Positions 1 to 64,000 of a DNA stretch of 64,000 bases are shown piece after piece (the first letter of the stretch is position 1; every line of letters begins with the position of its first letter). The stretch comes from Sphingopyxis sp. (GTDB lineage Bacteria > Pseudomonadota > Alphaproteobacteria > Sphingomonadales > Sphingomonadaceae): NCBI GenBank assembly GCA_017745175.1, contig JAGHZY010000008.1:39968-103967 (forward strand). The letters are read 5' to 3'. A program made the position numbers and the translations under genes. The notes under the pieces were generated by a model, which saw nothing but the letters and a program-made list of their open reading frames with translations, did not search any database and was not told the DNA's origin.

Positions 1-350
1 CCGACCGTCGGCAGCGAGGCCGAGTGATTGGCATTCTCGCCCGACGCGACGCCGCGGAAATAGACCTGGCTGAAACCGGGCGCGGCGGTCTGGATCGTGA
101 CCGACGGCAGGAATTTGACGACGTCCTGGAATTCCTTGACCTGCAACTCGTCGAGCCGCTCGGTCCCGATCGCGGTGATCGCAAGCGGCACATCCTGCAG
201 ATTCTGTTCGCGCTTCGACGCGGTGACCACGATGTCGCGGTCGTCGTTCGTATTGGCTTGCTGCGCGAGTGCGGTTCCCGACGTGCACAACATCGTGCTG
301 CCGAACAGGAACGCACCGCTCGTGGTCAATACTGCCGATAGTTTCCGCAT
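1..350 (-). CDS. TonB-dependent receptor, N-terminal part (runs off window start)
   Basis: Reverse-strand reading from cat at 348-350 gives MRKLSAVLTTSGAFLFGS...AQQANTNDDRDIVVTASKREQNLQDVPLAITAIG...: signal peptide, TonB-box-like segment and plug-domain start. Confidence 0.85.
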   Translation of the reverse strand, partial: MRKLSAVLTTSGAFLFGSTMLCTSGTALAQQANTNDDRDIVVTASKREQNLQDVPLAITAIGTERLDELQVKEFQDVVKFLPSVTIQTAAPGFSQVYFRGVASGENANHSASLPTV

Positions 351-490
351 GGAATCCCCCTCAAATGACAGTCCTGTGACGGAGAATGACGCGGCGCGGC
401 GCAAGCGCAAGCATTGTTGTGCAGCGCAGCGGCTGTTGGTCGAAAATGTCGCCTGCTGTTGCGCAAAGGCAACGTTTTGTCGTGGCGGGG

Positions 491-2305
491 TCAGCCGAAG
501 GCGGCGGGGACGCCGGGATAGGCCGGCAGGACGGGGCCGAGCGCCTGCTTCAGCGGATCGAGCCATTTTTCATAGGGTTGCCACTGTCCGACGCCGTCGC
601 GGTTGATCGGACGGCGCACCTGTTCGCTCGATGCCGTCCGCACCGCACGCGCATTGGCGTGAAACGCCATGCACGCTTCCTCGAACGGCTGCCCCAGATA
701 GCCGAGCATCGCGCGCACCTCGGCCTCGGGATCGTCGAGCAAGGCCTCGTGGATCACGCGGTGGACGCGGCCCGGCTGCACCGCGTCGATATGCGCCATC
801 AGCCGCACATAATCGCGATAATAGCCGCCGACGTCGGCGAGCCCGTAACTGAACGCCTGCCCCTTGGCATAATGCTGGCGGAAGTTCGAAAAGCAGCAAT
901 CGAGCGGATGGCGCCGCGCGTCTATGATCTTCGCACGCGGCAGGATCAGGCGGATGAAGGCGGTGTAGAGCCAGTTGTTCGGCAGCTTGTCGATGAAGAA
1001 AGGCTTGCCGGTCTTGCGCTGCACCGCCGTACGCTGGAGGAAGGCCGCGCCCAGTCCGGCGAGCCGATCGTGGGGGACCTCGGCCAGCGCCTCGATCCAG
1101 CGGCGGCCGTCGCCCTTCGCCTCGCGGCCGAGCCCGAGCGCGAGCGCGGGAATATCGGGCAGCTCCATCGTGCCCTCGATCGCCGAATGGCAGCTGAGAA
1201 TCTGTTCGATCAGCGTCGATCCGGCACGCGGCATGCCAAGGATGAAGACCGGGTCGGCGGCCGGATCGCCCGCGCCGGCGCGCGAAGCGAAGAATTCGGG
1301 GGTACAGGCGGCGATGATCGCGTCGACCATGGCGCCGGTCTCGGCGGCGCGATAGCCGAGCTGGCCCGACCGGATGGCGTTGCCCGCGGCATAGTGGCCG
1401 AAGGCCGGATCATGCTCCCGCGCATCGTCATAGGCCTTGCCGAGCGCAAAATGCAGGTGAAGCCGGTCGTCGGCGCGTGCGTCACCCTCGGGCTCGGCGG
1501 CGGCAAGGGCGGCCTCCATGGCTTTGCGATCGTCGGCATCGAAGCGGATCGTCTTGAGGTTCGCGAGGCTCCACCAGATTTCGCCGAGGCCCGGATCGGC
1601 GGCAAGCCCGCGGCGATAGGCGGCGATGCTGTCGTCCTGCTGCCCGACGGTCTTGAGCATATGGCCATGGCTCATCCACAGCTTCGCATGATCGGGGAAG
1701 CGCCGCGTCAGCTCCTCATAGAGCGCAAGCGCCTCGTCATAGCCGCCGATCCGGCCGAGCGCCGCGGCGCGCAGGTTTGCGTGCGCCGGATTTTCGGGCT
1801 CCTCGCCGAGCACGGCGTCAAGCATCCCGGCGGCCTCGGCGAAGCGGTTCTGCTTGTAATAGACGGTGGCGAGATTGGCGCGCGCCGCGCCGAAGCCCGG
1901 CGCGAGTTCGAGCGCGCGCGACAACAGTCTTTCGGCATCGTCATAGCGCCCGATGCGCCCCGCGACCTCGGCGAGCATGCGGATCGCCGCGACGTCGGTC
2001 GCATCCTCGCGCAGCCGCCCGCGCAGCGCCGCCTCGGCGTCGGACAGGCGATTCTCGGCGAGCGCGAGCGCGGCGGCGATCATCGCCTCGTCATGGACCG
2101 CCGCCGAAACTGCCGCCAGCGATGCCGCCTGCGCTTCCTCCTCGCGGTTCAGCGCGCGCAGCGCATGCGCGGACAGGCGATGCGCCGCCGCCGAGGTCGG
2201 CACCGCGTCGAGGATCGCCCGCGCCTGTTCGAGCGCGGCGGCGGGCTGGCCATTCAGGAGCTGGCGGGCGTTGGCGAGCGCCTGGTCGAGCGTGACGGTC
2301 GCCAA
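491..2305 (-). CDS. Tetratricopeptide-repeat sulfotransferase family protein
   Basis: 604 aa; N-terminal TPR-like repeats, C-terminal PVFILGMPRAGSTLIEQIL (PAPS 5'-phosphosulfate loop) and DARRHPLDCCFSNF. Confidence 0.88.
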   Translation of the reverse strand: MATVTLDQALANARQLLNGQPAAALEQARAILDAVPTSAAAHRLSAHALRALNREEEAQAASLAAVSAAVHDEAMIAAALALAENRLSDAEAALRGRLREDATDVAAIRMLAEVAGRIGRYDDAERLLSRALELAPGFGAARANLATVYYKQNRFAEAAGMLDAVLGEEPENPAHANLRAAALGRIGGYDEALALYEELTRRFPDHAKLWMSHGHMLKTVGQQDDSIAAYRRGLAADPGLGEIWWSLANLKTIRFDADDRKAMEAALAAAEPEGDARADDRLHLHFALGKAYDDAREHDPAFGHYAAGNAIRSGQLGYRAAETGAMVDAIIAACTPEFFASRAGAGDPAADPVFILGMPRAGSTLIEQILSCHSAIEGTMELPDIPALALGLGREAKGDGRRWIEALAEVPHDRLAGLGAAFLQRTAVQRKTGKPFFIDKLPNNWLYTAFIRLILPRAKIIDARRHPLDCCFSNFRQHYAKGQAFSYGLADVGGYYRDYVRLMAHIDAVQPGRVHRVIHEALLDDPEAEVRAMLGYLGQPFEEACMAFHANARAVRTASSEQVRRPINRDGVGQWQPYEKWLDPLKQALGPVLPAYPGVPAAFG

Positions 2306-2316
2306 ATGCCGCGGCC

Positions 2317-3927
2317 TCAGCTTTTCGCCGCGCGGGCCTTCGCGACCGCCTGCCGCAGCGCGTCATAGCCGATCTGCCCCTGGAACAGCTGGTCGCCGAC
2401 GATCCATGTCGGGGTGGCGTTCAGTTGCAGCTGGGTTGCGATCGCGAGATTGCTGTCGAGCTCGCGCTGGAAGAGCGCCTCGTTGGCGGTCGCATCGGCG
2501 CTCCCGTCAGTGACCACGCCGACCTTCTCCGCCACTGCGGCGATCGCCGCCTTGTCGAGCGACGACGCCCGGAACATCGCGTGGTGGAAGGCGTCATATT
2601 TGCCCTGCCGCGCGGCGGCGAGCGCCATGATCGCGGCGTCGCGGCTCTGCGGCGCGATGATCGGCAGTTCGCGGAACACGACCTTCAGGCGCTTGTCCTC
2701 GCGGATCAGCCGGTCGACGTCGGGGACGCTCGCGCGGCAGAAACCGCACGCATAGTCGGTGAAGACGACCAGCGTGACATCGCCGTCGGCGTTGCCCGCC
2801 CACGCCCCGGCATAGGGTTTTTCGAGCGCGGGGCGGATCGCGTCGATCGCTTTCGCGACCTCGCGGCCGCGCTGCGCCTCGAGCGCCTCGGGAATGATCT
2901 GCGGGTTCGCGCGGATATAGTCGGCAACGACGGTCTCGACCTCGCTCTTGCTCATCCCGCCGCCGAAACGGCCACCGAGCCAGAAGACGAGCGCGAGCAG
3001 GAGAAGTCCGCCCGCCGCCCAGGCCCATGGGCGTGCTGCAACGCCATCCATTCCAGTCCCCTTGATCTGCGGCAGCCGCTGCGCCGGCATCGCCTTGGCA
3101 CCTACAGTTTTTTTCGCCGGCGGCGCAATCGGCGAACGATCGTCCCCTTGCATCGCGTTGGTCGCGCCGGCGGGCGCCGGCTTCGCCATCGCGGGGATCG
3201 CCGCCTCGCCCGCGAACAGCGGCAGGTCGGGCGCGGCGCTCGCGACCGCGGCGGCGGTCGCCTCGGCCTTTTCGCGCGCGAGCAATTGTTCGAGCCCCGA
3301 GGGCGGCGGCGCCAGCTCCTCGCGCGGTGCGGGGAGCAGCTTGCTCGCGGCATCGCCGATACCGTCGCGAAGGCTCTCGCCGCTCGCCTTGGCGATGTCG
3401 ACCACCCCCGCCTTCGTCTTGCCCGCGACTTCGCCGAGCCCGCGTCCGGCCTCGCTCGACAGCTTCCGCGCCTTGTCGCCAAGCGCCATCCTGTCCCACG
3501 CCTCGCCGCTCGCCTTGGCGGCGGCGCGGCCCGCCTGCGCCGACCCGCGCCCTGCGGCGCGTGCGGCGCGCGCCGTGAGCGCGCCGGTCTTCGCGGCGAA
3601 TTCGCGCGAGCGGCGCGGAATTTCCATCGCCTCGACGCGCGCGGGGATGTCCGCGCGCTCGCCGGCGCGGATCGTCCAGTCGGCAAAGGCTTCGGCGCCG
3701 ACCCGGATACGGTCCCACAGTTTCGCCGCGCCCGCCCCGATCGCCTCGGGCTTCACCAGCGGCTCGCGCGGCTTCTCGGGCGCGCTGTAGCGCGTCAGGT
3801 CGATGCCGACGGGGGGCTCGTCCCTGGGCTTCGCCAGACCTTCGTCGCGCTGCGGCGTCCCCATGCCGGACGTCGGCGCGGGGTCGCGCAGCCACGGCTG
3901 GTAATAATCATCTTTATTGTCAGTCAC
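2317..3927 (-). CDS. DsbA/thioredoxin-fold protein with long charged N-terminal region and TM segment
   Basis: C-terminal TLVVFTDYACGFCRASVPDVDRL (CGFC active site) and cis-Pro segment NATPTWIVGDQLFQGQIG; TM segment AWAAGGLLLLALVFWLGG. Confidence 0.85.
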   Translation of the reverse strand: MTDNKDDYYQPWLRDPAPTSGMGTPQRDEGLAKPRDEPPVGIDLTRYSAPEKPREPLVKPEAIGAGAAKLWDRIRVGAEAFADWTIRAGERADIPARVEAMEIPRRSREFAAKTGALTARAARAAGRGSAQAGRAAAKASGEAWDRMALGDKARKLSSEAGRGLGEVAGKTKAGVVDIAKASGESLRDGIGDAASKLLPAPREELAPPPSGLEQLLAREKAEATAAAVASAAPDLPLFAGEAAIPAMAKPAPAGATNAMQGDDRSPIAPPAKKTVGAKAMPAQRLPQIKGTGMDGVAARPWAWAAGGLLLLALVFWLGGRFGGGMSKSEVETVVADYIRANPQIIPEALEAQRGREVAKAIDAIRPALEKPYAGAWAGNADGDVTLVVFTDYACGFCRASVPDVDRLIREDKRLKVVFRELPIIAPQSRDAAIMALAAARQGKYDAFHHAMFRASSLDKAAIAAVAEKVGVVTDGSADATANEALFQRELDSNLAIATQLQLNATPTWIVGDQLFQGQIGYDALRQAVAKARAAKS

Positions 3928-3983
3928 TTGTTGCCCTTGCGCATCGGTATTGGCGATGCGATCCCCGCTTTTCCTGGTTGAAT

Positions 3984-5432
3984 CTAACGTCGTTTGCGCT
4001 CGCGTTCCACCTCGGCGCGAGCCACGAGCGAAATATCCTGTGCACGGATCCAGTCGGACGAGCCCTGCGGCAGGCCCTGCATCGCCAGTTCGGCATTACG
4101 CAGCGCGAGCGCCGACTGTCCACCCTCAAGCTGATAGCGTTCGGCCGAGGCGAGCGCGGCGCGCGCCTGATCGCCCTTGTTCGCATAGACGATGCCGAGC
4201 TGGTACCAGGCGAAGGGATTCTGGTTGTCGAGCGCGACCGCGGTCTTCAGCACCTCTTCGGCCTCGGCATAATTGGCGGGATCCTCGGTCGCGATCAGCG
4301 CATGACCCAGCGTCGCGCTGATCAGCGGCTGCGCGCGCGATTGCGAGACGGCCTTGCGCAGCGGTGGGATCGCTTCCCTTGGCCGCCCCGATTCGAGCAG
4401 CACCTGCCCCTCGAGTTCGAGGAAATAGGGATCGTCCGGGCTCGTCGCGAGCAGGCCTTCGACCTCGGTCAGCGCCTTCTGGGGATAGGCGCTCTTGTGC
4501 CACGCATAGGCGCGCGCATAGCGCGCCGGGACCGTCGTGTTGCTCTCGGGGAATTTGCGCAGCGTGCGTTCGGGCTCGGCGATATAGCCCGACAGCTTCG
4601 CCTTGATCCGCTGGAAGCGCGCCTCGATCTTCGGGTCGGCGGGCTTGCTCCACGCGGGATCGACGACATAGACCTCGCGCAGCGTCTGGATGCGGTCGCC
4701 CGACATCGGGTGGGTGCGGCCATAGGCCTGATCGTCGTCCTGCTTGATCCCGTAACGGAACTCGAGATTCTGGAGCTTCTTGAAAAAGGCGAGGCTGCCG
4801 CGGCCGCTGATCCCCGCCTTCGACAGATATTGCGCGCCTGCGGCGTCGGCGGTCGATTCCTGCACGCGGCTGAACGCGAGGAACTTGCCGAGCGCGGCCT
4901 GCTGGCCCGCCATCATGATTCCCATGCCCGCCTCGCCGCCCCCGGCCGCGATCGCCGCGGCGCCGAGCAGCAGGCTGAGCAGCGAGATGCCGGTCGCCGT
5001 CTTGGCGCCCTCGTTGACGCGGATCGCGTGGCCGCCCATCACATGGCCGAGTTCGTGCGCGAGCACGCCCTGCACCTCTTCGGCGCTGTCGGCGGCCTCG
5101 ATCAGCCCGCTGAAGACATAGATGTCCTGGCTGCCCGCGACGAAGGCGTTGATGCTGCGGTCGCCGAGCAGGTGGACGCGCACCTGTCCCGGCTGGAGCC
5201 CCGCGGCGACGAGCAGCGGATCCATCATGTCCTGGAACAAAGCTTCGGTTTCGGCGTCGCGCAGGATCGATTGCGCCGCCGCCGGCCGCATCGCGACGGC
5301 AAGCATCGCGAGCAGCGTCAGCAGGATACGGAAAACGGAGCGCAGCCCTTGCGCCCCGGACGCGGATTGCGGCGGGAAAGCGGTCATTCCCGCCTCTCTT
5401 GCGCCGCGTGCCTGAACCCCGAGTGAAGCCAT
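3984..5432 (-). CDS. M48 family metalloprotease with C-terminal TPR (BepA-like)
   Basis: HELGHVMGGHA zinc motif plus a C-terminal helical repeat region. Confidence 0.88.
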   Translation of the reverse strand: MASLGVQARGAREAGMTAFPPQSASGAQGLRSVFRILLTLLAMLAVAMRPAAAQSILRDAETEALFQDMMDPLLVAAGLQPGQVRVHLLGDRSINAFVAGSQDIYVFSGLIEAADSAEEVQGVLAHELGHVMGGHAIRVNEGAKTATGISLLSLLLGAAAIAAGGGEAGMGIMMAGQQAALGKFLAFSRVQESTADAAGAQYLSKAGISGRGSLAFFKKLQNLEFRYGIKQDDDQAYGRTHPMSGDRIQTLREVYVVDPAWSKPADPKIEARFQRIKAKLSGYIAEPERTLRKFPESNTTVPARYARAYAWHKSAYPQKALTEVEGLLATSPDDPYFLELEGQVLLESGRPREAIPPLRKAVSQSRAQPLISATLGHALIATEDPANYAEAEEVLKTAVALDNQNPFAWYQLGIVYANKGDQARAALASAERYQLEGGQSALALRNAELAMQGLPQGSSDWIRAQDISLVARAEVERERKRR

Positions 5433-5510
5433 GGGAGCTTATTGGGGTCCAGCGCACGCGGACGCAAGGTCAGCCTGCGATTTCTGCGATCAGTCGCCGC
5501 CGATCGGGTG

Positions 5511-5566
5511 CCGCCCGATCGGCTTGACCGATCAGTTGCCGCCCGATCGGCTTGGCCGATCAGTTA
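5511..5566. repeat. Two tandem 28-bp units containing GATCGGC-NNN-GCCGATC-type hairpins, overlapping the rne stop codon
   Basis: ccgcccgatcggcttgaccgatcagttg followed directly by ccgcccgatcggcttggccgatcagtta. Confidence 0.85.
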
Positions 5567-8208
5567 CCGAACGTACGCTGCCACCAGCCGCGGCGCGGCT
5601 CGCCGTCGGCACCTTCGGCCTGCTCGTCGCCATTGGCGGCGACGGGCTCGGCCTCGCGCGTGGCTTCGGGCGCGGCCTCTGCGGCGACGGCTTTCTTGGC
5701 GCGGCTCGCGCGCTTCTTCGGCGCGGGCTTGGCAGGCTCGGCTTCGGCCGGAGCTTCGGCGGCGGGCGCGTCGGCAACCGGTACGTCGGCGACTTCCGCA
5801 GCCTCGGCTTCGGCAGCCGCGGCCGCCTTGGTCTTGCGTGGTGCGCGTTTGCGCTTCGGCTTTTCTTCGGCAGCCGGGACTTCCTCGGCCACCGGTTCGG
5901 CGGCTTCGACCTCCTCTACCGGAGCGGCTTCGGCTTCGACGACAGCCTCGTCTGCACCGTCGGTCGCGTCGGCCTTCTTGCGGCCGCGTCCGCCACGGCG
6001 GCGGCGCGGTTTGGCCTCGGCTTCCTCGGCGTCCGCTTCGGGAGCGGCCTCGACAGCTTCAACCGCGGCTTCGTTTTCCTCGGCATCGGCGTTGTCGCCA
6101 TCGCGATCCTCGCCGCCTTCGCCGCCTTCGGCGATTTCATTGCCTTCTTCGTCGCGGCGACCGCGGCGGCCACGGCGGCGGCGGCGGCGGCGTTTGCGGC
6201 CTTCGCCATCGGTATCGCCTTCCTCGCGGTCACGCGAACGCGCGGGGCGTTCTTCGGCCGCCTCTTCTTCGGCTTCCTCTTCGTCGTCCTCGGGATAATC
6301 GTCGTCGTCATCCTCGATCGGCGCGATCGGGGCGAAGCTGCGGCGCGCGACCGGCGGCGGACCGCTGACCTCGACCGCCATGCGCGCGCCCTCGGTCTCG
6401 CCGTCGGGCAGGATTTCGACCGTGACGCCGTACAGCTCCTCGATCTCGCGCAGTTCGCGGCGCTTTTCGTTGAGCAGGTAGAAGGTCGCTTCCTGGCTCG
6501 CGCGCAAGGTGATCTTGTTGCCCTTGCCGCGTGCCGCTTCCTCCTCGATCAGCCGCAGCGCGCTGAGACCCGCCGACGAGGCGGTGCGGACGAGGCCGGT
6601 GCCTTCGCAATGCGGGCACGGACGCGTCGAGGCTTCGAGCACGCCGGTGCGCAGGCGCTGGCGGCTCATCTCCATCAGGCCGAAGCCCGAAATGCGGCCG
6701 ACCTGGATGCGCGCGCGGTCGTTCTTCAGCGCATCCTTCATCGCGCGCTCGACCTTGCGGACGTTCGAGCCATGATCCATGTCGATAAAGTCGATCACGA
6801 CAAGGCCCGCCATGTCGCGCAGGCGGAGCTGGCGGGCGATTTCGTGTGCGGCTTCCAAATTGGTGCTGAGCGCGGTCTGTTCGATATTATGTTCGCGCGT
6901 CGACCGGCCCGAGTTGATGTCGATCGACACCAGCGCCTCGGTCGGGTTGATCACCAGATAGCCGCCCGATTTCAGCTGGACGACGGGGTTGAGCATCCCC
7001 GCAAGCTGATCCTCGACGCCGTAGCGCTGATAGAGCGACACGGGATCGGCATATTGTTTCACGCGCCGCGCGTGGCTCGGCATCAGCAGCTTCATGAATT
7101 GCTTCGCGGCCTTGTAGCCCTCGTCACCCTCGACGAGCACTTCCTCGATATCCTTGTGATAGATATCGCGGATCGCGCGCTTCACCAGATCGCTGTCCGA
7201 ATGAATCAGCGCCGGCGCCGAGCTGCCCAGCGTATTTTCGCGAATCTCGTCCCACAGGCGCGCGAGATAGTCGAAGTCGCGCTTGATCTCGACCTTGGTG
7301 CGGCTCATCCCCGCGGTGCGCACGATGCAGCCCATCGTCGGCGGCAGCGCGAGTTCATCGATCATCGCCTTCAGCTTGCGGCGATCGGCGCCGTTCGAAA
7401 TCTTGCGGCTGATCCCGCCGCCGTGCATCGTGTTCGGCATCAGCACGCAATAGCGGCCGGCGAGCGACAGATAGGTGGTGAGCGCGGCGCCCTTGTTGCC
7501 GCGTTCTTCCTTGACGACCTGGACCAGCATCACCTGACGGCGGCGGATGACGTCCTGGATCTTGTAACGGCGGCGCAGCGACATGCGGTTTTCACCGTCT
7601 TCGTCGTCATTGCGGCGGCTGCGTCCGCGGCCGCCCTTGCGATTGTTGTTGCCGCGCCCGCGGCCACGCCCACGGCGGTCGCCGCGGCTGTCCTTGCTTT
7701 CTTCAGAGCCTTCGGCGCCCTCTTCGGCGTCGCCATTCTCGGCATCGCCATTGTCGTCGCGATCATCATGGTCGTCGTGCCCGTCGTCATGATCGTCGCG
7801 GTCGTCGTCGCGATCGGCGCGGCTGTCGCCATTCTCGTCCTCGTCGTGATATTCGACGTCGGCGACATCGCCTTCGAGCTCGTCGAGGTCTTCCTCGGCG
7901 CGCTGCGCGGCGGCGGCGGCATGCTCGGCCTCTTCGCGCAGCAGCGCGTCGCGGTCTTCCTTCGGAATCTGGTAATAGTCGGGGTGGATTTCGCTGAAGG
8001 CGAGGAAGCCGTGGCGATTGCCGCCATATTCGACGAACGCCGCCTGCAGTGACGGTTCGACACGGGTTACCTTGGCCAGATAGATATTGCCCTTGAGCTG
8101 CTTGTGCTCGGCGGACTCGAAATCAAACTCCTCGATTCGGTTGCCCTTGGTGACGGCGACCCGGGTTTCTTCCCGGTGCCGCGCGTCGATCAACATGCGC
8201 GTGGTCAT
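5560..8208 (-). CDS. rne: Ribonuclease E/G
   Basis: Start MTTRMLIDARHREETRVAV at 8208; VVIDFIDMDHGSNVRKVERAMKDALKNDRARIQVGRISGFGLMEMSRQRLR; CPHCEGTG Zn-link; acidic/basic low-complexity C-terminus. Confidence 0.95.
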   Translation of the reverse strand: MTTRMLIDARHREETRVAVTKGNRIEEFDFESAEHKQLKGNIYLAKVTRVEPSLQAAFVEYGGNRHGFLAFSEIHPDYYQIPKEDRDALLREEAEHAAAAAQRAEEDLDELEGDVADVEYHDEDENGDSRADRDDDRDDHDDGHDDHDDRDDNGDAENGDAEEGAEGSEESKDSRGDRRGRGRGRGNNNRKGGRGRSRRNDDEDGENRMSLRRRYKIQDVIRRRQVMLVQVVKEERGNKGAALTTYLSLAGRYCVLMPNTMHGGGISRKISNGADRRKLKAMIDELALPPTMGCIVRTAGMSRTKVEIKRDFDYLARLWDEIRENTLGSSAPALIHSDSDLVKRAIRDIYHKDIEEVLVEGDEGYKAAKQFMKLLMPSHARRVKQYADPVSLYQRYGVEDQLAGMLNPVVQLKSGGYLVINPTEALVSIDINSGRSTREHNIEQTALSTNLEAAHEIARQLRLRDMAGLVVIDFIDMDHGSNVRKVERAMKDALKNDRARIQVGRISGFGLMEMSRQRLRTGVLEASTRPCPHCEGTGLVRTASSAGLSALRLIEEEAARGKGNKITLRASQEATFYLLNEKRRELREIEELYGVTVEILPDGETEGARMAVEVSGPPPVARRSFAPIAPIEDDDDDYPEDDEEEAEEEAAEERPARSRDREEGDTDGEGRKRRRRRRRGRRGRRDEEGNEIAEGGEGGEDRDGDNADAEENEAAVEAVEAAPEADAEEAEAKPRRRRGGRGRKKADATDGADEAVVEAEAAPVEEVEAAEPVAEEVPAAEEKPKRKRAPRKTKAAAAAEAEAAEVADVPVADAPAAEAPAEAEPAKPAPKKRASRAKKAVAAEAAPEATREAEPVAANGDEQAEGADGEPRRGWWQRTFGN

Positions 8209-8867
8209 TATAAACACTCCAAGCGCGCCTCGGCGCGCCATCAAAAAATCCCGCGAACCCTCCTTGCGGAAGGCCGCGGCGGATACGGGTGAATGAAAAA
8301 AAGACGTTATTGCCGAAAGGAGCCTGCGTCCGGTCCTGGACGCGCATGCGGTCCCCAAATCCGGCGACGGCCGGGGCGAAAGCGCCCGCGTCGGGATCTG
8401 AAGAGGGCATGGCAAGCCTCATACGGCATCAACCTGTTACGGGATGAGCGGGCGGGCAGGGCGGGCGCGCAAGCGAACGCCCCGACTGTCCGGTCAACCG
8501 GGTGGACTGGCGGCAGGTCGCCCTTCCCCGCATGTCCGGCACCAAGGCGGCCATGATCCGCATATTCGCGGAGCAGGCCTTCCCCTCAAAAGGCCGGACG
8601 GCACCGGGAACGACACCGTCAGTGATGGCGTGCTAGCATCGGCACGGGCCGACGGCAACCACAACCGCCGCCAAAGATGGTAAGGCTGTCATACTGTTGC
8701 AAGAATGCCATCCGCGCGAATCGCGCGCGACAGGCGAATGGCCTTGCCGTCGCCCGCCTTCCGGCGCGCCATGGCTTATGGCGGATTCACGCTGATCCGC
8801 CGCGGGGGGTGTATGTTTTCCGAATAAGCGCTGGACCATCGTGCGCCGCGCGCGGCATAGACACGCC

Positions 8868-9785
8868 ATGATCCTGCTCGCGCTGTTTGGCATGATTGCG
8901 ACCCCGCCCGCGGCAATGGCGGACGGGCGGGCTACCGGCCCGGCGTTCGGGCGTCCGCGCGCCGGGCTGCATGTTTCCGCGGACTTCCGTGCCAGGCGGC
9001 CCGGAAAAAGATACAGCGTCACCGTCCCGATCGGCAAAGCGAAGCCGTCGGTCGCACTGCCGCGCATCGAAGGCCCCGCCGACGGCCGTCTCCCGCTTGT
9101 CGTGATCGATGCGGGGCATGGCGGGCATGATCCGGGGGCGATTTCGCCGCACGGCGGCAAGCGCGAAAAAGATATCACGCTCGCGATTGCCCGCGCGATC
9201 CGCAGCGATCTGATCGCATCGGGGCGGGCACGCGTCGCGCTCACCCGCGCCGACGACCGTTTCCTCGTGCTCGAGGAACGCTATGGCATCGCGCGGCGGC
9301 TGAAGGCCGACCTGTTCATTTCCGTCCATGCCGACGCCGCGGAAAACAGGGAGGCGAGCGGTGCGTCGATCTACACGCTGTCCGAAGTCGCCTCGGACCG
9401 CGAAGCCGCGCGGCTTGCGGCGCGCGAGAACAGGGCCAATATCATCAACGGCATCGACCTCGGCGCGCACGGCGGCGACGTGTCGGCGATCCTGCTCGAC
9501 CTTGCCCAGCGCGAGACGATGAATGTCGCCTCGGACTTCGCGCGGCTGCTCCGGCGCGAAGCGTCGGACGAGGTCAAATTCCGCACGACGGCGCACCGCT
9601 TCGCCTCTTTCATCGTGCTGAAGGCCCCCGATACCCCGTCGGTGCTGTTCGAGACGGGTTTCCTCTCGAACAAGGATGACGCCGAATTTCTCGCCTCGCC
9701 CGCGGGGCAGAAAAAGGTCGCGCGCGGCGTCCGCGACGCGGTGCAGGTCCATTTCGCGCGGCGGATCGCGGCGCTCGGGCGCTGA
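8868..9785 (+). CDS. N-acetylmuramoyl-L-alanine amidase (Amidase_3)
   Basis: LPLVVIDAGHGGHDPGAISPHGGKREKDITLAIARAI, DLFISVHADAAEN, SVLFETGFLSNKDDAEFL. Confidence 0.92.
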   Translation: MILLALFGMIATPPAAMADGRATGPAFGRPRAGLHVSADFRARRPGKRYSVTVPIGKAKPSVALPRIEGPADGRLPLVVIDAGHGGHDPGAISPHGGKREKDITLAIARAIRSDLIASGRARVALTRADDRFLVLEERYGIARRLKADLFISVHADAAENREASGASIYTLSEVASDREAARLAARENRANIINGIDLGAHGGDVSAILLDLAQRETMNVASDFARLLRREASDEVKFRTTAHRFASFIVLKAPDTPSVLFETGFLSNKDDAEFLASPAGQKKVARGVRDAVQVHFARRIAALGR

Positions 9786-9810
9786 TCGCCGGCAATCACA
9801 GGTTCGCGTC

Positions 9811-9912
9811 GGTTTCGGGGTGGATTCCCGGACAATCGTCATCCCGGACTTGGTCCGGGATCCACCGCAGTGCTGAAGTCATGGGCCCCGGATCAAGTCC
9901 GGGGTGATGATG
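9811..9912. repeat. Dispersed intergenic repeat, copy A (paired hairpins)
   Basis: ggtttcggggtggattcccggacaatcgtcatcccggacttggtccgggatccaccgcagtgctgaagtcatgggccccggatcaagtccggggtgatgatg; related to copies at 26326 and 42083. Confidence 0.8.
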
Positions 9913-9999
9913 AGGGGGGCGTTCGCTTCTGGTCACCAGCAGCTCTTGAGTGATCCCCGGCGAAAGCCGGGGCCCATTGCGAACCAAGGCTGACTTGTC

Positions 10000-10033
10000 G
10001 ATCTGGACCCCGGCCTGCGCCGGGGTCCAGATC
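10000..10033. repeat. Perfect 15-bp-stem hairpin
   Basis: gatctggaccccggc-ctgc-gccggggtccagatc. Confidence 0.85.
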
Positions 10034-10134
10034 TCTACCGGCCGCTTCCGGTCGAAACCTGCCATCAGAAAATATAGTCTTGACTAACTTTTCGCTTCGC
10101 GACAGCCTTTCGAGCCTGGTCGCAGGAGAGGCGG

Positions 10135-11388
10135 ATGAACTGGAGCAACTGGTCGGGCAGCGTCACCGCGGGGGCCGCGGTTGCATGCCCGAGAAGCGAG
10201 GACGAACTCGCGGCGCTCGTCCGCGGCGCGAACCGGCTGCGCGTCGCCGGCGCGGGGCACAGCTTCATGCCGCTTTGCGAATCGGGCGAGCTGATCGTCA
10301 GCCTCGAGGATATGGCGGGCGCGCTTCACGTCGCCGCCGACCGCCGGACCGCGCGCATTCCCGCGGGCTGGAGCATTCGCCGGCTGACCGCGGCGCTGTG
10401 GGAAGAGGGGCTGGCGCTCGCGAACCAGGGCGACGTCAATCCGCAATCGCTCGCCGGCGCGATGGCGACGGGCACGCACGGCACCGGCGTCGTCCTCGGC
10501 TCGCTGTCGACCTTCGCGCGCGGTTTCCGGCTCGTCGGCGCCGATGGCGAGGCGCGCTGGTGCGACGCCACGGCCAACGCCGACCTCTATCAGGCGCAGC
10601 GCCTGTCGCTCGGGCTGTTTGGCGTCGCGACCGAGATCGAGGTTGCGGTCGTCCCGGCCTTTCATCTCGCCGAACGGATCGAAAAGCGCCGCTGGGCCGA
10701 AATCCGCGAAAGCTACGACGAACTTGCGCAGCAGCACCGCCATATCGAATTCTGGTTCTTCCCGCACAGCGACGATGTGATCCTGAAGACGCTCGATCCG
10801 TGCGATCCGTGCGATCCGCCGTCGAGCACGACCGATATGGAGGAAACGGCGTTTCGCCGCATACTCGATATCGCCGCGCGCCTGCCGTTCCTCACGCCCT
10901 TCCTGCAGCGCCTGATGATGCGAACCGAAATCGGCGGCGGCCGCCGCGGCCCCGCGCACGCCATTTTCCCCTCGGACCGCACGATCCGCTTCGAGGAGAT
11001 GGAATATGAAATGCCGCGCACCGCGGGGCTCGGGACGCTCGACGAGGTCGTCGGCTGGGTTCGCAAGAAGCGTCTGCCCGTGACCTTCCCGTTCGAATAT
11101 CGCACCGTCGCCGCCGACGATATCTGGATGAGCCCGATGAATGCGGGCCCGGTCGCCGCGATCTCGATGCACCAATATGCGAGGATGCCCTGGGCGACGC
11201 TGTTCGCCGATGCCGAGGCGATTTTTCGCGGCGCCGGCGGGCGTCCGCACTGGGCCAAGCGCCACACGCTGGACCGCGCCGACGTCGCCGCGCTCTATCC
11301 GATGGCGGAGCACTATACCGCGGTCCGCCGCGCCGCCGATCCGCACGGCAAATTTCTCAACCCGCACCTGGAGGCACTCTTCGCATGA
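10135..11388 (+). CDS. FAD-binding D-arabinono-1,4-lactone oxidase family protein
   Basis: RVAGAGHSFMPLCESGELI (covalent-FAD-type motif), GDVNPQSLAGAMATGTHGTG, C-terminal HYTAVRRAADPHGKFLNPHL. Confidence 0.88.
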   Translation: MNWSNWSGSVTAGAAVACPRSEDELAALVRGANRLRVAGAGHSFMPLCESGELIVSLEDMAGALHVAADRRTARIPAGWSIRRLTAALWEEGLALANQGDVNPQSLAGAMATGTHGTGVVLGSLSTFARGFRLVGADGEARWCDATANADLYQAQRLSLGLFGVATEIEVAVVPAFHLAERIEKRRWAEIRESYDELAQQHRHIEFWFFPHSDDVILKTLDPCDPCDPPSSTTDMEETAFRRILDIAARLPFLTPFLQRLMMRTEIGGGRRGPAHAIFPSDRTIRFEEMEYEMPRTAGLGTLDEVVGWVRKKRLPVTFPFEYRTVAADDIWMSPMNAGPVAAISMHQYARMPWATLFADAEAIFRGAGGRPHWAKRHTLDRADVAALYPMAEHYTAVRRAADPHGKFLNPHLEALFA

Positions 11389-12530
11389 CGACCGACCGCG
11401 AACTGCACGGCCATCTGATCGGCCGGCAGGGGTCGCGCGCCGACCTCAACACGCCGGCGCTCATACTCGATATCGATGCGCTCGACCGCAATATCGCGAC
11501 AATGGCGGCGCTGACGGCGGGCAGGGGGGTCGCGCTCCGCCCGCATGCCAAGACGCACAAGAGCGTCGACATCGCGCTCCGCCAGATCGCGGCGGGCGCG
11601 GCCGGTGTCTGCTGCGCCAAGATCGGCGAGGCCGAGGCGCTGACCGAAGGCGGAGTGACGGGAATCCTCATCACGTCGCCCGTCGCCGCGCCCGCCGCGA
11701 TCGACCGCCTCGCGAAACTTGCGGGCGCGGCCGATGGGCTGATGGCGGTCGTCGACCACCCGGGGGTCGCCGGACGCCTGCAAGCCGCGCTCGCCGCCGC
11801 CGATGCGTGCCTCGACGTCATCATCGACATCGACCCCGGCATCGCGCGCACCGGTGTCGCGTCGGCCGAGGCAGCGGTCGCGCTCGCACGCGTGATCGAC
11901 GCGGCGCCGAACCTCGAATATCGCGGCGTGCAATTCTACTGCGGGTCGCAGCAGCATATCGAAAGCTACGCCGATCGCCGCGCCGCGATCGTCGAGCGCA
12001 CCGGCTATCTCGAGGACGTCATCGCCGCGCTCGCCGACGCCGGTTTCGCGCCGGGCATTGTCACCGGATCGGGTACGGGCACCCACCGCATCGACCTCGA
12101 ACTCGGCGTCTTCAACGAATTGCAGGCGGGCTCCTACGTCTTCATGGACAAGCAATATCTCGACTGCGACATCGCCGACGGTGGCGAGCCGCCGTTCGAG
12201 GTGTCGCTTGCGGTCGACGCGCGCGTCGTCAGCGCGAACCACAGCGGGCTCGTGACGATCGACGCCGGCTACAAGTCGCTCTCGACCGACGGCGGCGTCG
12301 CGGTGGTGCAGCGCGGCGCGCCCGAAACCGCCTTTTTCGCCTTCATGGGCGACGAACATGCGGCGCTGATCGCGCCCGAAATCGGGAACGAACTCCAGCC
12401 CGGCGACCCGGTCAGCCTGACCGTCCCGCACTGCGACCCGACGGTGAACCTCTACGACAGCTACCATGTCGTCGCCCGCGATACGCTCGTCGCGATCTGG
12501 CCGGTGAGCGCGCGCGGCCGCGCGCGATGA
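11385..12530 (+). CDS. DSD1-family PLP-dependent enzyme (D-threonine aldolase / D-serine dehydratase-like)
   Basis: LNTPALILDIDALDRNIATMA, LRPHAKTHKSVDIA (PLP Lys), C-terminal PHCDPTVNLYDSYHVV metal site. Overlaps the preceding gene by 4 bp. Confidence 0.88.
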   Translation: MTTDRELHGHLIGRQGSRADLNTPALILDIDALDRNIATMAALTAGRGVALRPHAKTHKSVDIALRQIAAGAAGVCCAKIGEAEALTEGGVTGILITSPVAAPAAIDRLAKLAGAADGLMAVVDHPGVAGRLQAALAAADACLDVIIDIDPGIARTGVASAEAAVALARVIDAAPNLEYRGVQFYCGSQQHIESYADRRAAIVERTGYLEDVIAALADAGFAPGIVTGSGTGTHRIDLELGVFNELQAGSYVFMDKQYLDCDIADGGEPPFEVSLAVDARVVSANHSGLVTIDAGYKSLSTDGGVAVVQRGAPETAFFAFMGDEHAALIAPEIGNELQPGDPVSLTVPHCDPTVNLYDSYHVVARDTLVAIWPVSARGRAR

Positions 12531-13150
12531 GCGTCGCCGTCCGGTCGCCGCAACAGGACCGCGCGCGCCGGACGCGGGCCCGGCTGCTCGACGTCGCGGG
12601 CGAATTGCTCGCCGAGGCCGGGATCGAGCGCATCTCGACCAATATGATCGCCGCGCGCGCCGGCCTCACCCCGCCCGCGCTCTACCGCTATTTCGGTGAC
12701 AAATATGCGGTACTCGAAGCGCTCGGGCGGCGGTTGATGGAGCGCCAGAATGCGGTGCTCGACGCGTGGCTCGCGCGCCACGCGCCCGGCGGGATCGCGA
12801 GCATGGCCGACCATATCGGCGATCTCCTGAGCCGGAATGCCGCGGTGACGCGCGCCGAACCGGGCGCGGTGTGGATCCTCCGCGCGCTGCACGCCTCGCC
12901 GCAGCTCGTCCACGTCCGCCTCGAATCGCACCGCCACGTCACCGACCGGCTCGTCGATGCCTGTGCGCCGCACCTTCCCGGCATCGATCGCAAATCGCTC
13001 TGGCCGCGGTTGCGGCTCGCGGTCGAGATCGGCTTCGCGGCCGACGAAATGCTCTGCGAGGAAGACCGCATTCCCGCCGATGCCGTGCGCGCCGAAACGG
13101 CGTCGATGCTCCGCGCAGCGCTGCTCGACCTGACGGCGCGCCTCTCCTGA
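12527..13150 (+). CDS. TetR/AcrR family transcriptional regulator
   Basis: MSVAVRSPQQDRARRTRARLLDVAGELLAEAGIERISTNMIAARAGLTPPALYRYFGDKYAVLEAL; ATGA overlap with the upstream gene. Confidence 0.9.
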   Translation: MSVAVRSPQQDRARRTRARLLDVAGELLAEAGIERISTNMIAARAGLTPPALYRYFGDKYAVLEALGRRLMERQNAVLDAWLARHAPGGIASMADHIGDLLSRNAAVTRAEPGAVWILRALHASPQLVHVRLESHRHVTDRLVDACAPHLPGIDRKSLWPRLRLAVEIGFAADEMLCEEDRIPADAVRAETASMLRAALLDLTARLS

Positions 13151-13209
13151 TACACCTCGCCGCAACCATACTTCCCTTTCGGCCGCGCAGGCTTTAGAGG
13201 CGGGGACAT

Positions 13210-15729
13210 ATGGCCGCCGACAGTCCGCCCGATTTCCGCCTTCGCCTCCGCCGCGACGGCAATGCCGTCATCGCCTGGTTCCGCGACATGTGGACGCGGC
13301 GCTGGTTCCGCTGGCTCGGCTGGCTCGCGCTTGCGGGCCTACTCTTTCTTGCGCTGATCTGGGTGGTTTTTGCACGCGACCTGCCGTCGGTCGACCAGCT
13401 GCGCGACTATGAGCCGCCGCTGCCGACGATGGTCCGCGACGGCGAGGGCAAGCCGGTGCACAGCTATGCGCGCGAACGCCGCGTCCAGCTCGAATATAGC
13501 GAATATCCCCAGCTCCTCGTACGCTCGTTCCTCGCCGCCGAGGACAAGACCTTCTTCAGCCACGGCGGCATCGATTATCCGGGCATCGCGACCGCGATCG
13601 TCACCAACCTGACGAACAGCGGCCGTCCCGTCGGCGCCTCGACGATCACCCAGCAGGTCGCGAAGAACCTGCTGCTCACCAATGAGCTCAGCTATCGCCG
13701 CAAGGTGCGCGAGGCGATCCTCGCGATGCGTATCGAGAGCGCGCTCACCAAGGAGCAGATTCTCGAACTCTACCTCAACGAGATCCCGCTCGGCCGCCGC
13801 AGCTTCGGCGTGCAGGCGGCGAGCCGCGCCTATTTCGACAAGGACGTCGACCAGCTCCAGCTCCACGAAATGGCCTTTCTCGCGATCCTGCCCAAGGCGC
13901 CCGAGAAATACGGCCGCGCGCGGTTCGAGCGCGAGGCGCTGGCGCGGCGCAACTTCGTGCTCGGCTCGATGTACGACAATGGCTGGATCAGCGCGGCGCA
14001 GCGCGACGCCGCGCGCGGCATGCCGCTCGGCCTGACCAACACGGGCAATACCGCGGTCGCACAGGTCGGCGGCTATTATATGGAAGAGGTGCGGCGCCAG
14101 CTGATCGCGCAATTCGGCGAGACCGCCGACAACGGCCCGCACAGCGTCTATGCCGGCGGCCTCTGGGTGCGCACCCCCTATGACGGCGAGATGCAGCAGG
14201 GCGCGACGATGGCGCTGCGCAAGGGGCTCCAGCGCTACGACGCGGGCAAGGGCTGGTCGGGGCCGATCGCGACGATCGAGGCCGACGACCAGTGGCAGAG
14301 CCGCCTCGCGTCGAGTTTCATCGGCATCGACTATGACAATTGGCGCGTCGCCGCCGTGCTCGCCAAATCGGCGGGCGGCGCGCGTATCGGCTTCGCCAAC
14401 GGCGATACCGGCACGCTGCCCGCGAGCGCCGCGACGATGGGGTATCGCAAGACCGGCGGCAGCGCCTTCTCGGCGATGCGCCCGGGCGACCTGATCGTCG
14501 TCAAATCGACCGGTGGCAGCGGCTATGCGCTGCGCAACATTCCCGAAGTGTCGGGCGGCATGGTCGTCGAAAGCCCGCATTCGGGGCGCATCTATGCGAT
14601 GCAGGGCGGCTTCGACGTGCGGCTGTCGCCCTTCAACCGCGCGACGCAGGCCGAGCGCCAGCCGGGCTCGACGATCAAGCCTTTCGTCTACGCCGCCGCG
14701 CTCGACAATGGCATGACCCCCGCGACGATGATCGTCGACGGGCCGTTCTGCGTCTATCAGGGCGCGCGTTTCGGCAACAAATGCTTCCGCAACTTCGGCG
14801 GCGCTGGCGGATCGGGCGAGCATACGATGCGCTGGGGCCTCGAACAGTCGCGCAACCTGATGACGGTGCGCACCGCGAGCCAGATCGGCATGGAGCCGGT
14901 GGTCGAGATGATCGGCACGATGGGCATCGGCAAGCACGAGCCCTATCTTTCGACCGCGCTCGGCGCCGGCTCGACCACGGTCGAGAAGATGACCAATGCC
15001 TATGCGATGCTCGCCAACCACGGCCGCGAACTCCGGCCGCGCGTCATCGACTATGCGCAGGACCGCCGCGGCAAGGTGATCTTTCCCGTCGGCTGGAAGC
15101 CGTGCGAGGGCTGCAACAGGAAGGATTGGGACGGCCGCCCGATGCCGCGCTTCGCGCGCTCGGGCAAGCAGCTGATGGACCCGATCACCGCCTATCAGGT
15201 CGTCCATATGCTCGAAGGCGTCGTCCAGCGCGGCACCGCGGTGCGGCTGCGCGACCTCGGCGTGCCGCTGTTCGGCAAGACCGGCACGACTTCGGGCCCG
15301 AACGACGTCTGGTTCGTCGGCGGCACCCCTGACGTGATCGCGGGCATGTATATCGGTTTCGACCAGCCGCGCAGCATGGGCGGCTATGCGCAGGGCGGCA
15401 GCTATGCGGCGCCGATTTTCAAGGATTTCGCGCTCGCCGCGCTCGCCGACCGCCAGCCGATTCCCTTCTCGGCGCCGAAGGGCGTGCGCATGGTGCGAAT
15501 CGACCGCCAGTCGGGGCGCCGCGTCTATGGCAGCTGGCCGGGGACCGATCCCAAGGCGTCGATCATCTGGGAGGCGTTCAAGCCCGAAAGCGAGCCGCGC
15601 CGGACGATCCGCCAGGAAGAAATCAAGCCGATCCGGACGCAGCGGCGGACGACCGGCGGCGCGTCGCAGAAGGGGCCGTCGGGCCGCACCGACAGCGACT
15701 TCCTCGACGATCGCGGCGGCATCATCTGA
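13210..15729 (+). CDS. mrcA: Penicillin-binding protein 1A (glycosyltransferase 51 + transpeptidase)
   Basis: FLAAEDKTFFSHGGIDYPGI, GASTITQQVAKNLLLTNE, RQPGSTIKPFVYAAAL, FGKTGTTSGPNDVWFVGGT. Confidence 0.95.
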   Translation: MAADSPPDFRLRLRRDGNAVIAWFRDMWTRRWFRWLGWLALAGLLFLALIWVVFARDLPSVDQLRDYEPPLPTMVRDGEGKPVHSYARERRVQLEYSEYPQLLVRSFLAAEDKTFFSHGGIDYPGIATAIVTNLTNSGRPVGASTITQQVAKNLLLTNELSYRRKVREAILAMRIESALTKEQILELYLNEIPLGRRSFGVQAASRAYFDKDVDQLQLHEMAFLAILPKAPEKYGRARFEREALARRNFVLGSMYDNGWISAAQRDAARGMPLGLTNTGNTAVAQVGGYYMEEVRRQLIAQFGETADNGPHSVYAGGLWVRTPYDGEMQQGATMALRKGLQRYDAGKGWSGPIATIEADDQWQSRLASSFIGIDYDNWRVAAVLAKSAGGARIGFANGDTGTLPASAATMGYRKTGGSAFSAMRPGDLIVVKSTGGSGYALRNIPEVSGGMVVESPHSGRIYAMQGGFDVRLSPFNRATQAERQPGSTIKPFVYAAALDNGMTPATMIVDGPFCVYQGARFGNKCFRNFGGAGGSGEHTMRWGLEQSRNLMTVRTASQIGMEPVVEMIGTMGIGKHEPYLSTALGAGSTTVEKMTNAYAMLANHGRELRPRVIDYAQDRRGKVIFPVGWKPCEGCNRKDWDGRPMPRFARSGKQLMDPITAYQVVHMLEGVVQRGTAVRLRDLGVPLFGKTGTTSGPNDVWFVGGTPDVIAGMYIGFDQPRSMGGYAQGGSYAAPIFKDFALAALADRQPIPFSAPKGVRMVRIDRQSGRRVYGSWPGTDPKASIIWEAFKPESEPRRTIRQEEIKPIRTQRRTTGGASQKGPSGRTDSDFLDDRGGII

Positions 15730-15801
15730 CGTCGCGCACCGCCTTCCCCTGCGGCCGCTGAGGCCGTAAGGGCGGGATCAACATATTTCAGGAGCAAGGA
15801 C

Positions 15802-16929
15802 ATGCGCGCCGAAGCGCAGGATCATATCGACAGGATCAGGGCCGCACTGGCATTGCTGCGCCGCTTTCTCGACTGGGACCGCGCGGTGCGGCGGCTCGAC
15901 GAACTCAATGCGAAGGTCGAGGACCCGACGCTGTGGAACGATGCGAAGGCGGCGCAAGACGTGATGCGCGAACGTCGCCGGCTCGACGAGGCGATCACCG
16001 CGACGCGCGCGATCGAAACCGAATGCGCCGATACCGCCGAGCTGATCGAGCTCGCCGAGATGGAAGGCGACGAGGCGATGGTCGACGAGGCCGTGGCGTC
16101 GCTCGCCGCGCTTGCCGCGCGCGCCGAGGAAGACAAGATCAGGGCGCTGCTCGCGGGCGAGGCCGACGCCAACGACGCCTATATCGAGGTTCACGCCGGC
16201 GCCGGCGGCACCGAAAGCCAGGACTGGGCCGAGATGCTCCAGCGCATGTATATGCGCTGGGCCGAAAAGCGCGGCATGCGGGTCGAACTCGTCGAATATC
16301 AGGCGGGCGAACAGGCAGGCATCAAGTCGGCGACGATGCTCGTGAAGGGCGAGAATGCCTATGGCTATGCGAAGACCGAAAGCGGCGTCCACCGCCTCGT
16401 CCGCATCTCGCCCTACGACAGCTCGGCGCGGCGCCACACCAGCTTCTCCAGCGTCTGGGTCTATCCGGTGATCGACGACAATATCGAGATCGAGATCAAC
16501 GAGGGCGACCTCAAGATCGATACCTATCGCGCCTCGGGCGCGGGCGGGCAGCACGTCAACACGACCGATTCGGCGGTGCGCATCACGCACATCCCGACCG
16601 GCATCGTCGTTGCGAGCCAGAACGACCGGTCGCAGCACAAGAACCGTGCGACCGCGATGGGCATGCTGAAGGCGCGGATGTACGAGGCCGAGCTCCAGAA
16701 GCGCGAGGCCGCGGCCTCGGGCGAATATCAGGCGAAGACCGAGATCGGATGGGGCCACCAGATCCGCTCCTATGTCCTCCAGCCCTATCAGCTGGTAAAG
16801 GATTTGCGCACCGGCGTGACCTCGACCGCGCCGGGCGACGTGCTCGACGGCGCGCTCGATCCGTTCATGGCTGCGGCGCTGTCGCAGAAGGTCACGGGCG
16901 AAAAGGTCGAGGTGGAGGACATCGATTGA
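15802..16929 (+). CDS. prfB: Peptide chain release factor 2
   Basis: IDTYRASGAGGQHVNTTDSAVRITHIPTGIVV (GGQ), SPYDSSARRHTSFSSV; no in-frame UGA/frameshift site. Confidence 0.95.
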   Translation: MRAEAQDHIDRIRAALALLRRFLDWDRAVRRLDELNAKVEDPTLWNDAKAAQDVMRERRRLDEAITATRAIETECADTAELIELAEMEGDEAMVDEAVASLAALAARAEEDKIRALLAGEADANDAYIEVHAGAGGTESQDWAEMLQRMYMRWAEKRGMRVELVEYQAGEQAGIKSATMLVKGENAYGYAKTESGVHRLVRISPYDSSARRHTSFSSVWVYPVIDDNIEIEINEGDLKIDTYRASGAGGQHVNTTDSAVRITHIPTGIVVASQNDRSQHKNRATAMGMLKARMYEAELQKREAAASGEYQAKTEIGWGHQIRSYVLQPYQLVKDLRTGVTSTAPGDVLDGALDPFMAAALSQKVTGEKVEVEDID

Positions 16930-17648
16930 TGAAGCGCGCGGCGCTCGTCCTGCTGGCACTCCTGCCGCTGCTCGGCGGCTGCGACGCACCTTGGGACGAC
17001 AATGGCGACCGCGCCGAAACCGCGCGCGAATTCCCGCCCGCAGACCGGCCGGTGGCGGCGACCGTCTCGACCAAATGGTCGACCGAGGAAGCGCGCGACC
17101 GCGTCAACGAGGCCGAGGATGTGATGGACTCGGCCGACGTCCGCCCGGGCATGACCGTTGCCGATATCGGCGCCGGCGACGGCTATTACACCGTGCGCCT
17201 CGCGCAGCGCGTTGGCGCGAGCGGGCGCGTGCTCGCGCAGGATATCATCCCCGAGGTGATCGAACGGCTGGCCGACCGCGTCGCGCGCGAGCGGCTCGAC
17301 AATGTCTCGCTGAAACTCGGCGCGGTCGACGATCCGCGGCTGCCGGCGGCGAGTTTCGACCGCGTCTTCATGGTCCATATGTATCACGAGATCGGCGAGC
17401 CCTACGCCTTCCTGTGGCGGTTGCGCCCGGCGCTGCGCAAGGGCGGGCAGGTCATCGTCGTCGACGGCGACCGCCCGATCGCCGATCACGGCACGCCCTT
17501 CCGCCTGCTCGTCTGCGAGTTCGAGGCGGTGGGCTACAAGCTCGTCTCCTACGACGACAAGGCGCACGCCGGCGGCTATCTCGCGCGCTTCGAACCCGAT
17601 GGCCGGCGGCCCGAGCCCGGCGCGATCAAGGTCTGCGACAATCCGTGA
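16929..17648 (+). CDS. Class I SAM-dependent methyltransferase, predicted lipoprotein
   Basis: MKRAALVLLALLPLLGGCDAP lipobox; MTVADIGAGDGYYTVRLAQRVG motif I; TGATG overlap with prfB. Confidence 0.85.
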   Translation: MKRAALVLLALLPLLGGCDAPWDDNGDRAETAREFPPADRPVAATVSTKWSTEEARDRVNEAEDVMDSADVRPGMTVADIGAGDGYYTVRLAQRVGASGRVLAQDIIPEVIERLADRVARERLDNVSLKLGAVDDPRLPAASFDRVFMVHMYHEIGEPYAFLWRLRPALRKGGQVIVVDGDRPIADHGTPFRLLVCEFEAVGYKLVSYDDKAHAGGYLARFEPDGRRPEPGAIKVCDNP

Positions 17649-17675
17649 AAATCTTCGCCCTGCCGTGGCGGGGGC

Positions 17676-18050
17676 TCAATAGACGATCAGCCGGTCCGCG
17701 GGGCCGACATCGGCGAGAAAACTGACGAGCCCCGCGGCGCGGACATAAGGAACGAGGTCGGTCGCCGCCAGTCCGAGCAGCGCCATGCCCGACTGGCAGA
17801 CGAACACCCCGATCTCCATCGCGATCGCTTCCTCGACCAGCCGCGCGAGATCGGGCTGACCCGCCGCCTTGCGCGCGGCGTCGCCGGCGAAGGACACCGG
17901 ATCGCGCAGCAGCGCCGCGGCCTCGCCCTGCAGGAAGATGCGCACCGGGCGCCCGAGCGCCGCCATGGCCATTCCCGTCTCGAGCGCAGCATAGAGCCGC
18001 CGTCCCTCGGCGACCGCGACGATGATGTTCAGCCCTTGCATATCGCGCAT
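17676..18050 (-). CDS. DsrE-family protein
   Basis: MRDMQGLNIIVAVAEGRRLYAALETGMAMAALGRPVRIFLQGEAAALL...EIGVFVCQSGMALLGL. Confidence 0.78.
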   Translation of the reverse strand: MRDMQGLNIIVAVAEGRRLYAALETGMAMAALGRPVRIFLQGEAAALLRDPVSFAGDAARKAAGQPDLARLVEEAIAMEIGVFVCQSGMALLGLAATDLVPYVRAAGLVSFLADVGPADRLIVY

Positions 18051-18778
18051 TCGGGATCCCCGGGCACGCCGACCTCGCGCCAGCGGCGATCGAGCATATC
18101 GACGATTGCGAGCCGTCCCGTCAACGCCTGGCCCCAGCCGGTGAGCGCGCGCACCGTCTCGAGCGCCGCCATCGTCCCGATCATCCCCGCCAGCGCCCCC
18201 ATCACGCCGGTTTCGGCGCAGTTGGTTCCCGGCCGGTCGGGGTCGTTGCCGACGAGGCACGCATAGCAGGCGTGGCCCGCGCGCCAGCCCTCGTAGAGCG
18301 CGACCTGTCCCTCGAACGCGCCGATCGCGGCACTGAGCAGCGGGATTTCGAGCGCGACCGCGGCACGGTTGACCGCGAGCCGCGTCGCGAAATTGTCGCA
18401 GCCGTCAAGGATCAGGCTCGCCCCCGCCAGCAGCGTCTCTGCATTGGCGTTGTCCAGCCGCCCGGCGACCGCGACCGCCGCGACATGCGGATTGATCCGC
18501 CGCGCCGCGTCGGCGGCGACCCCGGCCTTGTGCGCGCCGATATCGGTGTCGGTGAACAGCGGCTGGCGTTGCAGGTTCGACAGCTCGACCCGGTCATGGT
18601 CGATGATCGTCAGCTTCCCCACGCCCGCCGCCGCCAGATAGGTGATCGCGGGACAGCCGATCCCGCCCGCGCCGATCACCGCGACATGCGCGGCCTTGAG
18701 CTTCGCCTGCCCCGCACCGCCAAAGGCCGGAAGGATGATCTGGCGTGCGTACCGGTCGAGTTCGGCGTCGCTGAGCAC
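18029..18778 (-). CDS. HesA/MoeB/ThiF family E1-like adenylyltransferase
   Basis: MLSDAELDRYARQIILPAFGGAGQAKLKAAHVAVIGAGGIGCPAITYLAAAGVGKLTIIDHDRVELSNLQRQ; CYAC and CAIC Cys pairs. Confidence 0.92.
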   Translation of the reverse strand: MLSDAELDRYARQIILPAFGGAGQAKLKAAHVAVIGAGGIGCPAITYLAAAGVGKLTIIDHDRVELSNLQRQPLFTDTDIGAHKAGVAADAARRINPHVAAVAVAGRLDNANAETLLAGASLILDGCDNFATRLAVNRAAVALEIPLLSAAIGAFEGQVALYEGWRAGHACYACLVGNDPDRPGTNCAETGVMGALAGMIGTMAALETVRALTGWGQALTGRLAIVDMLDRRWREVGVPGDPECAICKG

Positions 18779-18781
18779 CGG

Positions 18782-19318
18782 TCAGCGGAGCTTGATGCCC
18801 GACAGCGAGGCGACACCCGCCGTATGCGCGGTTTCGTCGACGACGGCGCTTTCAACCCCGGTCGATCCGAAGCCGCCCGCGCCGCGCGCCGTCGCGTCGA
18901 GCGCCTCGACCTCGGCAAAGGTCGCACGCTGCACCGGTGCGGGGACCATCTGCGCGATGCGGTCGCCGCGCCGGATCTCGAAATTCTCGTCGCCGAGGTT
19001 GGCGAGAATCACCTTCACCTCGCCGCGATAGTCGCTGTCGATCGTCCCCGGGGTGTTGAGGCAGGTGATGCCGTGCTTGAGCGCCAGCCCCGAGCGCGGA
19101 CGCACCTGCACCTCGTAACCCGCGGGGATCGCCATCGCGAACCCCGTCGCGACCGCGTGGCGCGTGCCGGGGCGCATCGTCAGCGTCTCGGCCGCGACCA
19201 CGTCCATCCCCGCCGCGCCGTCCGACGCATAGGCGGGCAGGGGCAGCCCGCCGCCGTTGGGCAGGCGCTGGATGGCGATTTCAATCTCTTTCAAGGGGGA
19301 TACGCTTTTCGAGTTCAT
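18782..19318 (-). CDS. dut: dUTP diphosphatase
   Basis: [66 protein letters not shown]. Confidence 0.95.
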
Positions 19319-20543
19319 CGGCGATCTTTTCCATCAATTTGCGGGCGACGGCCTGTTTGGGCAGCCGGTCCCAGCTGTCCACGCCGTCCTTGCTGACGAT
19401 ATGCACCCGGTTGCTCTCGCCGCCCATCGGGTCGGCCGAAACATCGTTGGCGACGATCCAGTCGCAGCCCTTGCGCGCGAGCTTCGCCTGCGCATGGGCG
19501 ATGACATCGTTGGTCTCGGCGGCGAAACCGACCAGCAGCGGCGGGCGCTCGGGGCTTTTGGCCACGCTGGCAAGAATGTCGGGATTCTCGGCGAGCGCGA
19601 GTGGCGGCACCTGCCCGCTGCCGTCCTTCTTGATCTTCTGACCGGCGGTTTCGGCGGCGCGCCAGTCGGCGACCGCGGCGACCATGATCGCGGCATCGAC
19701 GGGCAGGCCTTCCTGTACCTCGGCCGCCATTTGGGTCGCGGTCTCGACGTCGACGCGGATCACGCCGGGCGGGGTCGGCAGCGGCACGGGGCCCGCGATC
19801 AGCAGCACCTCGGCGCCGGCCTCGGCGGCGGCGGCGGCGATCGCGAAGCCCTGCTTCCCGCTCGACCGGTTGGCGATGTAGCGCACCGGGTCGATCGGCT
19901 CGTGCGTCGGCCCGGCGGTGATCAGGATCCGCCGCCCGAACAGCGGACGGTGGTTCGCGGGGGCGAAATCGGGCTGGCCGGTCAGCGGCACGATCGTCGG
20001 CGGATTGGCGAGCGCCCTGTCGATCGCCGCCTTGATCGCCGCCGGTTCGGGCAGACGGCCGGGGCCATATTCGCCGCATGCCATCTCGCCCTCGTCGGGC
20101 TCCATCACGGTGACGCCGTCGCCGCGCAGGGTCGCGACGTTGCGCCGCGTCGCGGCGTGCAGCCACATGCGCACATTCATCGCCGGGGCGGCGAGCACGG
20201 GCTTGTCGGTCGCAAGCAGCAAGGTGGTCGCGAGATCGTCGGCGATCCCCGCCGCCATCTTCGCGAGCAAATCGGCTGTCGCAGGCGCGACGACGACAAG
20301 GTCGGCCTCGCGGCTGAGCTCGATATGCCCCATCTCGACCTCGTCCTTGAGGTCGAAGAGACTGGTGTAGACCTTGTTCTCGCCGAGCGCCGCGAGCGTC
20401 AGCGGTGTCACGAACTGCTCGCCCGCGCGCGTGAGCACGCAGCGCACGGTCATGCCCGCCTTGCGGAGCAGGCGGACGAGCTCGATGCTCTTGTAGGCGG
20501 CGATGCCGCCGCCGACGATCAGCAGGATGCGCGGGGCGGCCAT
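19281..20543 (-). CDS. coaBC: Bifunctional phosphopantothenoylcysteine decarboxylase / phosphopantothenate-cysteine ligase
   Basis: [62 protein letters not shown]. Confidence 0.95.
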
Positions 20544-20640
20544 CAGCGGCGGCTGGCCTGCCCCGGACGGGCGGCGATCGACAGGGTTTGATTCATCGCC
20601 GTCTCCTTCGCCCCCCAGTTATGCGCTTCGGCGCGCCAGT

Positions 20641-21750
20641 TCAAGACGAGGCCGCCGCCGCCTCGATGGACCGCGCCGGCCCAAACAGCGCGCGGACAAG
20701 CACGGCGAGGGCGGCGGGCGCAAAGGCGAGCCCGACGAACAGCGTCGGCGTCACGAGCATCGCCCAGTAGAAATTGGCCGGACGGGCAAAGAGCATCAGC
20801 AGTGCGGCATAGAAGAGCTGGATCAGCAGCCCCGCGAGCCCGAGCCGCGAGCGCCACGCCGCCCACCCCAGCAGCGCGAGCGGGACGAGCAGCGCGCCGG
20901 CCCAGCCGGCGAGGAAACGCAGCAGCGACGAGGCCTGAACAAACGACAGATAGGCGATCCAGCCTCCCTGTCCGTGCCAGCCCTGGCTCGCGGCATCGGC
21001 GGGCGAGGTGACCGCGGCGAGCGCCGCGACATGCGCCGCGATGCCCCCCGCAAAGGCGAGGCCGACCGCCAGCCATCCGGCCGCCGCACGCCAGTCGCGG
21101 TCGATCAGCGCGAACAGCCCGAACAGCATCGCGACGGGCAGGACCGTCTCGCGAATCGCCAGCGCCGCCGCGACGATCGCCATCGTCGCCCACGGGCGTG
21201 CCGGGCGATAGAGCGCGAGCGCGAGCGCCAGCAGGGCGCCCGCCGCCGCCTCGTGGATGTAGAGCCATTCGCGCGTCGCGAGCTGCGTCAGATTCGCGGC
21301 GACGAACAGCGCTCCGACCGCGACATGGCGGGGAAGCCCGGCGTCGGTCCGCAGCCGCCGGTACCAGGCCATGATCGCAGCAGCGCCGATCAGGAGAAAG
21401 ACGAACATGGTGTTCCGTTCGCCGAGTGCGGCGACAATATGCGCGAGCGTCGGCAGGCGGACCGTCACGAACGGTCGCAGCGGATAATGTCCGGCCCGGT
21501 GCTCGGCCGCCGCCGCTGCATAATAGGATTCGCCTTCGCCGACCCGCTTCGCGATGCGCGCATAGAGCGCATGATCGCCGACGAGCCCGTCGAACCGCGC
21601 CGACGTCGGCTTGGCCACCGCGATATGGTCGTGCCCGACGCCGCCCGCCATGCCCGGGAGCATCAGCAGCGCGAGCAGCGCCAGCACCGTCGCCGCGACC
21701 GGACGCGAGGTCCCGGCAAAGCGGTTCCAGCCGGATGCGGCGCCCGTCAT
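20641..21750 (-). CDS. Polytopic integral membrane protein (glycosyltransferase-C-like)
   Basis: Many hydrophobic TM segments; likely start MTGAASGWNRFAGTSRPVAATVLALLALLMLPG at 21750; adjacent to a GT2-GtrA gene. Confidence 0.7.
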   Translation of the reverse strand: MTGAASGWNRFAGTSRPVAATVLALLALLMLPGMAGGVGHDHIAVAKPTSARFDGLVGDHALYARIAKRVGEGESYYAAAAAEHRAGHYPLRPFVTVRLPTLAHIVAALGERNTMFVFLLIGAAAIMAWYRRLRTDAGLPRHVAVGALFVAANLTQLATREWLYIHEAAAGALLALALALYRPARPWATMAIVAAALAIRETVLPVAMLFGLFALIDRDWRAAAGWLAVGLAFAGGIAAHVAALAAVTSPADAASQGWHGQGGWIAYLSFVQASSLLRFLAGWAGALLVPLALLGWAAWRSRLGLAGLLIQLFYAALLMLFARPANFYWAMLVTPTLFVGLAFAPAALAVLVRALFGPARSIEAAAASS

Positions 21751-22871
21751 TTGCGCCAGGTCAGCGCCGATGACATGGCGAAATTCCAGATCGCGCCGAC
21801 GACGACGCCCGCGATCCCGGCGACCCACCAGCGCTCGTCCTGTCCCGCCATCCACGTCCCGATGCCGATATTGGCGGCCGCGCCGAGCGCCGAAATCGCA
21901 TAGAAGCTCGCGAGCCCCCCGACGAGGCGCCAGCCCTTCAGCTTGCGGTCGGCATAGGTGAAGCTGTTGTTGAGGAAGAAATTGAAGGCGATCGCGGTCA
22001 TCACGGCCGCCGTCTGCGCGGCGACAAAGGCGCTGCCCGTGCCGAGGATCGTGCGCAGCACAGCGAGGTGGACGAACACGCCGAGCCCGCCGACCATCAG
22101 GAATTTGAGCAGGCGGACGGGGACGAAACGGCCGATCGTCTTGTCGGCGATCAGCTCGGCATATTCGGCGATCACGCGCGCGCCGATCTTGCTCTCGCCG
22201 GCCTCGCGCGTGCGGAACTCATAGGGGATTTCGGCGACCTTCAGCGGCGCGGGGCTCGACGCCAACAGGTCGATCAATATCTTGAAACCGATCGCCGACA
22301 GGCGCGGCAGCGCGCGTTCGAAGGCGTCGCGGCGCACAGCGAAAAAGCCGCTCATCGGATCGGACACGTCGGTGCCGAGCGCGATCTGTCCGGTGCGCGT
22401 AGCGAGCCGACTCATCCACGCGCGATCCTTGTCCCAGTCGCCGATCCCGCCGCCTGCGACATAACGTGTGCCAACCGCGATATCGGCGCCATCCGCGATC
22501 GCGTCGATCAGCCGCGGCAGCGCGTCCTCGCTATGCTGCAGGTCGCCGTCCATCACCGCGATCACAGGGGCGGCGGTCGCCAATATGCCTTCGACCACCG
22601 CCGACGACAGCCCGCGGCGGCCGACGCGCTGGACGATCCGCACATGCCGCGATCCACGGCCGATACGGCGCACCAGCTCGCTCGTCCCGTCGGGCGAATT
22701 GTCATCGACAAACACGACTTCCCATCCGCGTCCGGCGAGGACGACCGACAGTTTTTCGATCAGCCTTTCGACATTGCCGGCTTCGTTGAGCGTCGGCACC
22801 ACGACCGCGATCTCCAGCGACAGCGTTTCAGCCGGCAAAATGGCACGGGAAGTCAGGATGTCGTGGCGCAT
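21747..22871 (-). CDS. Family 2 glycosyltransferase fused to GtrA-like domain (dolichol-phosphate mannosyltransferase-like)
   Basis: LEIAVVVPTLNEAGNVERLIEKLSVVLAGRGWEVVFVDDNSPDGT, VIAVMDGDLQHSEDALP; C-terminal 4-TM GtrA-type region. Confidence 0.9.
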   Translation of the reverse strand: MRHDILTSRAILPAETLSLEIAVVVPTLNEAGNVERLIEKLSVVLAGRGWEVVFVDDNSPDGTSELVRRIGRGSRHVRIVQRVGRRGLSSAVVEGILATAAPVIAVMDGDLQHSEDALPRLIDAIADGADIAVGTRYVAGGGIGDWDKDRAWMSRLATRTGQIALGTDVSDPMSGFFAVRRDAFERALPRLSAIGFKILIDLLASSPAPLKVAEIPYEFRTREAGESKIGARVIAEYAELIADKTIGRFVPVRLLKFLMVGGLGVFVHLAVLRTILGTGSAFVAAQTAAVMTAIAFNFFLNNSFTYADRKLKGWRLVGGLASFYAISALGAAANIGIGTWMAGQDERWWVAGIAGVVVGAIWNFAMSSALTWRK

Positions 22872-22988
22872 GAAACCTCGGTTTTGCCCGGATTTCGCGT
22901 CCGGAGTTGGTCGAGGCCGAGGCTTAGCAATTCAAGGTAAATGTCCAGTAACCAAGCGCCTCGCTAGTGGCGACGCGAGGCGGATTGT

Positions 22989-24548
22989 CTAGCTGATCCC
23001 CGACACCCACAATGCGGCGGCGCCCGCAGCTGCGCCCGCGATCGCGGTGAGCACATAGCGCCACCAGACGCGCTTCTCGCCCTTTTCCCACATCAATGCG
23101 ATGTCGGGCAGCGGCGGTGCGGGCGGCGCGGCGCCCTTCTTGGGCAATTGCGCGTCGAGGCGGCGGATGATGTCGGGGATCAGCGCCAGCGTCTTGCCCT
23201 GTTCGCGCAAGCCGTCGGCGAGCGCGGCTTCGGGGCCGAGTTCGTCGCGAATCCACTCGCTGACGAAGGGGCCCGAGACATCCCACATATTGATCTTCGG
23301 ATTGAGCATCGTCGCGACGCCCTCGACCATCACCATCGTCTTCTGCAGCAGCAGCAGGTGCGGCTGCGTCTGCATGTCGAAGTCGCGCGTGATCGCGAAC
23401 AGCCCGTCGAGCATCTGCCCGACGCTGAGCTCGCTCACCGGCTTGCCGCGCATCGGCTCGCCGACCGCGCGGAGCGCCGTCGCGAACTCCTCGACGCTGT
23501 GATAGTCGGGAACGTACTGCGCCTCGAAATGGATTTCGGCGACCCGGCGGTAATTGCCCGTGGTCAGGCCATAGAGGATTTCGGCGAGCCAGTAACGCGC
23601 CTGCCGGTTGATCCGCCCCATGATCCCGAAATCGACCGCGGCGATCGTGCCGTCGGCTTTCACGAACAAATTGCCCTGGTGCATGTCGGCGTGAAAGAAA
23701 CCCTCGGCGATCGCCTGCCGCAGGAAGGCGTTGACGAGGTTCGCTGACAATTTTTCCATGTCGTGCCCTGCGGCGATCAACTGCTCGCGGCGCGAAATCT
23801 TGATCCCGTCGATCCAGTCGAGCGTCATCACGCGGCTTGCGGTGCGGTCCCAGTCGATAGCCGGAACTTCATAGGTCGGTACCCCGACCATCGCGTCGGC
23901 GAGTTCGGATGCAGAGGCAGCTTCGCGGCGGAGGTCGAGTTCGCGCAGCGTCCAGCGGCGGAAATTGGCGATGACCTGCCGCGGACGGAGGCGCGAGGCT
24001 TCGCCGCCGAACGCCTCGAGGTGCGCGGCCGCCCATTCATAGGTTTCGATGTCGCGCGCGAACTGCTTGTCGATGCCGGGGCGGCGCACCTTGACCGCGA
24101 CCTTGCGGCCGTCGGTGGTCACCGCGCGGTGGACCTGCGCGATCGATGCCGATCCGACGGGTTCGGGATCGAATTCGCTGTAGAGGCTTTCGAGCGGGAC
24201 TTCGAAGACCGCCTCTATTTCCTGCCGGATGCGATCGAATGCGACGGGCGAAAGCGCGTCCTGCAGCGTCAGCAGATTGTGCGCGGCTTCCTCGCCGACA
24301 AGATCGGGCCGCGTCGCGAGCGTCTGGCCGAGCTTCACCGCGGCGGGGCCGATCGCCTGAAAGGCGGCGGCATAGTCGGGCACTTTCGGCTGGACTGTGC
24401 CGAATCGGGCGATGCGGCAGAGCCGCTTCACCCCCGGCGGGGTTTGCGGCGCCGTTTCGATCCCGCGCAGCGCGCCGTGGCGCGCAAGGATGCGCCCCCA
24501 TTTCAGCAGGCGGATGATGTGGGTGACGGGTCGGGTCAAGCTTTCCAC
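22989..24548 (-). CDS. ubiB: 2-polyprenylphenol 6-hydroxylase / UbiB kinase-like protein
   Basis: FQAIGPAAVKLGQTLATRPDL (KxGQ), GSASIAQVHRAVT, FFHADMHQGNLFVKADGTIAAVDFGIMG; GTG start. Confidence 0.93.
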   Translation of the reverse strand: MESLTRPVTHIIRLLKWGRILARHGALRGIETAPQTPPGVKRLCRIARFGTVQPKVPDYAAAFQAIGPAAVKLGQTLATRPDLVGEEAAHNLLTLQDALSPVAFDRIRQEIEAVFEVPLESLYSEFDPEPVGSASIAQVHRAVTTDGRKVAVKVRRPGIDKQFARDIETYEWAAAHLEAFGGEASRLRPRQVIANFRRWTLRELDLRREAASASELADAMVGVPTYEVPAIDWDRTASRVMTLDWIDGIKISRREQLIAAGHDMEKLSANLVNAFLRQAIAEGFFHADMHQGNLFVKADGTIAAVDFGIMGRINRQARYWLAEILYGLTTGNYRRVAEIHFEAQYVPDYHSVEEFATALRAVGEPMRGKPVSELSVGQMLDGLFAITRDFDMQTQPHLLLLQKTMVMVEGVATMLNPKINMWDVSGPFVSEWIRDELGPEAALADGLREQGKTLALIPDIIRRLDAQLPKKGAAPPAPPLPDIALMWEKGEKRVWWRYVLTAIAGAAAGAAALWVSGIS

Positions 24549-25273
24549 CCGCTGTGGATCGCGACGAGGCCGCCGAGAATCGGTTCGACCTTCACCGCGG
24601 TGAAGCCCGCCTCGCGGATCATCTGCGCGAATTTGGGCATCGGCGGGAAGCGGCGGATCGATTCGATCAGGTAACGGTAGCTGTCCTCGTCGTCGGCGAT
24701 CAGTTTGCCGAGTTTCGGTACCAGATGATGCGAATAGGCGTCATAGGCCTGCGCGAAGCCCGGCCATTCGTTGGTCGAAAACTCGAGGCAGAAGAAACGC
24801 CCGCCATAGCGCAGCACGCGGTGCGCTTCCTTCAAAGCCGCGGGAATGTCGGTGACGTTGCGGATGCCGAAAGCGATCGTATAGGCGTCGAAAAACTGGT
24901 CGGGGAAGGAGAGCTTCTCGGCATTCTGCTCGGACCAGACGAGGCTGTCGATCCCTCGCTCGGCGGCGCGTTCGACGCCAACGCCCAGCATGTCGGGGTT
25001 GATGTCGGCTACCGTGATGCTCGCGCCGAAGCGCTCCATGCGAAAGGCGATGTCGCCGGTGCCGCCCGCCATGTCGAGGATCGTCTCACCCTCGCGCGGC
25101 TTCACGCGGCGGACGAAGCGATCCTTCCACAGGCGGTGCATGCCGCCCGACATCGCATCGTTCATGATGTCATATTTGCGCGCGACGCGGCTGAACACTT
25201 CGCCGACCATCGCGGTCTTCTCGCCCGCGGGGACCTGTTCATAGCCGAAGCTGACGGTGTCGGGAGTGACCAT
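24536..25273 (-). CDS. ubiE: Demethylmenaquinone/ubiquinone C-methyltransferase
   Basis: VFSRVARKYDIMNDAMSGGMHRLWKDRFV, ILDMAGGTGDIAFRM, YTIAFGIRNVTD. Confidence 0.95.
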   Translation of the reverse strand: MVTPDTVSFGYEQVPAGEKTAMVGEVFSRVARKYDIMNDAMSGGMHRLWKDRFVRRVKPREGETILDMAGGTGDIAFRMERFGASITVADINPDMLGVGVERAAERGIDSLVWSEQNAEKLSFPDQFFDAYTIAFGIRNVTDIPAALKEAHRVLRYGGRFFCLEFSTNEWPGFAQAYDAYSHHLVPKLGKLIADDEDSYRYLIESIRRFPPMPKFAQMIREAGFTAVKVEPILGGLVAIHSGWKA

Positions 25274-25366
25274 GGTGCGCGCGCCTTTGCGGGGGAGAGG
25301 TAAAGTCGAACGGCCTTTAGCGGGGCCTTGCCGCCCGCGCAAATGGCGCGTAGCCCGATGCGCGAT

Positions 25367-26179
25367 ATGCCAGAATTGCCCGAAGTCGAAACCACCGTCC
25401 GCGGCCTTGCCCCCTTCCTCGAAGGCCAGCGGCTGACCGCGGTCACCACCTTTCGGCCTGACCTGCGCCGCCCCTTTCCCGCCGACCTTGCGCAGCGGCT
25501 CACCGGCGCGACGGTCACGGGGCTTTCGCGTCGTGCCAAATATGGCCTCATCTCGACCGACCGCGACGACCATATGATCTTCCACCTCGGTATGTCGGGG
25601 CGCTGGCGGACCGAGGGCGGCGAGGCGGGCAAGCATGATCATCTGCTGCTCGAAACCGGGGCGGGGCACCGGCTTTTCCTCCACGACCCGCGGCGCTTCG
25701 GGTCGGTCGATCTGGTATCGGGCGATCCGCTGACGCGGTTCCCCGCCTTCGTCACGCTCGGCCCCGAACCGCTGTCGGATGCTTTCGACGCCGCTTATCT
25801 CGGACAAATGCTCGCGGGGCGGCGCGCGCCGATCAAGGCGATGCTGCTCGATCAGACCATCGTTGCGGGGCTCGGCAATATCTATGTCTGCGAGGCGCTC
25901 AACATGGCGCATATCTCGCCCGTGAAGCCCGCGGCCGACGTGTCGAAGGCGAAGCTGGCGGCGCTGGTGCCCGCGATCAAGGAGGTGCTCATCGCCGCCA
26001 TCGCGGCGGGCGGCTCGACCTTGCGCGATTTTCTCAGCCCCGGGGGCGACCTCGGCTATTTCGCGAAGGACTGGCGCGTCTATGGCCGCGAAGGCGAGGG
26101 CTGCGAATGCGGCGGGACGATCGCGCGCATCGTGCAATCGGGCCGGTCGACCTTCCATTGCCCCAAATGCCAGAGGTGA
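25367..26179 (+). CDS. mutM: Formamidopyrimidine-DNA glycosylase
   Basis: MPELPEVETTVRGL; C-terminal zinc finger CECGGTIARIVQSGRSTFHCPKCQ. Confidence 0.96.
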   Translation: MPELPEVETTVRGLAPFLEGQRLTAVTTFRPDLRRPFPADLAQRLTGATVTGLSRRAKYGLISTDRDDHMIFHLGMSGRWRTEGGEAGKHDHLLLETGAGHRLFLHDPRRFGSVDLVSGDPLTRFPAFVTLGPEPLSDAFDAAYLGQMLAGRRAPIKAMLLDQTIVAGLGNIYVCEALNMAHISPVKPAADVSKAKLAALVPAIKEVLIAAIAAGGSTLRDFLSPGGDLGYFAKDWRVYGREGEGCECGGTIARIVQSGRSTFHCPKCQR

Positions 26180-26223
26180 TTGTTCGGAACGACAGCTAAC
26201 GACCGGGAGCGGACGTACCTCTC

Positions 26224-26305
26224 CCGTTCGCATCGAGCGAAGTCGAGATGCCCCTCGGCGTGGCGCGAGGTCGATGGGTGTCTCGACTTCGCTCGACACG
26301 AACGG
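26224..26305. repeat. Inverted repeat, 25-nt arms (23/25 complementary by eye)
   Basis: ccgttcgcatcgagcgaagtcgaga ... tctcgacttcgctcgacacgaacgg. Confidence 0.85.
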
Positions 26306-26325
26306 AAAAGAGAAATGGCAGGAAA

Positions 26326-26460
26326 CGACCGATTGCGGACCTAACCAATATCGTCACCCCGGACTTGATCCGGGGTCCATGACTTCAGCGCTGCGATGGA
26401 TCCCGGATCAAGTCCGGGATGACGAATGTCGGGAATCCACCCCGAAACCGTCGTGCGAGC
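26326..26460. repeat. Dispersed intergenic repeat, copy B
   Basis: cgaccgattgcggacctaaccaatatcgtcaccccggacttgatccggggtccatgacttcagcgctgcgatggatcccggatcaagtccgggatgacg...; near-identical reverse complement of 42083-42215. Confidence 0.9.
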
Positions 26461-26492
26461 GGTGATGGCCAATGGAAACATCCGCAAACCCA

Positions 26493-26521
26493 TTGACCAA
26501 AGCGCCCTTCGCCGCTATGCG
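26493..26521 (+). promoter_or_regulatory. Candidate sigma70-type promoter for rpsT
   Basis: TTGACC-N17-TATGCG. Confidence 0.4.
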
Positions 26522-26657
26522 CGCACCCTTCGAGCAGGGTCCGGGCGTCCGGAACCGGCCGCATCCGGACATTGATTCGCCGCAACTCGCGCGATTCGGC
26601 TGCTCCGTTGAGGCTGTGCTCCGACCATGTAGACCGTTTGAAAGACTAGAGGAATTT

Positions 26658-26921
26658 ATGGCCAATACGCCGCAGGCAAAGAAGCGCATCCGCCGCAACA
26701 CCGCGCGCACCGTCGTGAACAAGAATCGCGTTTCGCGCATTCGTACGCTGGTGAAGAAGGTCGAAGCCGCCGTCGCCGCCGGTGACAAGGATGGTGCCTC
26801 CGCTGCCCTGAAGGCTGCGCAGCCCGAAATGGCGCGCGGCGTTGCCAAGGGCGTGCTCCACAAGAACACCGTAGCGCGCAAATATTCACGCCTGACCAAG
26901 AGCGTGAACGCGATCGCCTGA
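26658..26921 (+). CDS. rpsT: 30S ribosomal protein S20
   Basis: [44 protein letters not shown]...[12 protein letters not shown]. Confidence 0.97.
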
Positions 26922-26944
26922 TTTCGCTCGTCCCGAAAGGGAAC

Positions 26945-26984
26945 AAAAAGGACCCGCCGGCGTCATGTCGGCGGGTCCTTTTTT
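26945..26984 (+). terminator. Rho-independent terminator after rpsT
   Basis: aaaaaggacccgccggcgtcatgtcggcgggtccttttttt: strong GC stem, T-run. Confidence 0.92.
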
Positions 26985-27420
26985 GTGCCCGATATTGTGA
27001 CACGCGCGTGGCAATAGTGTTGCAGCGCGGTAAGTGACGGATTTACGGCGATTCGTTGTTTCACCTTCCGATTGTCACAAATAAGATACTGAAAATAATA
27101 TATAAAATGGCGTTTTGGCGCGATTCCGGCCCCCCGGGTGAGTCAAGATTTTTATTTCAGTATTTTTACATGGCGAGCCCTTGATCGACTCGCCGACCCC
27201 TGACTAGACAGGGGCGTCGCTGGCCTTCGCCGGTGGCCGCTACATCGACATGATTCGCATCTTTTCGGGCCGCCTGTCCCGGATGGGAAACCTGTGCCCC
27301 GGCACGGGTGACGAATCGGCGTGTGGCCGGCCGCCCGATGACCCGGCGGGGGACCTGAGGGGGCGGCACGGCGTGATAGAGGGCAGCAATCGGCATGAAC
27401 AGGACGCAAAGGGTGGAGCG

Positions 27421-28788
27421 ATGAGCGGCGATGCTGCAGCGCTCTGGCCGCGCGTGGCCGAGGGGCTCCGCCGCGACCTTGGCGTGCGCACCTTCGATCA
27501 TTGGCTGAAGCCCGTGCGCTTTGCCGATTATTGCACGCTGTCGGGCGTGGTGACGCTCGAAACCGTCAGCCGCTTTTCGGCGAACTGGATCAACGAACGC
27601 TTCGGCGACCGGCTCGAACTCGCGTGGCGCCAGCAGCTGCCCGCGGTGCGCAGCGTCATGGTCCGCGGCGGCGCGGCTGCCGACGACCGGGCCTCGACGC
27701 TCGCGGCGTCGCCGCTGCCGAACTTCGACACGCCGGCACCGGCGCGACCCGTTGCCAATCCGGCGCTGTCCGGTTTCGATCCGCGCCTGTCGTTCGACCG
27801 CTTCGTCGTCGCGCGCTCGAACATCCTCGCCGCCAACGCTGCGCGCCGCATGGCGATGGTCGAGGCGCCGCAGTTCAACCCGCTCTATCTCTGCTCGGGT
27901 ACCGGGCAGGGCAAGACGCACCTCCTCCAGGCGATCGCGCAGGATTATGCCGCGGCGCACCCGGCCGCGAACATCATCCTGATGTCGGCGGAAAAGTTCA
28001 TGCTCGAATTCGTCGGCGCGATGCGCGGCGGCGACATGATGGCGTTCAAGGCGCGGCTGCGTGCCGCCGACCTGTTGCTGCTCGACGATCTCCAGTTCGT
28101 GATCGGCAAGAATTCGACGCAGGAGGAACTGCTCCACACGATCGACGATCTGCTGACCGCGGGCAGGCGCCTCGTCGTCACCGCCGACCGCCCGCCGGCG
28201 ATGCTCGACGGGGTCGAGGCGCGGCTGCTGTCGCGCCTGTCGGGCGGGCTCGTCGCCGATATCGAGGCGCCCGAGGACGATCTGCGCGAACGCATCATCC
28301 GTCAGCGGCTCGCCGCGATGCCGATGGTCGAGGTGCCCGACGCGGTTGTCGCCTATCTGGTCAAGCATTTTACGCGCAACATTCGCGAGCTCGAGGGCGC
28401 GCTCAACAAGCTGCTCGCCTATGCCGCGCTCACCGGCACGACGGTCGACCTCGCGCTCGCCGAGGACCGGCTCGCCGAGAATGTCCGCAGCGCGCGCCCG
28501 CGGATCACGATCGACGAGATCCAGCGCGCGGTCTGCGCGCACTACCGGCTCGACAAGAGCGAGATGGCGTCGAAGCGCCGCGTCCGTGCGGTCGCGCGCC
28601 CGCGGCAGGTCGCCATGTATCTCGCGAAGGAGCTGACCCCGCGCTCCTACCCCGAAATCGGACGCCGCTTCGGCGGGCGCGACCATAGCACGGTGATTCA
28701 CGCCGTCCGCACGGTCGAGGCGCTGCGCGTCAACGACAGCGAACTCGACGCCGAGATCGCGGCGATTCGCCGCGCGCTCAACAGCTGA
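27421..28788 (+). CDS. dnaA: Chromosomal replication initiator protein DnaA
   Basis: NPLYLCSGTGQGKTHLLQAIAQDY (Walker A-type), LLLLDDLQFVIGKNSTQEELLHTI, GRRFGGRDHSTVIHAVRTVE (domain IV signature). Confidence 0.96.
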   Translation: MSGDAAALWPRVAEGLRRDLGVRTFDHWLKPVRFADYCTLSGVVTLETVSRFSANWINERFGDRLELAWRQQLPAVRSVMVRGGAAADDRASTLAASPLPNFDTPAPARPVANPALSGFDPRLSFDRFVVARSNILAANAARRMAMVEAPQFNPLYLCSGTGQGKTHLLQAIAQDYAAAHPAANIILMSAEKFMLEFVGAMRGGDMMAFKARLRAADLLLLDDLQFVIGKNSTQEELLHTIDDLLTAGRRLVVTADRPPAMLDGVEARLLSRLSGGLVADIEAPEDDLRERIIRQRLAAMPMVEVPDAVVAYLVKHFTRNIRELEGALNKLLAYAALTGTTVDLALAEDRLAENVRSARPRITIDEIQRAVCAHYRLDKSEMASKRRVRAVARPRQVAMYLAKELTPRSYPEIGRRFGGRDHSTVIHAVRTVEALRVNDSELDAEIAAIRRALNS

Positions 28789-28829
28789 TCCACAGGCTTG
28801 TGCGGGGGTTATCCCCGGGGATATCCACA
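28786..28829 (+). promoter_or_regulatory. Cluster of three DnaA-box-like 9-mers
   Basis: TGATCCACA (28786), TTATCCCCG (28809), ATATCCACA (28821) versus consensus TTATCCACA. Confidence 0.55.
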
Positions 28830-28946
28830 GCGTGCGCGCCGCTCGAGCGGCGGTTTCGGGGTGGAAAGCTGCCAGTATCCTCTCCCTAAAAGGGAGGAGA
28901 GAAGGCAGGTCAGTCTTCGGTCGCTGGCTGACATCGCCTTCTCGAG

Positions 28947-28988
28947 AGAAAAAAAAGCCCGCCTTCCTTCCGGAGGGCGGGCCTTTTG
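28947..28988. terminator. Rho-independent terminator (hairpin flanked by A-run and T-run; fits the minus-strand DUF4136 gene)
   Basis: gaaaaaaaagcccgccttccttccggagggcgggcctttt. Confidence 0.8.
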
Positions 28989-29007
28989 CCTTGGCCTGCG
29001 GGGCCGC

Positions 29008-29709
29008 TCAGCCCTTTTCGGGCGGGGCCACCGTGATCCGCACCCGTTCGCCCGAGTTGCCGGGGAAGCCGGTGAACATTGCCTCGACGAGGTTCGGGAC
29101 CAGCGCCTGCAGGTTATTGTCGCGCGACTGCGCCTCGGCATGACCCTCGAACAGGCGCGAGCCGTCGGCGGCGCGGTTGATCTCGAGGTTGAGGCCGCTG
29201 GTGTAGACCGTGTAGCTCGACACGTCGTTATAGCCGCCCCAGCCGGGGCCGAAACCGCCCCACAGGAAGGGATCGCGATAGCCATAGACATAGCGGCGCC
29301 CGCCGCGGCCGGCGACGACCACGGGGCGATAGAAGCCGCGGCCATACCAGCCGCCGTAACCGCCGTACCAGGGGTCGCCGAAGCCCGGGCTCGACACGAC
29401 GCGCTCGCGGCCCTTGTCGACGCCATAGTCCATGCGCACGACGAGGTCGGCGCGTTCGCCGTTCGCCGCGGGCCGATAGCCGTAGCGCGTGAGCTCGCCC
29501 GCGACCAGATTGGCATATTGGCCGAACTCTATGCCGCCCTGCAGCGCGGGGTTGCTCGCCTCGACGGTGAAGCTCTGGCCCTGCGGCGCGGGAAGCTGCG
29601 ACTGGAAGCGCGCGACATCGGCCTTGAACGGGGTCGCGCAACCGGCAAGCGCAAGCGCCGCGCCCGTCATCGCGGCCAGGCCCAGTCGCCGGAAATTGAT
29701 CTTGCTCAT
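29008..29709 (-). CDS. DUF4136-type lipoprotein
   Basis: MSKINFRRLGLAAMTGAALALAGCATPFKADVARFQ lipobox; Gly/Tyr-rich centre; C-terminal SRLFEGHAEAQSRDNNLQALVPNLVEAMFTGFPGNSGE. Confidence 0.82.
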   Translation of the reverse strand: MSKINFRRLGLAAMTGAALALAGCATPFKADVARFQSQLPAPQGQSFTVEASNPALQGGIEFGQYANLVAGELTRYGYRPAANGERADLVVRMDYGVDKGRERVVSSPGFGDPWYGGYGGWYGRGFYRPVVVAGRGGRRYVYGYRDPFLWGGFGPGWGGYNDVSSYTVYTSGLNLEINRAADGSRLFEGHAEAQSRDNNLQALVPNLVEAMFTGFPGNSGERVRITVAPPEKG

Positions 29710-29878
29710 CGTCTTGGCTCCGTGATTCGGTGCGCGGTCACGCCGCGCTTTCATACCATAGACTATGCCGATGCGACTTAACCTTGGTTGAACCCGCTTC
29801 GTCGCACGACGTTCCACGCCCCAGATATGGGGGCGTGGAACGCAAAAACAAGAAATTTCGCGCCGGAACAGCAGCGTG

Positions 29879-30886
29879 TCAGCGGCAGAGCCCCAGCGCG
29901 GCATAGGCCGCGTCGAGCGTCGGCTTCGCGAGCGCGCGCGCCTTCGCCGCGCCCTTTTCGAGGATCGAGTCGAGCGCGGCGGCATCGTCCTTCAGCGCGA
30001 CGAAGCGCGCGTTGATCGGGCCCAGTTTCTCGATCAGCAGTTCGCCGAGCGCGGGCTTGAACGCGCCGAAGCCCTGCCCCGCATGATCACGCAGCACCGC
30101 GTCGACGCTCGTGTCGGCGAGCGCGGCATAGATGCCGACGAGGTTGCGCGCCTCTGCGCGCGCCTCGAGCCCTTCGGCTTCGGACGGCAGCACCTCGGGG
30201 TCGGTCTTCGCCTTGCGGACCTTCTGCATCATCGTGTCGGCATCGTCGGTCAGGTTGATGCGGCTCATATCCGACGGGTCCGACTTGGACATTTTCGCCG
30301 TGCCGTCGCGCAGGCTCATGATGCGCGCCATGCCCGCCGGAATGATCGGCTCGGGCAGGGTGAACACCGGCGCCTCTTCGCTGGCGTAATCATTGTTGAA
30401 CTTCTGCGCGACGTCACGCGCGAGCTCGAGATGCTGCTTCTGGTCCTCGCCGACGGGGACGTGCGTCGTCTGGTACAGCAGCACATCGGCCGCCTGCAGC
30501 ACGGGGTAGGTATAGAGCGCCGCCGACGCGCTTTCGCGATTCTTGCCCGACTTGTCCTTGAACTGCGTCATCCGGTTCAGCCAGCCGAGCCGCGCGGTGC
30601 CGTTGAGCAGCCATTGCAGTTCGGCGTGCGCGGGGACGCGCGCCTGGTTGAAGAGGATCGAGCGGTCGGTATCGATCCCGCACGCGACGAGCGCCGCGGT
30701 CATCGCGCGCGTGTTGGCGGTCAGTTCGGCGGGGACGTGCGGCATCGAGATCGCGTGGAGATCGGCGAGGAAGTAGAGCTTGTCGCCCGCCATCTCGTCC
30801 TGCATGCGCACCCAGTTGCGGATCGCGCCCAGATAATTGCCGAGGTGCAAATTTCCGGTGGGCTGGATGCCCGATAGCGTCCGCAT
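29879..30886 (-). CDS. trpS: Tryptophanyl-tRNA synthetase
   Basis: MRTLSGIQPTGNLHLGNYLGAIRNW, YFLADLHAISMP, KMSKSDPSDMSRI. Confidence 0.96.
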   Translation of the reverse strand: MRTLSGIQPTGNLHLGNYLGAIRNWVRMQDEMAGDKLYFLADLHAISMPHVPAELTANTRAMTAALVACGIDTDRSILFNQARVPAHAELQWLLNGTARLGWLNRMTQFKDKSGKNRESASAALYTYPVLQAADVLLYQTTHVPVGEDQKQHLELARDVAQKFNNDYASEEAPVFTLPEPIIPAGMARIMSLRDGTAKMSKSDPSDMSRINLTDDADTMMQKVRKAKTDPEVLPSEAEGLEARAEARNLVGIYAALADTSVDAVLRDHAGQGFGAFKPALGELLIEKLGPINARFVALKDDAAALDSILEKGAAKARALAKPTLDAAYAALGLCR

Positions 30887-30889
30887 GAT

Positions 30890-32485
30890 CTATTCCTTCG
30901 TGGTCGCCGCTCCATTGCGGCGCCGCCGCGTCAGCATGGCGACCAGATCCTTGTCAAGCGCGCCGACGAGGAAGGCGACCGCGAAAAACACCGCGCCGCC
31001 CGCGGCGCAGAGCGCGAGCAGCGACCAGATGCGCTCGATGACCGATCCGCCATAATAGGGCGCCATCATCGGCATCATCCACCAGAGCAGTGCCGACATC
31101 GCGGCGACCGCGACGATCTGGCGCGCGATGCGGCCGGCGAGCTTCGCGGTGAAATGGAACCAGCCGCGGTGATGCAGGATCGTATAGAGCAATAGGCAGT
31201 TGATCGTCGCCGACGCCGCGGTCGCCCCCGCGAGCCCGACGATACCATAATGTCCGACGACATAGAGGTTGATCGCGATGTTGACGATCAGCGAGGCAAG
31301 GGCGGTCCACACCGGCGTGCGCATATCCTCGCGCGCGAAAAAGCCGGGATTGAGGATCTTGATCACGACATAGGCGGGCAGGCCTGCCACCAGCGCCATC
31401 ACGATATGCGCCATGATCGTGCCGTCCTCGGCGGTGAACTTGCCCCCGACGAAAAAGGCGGCGGTGAAGGCGGGCGCGCAGATCGCGAGCGCGGCGGCGG
31501 CGGGCAGCGTGAGCAAGGTCGCGATCTCGAAGGCATTGCTTTGCAAGCGCTGCGCCTCGGCCGCGTCGTCGCTGTGGATGTGGCGCGACAGCATCGGTAG
31601 GATTGCGGTGCCGAGCGCGATGCCGACGATGCCGAGCGGCAGCTGGTTGAGCCGGTCGGCGAGCTTGAGCAGGGTCAGCGACCCCTGCGGCAACGATGTG
31701 GCGAAGAAGGTGTCGACGAACTGGCTGACCTGGTAGATGCCGGCGCCGAAGGTCGCGGGCAGGATCAGCATCCCGAGCTTTCGCACCTCGGGGGTGAAGC
31801 GGGGAAAGCGCCAGTGGAGCCTGAGCCCCGCGCGGCGCACCGCCCACGCCATATAGGCGAGCTGGACGACGCCGGCGAGGCTGACCGACACCGCGAGCGC
31901 CGCGGCGACGATCCGGTCGTCGCCCCCCGGACCGCGCAGCCACCAGCCGGTGACGATGCCGCCGATCAGCACGATATTGAGCAGCACGGGCACGAAGGCG
32001 CCCGGCGCGAAGCGCGAGCGCGCGTTGAGCAGGCCCGACAGCATCGCGACGAGGCTGACGAGCGCGAGATAGGGAAAGGTCACGCGGCTCAGGAAGACCG
32101 CGAAATCGAACTTGCCCGGCACATCCTGGAAATCGCGCGCGAGCAGCCAGACGATCCCCGGCATTGCGATCATCATGATCGCCGAAAAGGCGAACAGCGC
32201 CCAGAGGAAGACCGACAGCACATCGTCGGCGAATTTCGCGGCGGCCTCCTCGCCGTCTTCGCCGTGCAGCGCGCGGCTGTACATCGGCACGAAGGCGACC
32301 GAGAAGGCGCCCTCGGCGAACAGGCGGCGAAAGGTGTTGGGAAGGGTGAAGGCGAGCTGGAAGGCGTCGGCGGCAAGGCCGGCGCCGAGCACACGGGCGA
32401 GCAGCATGTCGCGCGCGAAACCGAAAATGCGGCTGACCATCGTCAGGCCGCCGATCGTCCCCACGCTTTTGACGAGGCTGCTCAA
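30890..32485 (-). CDS. murJ: Lipid II flippase MurJ/MviN
   Basis: MSSLVKSVGTIGGLTMVSRIFGFARDMLLARVLGAGLAADAFQLAFTLPNTFRRLFAEGAFSVAFVP. Confidence 0.95.
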   Translation of the reverse strand: MSSLVKSVGTIGGLTMVSRIFGFARDMLLARVLGAGLAADAFQLAFTLPNTFRRLFAEGAFSVAFVPMYSRALHGEDGEEAAAKFADDVLSVFLWALFAFSAIMMIAMPGIVWLLARDFQDVPGKFDFAVFLSRVTFPYLALVSLVAMLSGLLNARSRFAPGAFVPVLLNIVLIGGIVTGWWLRGPGGDDRIVAAALAVSVSLAGVVQLAYMAWAVRRAGLRLHWRFPRFTPEVRKLGMLILPATFGAGIYQVSQFVDTFFATSLPQGSLTLLKLADRLNQLPLGIVGIALGTAILPMLSRHIHSDDAAEAQRLQSNAFEIATLLTLPAAAALAICAPAFTAAFFVGGKFTAEDGTIMAHIVMALVAGLPAYVVIKILNPGFFAREDMRTPVWTALASLIVNIAINLYVVGHYGIVGLAGATAASATINCLLLYTILHHRGWFHFTAKLAGRIARQIVAVAAMSALLWWMMPMMAPYYGGSVIERIWSLLALCAAGGAVFFAVAFLVGALDKDLVAMLTRRRRNGAATTKE

Positions 32486-32512
32486 GCCCTCAGCCCGCCC
32501 CCGTTACAGGGC

Positions 32513-33028
32513 TCAGGCCTGGCCGACCGCGACTTCGCCGGCCGCTTCGGCCTGCGCCGCCTGGACCTGCTGCGCGAACAGGCCGTGGAAATCGATCGGT
32601 TCGAGCAGCAGTGAGGGGAAGCCGCCGTCCTGCACCGCATCGGCGACGACGCGGCGTGCGAAGGGGAAAAGGATGCGCGGCGCTTCGGCGAGGAAGAAGG
32701 GCTGGAGCTGGTCGTCGGGGACGTTGCGGACGCCGAACAGGCCGGCATATTTCAGGTCGATGACGAAGCTCGTGCCCTGATCGGTCTTCGAGGTGACATC
32801 GATCTTCAGCGTCACTTCGTACAGATTGTCGCCGACGCTGTCGGCGGCGATGTTGAACTGGACGTCGACCTGCGGCGCATCCTGCCACTGATAGACCGCA
32901 GGCGCGTTCGGATTTTCGAACGACAGATCCTTCACATATTGCGAGATCAGACCGATCGCCGGGCTCGTGTCTTCGCCGTTGGGCTGCAGGGCGGGGTTGT
33001 TGAGGTCGGGGCTCGTCTCGTCGGCCAT
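32513..33028 (-). CDS. secB: Protein-export chaperone SecB
   Basis: ISQYVKDLSFENPNAPAVYQWQDAPQVDVQFNIAADSVGDNLYEVTLKIDV. Confidence 0.95.
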   Translation of the reverse strand: MADETSPDLNNPALQPNGEDTSPAIGLISQYVKDLSFENPNAPAVYQWQDAPQVDVQFNIAADSVGDNLYEVTLKIDVTSKTDQGTSFVIDLKYAGLFGVRNVPDDQLQPFFLAEAPRILFPFARRVVADAVQDGGFPSLLLEPIDFHGLFAQQVQAAQAEAAGEVAVGQA

Positions 33029-33211
33029 GGTGAAGGAAACTTTCGCTGAATGGATGGAAACAATATCGGCATCCGCGCACCGTATCGGAACCGCGGCGGA
33101 CGGTTGCCGCGGCGCTTAGCAGCGCCCGGCTGCCAGCACAATGGGGCCCCTGTGTCCGGCAATGGTTAAGGCCGAATCGTTGACCCGCCGCGTGCAAGCG
33201 GCCATGGTTAT

Positions 33212-33240
33212 TTGAAACCGGGGCGCGTATCGCCTATGTA
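33212..33240 (+). promoter_or_regulatory. Candidate sigma70-type promoter for Tim44-mltA
   Basis: TTGAAA-N17-TATGTA upstream of the Tim44-like gene. Confidence 0.5.
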
Positions 33241-33281
33241 ACAACCAGTATGTTTCCATTGCCCGCATTGGACTTTTGCCC

Positions 33282-33944
33282 GTGACCGCTTTTTCGATCG
33301 TCCTGCTCGCCATGATTGCCGCCTTCCTCGGCATGCGGCTCTATTCGGTGCTCGGCAAGCGCACGGGGCATGAACAGGAACCCGTGCTGCCGCGCGAACG
33401 CGCCGCCACGGCGCCGGTCCGCCTCGACGAGAGCGACGGTGCGCCGGCGCCGGTGTCGGCTCCCGCCGACACGTCGGGCCTCGTCTATGAACCCGCTGCC
33501 GAGGCGGGCCTTCGCCAGTTGCTCGCGACCGACCGCAATTTCGACGCCGGCCGCTTCATGGAAGGTGCCGGGGCGGCATATCGCATGATCCTCGAGGCCT
33601 ATTGGAAGGGCGATCGCGACACGCTTCGCGATCTTTGCGACGACGACAGCTACGAAGCTTTCTCCGAGGCGATCGCTGCACGCGAGGCCCGCGGCGAGAC
33701 GCTCGACAACCGCCTGATCGGCATCGATTCGGCCAAGATCACCGCGGTCGAGCTGGGCCGCGGCGAAGCGCGCGTCACCGTCCGCTACCATGCCGACATC
33801 AGCGCGGTGACCCGCGATGCCGAGGGCAAGCTGATCGCCGGCTCGATGAGCGACGCCGCGCAGACCGACGACCTCTGGACCTTCCGCCGCCAGATCGGCA
33901 GCAACGACCCCAATTGGGTGCTCGACGAAGCCGAATCGGCCTGA
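33282..33944 (+). CDS. Tim44-domain (TimA-like) protein
   Basis: V(M)TAFSIVLLAMIAAFLGMRLYSVLGKRTGHEQE, Tim44-like C-terminal domain; GTG start preferred over the TTG start at 33276 in the ORF track. Confidence 0.85.
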   Translation: MTAFSIVLLAMIAAFLGMRLYSVLGKRTGHEQEPVLPRERAATAPVRLDESDGAPAPVSAPADTSGLVYEPAAEAGLRQLLATDRNFDAGRFMEGAGAAYRMILEAYWKGDRDTLRDLCDDDSYEAFSEAIAAREARGETLDNRLIGIDSAKITAVELGRGEARVTVRYHADISAVTRDAEGKLIAGSMSDAAQTDDLWTFRRQIGSNDPNWVLDEAESA

Positions 33945-33948
33945 TCGC

Positions 33949-35271
33949 GTGATCCCGGGCGTGGGGGCGCCGCGCGCGCGGACTTTCGGATTCGCGCTGC
34001 TCGCGGCCCTGCCGCTGCTTTCGGGCTGCGCTTCGGTGATTCCGGAGGGGGATAGCCGTCCCGCGACCGCCGCCCCCGCGCCGCCGCGTCCGATTGGCAC
34101 GCCGCGTCCTTATGTGCCGCGGCCGTCCGAACGCCCCGGCGCCGCGGCGCAGCCGGTTCCGGCGACGCCGCGCGCACCGCTTCCCGCCGCCGCGGTCCCG
34201 GCCGATGCGACAACCGCCGCCGCCAGCGGCGTGATCGCCGGACCCGATTTTTCGACGCTCGGCGTGACCGCCGGACAGGCGGCGACCGCGCTCGCCGCCT
34301 TCCGCATCAGCTGCCCGTCGGTGCAGCGGCGCGCCGATACCAGCGGCCTGACGCAAGGCGCCGACTGGGCCGAGAGCTGCAATGCGGCAAAGAGCTGGAA
34401 AGCCAGCGATGCGCTGACCTTCTTCACAACCCATTTCGCGACGGTGCAGGTCGGTGCGGGCACCGCCTTCGTCACCGGCTATTACGAACCCGAAATCGCC
34501 GCCTCGCGCACGAAGCAGCCGGGCTATGACGTACCCGTCTATCGCCGCCCCGCCGACCTCGTCGAAGTCGATCTCGGCCAGTTCGCCGACGATCTGAAGG
34601 GGCGCAAGATCCGCGGCCGCGTCGATGGCGGCGATTTCACGCGCTATTACGACCGCACCGCGATCGAAAGCGGCGCGCTCGACGGGCGCGGGCTCGAAAT
34701 CGCCTGGGCCGCCGACGCCGCCGAATTCTTCTTCCTGCAGGTACAGGGCTCGGGGCGCCTCCGCCTGCCCGACGGCGGTATCATGCGCATCGGCTACGAC
34801 ACGCAGAACGGCCGCGGCTATGTCGGGATCGGCAAGCTCTTGCTCGATCGCGGCGAGCTTCCGCGCGGGCAGGCGTCGATGCAGGGTATTCTCGATTACC
34901 TCCGCGCCGACCCCGTGCGCGGCGCCGCGGTGATGAACGAGAATCCGAGCTGGGTCTTCTTCCGCGAACTCACCGGCCCCGGCCCGCTTGGCGCGCTCGG
35001 GGTACCGGTGACCGGCCGCGCGAGCGTCGCCGCCGACCCCAAATATGTGCCGCTCGGCGCCCCCGTCGTCCTTTCGCTCGACCGCGCCGAACCCAATGGG
35101 CTGTGGGTGGCGCAGGACACCGGTGGCGCGATCAGGGGCGCGAACCGCTTCGACAGCTTCTGGGGTGCGGGCGACGAGGGGCGCGCGATCGCCGGCGGCA
35201 TGGCCGCGCGCGGTTCGGCTTTGCTCCTGCTCCCGCGCGCCAGCATCGCGCGGCTGATCCCGGCGCCTTGA
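33949..35271 (+). CDS. mltA: Membrane-bound lytic murein transglycosylase A
   Basis: TAFVTGYYEPEIAASRT, EFFFLQVQGSGRLRLPDG, NPSWVFFRE, VAQDTGGAIRGANRFDSFWGAG. Confidence 0.94.
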   Translation: MIPGVGAPRARTFGFALLAALPLLSGCASVIPEGDSRPATAAPAPPRPIGTPRPYVPRPSERPGAAAQPVPATPRAPLPAAAVPADATTAAASGVIAGPDFSTLGVTAGQAATALAAFRISCPSVQRRADTSGLTQGADWAESCNAAKSWKASDALTFFTTHFATVQVGAGTAFVTGYYEPEIAASRTKQPGYDVPVYRRPADLVEVDLGQFADDLKGRKIRGRVDGGDFTRYYDRTAIESGALDGRGLEIAWAADAAEFFFLQVQGSGRLRLPDGGIMRIGYDTQNGRGYVGIGKLLLDRGELPRGQASMQGILDYLRADPVRGAAVMNENPSWVFFRELTGPGPLGALGVPVTGRASVAADPKYVPLGAPVVLSLDRAEPNGLWVAQDTGGAIRGANRFDSFWGAGDEGRAIAGGMAARGSALLLLPRASIARLIPAP

Positions 35272-35272
35272 T

Positions 35273-35851
35273 GTGCCGCGGCGCCTCGATCCCGATGAAA
35301 GCGCGCTGTGGAAGAAGGTCGCAGCGACGGTAACGCCGCTGCCCAAAGCCAGGGGCCCGCTCGCGCCCGCCGCGCCGCCGACCGTCAAGCCGCCCAAACC
35401 GACGCCGCGCAGCATCGCTGCCCCCGCTGCGGCGCAGCGCCCTGCGCCGGCGAAGCTGCCCCCGCCGCGCCGCGCCCACCAGGCCGCGACGCTCGACGGT
35501 CATTGGGACCGCCGTTTGCGCAAGGGGCTTGTCCGCCCCGACATGAGCATCGATCTTCACGGTCACACGCTCGCCTCGGCACAGGCGCTGCTCGACGAGG
35601 CGATCGGCCGCGCGCTGCTGCGCGGCGCGCGCGTGCTGCTCGTCGTCGCGGGGCGGCTGCGTCCGGGCGCCGACCGGCTGCCGATGATGCACGGCGACCC
35701 GCGCCCGCGCGGCGCGATCCGCGCTTCGCTTCCCGACTGGCTCGCCTTTTCGCCCCACGCCGACGCGATCGTCGCGCTCCGCCCCGCGCATGTCAGCCAT
35801 GGCGGTGCGGGAGCGGTCTATGTGATCCTTCGCCGCAGTCGCGACGACTAG
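35273..35851 (+). CDS. Smr/MutS2-domain protein
   Basis: KGLVRPDMSIDLHGHTLASAQALLDEAI, GAGAVYVILRRSRDD; GTG start overlapping the mltA stop region. Confidence 0.88.
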   Translation: MPRRLDPDESALWKKVAATVTPLPKARGPLAPAAPPTVKPPKPTPRSIAAPAAAQRPAPAKLPPPRRAHQAATLDGHWDRRLRKGLVRPDMSIDLHGHTLASAQALLDEAIGRALLRGARVLLVVAGRLRPGADRLPMMHGDPRPRGAIRASLPDWLAFSPHADAIVALRPAHVSHGGAGAVYVILRRSRDD

Positions 35852-36981
35852 AGGAAAGCGCGCATCAGGATACCGCGATAGATGGCGGTCAGCGTGCGCA
35901 GATCCTCGACCGCGACCGCCTCGTCGAGCTTGTGCATCGTCGCGTTGGTCAGCCCGAACTCGACCACCGGACAGAGCGCATGGAGGAAGCGCGCGTCTGA
36001 GGTGCCGCCCGTCGTCGACATCTCGGGCATCACGTCGGTCTCGGCATGGATCGCCTCGGCCACGAGCCCCGACAGCTCGCCGGGCGGGGTCAGGAAGGCC
36101 TCGCCCGAAATCTTGCCCAGCACCTTGGCGCCCGGTTCGACGTCGTGCGCGATCCGCTCGATCATCGCGACCAGATCGGCGCCCTTATGCTGGTCGTTGA
36201 AGCGGATCGACAGCCGCGCGCGGGCGGAGGCAGGGATGACGTTGGTCGCGCCGTTGCCGACCTCGATGTCGGTGAATTCGATGTTCGACGGCTGGAACCA
36301 GTCGTTGCCCGCGTCGAGCGCGACGGCATCGATCGCCGCCATGATCCGCACCAGCTTGGGGATCGGGTTGTCGGCGAGGTGCGGGTAGGCGACATGCCCC
36401 TGCGTTCCCGGCACGTCGATCCAGATATTGACCGACCCGCGCCGGCCGATCTTCACCATGTCGCCGAGCCGGTTCACCGACGTCGGCTCGCCGACGACGA
36501 TCATGTCGGGCTTCACCCCGCGCGCATCCATATGCTCCATCAGCGCGCGCGTGCCGAAGATCGCGGGGCCTTCCTCGTCGCCGGTGATGATCAGGCTGAT
36601 CGTGCCCGCGTCGGCGGGCGTCGCCGCCGCCGCCGCGACGAACGCCGCGATCGAACCCTTCATGTCGACCGCGCCGCGCCCGTAGAGCAGGTCGCCGCGA
36701 ATCTCGGGGGCAAAGGCATCGCCGGTCCAGCCGACGCCGGGCGGCACGACGTCGAGATGGCCCGCAAAGCCGAAATGCTTCGGACCCTTGCCGCCCCGCA
36801 CCGCGAGCAGATTCTCGACCGGCCCGTCGGGCTCGATCCCGTCGATGAAGCGCTCGACGGTGAAGCCGAACGGGGTCAGCGCCGCCTCCAGCGTGTCGAA
36901 CACGGCGCCCATGGCGGGGGTGACGCTCGGCGCGGCGATCAGCGCCCGGGCCAGCTCTACGGGATCGACATGATGGGTCAT
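35848..36981 (-). CDS. dapE: Succinyl-diaminopimelate desuccinylase
   Basis: FGFAGHLDVVPPGVGWTGDAFAPEIRGDLLYGRGAVDMKGSIAAFVAA; TGGTSDARFLH. Confidence 0.95.
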   Translation of the reverse strand: MTHHVDPVELARALIAAPSVTPAMGAVFDTLEAALTPFGFTVERFIDGIEPDGPVENLLAVRGGKGPKHFGFAGHLDVVPPGVGWTGDAFAPEIRGDLLYGRGAVDMKGSIAAFVAAAAATPADAGTISLIITGDEEGPAIFGTRALMEHMDARGVKPDMIVVGEPTSVNRLGDMVKIGRRGSVNIWIDVPGTQGHVAYPHLADNPIPKLVRIMAAIDAVALDAGNDWFQPSNIEFTDIEVGNGATNVIPASARARLSIRFNDQHKGADLVAMIERIAHDVEPGAKVLGKISGEAFLTPPGELSGLVAEAIHAETDVMPEMSTTGGTSDARFLHALCPVVEFGLTNATMHKLDEAVAVEDLRTLTAIYRGILMRAFL

Positions 36982-37078
36982 GTCCGCCCTTTACGCCTTC
37001 GCACCGCGCGAAGTCGAGGCTTTGCATCGCGCCGTCTTTGTGCGAAACAAAGGAAGAACAAGCTCCACGAGGACCGCC

Positions 37079-37546
37079 ATGCCCAAGCTCGATCTCGACA
37101 CCATCCCGCAAACCAACGCCAGCGGCTATCCCGCGCCCCATGATGCGCCCGTAGAGGGCCGCTGGTACCGCCGCCTCGCGCCGCCGACGGGGCTCAGCGA
37201 TTTCGCCGCGAGCCATGTCGTGCTCAAACCCGGCGCTTGGTCGTCGCAGCGCCACTGGCACGACGGCGAGGACGAGATGCTCGTGATGATTTCGGGCGAG
37301 GCGGTGCTGGTCGAGGACGACGGCCGACATGCCATGCGGCCGGGCGATATCGCGGTGTGGCCGAAGGGCAGCACGAACGGCCACCATCTGATCAACGAAT
37401 CGGACGCCGACTGCGTCTTCGTCGCCTTGGGCGGCGGCAAGAAATACGACACCGGCGGCGGCTATTCGGACATCGACATGCTCTTCACGCCCGACGGCTA
37501 TTTCCACAAGGACGGCACGCCCTATCCGGCGACGCGGATTCCTTAA
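37079..37546 (+). CDS. Cupin-domain protein
   Basis: VVLKPGAWSSQRHWHDGEDEMLVMISGEAVLVEDDGRHAMRPGDIAVWPKGSTNGHHLIN. Confidence 0.88.
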   Translation: MPKLDLDTIPQTNASGYPAPHDAPVEGRWYRRLAPPTGLSDFAASHVVLKPGAWSSQRHWHDGEDEMLVMISGEAVLVEDDGRHAMRPGDIAVWPKGSTNGHHLINESDADCVFVALGGGKKYDTGGGYSDIDMLFTPDGYFHKDGTPYPATRIP

Positions 37547-38214
37547 CCCTCGACCGGCCCCTCGAATTTCTCGATCACCCAGTCCTCGGCCTGCGCGCCG
37601 CCGATCCATTCCTGCATGCACGGGTGGCTGATCACCGCCTGCGCATAGGCGGCGGCGAAGCGCGGCAGCGGGATCGAGTAAGTAACGAAGCGCGTCACGA
37701 CGGGCGCGAACATGATGTCGGCCGCCGACCATTCGCCGAACAGATAATCGCCTTCGCCGCCGAAACGCGCGCGCGCCTCGGCCCAGATCTGGAAGATGCG
37801 CACGACGTCGGCCTGCACCTCGGGCAGCAGCCCGGCGGGCGGATAGATGCGCCGGATGTTCATGCTGTGGTTGCGGCGGAGCGCCGCGAAGCTCGAATGC
37901 ATTTCGGCCGCCATCGACCGCGCCATCGCGCGCGCCGCCATATCCTCGGGCCAGAAATGCTTCGTGCCGCCGGTCTTTTCGTTGAGATAGTCGATGATCG
38001 CGAGGCTGTCCCACACGACAATATCGTCGCCATCCCACAGGATCGGTACCTTGCCGCCCGACGGGGCGAATTCGTCGCCCTCGCGGCGGTTCGACCAGTC
38101 CTCGTCGTAGAGCGGAACGGTGACCTCCTCGAACGGCAGGCCGCTATGCTTGACTGCGAGCCAGCCGCGCAGGCTCCAGCTCGAATACGCCTTGTTGCCG
38201 AGAAACAGTTTCAT
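37543..38214 (-). CDS. Glutathione S-transferase family protein
   Basis: MKLFLGNKAYSSWSLRGWLAVKHSGLPFEEVTVPL; GKVPILWDGDDIVVWDSLAIIDYLNE. Confidence 0.9.
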   Translation of the reverse strand: MKLFLGNKAYSSWSLRGWLAVKHSGLPFEEVTVPLYDEDWSNRREGDEFAPSGGKVPILWDGDDIVVWDSLAIIDYLNEKTGGTKHFWPEDMAARAMARSMAAEMHSSFAALRRNHSMNIRRIYPPAGLLPEVQADVVRIFQIWAEARARFGGEGDYLFGEWSAADIMFAPVVTRFVTYSIPLPRFAAAYAQAVISHPCMQEWIGGAQAEDWVIEKFEGPVEG

Positions 38215-38256
38215 GGGGTCTCCTTGGCCCCACCCTCAAGGGGAGGGAGGAAAAGG

Positions 38257-38916
38257 TCAACTCTCGACCGCCTCCAGCACCGCGGTGCGCAGCTCGGCGA
38301 TGCCCATGCCCTTTTCGCTGCTCGTCGCGATCACCTCGGGGTGCGCGGCAGGGTGCTTGCGTGCCTCGGCCTCGGTCGCCGTGTGGACCTCGGCGAGCGC
38401 GCTCGCCTTCACCTTGTCGGCCTTGGTGAGGACGAGGCGATAGCTCACCGCGGCGACGTCGAGCATCTCGAGCACCTCGCGGTCGACATCCTTGATCCCG
38501 TGGCGGCTGTCGATAAGCACCAGCGTACGCTTCAGGACCTGCCGCCCGCGGAGGTAATCGTTCACGAGGAAGCGCCATTTCCTGACGACATCCTTCGGCG
38601 CCTTGGCGAAACCATAGCCCGGCATGTCGACGAGGCGGAACACCAGCGGCGATCCGACGTCGAAATAGTTGAGTTCCTGCGTCCGTCCCGGCGTCACCGA
38701 GGTGCGCGCGAGCCCGCCCCGGTTCGTCAGCGCGTTGAGCAGCGATGATTTGCCGACATTCGAGCGCCCCGCGAACGCGATCTCGGGAACGCTCGGCGCG
38801 GGCAGATGCTGCAGCGCGGGGGCCGACTTCAGGAATGCGATCGGGCCCGAAAACAGCTTGCGCGCTCGCTCGGCCCGCTCGGGGTCGGCCCCCGGATCGA
38901 GTTCGGTTTCGCTCAC
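38257..38916 (-). CDS. engB: Ribosome biogenesis GTP-binding protein YihA/EngB
   Basis: [62 protein letters not shown] start overlapping the yidC stop. Confidence 0.94.
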
Positions 38917-40655
38917 TTCGCCGGAGCCGCCTTCAGCGCCGGAAACTTGCGATACATCCACTGCTGCTGCGCGATCGACAGGATATTGTTGGTGATCCAG
39001 TAGAGCAGCAGGCCCGCCGCGAACGGCGCCATGATGAACATGAACAGCCACGGCATGATCTTGAACACCTGCTGCTGCACGGGGTCGGTCGCCTGCGGGT
39101 TCAGGCGGAACTGCAGGAACATCGTGATGCCGAGGATCACCGCGAGGATGCCGATCGACAGGATCGACGGCGGGGTGAAGGGCAGCAGGCCGAACAGGTT
39201 GAGGATGTGCAACGGATCGGGCGCCGACAGATCCCTGATCCACAGGATGAACGGCTGGTGCCGCATTTCGATCGTCAGCATCAGCACCTTGTAGAGCGCG
39301 TAGAAGATCGGGATCTGGATCACGATCGGCAGACAGCCGGCGAGCGGATTGATCTTCTCGTCCTTGTAGAGCTTCATCAGCTCCTGCTGCTGCTTCTGCT
39401 TGTCGTCCTTGTAGCGTTCCTGCAGCGCCTTCATCTTCGGCTGGACAAGGCGCATCTGCGCCATCGAACCGAACTGGCGCTGCGCGATCGGGAACATCAG
39501 CGCGCGGATGATCAGGGTCAGCACCATGATCGCGACGCCGAAATTGTGGAGCTGGCCGAAAAGCCAGTCGAGCAATTTGAAGATCGGAACCTCGAAAAAT
39601 TCGAACCAGCCCCAGTCGATCGCGTTCGACAGGCGCGTGATGCCCTGATCGTCCTGATAGTGCGACAGCGTGCTGACTTCCTTGGCGCCGGCAAAGACGC
39701 GGCTGGTCGTCGTGACCTGCTTGCCCGGCGCGACCTCGACGAGATCGCGGGCAAAGGCGGCGCGATAGGCGCCGCCGGGAAGCGCGTTGAACGCCGCCGA
39801 GACTTTCTCGCCCTTCGCGGGAATGACCGCGGCGAGCCAATATTTGTCGGTGAAGCCGAGCCAGCCGGCTGCGGTATAGGAAACGGTGCCGTTCGCCGCC
39901 TCTTCGACCTCGTCATAATTGGTGAAGTTCGACTTGCCGTCGAGATAGCCGGTCGGGCCGACGTGGATCGTCCAGCTGTCCTGCTCGTGCGGGTCGGTGG
40001 GCTTTCCGGTACGGTCGATATAGGTGCCGCTGCGCACCGCGACCGGCGTGGTGCCCGTATTGGCGATCGTCTGCTTCGCGGTGATCAGATAATCATCGTC
40101 GATGCTATATTCGATGCGGAAGGTCTGGCCGGTCGTGTTCGCCCAGCTCAGCGTCACGGGGGTCGACGGGGTCAGCTTCGTGCCGCTGGCGGTCCAGACC
40201 GTGGTGGCACCCGGAACGACGATGCCCTGCGCCGACCAGCCGATGCTCGCGAAATAGGCGGCCTTGGTGCCGGCGGGCGCGAACAGGCGCACCGCGGGCG
40301 AATCCTTCTTGATCGTCTGGCGATATTTGCTGAGCGTGATGTCGTCGACGCGCGCGCCGACAAGGTTGATCGACCCCTTGATCGCGGGGGTGTCGATCGG
40401 GATGCGGTTGCCGTCGGCGAGCACCGCTTCGATCGTTCGGATTGCCTGCGGCGCGGTGGCCGGCACGCCGGGTGCGGGCAGCGCGGCGGGCTGGCCGGGC
40501 GTTGCAGCGGGCGCGGCGCCGTTCGGCCCCGCGACCGTCTTCGTCACATCGGGCTTGTCGGGCGTGGGAAAGAATTTTTCAGAAACGAAGTTCCAGCCGA
40601 TCAGGATCGCCACCGACAGCAGGATGGCCGTGATCATGTTACGCTTGTCGTCCAC
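38913..40655 (-). CDS. yidC: Membrane protein insertase YidC
   Basis: [89 protein letters not shown]. Confidence 0.96.
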
Positions 40656-40699
40656 GCTCGTTGGTCTCTCTTCGTATCAAATGTCGGGAAGTGCCGCGC

Positions 40700-40912
40700 C
40701 TAAGGCACGGGGTCGTAGCCGTGACCGCCCCAAGGATGGCAGCGCAATAGCCGCTTTGTCGCCAGCCAGCCACCCTTGATCGCACCATGGCGCCGCAGCG
40801 CGACGATCGCATATTCGCTGCACGACGGCGCATAACGGCAGGTGGGCGGCAGGATGCGCGAGGGGCCGAGTTGCCAGCCGCGTGCGATCAGGATGAACAG
40901 TTTCGCGATCAT
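40700..40912 (-). CDS. yidD: Membrane protein insertion efficiency factor YidD
   Basis: [55 protein letters not shown]. Confidence 0.95.
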
Positions 40913-40967
40913 CGGAAATACCCGGAAAACTGCGCAACTTCACACTGAAATGGTATTTTCCCCTCGT

Positions 40968-41043
40968 CGTCACCCCGGACTTGATCCGGGGTCCCGCTCA
41001 GCGACGTCGAAAAGCGGGACCCCGGATCAAGTCCGGGGTGACG
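40968..41043. repeat. Perfect inverted repeat, 31-nt arms / 14-nt loop (dispersed repeat family, copy D)
   Basis: cgtcaccccggacttgatccggggtcccgct-(cagcgacgtcgaaa)-agcgggaccccggatcaagtccggggtgacg. Confidence 0.95.
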
Positions 41044-41063
41044 GGAAGGGGGAAGGGCGACTC

Positions 41064-41411
41064 TCATGACGGCTTCGCTGCCAGCTTCTTCGCGGCGCGC
41101 TTCAGCGCCGAATCGAGATGCTCGCCCAATTCGGCAAAGACGATGTCGTTGGCGCCGGGGCGGCCGATCAGAACATGGTCGGCGCCGGCGATTCCCGATT
41201 CGGGCAGCGCGGCGCGCGCAAGTTCGCGAAAGCGGCGTTTCATCCGGTTGCGCGTGACGGCGTTGCCGACCTTCTTGCTGACCGTATAGCCGATGCCCAG
41301 CGAATCGTCGCCGTCGCCGCGCTGGCGGACGAGCAGGACAAAGCCGGGCATGGGAAAGCGAAGGCCGCGGTTGGCGGCCAGAAATTCGCTGCGTTTTGAA
41401 AGCGTTCGCAC
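41064..41411 (-). CDS. rnpA: Ribonuclease P protein component
   Basis: VRTLSKRSEFLAANRGLRFPMPGFVLLVRQR...GIGYTVSKKVGNAVTRNRMKRRFREL; GTG start inferred. Confidence 0.93.
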   Translation of the reverse strand: MRTLSKRSEFLAANRGLRFPMPGFVLLVRQRGDGDDSLGIGYTVSKKVGNAVTRNRMKRRFRELARAALPESGIAGADHVLIGRPGANDIVFAELGEHLDSALKRAAKKLAAKPS

Positions 41412-41440
41412 CAGCAGGACTGGCGCAGAAGCGTCAGCGA

Positions 41441-41575
41441 TCAGGCCGACAGCTTCTTGCGGCCCTGGGCGCGGCGGTTGGCGAGAACCTTGCGGCCGCC
41501 GACAGTCGCCTTGCGGGCGCGGAAACCGTGGCGACGCTTGCGAACGAGGCGGCTCGGTTGATAGGTACGCTTCAT
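41441..41575 (-). CDS. rpmH: 50S ribosomal protein L34 (44 aa; absent from supplied ORF track)
   Basis: Reverse-strand translation [44 protein letters not shown]. Confidence 0.97.
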
Positions 41576-41610
41576 CGCGGTATCCCCAAATTCTCTTTAA
41601 AGGCTCTAAC

Positions 41611-41638
41611 AGAAAAGGGCCGCCAAACGTGGGCGGCC
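41611..41638 (-). terminator. Hairpin + U-tract between the PGPGW gene and rpmH
   Basis: Minus strand: GGCCGCC-CACGTTT-GGCGGCC-CTTTTCT. Confidence 0.7.
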
Positions 41639-41683
41639 ACCGATGGGGGCGCGGATAAGCGGGATTCGGGCGAAAGTCAATCG

Positions 41684-42013
41684 TCATCGCGGCGGTTTTT
41701 CGGGCGTTTCGCCGTCGGCTGCCTCCAGCGCGTCGCGCTCGCGCCGCCGCGCCGCGCTGGTGCGCCGCATCAAACGGTCGGTCCAGCCGGCGTAGCGCGG
41801 GTGGCGCCGCTTGAAGCGGACATAGACGCGCTTTGCCCATTCGCTGTTCTGCAAAGCCAGCATCAGTCCCGCGGGAAACAGGATGATAAAGCCGGGGCCG
41901 GGCAGCGGGCCGAGCAGCGGCGCCGCGATCATCAGCAGGATGCCAAGGGCGAACAGCCCCGTTCGCACCTGCGCGTTCGACCGCAATCGCTGATAGAGGC
42001 TCCGCTTCACCAT
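41684..42013 (-). CDS. Small inner-membrane protein (PGPGW-type)
   Basis: LGILLMIAAPLLGPLPGPGFIILFPAGLMLALQNSEWAKRVYVRFKRRHPRY. Confidence 0.8.
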   Translation of the reverse strand: MVKRSLYQRLRSNAQVRTGLFALGILLMIAAPLLGPLPGPGFIILFPAGLMLALQNSEWAKRVYVRFKRRHPRYAGWTDRLMRRTSAARRRERDALEAADGETPEKPPR

Positions 42014-42082
42014 GGAAGCGATGTGGGGAGCGGGCAGCGTGTTACAAGGCTAAAGCAGCTCGGTGCGCGCGGGTCGATGATC

Positions 42083-42215
42083 GCGAGCGACGGTTTCGGG
42101 GTGGATTCCGGACATTCGTCATCCCGGACTTGATCCGGGATCCATCGCAGCGCTGAAGTCATGGACCCCGGATCAAGTCCGGGGTGACGATATTGGTTAG
42201 GTCCGCAATCGGTCG
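42083..42215. repeat. Dispersed intergenic repeat, copy C
   Basis: cggtttcggggtggattccggacattcgtcatcccggacttgatccgggatccatcgcagcgctgaagtcatggaccccggatcaagtccggggtgacgatattggttaggtccgcaatcggtcg. Confidence 0.9.
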
Positions 42216-42248
42216 ACAGCGGCCTTCCCGAAAATAAGGACGACGATA

Positions 42249-43025
42249 TCAGTCGAGCGCCACGAAACGCGCCATGTCGTTGCGCGTCAGATAACGGACG
42301 TCGTCGAAAGGGGTGCTGTTGGTCAGCGCGTAAAAGGCGCGCGCCTTCGCGGCATCCATGCCCATTTCGCGATAATAGCCCAGATATTCGGCATGCACCG
42401 GATCGTTTGGCGGATAGTCGTTCGCCTCGCGGCCATATTCGTCGGCCCAGCTATGCACCCCGAATTCGGCGTCGGGCGCGGCGCGGCGGGTGACGCCGGC
42501 GAGCCACAGCTCGACCGCGCCCGAGCGGATCGATCCGCCCGCTGGGACGACCGTCTCCATGCCCTGCCGCCGGATCGCGCGCGCGAGGATCAGGTTCGCT
42601 TCCTCATCGAGGCTGCCGGGGCAGTCGACCATCTCGAGCCGCCTGAGCCCCGGCCAGGCCGCGAGCATCGCCGCGAACTGGCGCGGCGTGGCCGAGGTGA
42701 CGTCGCCCGCCATGCGCACGGTCGCGGCGTCGATCACCGAAAAGGGACCATAGGCCGCCTTCGCATGGCCAAGCGTCGCGAGCGTCGCGGCGGGCGCATA
42801 GCGCCGCGTTGCCGCGAAATCCGCATCCTCGGCGAGCGCCTCGTCATCGAGCAGGGCTGCGCCCTCGTCGATATATCCGGCGTCGTTGCCCGCGTCGGCA
42901 TAGGTCCAGGTCACCGTCGTCGTGGTGATCGTCACGACCTGCTGCGCCTGCGCCGGCGCGAACGCGAGCACCGCCGCCAGCGCGGCGACGATCAGCGTGC
43001 GGAGGAGGGCCGACAGCGAAACCAT
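42249..43025 (-). CDS. Secreted ClpP/crotonase-fold-like protein (COG3904-type)
   Basis: Signal peptide LIVAALAAVLAFAPAQAQ; ANLILARAIRRQGMETVVPAGGSIRSGAVELWLAGVTRRAAPDAEFGVHSW. Confidence 0.65.
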   Translation of the reverse strand: MVSLSALLRTLIVAALAAVLAFAPAQAQQVVTITTTTVTWTYADAGNDAGYIDEGAALLDDEALAEDADFAATRRYAPAATLATLGHAKAAYGPFSVIDAATVRMAGDVTSATPRQFAAMLAAWPGLRRLEMVDCPGSLDEEANLILARAIRRQGMETVVPAGGSIRSGAVELWLAGVTRRAAPDAEFGVHSWADEYGREANDYPPNDPVHAEYLGYYREMGMDAAKARAFYALTNSTPFDDVRYLTRNDMARFVALD

Positions 43026-43111
43026 GAACCCGCTTTCGCGCGGGCGCGATGATCAACCGGCAAACAGGCAGCGTCAGCGCGCTGTTAACCGCGTTCCGGG
43101 ACAGTCTCGGG

Positions 43112-43501
43112 CTAAAGCTCGCTTTCCTTGCCATAGGGGGTCGTGATGGCTTCGAGCAGATGGCCGTCGGGATCGGCGAAATAGACGCCGCGCCCGCCGA
43201 AATGGCGGTTGATCTCGCCCGGTCGGGTTCGCGCCGGGTCGGCCCAATGGTCGAGCCCGCGCGCCGCGATCCGGTCCATCACCCCGTCGAACTCGGCTTC
43301 GCTGACCAGAAAGGCGTAATGCTGCGGCGCGACCGCGCCTTCCTTCTGCATATAGTCGACCGATACATGGTTCGCGAGCCGCACGACCATGAAATGCAGG
43401 AAGGGTCGGGGCCGATCGAGCGCGAATATCTCCGCCAGAAAGGCCGAGGAAACATGCTTGTCGCGGCACCAGATGATCGTGTGGTTGAGCTCGACCGCCA
43501 T
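43112..43501 (-). CDS. VOC/glyoxalase-family protein
   Basis: MAVELNHTIIWCRDKHVSSAFLAEIFAL...GRGVYFADPDGHLLEAITTPYG. Confidence 0.9.
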   Translation of the reverse strand: MAVELNHTIIWCRDKHVSSAFLAEIFALDRPRPFLHFMVVRLANHVSVDYMQKEGAVAPQHYAFLVSEAEFDGVMDRIAARGLDHWADPARTRPGEINRHFGGRGVYFADPDGHLLEAITTPYGKESEL

Positions 43502-43511
43502 GGCCTTTTCC

Positions 43512-44165
43512 TCAGTCGCGGTCGGGTGCGCCGAGCGGAAAATAGGGGCGGTACGGCCGCGCATCCTCGACGCAGCGCGACACCGACGGATGCGCGAGCA
43601 GCCGCGCGCGATAGGCGCGCAGATTCTCGTACGTCTCCGGGATCCGGTAAACCCAGTCGGCATAGAAAAGCGACGGCGCCGCGGCGCAATCGGCGAGGCT
43701 GAAGCCATCGGGCGTCGCCCAGCCGCCGCCCGCCAGCTCGCTGTCGAGCCAGCCATAGACCGTCTCGAGCGCCGCCTTCGACTGCTCGACGATCAGCGGC
43801 ACATGATTTTCGGGCCCGCGGATCGCGTCGGCGACGACCGCCTGCATCCGGCCCATCACATGATTGTCGAATATGCGGTCGAAGAAGCGGACCTTCAGCG
43901 CCGCGTCGAAATCCTGCGGAATCAGGCGCGGTTCGGGCACGAGGCGGTCGAGATATTCGATGATGATCGACGATTCGAAATATGGCACGCCGTCATGGAC
44001 GAGCAGCGGGAACTGCCCGACCGGCCAGTGCGCTCTCAGCTCGGGCATATGGTCGGGGAAGGCCGGATCGACCGAGCGATAATCGAATTCGATCCCCTTC
44101 TCGTAAAGCGCGATCAGCACCTTCCATGTGTAGGAGGAGAAGGGGTGGCCGTAATAGATCAGCAT
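43512..44165 (-). CDS. Glutathione S-transferase family protein
   Basis: MLIYYGHPFSSYTWKVLIALYEKGIEFDYRSVD; FPLLVHDGVPYFESSIIIEYLD. Confidence 0.9.
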   Translation of the reverse strand: MLIYYGHPFSSYTWKVLIALYEKGIEFDYRSVDPAFPDHMPELRAHWPVGQFPLLVHDGVPYFESSIIIEYLDRLVPEPRLIPQDFDAALKVRFFDRIFDNHVMGRMQAVVADAIRGPENHVPLIVEQSKAALETVYGWLDSELAGGGWATPDGFSLADCAAAPSLFYADWVYRIPETYENLRAYRARLLAHPSVSRCVEDARPYRPYFPLGAPDRD

Positions 44166-44617
44166 CAATTGCCATCCTTGCGCGTCAGCCATGCGAGCGG
44201 CCAGCCGACGAAGAAAATGTGCGGGAAAAGCGCGACTGCGCCCTTGACGGGGTCGGTCGGCGGGAAGGGCAGGCCGAAGCGCAACGGCAGCACGATGCCG
44301 TTCATGATGACATAGAGCAAAAGCCCGTAGAGCGTGCCCGTCAGCCACCATGGCCAGCTGGTCAGTGCGGTCCAGCGCCGCGCGACGAAGAACCACGCCG
44401 CGACCATCGTGCCCATGATTGCAAAGTGGGTCGCGAGCCCCGCGATATCGCCGGCGATGCCCCATCTGGCGACGCCGTCGCCGAAGGGCCCGCTCGCGAC
44501 CCCGTGGAGCATCGACGAGACGGTGCCGCCGCGCAGCACGCTCGACACCGCCGCATAGACGATGTCGAGCGTGCCGCAGAGCGCCCATGCGAAGAGCGCG
44601 GGATTACGCCGCGTCAA
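44165..44617 (-). CDS. Small 4-TM membrane protein, function unknown
   Basis: 150 aa, four hydrophobic segments; overlaps neighbours at both ends. Confidence 0.75.
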   Translation of the reverse strand: MTRRNPALFAWALCGTLDIVYAAVSSVLRGGTVSSMLHGVASGPFGDGVARWGIAGDIAGLATHFAIMGTMVAAWFFVARRWTALTSWPWWLTGTLYGLLLYVIMNGIVLPLRFGLPFPPTDPVKGAVALFPHIFFVGWPLAWLTRKDGN

Positions 44618-45107
44618 CGGCTTCGCCCCGTACCGCGGCCTCGATCGCGGCGATGTCGATCTTCTTCATCGTCATCATCGCCTCGAACGCGCGCTTGGCC
44701 GCCGCCTTGTCGGGGCCCATCGTCGCCGCGACCAGCGCGCGCGGGGTGATCTGCCAGCTCAGGCCCCATTTGTCCTTGCACCAGCCGCACATGCTTTCCT
44801 GTCCGCCGTTGCCGACGATCGCGTTCCACAGCCGGTCGGTCTCTTCCTGCGTGTCGGTGTGGACTTGGAAGGAAAAGGCCTCGCTATGCCTGAAGGCGGG
44901 GCCGCCGTTGAGCCCGACGCAGGGAATGCCGAGCACGGTAAAATCGACCGTCAGCACATCGCCCTCCTTGCCGCTCGGATTGTCGCCGGGCGCGCGGTGG
45001 ACCGCGCCGACCTTGCTGTCGGCGAAGGTCGCGGCGTAGAAATTTGCCGCTTCCTCGGCATCCTTGTCGTACCAGAGGCACAGCGTCACGGGATTTTTGT
45101 CAGCCAT
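44604..45107 (-). CDS. VOC family (PhnB/3-demethylubiquinone-like) protein
   Basis: MADKNPVTLCLWYDKDAEEAANFYAATFADSKVGAVHRAPGDNPSGKEGDVLTVDFTVLGIPCVGLNGGPAF. Confidence 0.92.
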   Translation of the reverse strand: MADKNPVTLCLWYDKDAEEAANFYAATFADSKVGAVHRAPGDNPSGKEGDVLTVDFTVLGIPCVGLNGGPAFRHSEAFSFQVHTDTQEETDRLWNAIVGNGGQESMCGWCKDKWGLSWQITPRALVAATMGPDKAAAKRAFEAMMTMKKIDIAAIEAAVRGEAVDAA

Positions 45108-45109
45108 TG

Positions 45110-45520
45110 TCACTCTCCTTTGATGGGCCCGCCGATCGACCATTGGTGGCCGAACGGATCCTTTATCTGGGCATAGCGGTCCCCCCAGAACATGTTGTCG
45201 AGCGGCATCACGACGCTCGCACCCGCGGCGACCGCGCGTTCGAACCACGCGTCGGCGTCGTCGACCTGCAGGTGCAGCGTCACCCCGTCGGGCGGCCCGC
45301 TCTCATTCTGGACATATTCGGGAAATTCGTCGTGCATCATCAGCGATCCGCCGTTGATCGTCAGATGCGCGTGCATCAGCCGTACGCCGTCGTCGGCGGG
45401 CACGCGCACATTCTCGGTCGCGCCGAATGCCCTGATGTAGAAGTCGATCGCCTCGCCCGCACGCTTGTCGGCGATCGCTATGTGCGGCGTGAGGCCGGTC
45501 GTCGGGCCATGATTGCTCAT
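45110..45520 (-). CDS. VOC family (PhnB-like) protein
   Basis: LTPHIAIADKRAGEAIDFYIRAFGATENVRVPADDGVRLMHAHLTINGGSLMMHDEFPEY...DPFGHQWSIGGPI. Confidence 0.92.
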   Translation of the reverse strand: MSNHGPTTGLTPHIAIADKRAGEAIDFYIRAFGATENVRVPADDGVRLMHAHLTINGGSLMMHDEFPEYVQNESGPPDGVTLHLQVDDADAWFERAVAAGASVVMPLDNMFWGDRYAQIKDPFGHQWSIGGPIKGE

Positions 45521-46326
45521 CGTCTCTCTCCCTGTTTGCGCGGGCCGACGAAGCCGACCGGCGCGCCCTGCGGGTCGATCGCGTTCATCGCATATTCGCC
45601 GCCGGGGATTTCCATCGGCTCGCTGGTGATCGTGCCGCCGTTCGCGGCCACGGCATCCCGCGCGCGGCCGATGTCGTCGACGCCGATATAGACATTCCAC
45701 GCCGGCACCGGATAGCCCTCCATCAGCGGCATCACCGCGCCGAGGCGGACGTCGCCGCGCTGGATGAAGCGGTACGCGCCGAGTTCTCCCATCGGCATCT
45801 CGCCCTCCTGTCTCCAGCCGAAATGCTTTTTATAGAAGGCGATGGCGGCGTCGGGGTCGCTGGTGGCGAGCTCGTTCCAGCGGATGTGCTGCGCCGCGGT
45901 GACCGAAAACACGTCGCTTTCCATGCCCTCCATTCCTTCGGGCGGAACGGGCTTCATGACATAAAAGGCCGCGCCCTGCGGGTCCGACACCATCGCGATG
46001 CGCCCGACGGGCAGGTCGGTGGCGGGCATGTGCACCGCGCCGCCGTCGGCCCTGATCGCGGCGACCATGGCGTCGACGTCGGCGACCTCGAGATAGCCCA
46101 TCCACGCCGGCCGCGCCCCGCCCGCGAGCATGTCGGCGCCCAGCGCGAGCACCCCGCCGGCGTTGCCGCCGTCGGCGCGGCCGATCATGCGATAATCGAC
46201 GTCGCCCGCCGCCGCGTCGGGCGTCGCGGCGATCGTCCAGCCGACGACCGCGCCGTAAAAGCGCGCCGCGCCCGCGGGATCGGGGGTCATCAGTTCGTAC
46301 CAGATGAAGTTCGATGCTGCGTTCAT
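45517..46326 (-). CDS. Two-domain VOC family protein (CFP30B-like)
   Basis: FIWYELMTPDPAGAARFYGAVVGW ... HIRWNELATSDPDAAIAFYKKHFGW: duplicated glyoxalase fold. Confidence 0.92.
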   Translation of the reverse strand: MNAASNFIWYELMTPDPAGAARFYGAVVGWTIAATPDAAAGDVDYRMIGRADGGNAGGVLALGADMLAGGARPAWMGYLEVADVDAMVAAIRADGGAVHMPATDLPVGRIAMVSDPQGAAFYVMKPVPPEGMEGMESDVFSVTAAQHIRWNELATSDPDAAIAFYKKHFGWRQEGEMPMGELGAYRFIQRGDVRLGAVMPLMEGYPVPAWNVYIGVDDIGRARDAVAANGGTITSEPMEIPGGEYAMNAIDPQGAPVGFVGPRKQGERR

Positions 46327-46348
46327 CGTCGCTCTCCTCGGTCGGGTT

Positions 46349-47065
46349 TCAGTAAGTCAGGCTGGGGAACCAGTCGCCGCGTCCCCCGGGGGTCATGTCG
46401 AGCAGCCCCCACAGCGGATCGACGAGGTCGCCCGCGCGGTGGTGCTGGCCCGGATCCTCGGGGGCATAGGCCATCTCGCTCGCCCAGACGTGGCGGATTG
46501 TCCCGCCGTTGCGCCGGAAGACGTTGAAGATCGTCTCGTCCCAATTCTCGCCGGGCTTCATGCCATGCTCGGCGCGTTTGGCGTCGGTCAGTTTCGACGT
46601 GTCGCCGAAATAATCCGCCGAATAGCGGCCATCGACATCGGACAGGAAAACGAGATGCGGCCAGCGCCGCGCCTTCGCCCACGCCTCGAGCCGCGCGATC
46701 GGCGATTTGGCGACGATATAGAGCGGCGCGCGCTGCCCGACATGGCGCGCGCTGCCGTCGATCGCGTCGAGCAAGTGCGTGCAGCCGGGGCACGGCTTGT
46801 CGCGCTCGGCGCCGAACATGAAGCTGTAGAGGATGATGTCCGGCTTCCCGCCGAACAGCTCCGACAGCCGCACCCGTTCGGGCCGCTGATATTCGCCGGT
46901 CCGCTCGAACTCATAATCCTCGGGCACCGCGCCGCCCGGCGGCAGCGCGCGGCGTTTCGCCGCGACCGCCTCGATCTGGCGGCGCAGCGCGATCTCGTCG
47001 GCGAGCAATTCGGCGCGCGCCGCGCGATATTCGGGGCTCTCGCCGGGGAAGGACAGATGTTGCAT
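46349..47065 (-). CDS. DUF899 (thioredoxin-like) protein
   Basis: MQHLSFPGESPEYRAARAELLADEIALRRQIEAVAAKRRALPPGG; PCPGCTHLLDAIDG. Confidence 0.9.
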   Translation of the reverse strand: MQHLSFPGESPEYRAARAELLADEIALRRQIEAVAAKRRALPPGGAVPEDYEFERTGEYQRPERVRLSELFGGKPDIILYSFMFGAERDKPCPGCTHLLDAIDGSARHVGQRAPLYIVAKSPIARLEAWAKARRWPHLVFLSDVDGRYSADYFGDTSKLTDAKRAEHGMKPGENWDETIFNVFRRNGGTIRHVWASEMAYAPEDPGQHHRAGDLVDPLWGLLDMTPGGRGDWFPSLTY

Positions 47066-47088
47066 GGCCTGCTTCCTTCTGGTCGGGC

Positions 47089-47388
47089 TTATAGCCGGTG
47101 CAGCCGCAGCGGCTTCACATTTTCGCGCGCGATCACCCCGCGCGCCTCGAGGTCGAGCTGGACGCCCTTCAACCACCAGCCCGCCTTGGCGCCGCCGGGG
47201 AAAAGATCGTCGGGGAGCAGGGGCAGCACGCCCTCCTTGACCTCGGCAACGGTGAGCCCCGGTTTGCCCTTCGGCACCGCCCGCAGCAGCGCATCCTTCA
47301 TCGCGTCATATTTCGCCTTGTCGACCTGCTGCGCAAAGCCCGGGCTGGTGATGCTGCGCATCTCGACGCGTTCGATTGTCTTGCTCAT
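47089..47388 (-). CDS. Small conserved protein (DUF6958-like)
   Basis: RITSPGFAQQVDKAKYDAMKDALLRAVPKGKPGLTVAEVKEGVLPLLPDDLFPGGAKAGWWLKGVQLDLEARG. Confidence 0.7.
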   Translation of the reverse strand: MSKTIERVEMRSITSPGFAQQVDKAKYDAMKDALLRAVPKGKPGLTVAEVKEGVLPLLPDDLFPGGAKAGWWLKGVQLDLEARGVIARENVKPLRLHRL

Positions 47389-47936
47389 CGCACATATCCT
47401 TTCGTCGCTTCGATCGGCGGGGCGCGAAAACCCATTGCGGCCCACGCTTTCAGCAGTCGCCACATGAACTTGCCCGATGGCGTCCGGTAATTGGGGATGT
47501 CATCGGACAACTCGACGCCCTCGGGGCGGTCGCCCACGATCGTCCGCATCTCCGCCGCCGGACGCTCATCCTCGGCTATGCGTCCCGAATAGATGCTCAG
47601 CCAATGCCCCCTGGTGAATTCGAGCGCGACCGGCGAATTACAGCAGCGCGCCACGAAGCGCCGCGTCGGCGAATCGGGCTTGAGCCGATGTTCCTCGAGC
47701 CGGTCCGATCCCGACAGCCATTGAAGACGGTCCTTGCGCATCAGGACATAGGGCGTCCCGCCGTCGCTGCGGACGGTTTGCGGCGCGTCGGGAAGCGCTT
47801 CAAAGCCTCGCCCCGCCTGCTGGCAGCTATGGCAATAACAGGTTGCCGCGAGGATCGGCTTGCCGGTGAGTTCCAGCCGCACGGTGCCGCACGAACAGGC
47901 GGCCGTGCGCGTCATGCCGGGTTCGCTGCCGCTCAT
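47385..47936 (-). CDS. GFA/DUF6151-like Cys-rich protein
   Basis: TAACSCGTVRLELTGKPILAATCYCHSCQQAGRGFEAL...FVARCCNSPVALEFT. Confidence 0.78.
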   Translation of the reverse strand: MSGSEPGMTRTAACSCGTVRLELTGKPILAATCYCHSCQQAGRGFEALPDAPQTVRSDGGTPYVLMRKDRLQWLSGSDRLEEHRLKPDSPTRRFVARCCNSPVALEFTRGHWLSIYSGRIAEDERPAAEMRTIVGDRPEGVELSDDIPNYRTPSGKFMWRLLKAWAAMGFRAPPIEATKGYVR

Positions 47937-48571
47937 GCCTCCAGCTCCGCCATGGCTTCGGCGATCGTCACCGGCGCCTTGGCCCGCGCGTACATCGTCT
48001 CCAGATAGCTGCGGAGCGTGGGCGCATCGCCCAGCAGCCCTTCCTCATTCGCCCAGTCGAGCGTGAAGGCGGCATTGAAATCGGCGACCGTCGCCTGCGC
48101 GCCGACGATGAAGTCGCGCCCCTGCATATGCTGCTCCAGCACCGCGACCATCCGCCGGCCGTCGCGCTTCGCGAGCGCGATTTCCGCCTCCGATTTCTCC
48201 TCCTCCGCATAAAGGAAGCTGTGCAGCGCGATCCGCCACAGCGGCGCCTCGATCTCGGTCATCAGGAAGAACAGCCAGTGATGCATCCGCGCACGATCTT
48301 CTGCCGTCGCGGGGATCAGCCCGCCGCCCGGAAAGCGGTCGCCATATTTGTCGGCGAGATAGAGCTGGATCGCCGCCGATTCGCAGATCGCCAGATCGCC
48401 GTCGACCAGCACCGGCAGCTTCGCGGCGGGATTGAGCACGAGAAATTCGGGTGTCCGGTTTTCGCCCGCGCCGATGTCGACCTCTATGATCTCATGCGCA
48501 AGGTCGAGTTCGTTGAGCAGCCACATCGCGCGCAGCGCACGCGTCGGCGGGGTTCCGTAGAGTTTGATCAT
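47933..48571 (-). CDS. Glutathione S-transferase family protein
   Basis: MIKLYGTPPTRALRAMWLLNELDLAHEIIEVDI; LNPAAKLPVLVDGDLAICESAAIQLYLADKYG. Confidence 0.92.
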   Translation of the reverse strand: MIKLYGTPPTRALRAMWLLNELDLAHEIIEVDIGAGENRTPEFLVLNPAAKLPVLVDGDLAICESAAIQLYLADKYGDRFPGGGLIPATAEDRARMHHWLFFLMTEIEAPLWRIALHSFLYAEEEKSEAEIALAKRDGRRMVAVLEQHMQGRDFIVGAQATVADFNAAFTLDWANEEGLLGDAPTLRSYLETMYARAKAPVTIAEAMAELEA

Positions 48572-48606
48572 CGTTTCCATCCTCTCGATCCACCCTGTCG
48601 CGCAGC

Positions 48607-48704
48607 GATGGGGAGGGGGACCGCGCCCGAAGGGCGTGGTGGAGGGGCCGCGGCCTCGGCGCCATTGGCCCCTCCGTCGGCCCTGCGGGCCGCCACCTCC
48701 CCAT
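48607..48704. repeat. Imperfect inverted repeat, arms approx. 40 nt, within the VOC/GST cluster
   Basis: gatggggagggggaccgcgcccgaagggcgtggtggaggggcc ... ggcccctccgtcggccctgcgggccgccacctccccatg. Confidence 0.7.
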
Positions 48705-48734
48705 GCCTCCGGCACAGGGAGGAGCCGGTAATCG

Positions 48735-49454
48735 TCAGGCCTCGACGATCGGTGCGAAGCCGCCATAGATCATGCGCGCGCCGTCGAACGGATTGGTCGC
48801 GGGATCGTGCTTCATCCGCTCGTCGGTCATCATCTTTTCCCAGCCCGCGGTGCGCGCTTCCTTGCTCGGCCATTCGACCCAGCTGTAGACGACGCTCTCG
48901 CCATCCTTCTTGTGCGCGGCGCGGGCATAGTCGGTGACCTTGCCGTCGGGGACATCGTCGGCCCACGCCTCGACGACGCGCGTCGCGCCATAGTCGCGGA
49001 ACACTTCGGACGCTTTCTCCGCCATCGTGCGATAGGCATCCTTGTTGCCGTCGGGGACGGGAACGAGATAGCCGTCGACATAGGCGGTCTTGCCGTCCGC
49101 CCGGTCGTCGACGATCGAGTCGAATCCGCCGATGATCATCCGCTTGCCGTCGAACGGCATTTCACCGCCCATCGCCGCCATGCGCGGATCGCTCATCATC
49201 TTTTCGTTCGCGGCGTCGCGCGTCGCCCGGTCGGGATATTCGAACCAGCTGAACACGACGGTCTCGTCGGGTTTCGCCTGCACGGCGCCCTTGAAATCAT
49301 TGACCTTGCCGTCGGGCACGTCGTCGCCCCAGCATTCGACCATGCGCGCGACGCCGAATTCCTTGAACAGATGCGCCGCGTCGGCGGCATGTTTGCGATA
49401 GGCTTCCTTGTTGGCGGTCGGCACCGCGACCACAAATCCTTCTACATAGGTCAT
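48735..49454 (-). CDS. Tandemly duplicated DUF1428 protein
   Basis: MTYVEGFVVAVPTANKEAYRKHAADAAHLFKEFGVARMVECWGDDVPDGKVNDF... and TAYVDGYLVPVPDGNKDAYRTMAEKASEVFRDYGATRVVEAWADDVPDGKVTDY... Confidence 0.92.
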   Translation of the reverse strand: MTYVEGFVVAVPTANKEAYRKHAADAAHLFKEFGVARMVECWGDDVPDGKVNDFKGAVQAKPDETVVFSWFEYPDRATRDAANEKMMSDPRMAAMGGEMPFDGKRMIIGGFDSIVDDRADGKTAYVDGYLVPVPDGNKDAYRTMAEKASEVFRDYGATRVVEAWADDVPDGKVTDYARAAHKKDGESVVYSWVEWPSKEARTAGWEKMMTDERMKHDPATNPFDGARMIYGGFAPIVEA

Positions 49455-49486
49455 CTTGTCTCTCCTAAGGGGGGTGGGAGGGGGTT

Positions 49487-50161
49487 TCAGGCGGCGGGCG
49501 GTCCCGCTTCTTCGCTGAAGGCGGCCAGCTGCGCGTCCATCGCGCGCTGGAAGGCGGGGCGGGCGAGGCAGCGGTCCAGATAGGCCTGCAACCGCGGCTG
49601 CTCGGCGATCAGTCCCGCCTCGACGGCTTCGCGCAAGACGGTGGCCATCGCGATATCGGCGACGGTGAATTCGCCCGTGAGATACGCCTTGTCGCCGATC
49701 GCGTCGTTCAGGCGGCCGAGCCGGCCCTGGATGAACTCGATCAGGCTCGGCCGGCGCAGCTTCGCCCATTCCTCGTCGGTCGAGAAGATGTCGATATTGC
49801 CGAGTTCGAACAGCATCGGCTCGACGCTGTTATAGGCGGCGAACAGCCACGCGAGCGTGTTGGCGCGTGCCTGCGGGTCGCGGGGCATCAGCCGCGCGTC
49901 CTTTTCGGCAAGATGGAGCAGGATCGCGCCGCTTTCGAACAGGCGGATGCCGCCGTCGTTGAGCACGGGGACCTGCCCCCACGGCTGGAACAGGAAATGG
50001 TCGGCGGGGCGGTTGATCGCGCTGATCAGATGCTCGGCATAATCGAGCCCGATTTCCTCGCACGCCCAGCGCGGGCGCAGGTCGCGGACATAGCCGCGCG
50101 CGAAGTCGGGCACCCAGTTGAAGGCGGTGACTTCAAGCTTGCTGTCGGGATTGACGGGCAT
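49487..50161 (-). CDS. Glutathione S-transferase family protein
   Basis: RDLRPRWACEEIGLDYAEHLI; PWGQVPVLNDGGIRLFESGAILLHLAEKDARL. Confidence 0.92.
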   Translation of the reverse strand: MPVNPDSKLEVTAFNWVPDFARGYVRDLRPRWACEEIGLDYAEHLISAINRPADHFLFQPWGQVPVLNDGGIRLFESGAILLHLAEKDARLMPRDPQARANTLAWLFAAYNSVEPMLFELGNIDIFSTDEEWAKLRRPSLIEFIQGRLGRLNDAIGDKAYLTGEFTVADIAMATVLREAVEAGLIAEQPRLQAYLDRCLARPAFQRAMDAQLAAFSEEAGPPAA

Positions 50162-50187
50162 AGGGAACTCCTCTCATCATTTTTGTT

Positions 50188-50270
50188 TCGTCATCCCGGC
50201 GAAGGCCGGGATCTCATCGTTGCAATTCGTCGGCCCCGTCGAGATTCCGGCCTCCGCCGGAATGACGATG
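50188..50270. repeat. Intergenic hairpin pair (gtcatcccggcgaaggccgggat type)
   Basis: cgtcatcccggcgaaggccgggatctcatcgttgcaattcgtcggccccgtcgagattccggcctccgccggaatgacg. Confidence 0.75.
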
Positions 50271-50284
50271 GAGCAAAAGCCGCG

Positions 50285-51250
50285 CTAGAAGGACGGCGGC
50301 GGCGGCGCCTTGTCGTCCAAAAAGGGCGTGACCATTGCGGCGATCGCCGGAACTTCGCCCATGATCCCGATGTGCGAGGTTGCGGGCAGGATCGCGAGCC
50401 GCGCTTTCGGCGCCGAGGTCAGGAAACCCTGCGTCGCCGCGGCCACATCGCCGCCGCCGCGCAGCTTGAACAGCTGGATCGCATGATCGAGCGTCACGCC
50501 GTCGGCGTCGCCGATGATCACCATCGTCCGGCCGGGGATCGCGCGGACCGCGGCGTCGGACCAGCCGAAAGGCGTCGCGTCGAGCGACTTGATATTCGCG
50601 ACCAGCACCGGGAATTTCTGCGGAGCGGGCGACAGCCTTTTATATTCGGTGTCGATCGGGCTGCCTGCGAAGATTTCGGGGGTCAGCTTCGAGATTCCCG
50701 CCAGCACTTCGGGATACCAGCCGTCGAGCCGCGAGGTCGCCGACAATATCACCTGCTTGCCGATCCTGTCGGGATGCTTGACGGCGAGCGCGACCGCGGT
50801 CGAGCCGCCCATCGAATAGCCGAGTACGTCGGCCTGCCGGACGCCGAGGCTGTCGAGTACCGCGGCGGTATCGTCGGCCATCCGGTCGTAGCTCAGCGGC
50901 CCGTCGACTCCGCCCGACCGGCCATGGCCGCGCGCATCGACCGCGATCACCGGCCGGGTCGCGGCAAGCGGATCGATCAGCGGCTTCATCGCGTCGGCGG
51001 ACATGAAGGCGCCGTGCAGGACAACCAGCGGGGTGCGACCCGATTTGAGGTCGCCATAGACCTGATAATGGATCGCCGCGCCCGCGACATCGACCTCGCC
51101 GTTCCGGGGCGTGCTGCCGGACTGGCCGGCGGCAGGCTTCGGCGCCGGGGCTTCGGCCGCTGCGGGTTGCGGCAGCGCGGCGAGCGTTGCCGCTACCGCG
51201 ATCGTCGCGAAGGCGGAGGCAAGTGCCGGGAGGGGAGAGCGTCGTGTCAT
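50285..51250 (-). CDS. Exported alpha/beta hydrolase
   Basis: Signal peptide; PLVVLHGAFMSADAMKPLID, VDARGHGRSGG, ADVLGYSMGGSTAVALA. Confidence 0.92.
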   Translation of the reverse strand: MTRRSPLPALASAFATIAVAATLAALPQPAAAEAPAPKPAAGQSGSTPRNGEVDVAGAAIHYQVYGDLKSGRTPLVVLHGAFMSADAMKPLIDPLAATRPVIAVDARGHGRSGGVDGPLSYDRMADDTAAVLDSLGVRQADVLGYSMGGSTAVALAVKHPDRIGKQVILSATSRLDGWYPEVLAGISKLTPEIFAGSPIDTEYKRLSPAPQKFPVLVANIKSLDATPFGWSDAAVRAIPGRTMVIIGDADGVTLDHAIQLFKLRGGGDVAAATQGFLTSAPKARLAILPATSHIGIMGEVPAIAAMVTPFLDDKAPPPPSF

Positions 51251-51280
51251 CGAACTATCCTCTTGTTCTCAAGACGGAGT

Positions 51281-51499
51281 CTAGCTCCGTTTGCCTTTGA
51301 TGAAGGCGACGATCGACATCGCGTGACCATGGCCGAGGCCGAAGTCGTTCTTCAGCCAGTCGATGATCGCGCCGGGCTTGACGCCGGGAGCGAGCCCGCT
51401 CGCGTCGGCGAGACCCTTGTCGATCGCGATGGCTTTCAGCGCCTCGGCCGATTTGCCGGTCTTGCTTTCGACATTGTCGAGATAGGCCTGAAAGCTCAT
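51281..51499 (-). CDS. DUF4287-type protein
   Basis: MSFQAYLDNVESKTGKSAEALKAIAIDKGL...VKPGAIIDWLKNDFGLGHGHAMSIVAFIKG. Confidence 0.88.
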   Translation of the reverse strand: MSFQAYLDNVESKTGKSAEALKAIAIDKGLADASGLAPGVKPGAIIDWLKNDFGLGHGHAMSIVAFIKGKRS

Positions 51500-51912
51500 G
51501 CGGCCGTTCCCTTCGACAGCGGGATCAGGGCACGGACGCGGGGATCGCGCAGCCACAGGCCGCCCCACAGCATCAGGCCGAGGTAGACGCCGAACAATAT
51601 GTGGCTGAACAGCGGGCTGTTGATGCGGACATGGGTGGCGACCGCGCCGCCGAGATAGCCGGTGATCAGGATCGCGCCGAGGATCGCCGTGCGCGGCCAG
51701 ATGTAAAGCAGCGTCGGGATCAGCAGCAGCGTACCGAGCAGGTGCATCGTGCCGACCTCGAGCGGCCAGCCGAGGTCCGGCGGGCTGTATCTGATCGCGG
51801 TTTCGGGCGACACCAGCTTCAATCCGGCGTCGAAGAGCAGGAAGAGGATCACAAGGCCGCTCAGTACGCGGCCGGCGATCAGCTGCCCCTTTCCGGGGGT
51901 CGTATCGGTCAT
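51496..51912 (-). CDS. DoxX-like membrane protein
   Basis: VLSGLVILFLLFDAGLKLVSPETAIRYSPPDLGWPLEVGTMHLLGTLLLIPTLLYIWPRTAILGAILITGYLGGAVATHVRI. Confidence 0.85.
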   Translation of the reverse strand: MTDTTPGKGQLIAGRVLSGLVILFLLFDAGLKLVSPETAIRYSPPDLGWPLEVGTMHLLGTLLLIPTLLYIWPRTAILGAILITGYLGGAVATHVRINSPLFSHILFGVYLGLMLWGGLWLRDPRVRALIPLSKGTAA

Positions 51913-51937
51913 CCTCTTCCTCCTTCCCATGCTTCGT

Positions 51938-52372
51938 TTATGCGGTCGCTTCGGCGGGCTCGCCGGCGGGGATCGCGGTCGGGTCCATCCACATCACTTC
52001 CCAGATATGGCCGTCGGGATCCTCGAAGCTGCGGCCGTACATGAAGCCGAAATCCTGCGTCGGGGTCGGGTCGGCCTTGCCGCCTGCCTTGACCGCCTTG
52101 TCGACCTGGCCGTCGACGTCCGCGCGGCTGTCGGCCGAGAGGCAGAGCAGCACCTGTGCCGTCGTGTGCGCATCGGGGATCGCCTTCGACGTGAAGGTCG
52201 CCCATTTTTCATGTGTCAGCAGCATGACGTGGATCGACCCTTCGGTGACGACCATGCACGCCGCGGTATCGTCGGTGAAGGCGGGGTTGTTCACCGCGCC
52301 GACCGCTTCGTAAAAGGCTTTCGACTTCGGAAGGTCGGTGACCGGCAGGTTCACGAAAATCATCTGGGGCAT
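51938..52372 (-). CDS. VOC family protein
   Basis: MPQMIFVNLPVTDLPKSKAFYEAVGAVNNPAFTDDTAACMVVTEGSIHVMLLTHEKW...DPDGHIWEVMWMDP. Confidence 0.93.
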   Translation of the reverse strand: MPQMIFVNLPVTDLPKSKAFYEAVGAVNNPAFTDDTAACMVVTEGSIHVMLLTHEKWATFTSKAIPDAHTTAQVLLCLSADSRADVDGQVDKAVKAGGKADPTPTQDFGFMYGRSFEDPDGHIWEVMWMDPTAIPAGEPAEATA

Positions 52373-52439
52373 TTCATCTCTCCTTGGGGGCGGTGGTTGG
52401 TGGGACTGAAAGGTCGGCGTGGGCGGCGCGCGGCCGCGA

Positions 52440-53141
52440 TCATCTGTCGCATCGCGCCGCGCCTTCGCTGTCGAACAGCATCCGTACATAACGCTTCAGA
52501 TGGGTGACGGTGCCGCGCGCAATCGCCGGATCGTTGGTCGTTTTGGCCAGAACGAACGCGCCCTGCAGCACCGACTGGACATGCTGGGCAAGGCCCAGCG
52601 CGGTGACGTCGTCGGGGACGCCGTACACGTCCATCGCCGCCTGGATGTCGGGGGCGAGCGCCTGGCAATAGGCGTTGATGCTCGCCTCGCACGCGGCGCG
52701 GATGCGGTCGTTCGTCGCATAGGCTTCCTGCACCATCGTGCCGACGAAGCAGGTATAGTCCTCGGTGGGCCCGTCGAGCATCGACAGGCGGAAATCGATA
52801 TGGCCGAGCAATCGGTCGAGCGGGTCCTCGAGCTTCACATGCGGCGCGAGTTCGAACATCGGCCGCGCGCGCTCGGTCCAGCCTTCGGCCGCCGCGACCG
52901 CCAGCTCTTCCTTCGACGCGAAGTGATGGAAGAAGGCGCCCTTGGTCACCCCCGCCGCGGCGCAGATCTGGTCGACCGTCGTCGCCGCATAGCCTTGCTT
53001 GCGCACCGTCGCGTGCGCCGCGGCGATCAGCGCCGCGCGGGCGCTGCCGCGCGGCGCGCGCGCTCCCGCGGTGCTGCCGCCCGCCGGGGGGACATCGCGG
53101 GCGGCGGCTGCGGGGACGGAAGGGGGCTGATTCGTCGTCAT
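52440..53141 (-). CDS. TetR family transcriptional regulator
   Basis: ARAALIAAAHATVRKQGYAATTVDQICAAAGVTKGAFFHHFASKEELAVAAAEGW; start MTTNQP at 53141 or MSIRM at 53153. Confidence 0.92.
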   Translation of the reverse strand: MTTNQPPSVPAAAARDVPPAGGSTAGARAPRGSARAALIAAAHATVRKQGYAATTVDQICAAAGVTKGAFFHHFASKEELAVAAAEGWTERARPMFELAPHVKLEDPLDRLLGHIDFRLSMLDGPTEDYTCFVGTMVQEAYATNDRIRAACEASINAYCQALAPDIQAAMDVYGVPDDVTALGLAQHVQSVLQGAFVLAKTTNDPAIARGTVTHLKRYVRMLFDSEGAARCDR

Positions 53142-53149
53142 GCGAATCG

Positions 53150-53171
53150 ACATACCGACTAGTTGGTATGT
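53150..53171. promoter_or_regulatory. Palindromic operator candidate at the TetR gene start
   Basis: ACATACCGACTAGTTGGTATGT: 22-bp palindrome, one mismatched pair. Confidence 0.75.
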
Positions 53172-53303
53172 TGTCAAACCGGTAACCGGGCTCACGCGCC
53201 GCGGCACCTTCGACACCTTCCGGAAAAGACTCGACCTTCCCGCCACTTCGCCTAAAAAGGGATCGGAACAAAGGGAGCACATCGTTGCCGTTCCGGGGGA
53301 AAT

Positions 53304-54812
53304 ATGGTCGCAGTCGTTTCAACCACGGCCTATCTCGGCATCGAGGCGCGCGGGGTCGAGGTGCAGTGCCAGGTCACGCCGGGCGTGCCGCGCTTCGTCG
53401 TCGTCGGCCTGCCCGACAAGGCGGTGGGCGAAAGCCGCGAGCGCGTCCGCGCCGCGATCGCCGCGATCGGCCTGTCGCTCCCGCCCACGGTCATCACCGT
53501 CAACCTGTCGCCCGCCGACCTGCCCAAGGAGGGCTCGCATTACGATCTGCCGATCGCGCTGGCGCTGCTTGGCGCGATGGGGGTGATCGATGCCGAAACG
53601 CTCGCCTCCTATGTCGTCGTCGGCGAACTCGGCCTCGATGGTCGCGTGACGGCTTCACCCGGGGTGCTGCTCGCGGCGATCCATGCGGGCAGCATCGAAC
53701 GCGGGCTGATCTGCCCCGCGGCGCAAGGGCCCGAAGCGGCATGGGCGGGTAATGTCGAAGTGCTCGGCGCGCCCGACCTCCTGTCGCTGCTCAACCACTT
53801 CAGGGGCAATGCGCTGCTGGCGCCGCCAGTGCCGGGCGAAGTCGAGATACCCGCGCGCGCCGCGGACCTGTCGCAGGTGAAGGGGCAGGAAGTCGCGAAG
53901 CGCGCGCTCGAAATCGCGGCGGCGGGCGCACATAATCTGATGATGTCGGGCCCGCCCGGCGCGGGCAAGTCGCTGATGGCGGCGTGCATGCCGGGCATCC
54001 TCCCCGACCTTACGCCGGCCGAGGCGCTCGAAGTGTCGATGATCGCGTCGGTCGCCGGAACGCTCGAGGGCGGGCGTTTGGTTCGCGCAAGGCCGTTCCG
54101 CGCGCCGCATCATTCGGCCTCGATGCCCGCGCTCGTCGGCGGCGGGTTGCGTGTGCGGCCGGGCGAAGTCAGCCTCGCGCATCTCGGCGTGCTCTTTCTC
54201 GACGAGCTCCCCGAATTCCAGCGCGGCGTGCTCGATTCGCTCCGCCAGCCGCTCGAAACGGGCGAGGTCAGCGTCGCGCGCGCCAATGCGCATGTGACCT
54301 TTCCTGCGCGCGTCCAGCTCGTCGCTGCGATGAACCCGTGCCGCTGCGGCCACCTCGGCGACCCCGCGCTGGCGTGCAGCCGTGCGCCGCGCTGCGCCGC
54401 CGATTATCAGGCGAAGCTCTCTGGGCCGCTGCTCGATCGCATCGACCTGCACGTCGAGGTCCAGGCGGTGAGTGCCGCCGATCTCGTCCTGCCGCCGCCC
54501 GCCGAAGGCAGCGCCGAGGTCGCGGCGCGCGTCGCCGCGGCGCGTGGCGCGCAGACCGTGCGCTATGCCGGGCACAAGGCACGCACCAATGCCGAGATCG
54601 ATGGCGACTTGCTCGAAGCCGTGGCGACGCCCGACGAGGCAGGCCGTAAATTGCTCGCGCAGGCGGCCGAGGCGATGCGGCTCTCGGCACGTGGATATAC
54701 GCGGATATTGCGCGTCGCGCGGACGATTGCCGATCTTGCCGGCACCGAAATTGTCGGGCGCATCCATATCGCCGAGGCTCTCGGCTACCGCCGGCAGGCG
54801 CCGAGGAACTGA
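53304..54812 (+). CDS. comM: YifB/ComM family Mg-chelatase-like AAA+ ATPase
   Basis: VVGLPDKAVGESRERVRAAIAAIGLSLPPTVITVNLSPADLPKEGSHYDLPIAL; MMSGPPGAGKSLMAACMPGILPDL; MNPCRCGHLGDP. Confidence 0.95.
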   Translation: MVAVVSTTAYLGIEARGVEVQCQVTPGVPRFVVVGLPDKAVGESRERVRAAIAAIGLSLPPTVITVNLSPADLPKEGSHYDLPIALALLGAMGVIDAETLASYVVVGELGLDGRVTASPGVLLAAIHAGSIERGLICPAAQGPEAAWAGNVEVLGAPDLLSLLNHFRGNALLAPPVPGEVEIPARAADLSQVKGQEVAKRALEIAAAGAHNLMMSGPPGAGKSLMAACMPGILPDLTPAEALEVSMIASVAGTLEGGRLVRARPFRAPHHSASMPALVGGGLRVRPGEVSLAHLGVLFLDELPEFQRGVLDSLRQPLETGEVSVARANAHVTFPARVQLVAAMNPCRCGHLGDPALACSRAPRCAADYQAKLSGPLLDRIDLHVEVQAVSAADLVLPPPAEGSAEVAARVAAARGAQTVRYAGHKARTNAEIDGDLLEAVATPDEAGRKLLAQAAEAMRLSARGYTRILRVARTIADLAGTEIVGRIHIAEALGYRRQAPRN

Positions 54813-55114
54813 TGGAGGAGATCGTTTTCGAAGCGCGGATTATCGAATGGCGCGGGCCGGCGCCCTTTTTCTTCGCGCCGGTTCCCGACGAGCATGTCGG
54901 TGCGATCCGCTACGCCGCAATGACCGCAAGCTACGGCTGGGGCGTCGTACCCGTCGTGGCGACCGTCGGCGGCACCGAATTCGCCACGTCGCTTTTCCCA
55001 CGTGACGGGGGCTATCTGCTCCCGATCAAGGTCGCCGTCCAGAAATCCGAAGGGGTCGGCTTCGGCGACCGGATAAGGGCGCGCCTGCGTGTCGGCCGTC
55101 CCGGTCCGCGCTGA
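54812..55114 (+). CDS. DUF1905-type protein
   Basis: FEARIIEWRGPAPFFFAPVPDEHVGAIR...TEFATSLFPRDGGYLLPIKVAVQKSEGVGFGDRI. Confidence 0.88.
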   Translation: MEEIVFEARIIEWRGPAPFFFAPVPDEHVGAIRYAAMTASYGWGVVPVVATVGGTEFATSLFPRDGGYLLPIKVAVQKSEGVGFGDRIRARLRVGRPGPR

Positions 55115-55172
55115 AGCACGGTTTTCCGACGATGGTAAAGATTTTCGAACAGTTTGATGCGATACGGCGCCG

Positions 55173-56939
55173 ATGACTGCCGGGCGCGACTTCCTTGCGT
55201 ATCTGTGCGGCCGGCTGGTGCCGGGCTTCGCTGCCATCCTGCTCGCCCTGTCGGCAGGGGTCGCAAACGCGAGGTCGCTCGACGTCGATCGCGACCTCTG
55301 TCACGTAGTGAGCGCCACGGCGCTTGGCGACACGGATCTGTCCGGGCTGCGCTTTTCCTGCCGCGGGAAGCCGGCGGATTATCAGCAGAAGAGCCTCTGG
55401 CTCCGCGCGGTATTGGATGGCGATGCCCCGCGAAGCAACCTCGCATTGATGGTCCATATGTCGCGTTTCGACCGGCTGGCTGTCGGTTTTTCCTACGCCG
55501 ACGGCACGACGCGCTGGCAACGGGTGCACGCGGGCAACTATGGCTCGCATTGGCGCGCCGGCGGGCAGATATTGTTCGATGCGCCCGATCGCCCCGTTCT
55601 GCTGACCGCAGTGACGATGCGCTTCGATGGCCTTTCGGCGTATGAACTGGTCCGAGCGCGGGTGCTGCCGAAGGGCGAGGCGGGCATGCAGTCGGCGGGA
55701 ATGGCGGCGGCGGTCGGCGCGGCGCTGACGCTCCTGCTCGTAAGCGGAATCTACAGTCTGTCGCTCGCCTTTGCGGTTCGCCGGCAATATCTTGCCTGGC
55801 AAGCGGCCTGGTCGGGCACGATGTTGCTCTGGGGCGGTTTCTGGTCGCAGATGCCGCTAACGCTCTTGCCAGGAATGGCGGGGACAGCGACCGCGCAGCT
55901 CTGCACCTTCCTCGCCTGTCTTGCCGTCGCGCTCGCGACGTTGAGCGCGGTGACCGCGGTGAATCGGGATATGGCGCCAAAGGGAGTCGGGACAACCGCA
56001 CTGGTTCTTGGCCTGGGCGTCGGAATAGCGGGTATTCCGCTGGCGCTCACGCGCAGCGGCAATCTCGGCCTGCTCGCGGATATCCTCGGGTTCGTGATCA
56101 TCGCCGACCTGCTGACGGTCACTCTCTATCTCGGGTGGGCGTGGCATCGCGGATCGATCGAGGCGCGCGATTTCCTCGCAGCGTGGGGCTTGCCCATGGC
56201 GGTGCTCGCTTTCATCCAGGTCGTCGACGTCGAGGATGGTTTCTGGGGCGGCGGCTCAAAGCTCGTCGTGCTCGTGGCGACGACATGGCAGGCGCTATGG
56301 CTCGCGGCGGCCGCCACCCGCCGTCTTGCGTACCTGCGGGTCGAGCGCGACGACGCGCGCGACGCCGAAGCGCAGGCGCGGCAGCTCGCGCGGCGCGACC
56401 CGCTCACCGGCCTGCCAAATCGCCGCGGCTTTATCGAGAGCGTCTCGCCGCTGCTCGAACGGGCGCGCGCCGACAATCTGCCGGCCGCGCTGCTGCTCGT
56501 CGATGTCGACCGTTTCAAGTCGATCAACGATATTTACGGCCATGATGCGGGCGACATGGTGCTTTGCGGCATTGCGCGCCGGATCGGGCGATGGGAAGGG
56601 CCCATGTGCACGGTCGCGCGGCTCGGCGGCGAGGAGTTCGGCCTGCTCACGATCGGGATGGAAGGGATCATTCTTGCCCGGTTCGCCGAAAGCATCCGCC
56701 GCGGGATCGCTGCGTGCGACCATAGCGAAACGGTGGGCGCACGGCTGGTGACCGCCAGCATCGGCGTGGCGGAGGTGCGGCCCGCCTGCGATTTTCAGAG
56801 CCTTTACCGGCTCGCTGACGAAGCGCTCTATGACGCGAAGCGCGGCGGGCGTAACAAGGTCGCCGTCCAGCGTCATCAGGATGTCGCCGGACCGGCATCC
56901 GGCCGCGAGGTTGCAGTTTCGAGCCAGGGTCACGTCTAG
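55173..56939 (+). CDS. Membrane-bound GGDEF diguanylate cyclase with 7TM sensor-like N-terminus
   Basis: RRDPLTGLPNRRGFIE, LLVDVDRFKSINDIYGHDAGDMVL, VARLGGEEFGLL; seven-ish TM segments after a periplasmic domain. Confidence 0.92.
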   Translation: MTAGRDFLAYLCGRLVPGFAAILLALSAGVANARSLDVDRDLCHVVSATALGDTDLSGLRFSCRGKPADYQQKSLWLRAVLDGDAPRSNLALMVHMSRFDRLAVGFSYADGTTRWQRVHAGNYGSHWRAGGQILFDAPDRPVLLTAVTMRFDGLSAYELVRARVLPKGEAGMQSAGMAAAVGAALTLLLVSGIYSLSLAFAVRRQYLAWQAAWSGTMLLWGGFWSQMPLTLLPGMAGTATAQLCTFLACLAVALATLSAVTAVNRDMAPKGVGTTALVLGLGVGIAGIPLALTRSGNLGLLADILGFVIIADLLTVTLYLGWAWHRGSIEARDFLAAWGLPMAVLAFIQVVDVEDGFWGGGSKLVVLVATTWQALWLAAAATRRLAYLRVERDDARDAEAQARQLARRDPLTGLPNRRGFIESVSPLLERARADNLPAALLLVDVDRFKSINDIYGHDAGDMVLCGIARRIGRWEGPMCTVARLGGEEFGLLTIGMEGIILARFAESIRRGIAACDHSETVGARLVTASIGVAEVRPACDFQSLYRLADEALYDAKRGGRNKVAVQRHQDVAGPASGREVAVSSQGHV

Positions 56940-56957
56940 CGCGGGGGCCCCGAGGCG

Positions 56958-57428
56958 TCAGATGCCCGACGCCGACCTGTTTTCGATGACTTCGAGCGGC
57001 GGCGGAGCCTTCGCCGCGCCGGCGCCGTGGCGGCGGTGGCTGAGCTTGCCCTCGACCTTGCCGCCGTTTTCGATCGTGATGCTTTCGTAGGTCACGTCGC
57101 CTGTAATCCGCGCGGTGGCGTGGACGATCAGCGTCTTCGCCTCGATCGCGCCGTCGAGCAGTCCTGCGATCTTTGCGGTCTCCGCGATGACGCTGCCCTT
57201 GATTTCGCTCGCCTCGCCCTGGACGAGATTGGCGCATTTGAGATCGCCCTCGATCTTCCCATCGACGTGCAGGTCGACGCTGGCGGAGACATTGCCGGTG
57301 ACGACGACATCCGATCCGAGGATCGAGAAGGTCGTGTGACGCGCGCCCGTCGCCATCTTAGCGGGCGCCACGGACGGCAGCGACGGAACCGACTCGCTGG
57401 CGGGCGTCGTCTTTGACTTCGAGAACAT
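56958..57428 (-). CDS. Bactofilin-family polymer protein
   Basis: TTFSILGSDVVVTGNVSASVDLHVDGKIEGDLKCANLVQGEASEIKGSVIAETAKIAGLLDGAIEAKTLIVHATARITGDVTYESITIENGGKVEGKL. Confidence 0.93.
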   Translation of the reverse strand: MFSKSKTTPASESVPSLPSVAPAKMATGARHTTFSILGSDVVVTGNVSASVDLHVDGKIEGDLKCANLVQGEASEIKGSVIAETAKIAGLLDGAIEAKTLIVHATARITGDVTYESITIENGGKVEGKLSHRRHGAGAAKAPPPLEVIENRSASGI

Positions 57429-58569
57429 CGGCTTTTGCCTCCAGGAATCTGCGTGGGTTGACCGCTTCGCCGTTCAGGCGGACTTCGAAATGCAGGTGGC
57501 TGCCGGTCGAACGGCCGGTCGAGCCCATCCTCGCGATCTGCTCGCCCGCGGCAACCTGCGTGCCGACCCTCGTCGTGAAACCGGACAAGTGCGCATAGCG
57601 GGTCATGATGCCCTGACCATGATCGACTTCGACGACATTGCCATAGCCCGACTTCTGGCCGACGAAGCTGACGCGGCCCGGCGCGGCGGCGAGGATGGGC
57701 GTGCCGATCGGGCCACGGAAGTCGAGACCGGCGTGCATCGCGCCCGCGCCGGTGAAGGGATCGCTGCGATAGCCGAACCCCGACGACATCATGAGGACAT
57801 CGGCGGGGTTGCCCGACGGGACGGCAACGAGCGTGCGTTCGAGCACTTCCATGCGGAACAGCGCGCCGTCGAGCGCGGCGAAGTTCGGGCCGAGCGCCTT
57901 CGCCTTGCCCATGCGCCCGCGATAGGGAATGAAGGGACCGCCGCGGCCGGCGGCGGCGTTGCGGACGAGCGCATCGGGGTTGAGGCCAAGCGCTGCAACC
58001 GCGGTTTCCGCCTTCGCTGCGCGATCCTTCACCGCTGCGAGAAGACGGGCCGAAAAGGCTTCTTGCCGTGCTTCGAGGCGGGCGAGGACCTGCGCTTCGG
58101 GCGGCAGGTTCGGATCGATCGCGCTGGTCTTGAGCGGTGCAGCCGGGGCGGTCGTGCCGCCATCGGCCTTCGCCGCGGCTTCGGCGGGTACGGCCGAGGG
58201 ATCGATTCCGAAATGGGTTTCGGCGACGCTTTCCAGCAGCGCCTGCCGCTCTTCGAGATCGGCGGCGGTTTCGGCGACGCGATCGCGATATTTCGCGATG
58301 CGGGCTTCGGACGCGGCTGCGGCGGCCTGCTGCTGCGCGACGGCAACGCGCTCGTCGGCAGTGAGCAGCTGGTTGACCAGCACGGCGAGCGTTGCGCCCG
58401 CCCAGGCGAGCAGGACGAGGCTGGCGATCAGCGCAACGCGTTTTTGCCAGACGGCACTGACGCGCAGGAACCGGACATGGCCATGCGTGCGAACGAAGAT
58501 TTCATGGTCCTGAAACAGCGCGGAAACGCGCTGGCGCAAATCGCGCAGGCCCGTTGTTTTCGACGACAA
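57358..58569 (-). CDS. M23 family metallopeptidase (membrane-anchored)
   Basis: HAGLDFRGPIGTPILAAAPGRVSFVGQKSGYGNVVEVDHGQGIMTRYAHLSG...STGSHLHFEVRLNGEAVNPRRFL; TTG start at 58569 inferred, uncertain. Confidence 0.88.
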   Translation of the reverse strand: MSSKTTGLRDLRQRVSALFQDHEIFVRTHGHVRFLRVSAVWQKRVALIASLVLLAWAGATLAVLVNQLLTADERVAVAQQQAAAAASEARIAKYRDRVAETAADLEERQALLESVAETHFGIDPSAVPAEAAAKADGGTTAPAAPLKTSAIDPNLPPEAQVLARLEARQEAFSARLLAAVKDRAAKAETAVAALGLNPDALVRNAAAGRGGPFIPYRGRMGKAKALGPNFAALDGALFRMEVLERTLVAVPSGNPADVLMMSSGFGYRSDPFTGAGAMHAGLDFRGPIGTPILAAAPGRVSFVGQKSGYGNVVEVDHGQGIMTRYAHLSGFTTRVGTQVAAGEQIARMGSTGRSTGSHLHFEVRLNGEAVNPRRFLEAKADVLEVKDDARQRVGSVAAVRGAR

Positions 58570-58810
58570 GTGGCGACCCCATCTTGTTTGTTTTGTGGAG
58601 CCCTCCGCCCCGATTGATGCGCGCCTTATCAGGCAGGTTACCCCCGCGCGAATCTTTGCGGCGCGACTCGGGCTGAGTCGAAACCATCGCGCGGTGAACG
58701 GTGTCAGACTGCAGGAATGCTGCCGTTTTGGCAGGAAATCGACTGCGAATCGATAAATGCAATTGACGGGTTGCTTACCATTTTCGGGTAACGCTAAGCG
58801 GGTGAATATC

Positions 58811-60208
58811 ATGGCGAAATCTGCTCAGTCCGACGCGTGCGAATCAGCAGGCGGCACCGACACGCCGGCCGGCGTTCGCCCACGCTCGGCGGTGAGCGCG
58901 GGGGTCGGGATCGTCGGGCTCGCGGGACTGGTGAGCTATTTGCTCATCGCGCGCCTGGCGCCCGACATCGCCGTCTTCCTCGGCGTCGACTGGGACCAGC
59001 GCGGGCCGATGAGCGGCCCGAATTCGGCGATCGCCAGCGTGCTCGCGTGCGGACTGCCGATGGTGCTCTGGTCGGTGTTCGTTGACGGGGTGCACCGCAA
59101 TCCCTCGACCGGAATAGACTGGGCGCAGCGGCGTCCGTGGCGCGAGACGCTCGACATCAGCCTGACCAAGCTTGCCGGAATGTGGGCGACCTGGGGGCTG
59201 ATCGCGCTGATCTATGCGACGATGCGCTATTATTGGGAGGGCAATTACGCCTTTTCGATGAATTTGCTCGAGACCGTCGCGCCGTGGCTGTTGCTTGTCT
59301 CCGTCCCCTATATGCTGTGGCTCGATCGTCGCATGATCGAACCGCGCGACGGCTGCTGGCAGTTCGGCCGCTGGCTGATCGCGCCCGGTCAGCCGGTCGA
59401 CGGCCGCGCGATCGGCCATCATCTGCGCGCGTGGGCGGTGAAGGGGTTTTTCACGGCCTTCATGCTGTCGATCGTGCCGGGCAATTTTTCGGCGCTGGTC
59501 ACCGTGCCGATGAGCGAGGTGCTCGCCAACCCCTATATGACCGGGCTCTGGGCGATCAATTTCCTCTATCTGGTCGACGTCCACATCGCGACGGTCGGCT
59601 ATATCCTGACGCTGAAACCGCTCGACGCGCATATTCGCACCGCGAACCCCTATGGCATGGCGTGGGTCGCCGCGCTTGTCTGTTACCCGCCCTTCATCCT
59701 GATGAATGGCGGGCCGCTCGACTATCAGGTCAACGGGTCCGATTGGGGCTATTGGCTGCAGGGGCATGAAGGACTGCTGACCGTCTGGGGAATCGTGCTC
59801 GTGCTGCTCACCGCCATCTATAGCTGGGCGACGATGGCGTTCGGCATCCGCTTCTCGAATTTGACGCACCGCGGCGTCATCACGCACGGCCCCTATGCCT
59901 TCACGCGCCATCCCGCCTATATTTCGAAGAATCTGAGCTGGTGGGTCGGCTCGCTGCCTTTCCTCGTCACCGCGGGCGGCTGGGTCGAGGGCGCGCGCAA
60001 CGTCGTGCTGCTGGGGCTCGTCAGCGGCGTCTATTACTGGCGTGCCAAGACCGAAGAGAAGCACCTCCTCGCCGATCCCGCCTATGTGGCCTATTGGAAC
60101 TGGGCGCAGGACAATGCGCTGGTCCCGCGTGTCTTTGCGAAGCTGACGGGGCGGAAACGTCCGCTGATCCGGCTGGAGCCCGACGAGCGCGTCGGACCGG
60201 TGGCGTAA
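58811..60208 (+). CDS. Polytopic membrane protein with ICMT-like (isoprenylcysteine methyltransferase-type) C-terminal domain
   Basis: GVITHGPYAFTRHPAYISKNLSWWVGSLPF and YYWRAKTEEKHLLADPAYVAYWNW, typical of the ICMT/PEMT superfamily. Confidence 0.75.
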   Translation: MAKSAQSDACESAGGTDTPAGVRPRSAVSAGVGIVGLAGLVSYLLIARLAPDIAVFLGVDWDQRGPMSGPNSAIASVLACGLPMVLWSVFVDGVHRNPSTGIDWAQRRPWRETLDISLTKLAGMWATWGLIALIYATMRYYWEGNYAFSMNLLETVAPWLLLVSVPYMLWLDRRMIEPRDGCWQFGRWLIAPGQPVDGRAIGHHLRAWAVKGFFTAFMLSIVPGNFSALVTVPMSEVLANPYMTGLWAINFLYLVDVHIATVGYILTLKPLDAHIRTANPYGMAWVAALVCYPPFILMNGGPLDYQVNGSDWGYWLQGHEGLLTVWGIVLVLLTAIYSWATMAFGIRFSNLTHRGVITHGPYAFTRHPAYISKNLSWWVGSLPFLVTAGGWVEGARNVVLLGLVSGVYYWRAKTEEKHLLADPAYVAYWNWAQDNALVPRVFAKLTGRKRPLIRLEPDERVGPVA

Positions 60209-60320
60209 GAAGGACATGATCACCTTCCGGCATGGGGGAATGCCGGAAGGAAGCCACATCGAGATAATGTAGGAAAGAGGACCGGCGTCCTGTTTCGACC
60301 GAAGGCTGCCGATGGAGATG

Positions 60321-60406
60321 TGTACCCCGGCGAAAGCCGGGGCCCAGAATTCCCACGTGAACTTAGCATGTTGCCGCGCTGGGCCCCGGCTTTCGCCGGG
60401 GTGCAC
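60321..60406. repeat. Inverted repeat, approx. 26-nt arms (ccccggcgaaagccgggg type)
   Basis: tgtaccccggcgaaagccggggccca ... tgggccccggctttcgccggggtgca. Confidence 0.85.
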
Positions 60407-60469
60407 AAAAGGGGCAGCTTCCACCCCGAAGCGGCCCCTCCCGTCGGCGAGCGACGGGAGGGATCGGGA

Positions 60470-62731
60470 TCAGAATTTGAAGCCCGCCTCGATGCCGTAG
60501 ATGCGGGGTTCGTTGACGTAGCTGGTCAGATTGTTGAAATCGATGCCGCCGGTCGGCGATTCATCATTGGTGATGTTGCGCACGAAGCCCGCGATATCGA
60601 AGCGGTCGGTCCGGTAGCCGACGCGCACGCCGCCCTCGAGCAGCTTGTCGTCCGAGAATTCGACCGAGCGATAGAGGAAGAACTGCACCTTCGAGCGGTA
60701 ATACCAGTCGGTGAAGGCATAGATCGCGCCGTCGCCGACGGGGATTTCATAACCCGCGGTCCAGTTGAGCGTGAACTTCGGCGACTGCGGCAGCTGGTTG
60801 CCGTCGATCGAGAAGATGCCCGGGCTGCCGGCACGCGGCGGGTCGAGCACGGTGCACGGCGTCGCCGAACCGCAGCCCGCGACGAAGGCGTTGGCGTCGT
60901 CGATCTCGGCGACGTTCCACGCGCCGCCGATCGAGAAGGTCAGCCCCTTGGCGGGCGCTGCCTGCAATTCGGCCTCGATCCCGTGACCCTTGGCATCGAC
61001 GTTGAGCAGGCTCGCGACGTTCGACGTGCCGCCGACCGCGGTCAGCTGCAGATCCTTGGTGTCGAAATAATAGCCGGTGAGGTTGAAGCGGACGCGGTTG
61101 TCGAGGAAGCTGGTCTTGATCCCCGCTTCGTACGACATCGTTTCTTCCTGATCGGCGGTCGAGATGACGCGCGAAAAGGTCAGGCGGCCCTGCACCGACG
61201 GCGCGCGATAGCCGCGCGCGACGCGCGCGTAGAGGGTGACGTCGTCCGACGCCTCCCAGGTCGCGCTGGCGTCCCACGTCAGCAGCTTGCCCTTGACCTT
61301 GGCGGCCTGCGGCGGGACCGGCGTGTTCGGGTTGACGACGAAGATCGGGCGCGTTTCGACCGGACGCGACGCGACGAAATCGCGCGTGTCGTGGTTGTAA
61401 CGCGCACCCGCCTGCAGCTTGAAGCCGCCCTCGAATTCATAATTGACCGAGCCGAAGAGGCCGTAGGCTTCGCTGTCCTGCCGCTGCACCGCGATCGCCG
61501 ACGGGGTCGCGTCGGTCGGGCCGCCGAATTCGAAGCTCGAAATGTCGAGCTTCTCGTCGAAATAGAAGGCGCCGAACTGGTAACCGAGCCCGCCGCTGTT
61601 GTTCGACGCGATGCGGATTTCCTGCGTGAACTGGTCAAGGCTGGGGACATTGTCCTGGCTCTGCGCCTGGAACGGGATCAGGCCCGGACCCGACACGGGC
61701 AGGAAGACGGCGCCGAAGCCGCCGTCGATGTCGCCTCGGCTCTTGAAATTGCCGTTCCAGTAGGAGGTGATCGAATAAGCGGTCACCGGCCCGAAATCAT
61801 ATTCGAGGTTCAGCCCGGCGTTGTAGGTGTTGAGCTTCTGGAAATTGAGCCCGTCCTGCCAGACCTTGTCGCGCTTGAATTCGGTGCCCGCGCCGCCGAG
61901 GCCGACGAGCTTGTTGCTGCCCGGAAGCTGCGTGTTGGCGCGGAAGATGATCGCCGAGCCGTCATAGATGCGGACCTGCCCGGTCACGCGGCCGGTGAAG
62001 GGGCCGTTTTCATATTGGAGCTGGAGGCGCGCGGCGATGTCGTCATAGCCGCCCAGATCCTTGCTCTTGGTCGTCGCGATATTGTCGACCCAATTGTCGC
62101 GGTGCTGGTACAAGGTCGACAGGCGCACCGAAAAGCCATTGTCGTCGGCGGCGCCCGCCGCGACTTCGACCTGCGTCGTGCCGTAGCGGCCATAGCTGGC
62201 GCGGGCATAGCCGCCGGTCTTGCCGGGCTTGACGGTGTCGAACTTGACGATGCCCGCGGGAGTGTTGCGGCCGAACAGCGTGCCCTGCGGTCCGCGGAGA
62301 ACTTCGACGCGGTCGAGGTCGAAGATCGGGAAGCCCTTGAGGATCGGGTTTTCGAGGACGACGTCGTCATAGACGAGGCTGACCGGCTGCGACGCGTTGA
62401 GGTCGAAGTCGGTGTTGCCGAGGCCGCGGATATAGAAGCGCGGGAAGGTGCGCCCGAACGAGCTTTCGATATTCAGGCTGGGGACGCGGCCCGCGAGCAC
62501 GCGGACGTCGGAGCCGGTCGAGGTGATCGCGTCGAGCGTGTTGCCGGAGAGCACCGAGACGGCCACCGGCACGTCCTGCAGGCTTTCCTCGCGGCGCTGC
62601 GCGGTGACAACGATGTCGCCGAGGCCCGATTCTTCGGCGACGGGGACCGCGTCCTGCGCGGCGGCGGGGGCCGCCCACGCGGCGGTCGCGAGGGCGACGC
62701 TTATAGCAATAGTGGAAGGAAAGTGGCGCAT
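60470..62731 (-). CDS. TonB-dependent receptor
   Basis: Signal peptide MRHFPSTIAISVALATAAWAAPAAAQ; GDIVVTAQRREESLQDVPVAVSVLSG; C-terminal NEPRIYGIEAGFKF. Confidence 0.93.
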   Translation of the reverse strand: MRHFPSTIAISVALATAAWAAPAAAQDAVPVAEESGLGDIVVTAQRREESLQDVPVAVSVLSGNTLDAITSTGSDVRVLAGRVPSLNIESSFGRTFPRFYIRGLGNTDFDLNASQPVSLVYDDVVLENPILKGFPIFDLDRVEVLRGPQGTLFGRNTPAGIVKFDTVKPGKTGGYARASYGRYGTTQVEVAAGAADDNGFSVRLSTLYQHRDNWVDNIATTKSKDLGGYDDIAARLQLQYENGPFTGRVTGQVRIYDGSAIIFRANTQLPGSNKLVGLGGAGTEFKRDKVWQDGLNFQKLNTYNAGLNLEYDFGPVTAYSITSYWNGNFKSRGDIDGGFGAVFLPVSGPGLIPFQAQSQDNVPSLDQFTQEIRIASNNSGGLGYQFGAFYFDEKLDISSFEFGGPTDATPSAIAVQRQDSEAYGLFGSVNYEFEGGFKLQAGARYNHDTRDFVASRPVETRPIFVVNPNTPVPPQAAKVKGKLLTWDASATWEASDDVTLYARVARGYRAPSVQGRLTFSRVISTADQEETMSYEAGIKTSFLDNRVRFNLTGYYFDTKDLQLTAVGGTSNVASLLNVDAKGHGIEAELQAAPAKGLTFSIGGAWNVAEIDDANAFVAGCGSATPCTVLDPPRAGSPGIFSIDGNQLPQSPKFTLNWTAGYEIPVGDGAIYAFTDWYYRSKVQFFLYRSVEFSDDKLLEGGVRVGYRTDRFDIAGFVRNITNDESPTGGIDFNNLTSYVNEPRIYGIEAGFKF

Positions 62732-62888
62732 GGCGAGCTTCCTGAAACAGAGTTGACGATGGGAGAGTGGAAAAACCAGAGGCTCTTTGGCTTTCCGCGC
62801 GCCCGCAATCAATCGCGGAAGCGTACGCCGCTGACTTTCATGTCAGTGGTGTTGCGCAATTGCTGCACTTTTGCGGCGTTGTGGGCCC

Positions 62889-64000
62889 TTAGAAGCTGAG
62901 TTCGTCGTAGATTTTCGAGAGGTCGCCACCCCATGCGCCTTCGTAACGGTCGAGCAGGTCGTGCGCGGGCGACTTGCCACTCTTGGCGATGCGGCGGAGC
63001 GGTTCGAGGAAGCCGACCTCATTGTCGCCCATCGAATTGACCTCGCCGCGTGCAGCGAGGCCTGCCGCAGCGATATCGAGTACGCGGTGCGCGAGTTCGC
63101 CGACGGTACCGCCGCCGGGGGCCGGCGCGTCGAGTCCCTCGCTCGGCACGGCATCGCGGAGCGTCTGCTGTTCCTCGATGCTCCAGCCCTTGACGAGATC
63201 CCACGCGGCGTCGAGCGCGCCTTGATCGTAGAGCAGGCCGACCCAGAGCGCGGGCAGCGCGCAAATACGGTTCCACGGGCCGCCGTCGGCGCCGCGCATT
63301 TCGAGGAAGCTCTTCAGGCGCACTTCGGGAAAGGCGGTCGAAAGATGGTCGTTCCAGTCGGAGAGCCGCGGCTTCTCGCCGGGCAGCGCGGGCAGTTCGC
63401 CCTTCAGGAAGTCGCGGAAACTCTGCCCCGCGGCGTCGATATATTTGCCCTCGCGGAAGACGAAATACATCGGCACGTCGAGCATATAGTCGACATAGCG
63501 TTCGTAGCCGAAGCCCTGTTCGAACACGAAGGGCAGCATGCCGGTGCGCGCGGGGTCGGTGTCTGTCCAGATATGGCTGCGGTACGACATATAGCCATTC
63601 GGCCGCCCTTCGGTGAAGGGCGACGAGGCGAAGAGCGCGGTCGCGAGCGGCTGGAGCGCGAGCGAAACGCGGAACTTCTGCACCATGTCGGCCTCGCTCG
63701 AATAGTCGAGGTTGGTCTGGATCGTGCAGGTGCGCAGCATCATGTCGAGCCCCATGCTGCCGACGCGCGGCATGTGGTCGAGCATGATCCTGTAGCGTCC
63801 CTTGGGCATGATCGGCAGCTCGGCGCGCGTCTTGTCGGGCCACATGCCGAGCCCGAGGAAACCGAGGCCGAGTTCGGCGCCGACCTCTTTCACCTGCTTG
63901 AGGTGGCGGCCGGTTTCGGCACAGGTCTGGTGGAGATTTTCGAGCGGCGCGCCCGACAGTTCGAGCTGCCCGGCGGGTTCGAGGCTGACGGTGCCGTCGC
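62889..64000 (-). CDS. gshA: Glutamate-cysteine ligase (plant/alphaproteobacterial type), N-terminus beyond window
   Basis: [111 protein letters not shown]. Confidence 0.93.

Follow-up and report, generated by a model that had tools for sequence, protein, structure and literature searches.

AcuR of Rhodobacter sphaeroides is a TetR-family autorepressor encoded by the promoter-proximal gene of the acuR-acuI-dddL operon; its leaderless start has been mapped, and mutations in its operator and promoter have been tested (PMC3017554). The AcuR operator, TAATAGAC-n6-GTCTATTA, is a 22-bp inverted repeat that overlaps the promoter, the transcript starts at the ATG of the regulator without a Shine-Dalgarno sequence, and the regulator is reported to be translated less than the downstream genes (PMC3017554). 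The locus described here, which lies in a 64,000-nucleotide stretch of Sphingopyxis sp. DNA (the window), is alike in that a TetR-family regulator, predicted to be an autorepressor, is encoded next to the promoter, a 22-bp inverted repeat overlaps that promoter, and no Shine-Dalgarno sequence precedes the regulator gene, whose transcript probably starts at its ATG; lower translation of the regulator relative to the downstream genes would likewise be expected. However, the window operator reads ACATACCR-n6-YGGTATGT, and the operon, unlike that of AcuR, is without acuI or dddL, with a Pfam scan finding no acuI-like gene among the six downstream genes. The window TetR scores 47.5 bits against the NCBIfam AcuR equivalog NF051457, for which the cut-off is 247. 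We therefore rejected AcuR identity on the basis of family score, operator and missing acuI: the window system works like AcuR of Rhodobacter but is not AcuR.

Two further groups of regulators bear comparison. NemR of E. coli is a sensor of reactive electrophiles and chlorine, its gene is accompanied by glyoxalase-type detoxification genes, and its operator probably differs from that of the window. The fold of the window TetR matches that of reduced NemR (4yze) with a TM of 0.77-0.80 by target length, but the two proteins are just 19-20% identical, and NemR is absent among the 17 NCBIfam matches of the window TetR. Likeness to the LmrA/YxaF (QdoR) group lies in the TetR_C_13 domain and in the presence of YxaF (1sgm) among the fold matches, but identity to YxaF is only ~22% and the gene context is different.

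Results

The tetR gene (52440..53141, minus strand, ATG at 53141) encodes a 233-aa protein with Pfam TetR_N and TetR_C_13 domains. It scores 57.2 bits against the TetR helix-turn-helix family (PF00440, cut-off 24) and 35.4 against TetR_C_13 (PF16925, gathering score 27), with the C-terminal domain lying above the cut-off for TetR_C_13_2 as well. The AlphaFold model is all-helical (pLDDT 83) and its best fold matches are TetR proteins, the neighbours including PA2196, YxaF, NemR and the R. sphaeroides protein 3bru. Two cysteines, Cys60 and Cys131, do not vary among 30 homologues and would allow electrophile sensing, a weak suggestion because the cysteine near 131 may be a mere feature of the TetR_C_13 group.

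Downstream on the same (minus) strand follow genes for a VOC/glyoxalase-superfamily protein (51938..52372, Pfam Glyoxalase), a DoxX-like membrane protein (51496..51912, DoxX_2), a DUF4287 protein (51281..51499, DUF4287; 4-bp overlap with doxX), an alpha/beta hydrolase with a signal-peptide-like N-terminus (50285..51250, Abhydrolase_1), a glutathione S-transferase (49487..50161, GST_N) and, presumably as the last gene of the operon, a tandem DUF1428 protein (48735..49454, DUF1428 in two stretches). This last protein consists of two fused DUF1428 copies, and DUF1428 genes recur near the regulator in other genera. Clear Shine-Dalgarno sequences precede four of the six downstream genes (AAGGAGAG for the VOC gene, and AAGGAGG, GAGGAG and AGGAGAG); that of the hydrolase is weaker (AGAGGA), the DUF4287 gene overlaps doxX, and tetR is without any. 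Because a 123-bp gap precedes the GST gene, we can only infer that the last two genes (GST and DUF1428) are co-transcribed with the others. A search of 48500-55000 against Rfam gave no RNA element. The downstream gene set is variable within the genus, with VOC, GST and DUF1428 recurring, and at distant loci the commonest downstream genes encode PhnB/3-dmu-9_3-mt VOC proteins, AHSA1 (SRPBCC) proteins, glyoxalase-fold proteins and DUF1428. Genes of these kinds suggest that small reactive or aromatic compounds are being transformed, and our guess from the same content is that the inducer may be an electrophile or reactive carbonyl.

Between tetR and the divergent comM gene (ATG at 53304) there is an intergenic gap of 162 bp, within which a 22-bp palindrome, ACATACCGACTAGTTGGTATGT, occupies positions 53150-53171. 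Ten of its 11 pairs are complementary, the lone unpaired couple being G(8)/T(15); it lies 8 bp from the ATG at 53141 and contains an alternative ATG (53153-53151, minus strand). The original prediction had described this palindrome, its distance from the start, the overlapped ATG and the gap to comM, and a check of the sequence confirms all four. Palindromic operators at the regulator's own promoter are common, if not universal, in the TetR family, and sequence and conservation indicate that the window system shares this feature.

To place the palindrome in a comparative setting, 80 homologous loci were fetched with the TetR protein as query, ranging from Sphingopyxis to Paracoccus, Hyphomonas, Brucella/Ochrobactrum, Azospirillum and others. 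The motif ACATACCRACYRGTYGGTATGT is found directly upstream of 79 of the 80 homologous TetR genes, mostly alphaproteobacterial; at the 80th locus (L025) the contig gives merely 18 bases upstream of the gene. With the window counted, 80 sites can be aligned without gaps, and A5, C6, C7, C10, G16, G17, T18 and A19 are invariant in all of them around a YR centre. A scan of the genus from DNA alone detected the motif (at most one mismatch) in 53 of 60 genomes, 52 of which have exactly one copy, compared to a match in 1 of 60 genomes for the reversed pattern that served as control. The seven genus genomes without the motif are all without the TetR gene too, the gene is present in each of the four motif-bearing genomes tested, and the 20 motif loci retrieved through the scan adjoin the TetR gene without exception. 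A class-wide scan for exact matches added 14 genomes besides the source genome, with 12 of the 14 motif copies adjoining a TetR homologue. The copy at L124 sits between two unrelated genes and is probably a chance match. At L131 (1501-1518) an exact motif precedes genes for an alpha/beta hydrolase, 40% identical to that of the window, and an SRPBCC-type protein; the 3 kb there contain no TetR homologue, an HxlR-type gene ends ~100 bp before the motif, and the motif is possibly a site acting in trans. Across 116 sequences the recognition helix hardly varies from GVTKGAFFHHF, and two regulators from the class-wide scan with just 28-29% identity to the window TetR (L129 and L130) have the same operator together with nearly the same helix (GVTKGAFFYHF, with GVTKGAFF kept in both). 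In the source genome, a genome-wide scan of the kind that the original prediction had called for gives a single match to ATACCRACYRGTYGGTAT with fewer than three mismatches; allowing up to three, there are 3 places vs. 7 for the reversed control pattern. Thus, no second site implying a wider regulon was found in this assembly, which is ~92% complete; one site with a single mismatch (C33) has a centre different from that of the palindrome. Collectively, the comparative evidence makes it near-certain that the palindrome is an operator.

The operator is embedded in a candidate promoter for tetR. On the minus strand the order is a -35 element TTGACA (53177-53172), conserved in 29 genus members, a 17-nt spacer, a -10 element TATGTC (53154-53149, read by consensus), GATTCGC and the ATG at 53141, such that the palindrome fills the spacer and nearly the whole -10, most of which lies in one palindrome arm. 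When 29 genus members are aligned, no conserved block in the gap is longer than the one made up of TTGACA, palindrome and ATG, and 76 of 80 sequences have a TTGA or TTGC that starts 4-7 nt ahead of the site. The tetR promoter escaped a consensus promoter scan because its -10 is a poor match to TATAAT. Given the 7 nt between the -10 and the ATG, transcription is predicted to start at or beside the ATG at 53141, and the tetR mRNA is probably leaderless. The distance from site to start in the homologues is bimodal: 63 have 5-8 nt, with a Shine-Dalgarno-like motif in just one, an absence that is not fully independent evidence as the conserved site itself partly precludes such a motif, and 14 have 12-27 nt, with a Shine-Dalgarno-like motif in 12. 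At eight loci (L064, L065, L066, L069, L082, L085, L087 and L089) the same operator precedes a leader of 19-22 nt that carries a Shine-Dalgarno-like motif. Based on this spacing and Shine-Dalgarno distribution, some lineages appear to be leaderless and others to carry a ribosome site within a leader, with the operator unchanged.

Discussion

Several other explanations for the palindrome deserve consideration. Symmetry by itself is weak evidence for a site in a GC-rich 64-kb window, where 22-mers as symmetric as this one (10 or more of 11 pairs complementary) number 7 vs. 3.7 expected from a first-order Markov simulation; nonetheless, the expectation within the 162-bp gap is ~0.003, and conservation of the motif over the class, at one site per genome, refutes a chance event, to which we give almost no credence. 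Equally, TetR binding to the palindrome is a prediction from sequence, and the site could belong to another regulator, with no binding by the adjacent TetR; this is very unlikely, given that motif and TetR gene are absent together and that the motif is conserved across the class in step with the recognition helix. The palindrome might also partly encode the N-terminus of TetR if translation started at the ATG at 53153, which is open and in frame here, as is its equivalent in 30 of the genus sequences examined. Yet in 11 genus members that frame meets a stop before the equivalent of the 53141 ATG (M*IR and similar), in others the spacing from site to ATG changes by one base to 7 nt, breaking the frame, and the codon would fall in the -10, making the upstream start extremely improbable. 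In one of these 11 (L115) the 53153-equivalent ATG is itself missing. Because of the upstream stops, the evidence supports the ATG at 53141 as the conserved tetR start, as originally proposed.

A role for the palindrome as a shared operator of the tetR operon and comM has in its favour that the site lies in the gap between the two genes and that comM adjoins in nearly all genus loci. The motif is kept, however, before the regulator in genera without an adjacent comM, the spacing of the site is fixed relative to tetR and not to comM, and the candidate comM promoter begins 58 bp beyond the site. That promoter is probably CTCGAC-17-TAAAAA (53230-53258, plus strand), which is partly conserved in the genus. 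We consider shared control unlikely; the effect on comM raised in the original prediction thus finds no support, since the site overlaps the candidate tetR promoter and not the candidate comM promoter. Control of comM was also rejected as the cause of site conservation, as the motif persists where comM is not beside the regulator.

The palindrome is therefore very likely the operator of the adjacent TetR, acting as autorepressor of a predicted detoxification-type operon, tetR-VOC-DoxX-DUF4287-hydrolase-GST-DUF1428. Some TetR proteins activate, and we assume a repressor here. One or two repressor dimers bound to the palindrome would cover the spacer and the -10 and exclude RNA polymerase, so that the regulator's own gene and the six genes behind it would be held down until a small molecule releases the repressor. 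Transcription would then begin at the first base of the ATG at 53141 or beside it, yielding a leaderless tetR message that is probably weakly translated, with most downstream genes having strong Shine-Dalgarno sequences. The operator and autoregulation put forward originally are supported by the conserved site before 79 of 80 homologues and by its overlap with the putative promoter; that reading stands, but it had missed the TTGACA/TATGTC promoter, the leaderless architecture, the downstream operon and the single site per genome.

In the open-access literature searched, which leaves out most subscription papers, we found no description of the window operator or regulator; the motif halves gave unrelated primer-like matches only, and looking for TetR regulators alongside DUF1428 or AHSA1/PhnB operons turned up no account of the window system. 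While the switch principle is well known, this particular regulator-operator form was not found described. We lean slightly towards the view that GVTKGAFFHHF and ACATACCRACYRGTYGGTATGT mark an undescribed alphaproteobacterial regulator-operator pair that would control variable sets of VOC/PhnB-like, SRPBCC (AHSA1), DUF1428, GST and hydrolase genes and respond to a reactive metabolite, its promoter having switched between leaderless and Shine-Dalgarno-led forms during evolution around a fixed operator. The locus provides a clean regulator-operator pair for a widespread uncharacterised cluster (DUF1428, DUF4287, VOC, GST) in Sphingopyxis and other Alphaproteobacteria, and with just one copy of the operator in each genome, the inducer could be sought with a single reporter, which would in turn reveal the role of the DUF proteins. 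Moreover, the promoters, leaderless in some lineages and led in others around an unchanged operator, form a natural series that could serve to test how leaderless translation sets the level of a repressor.
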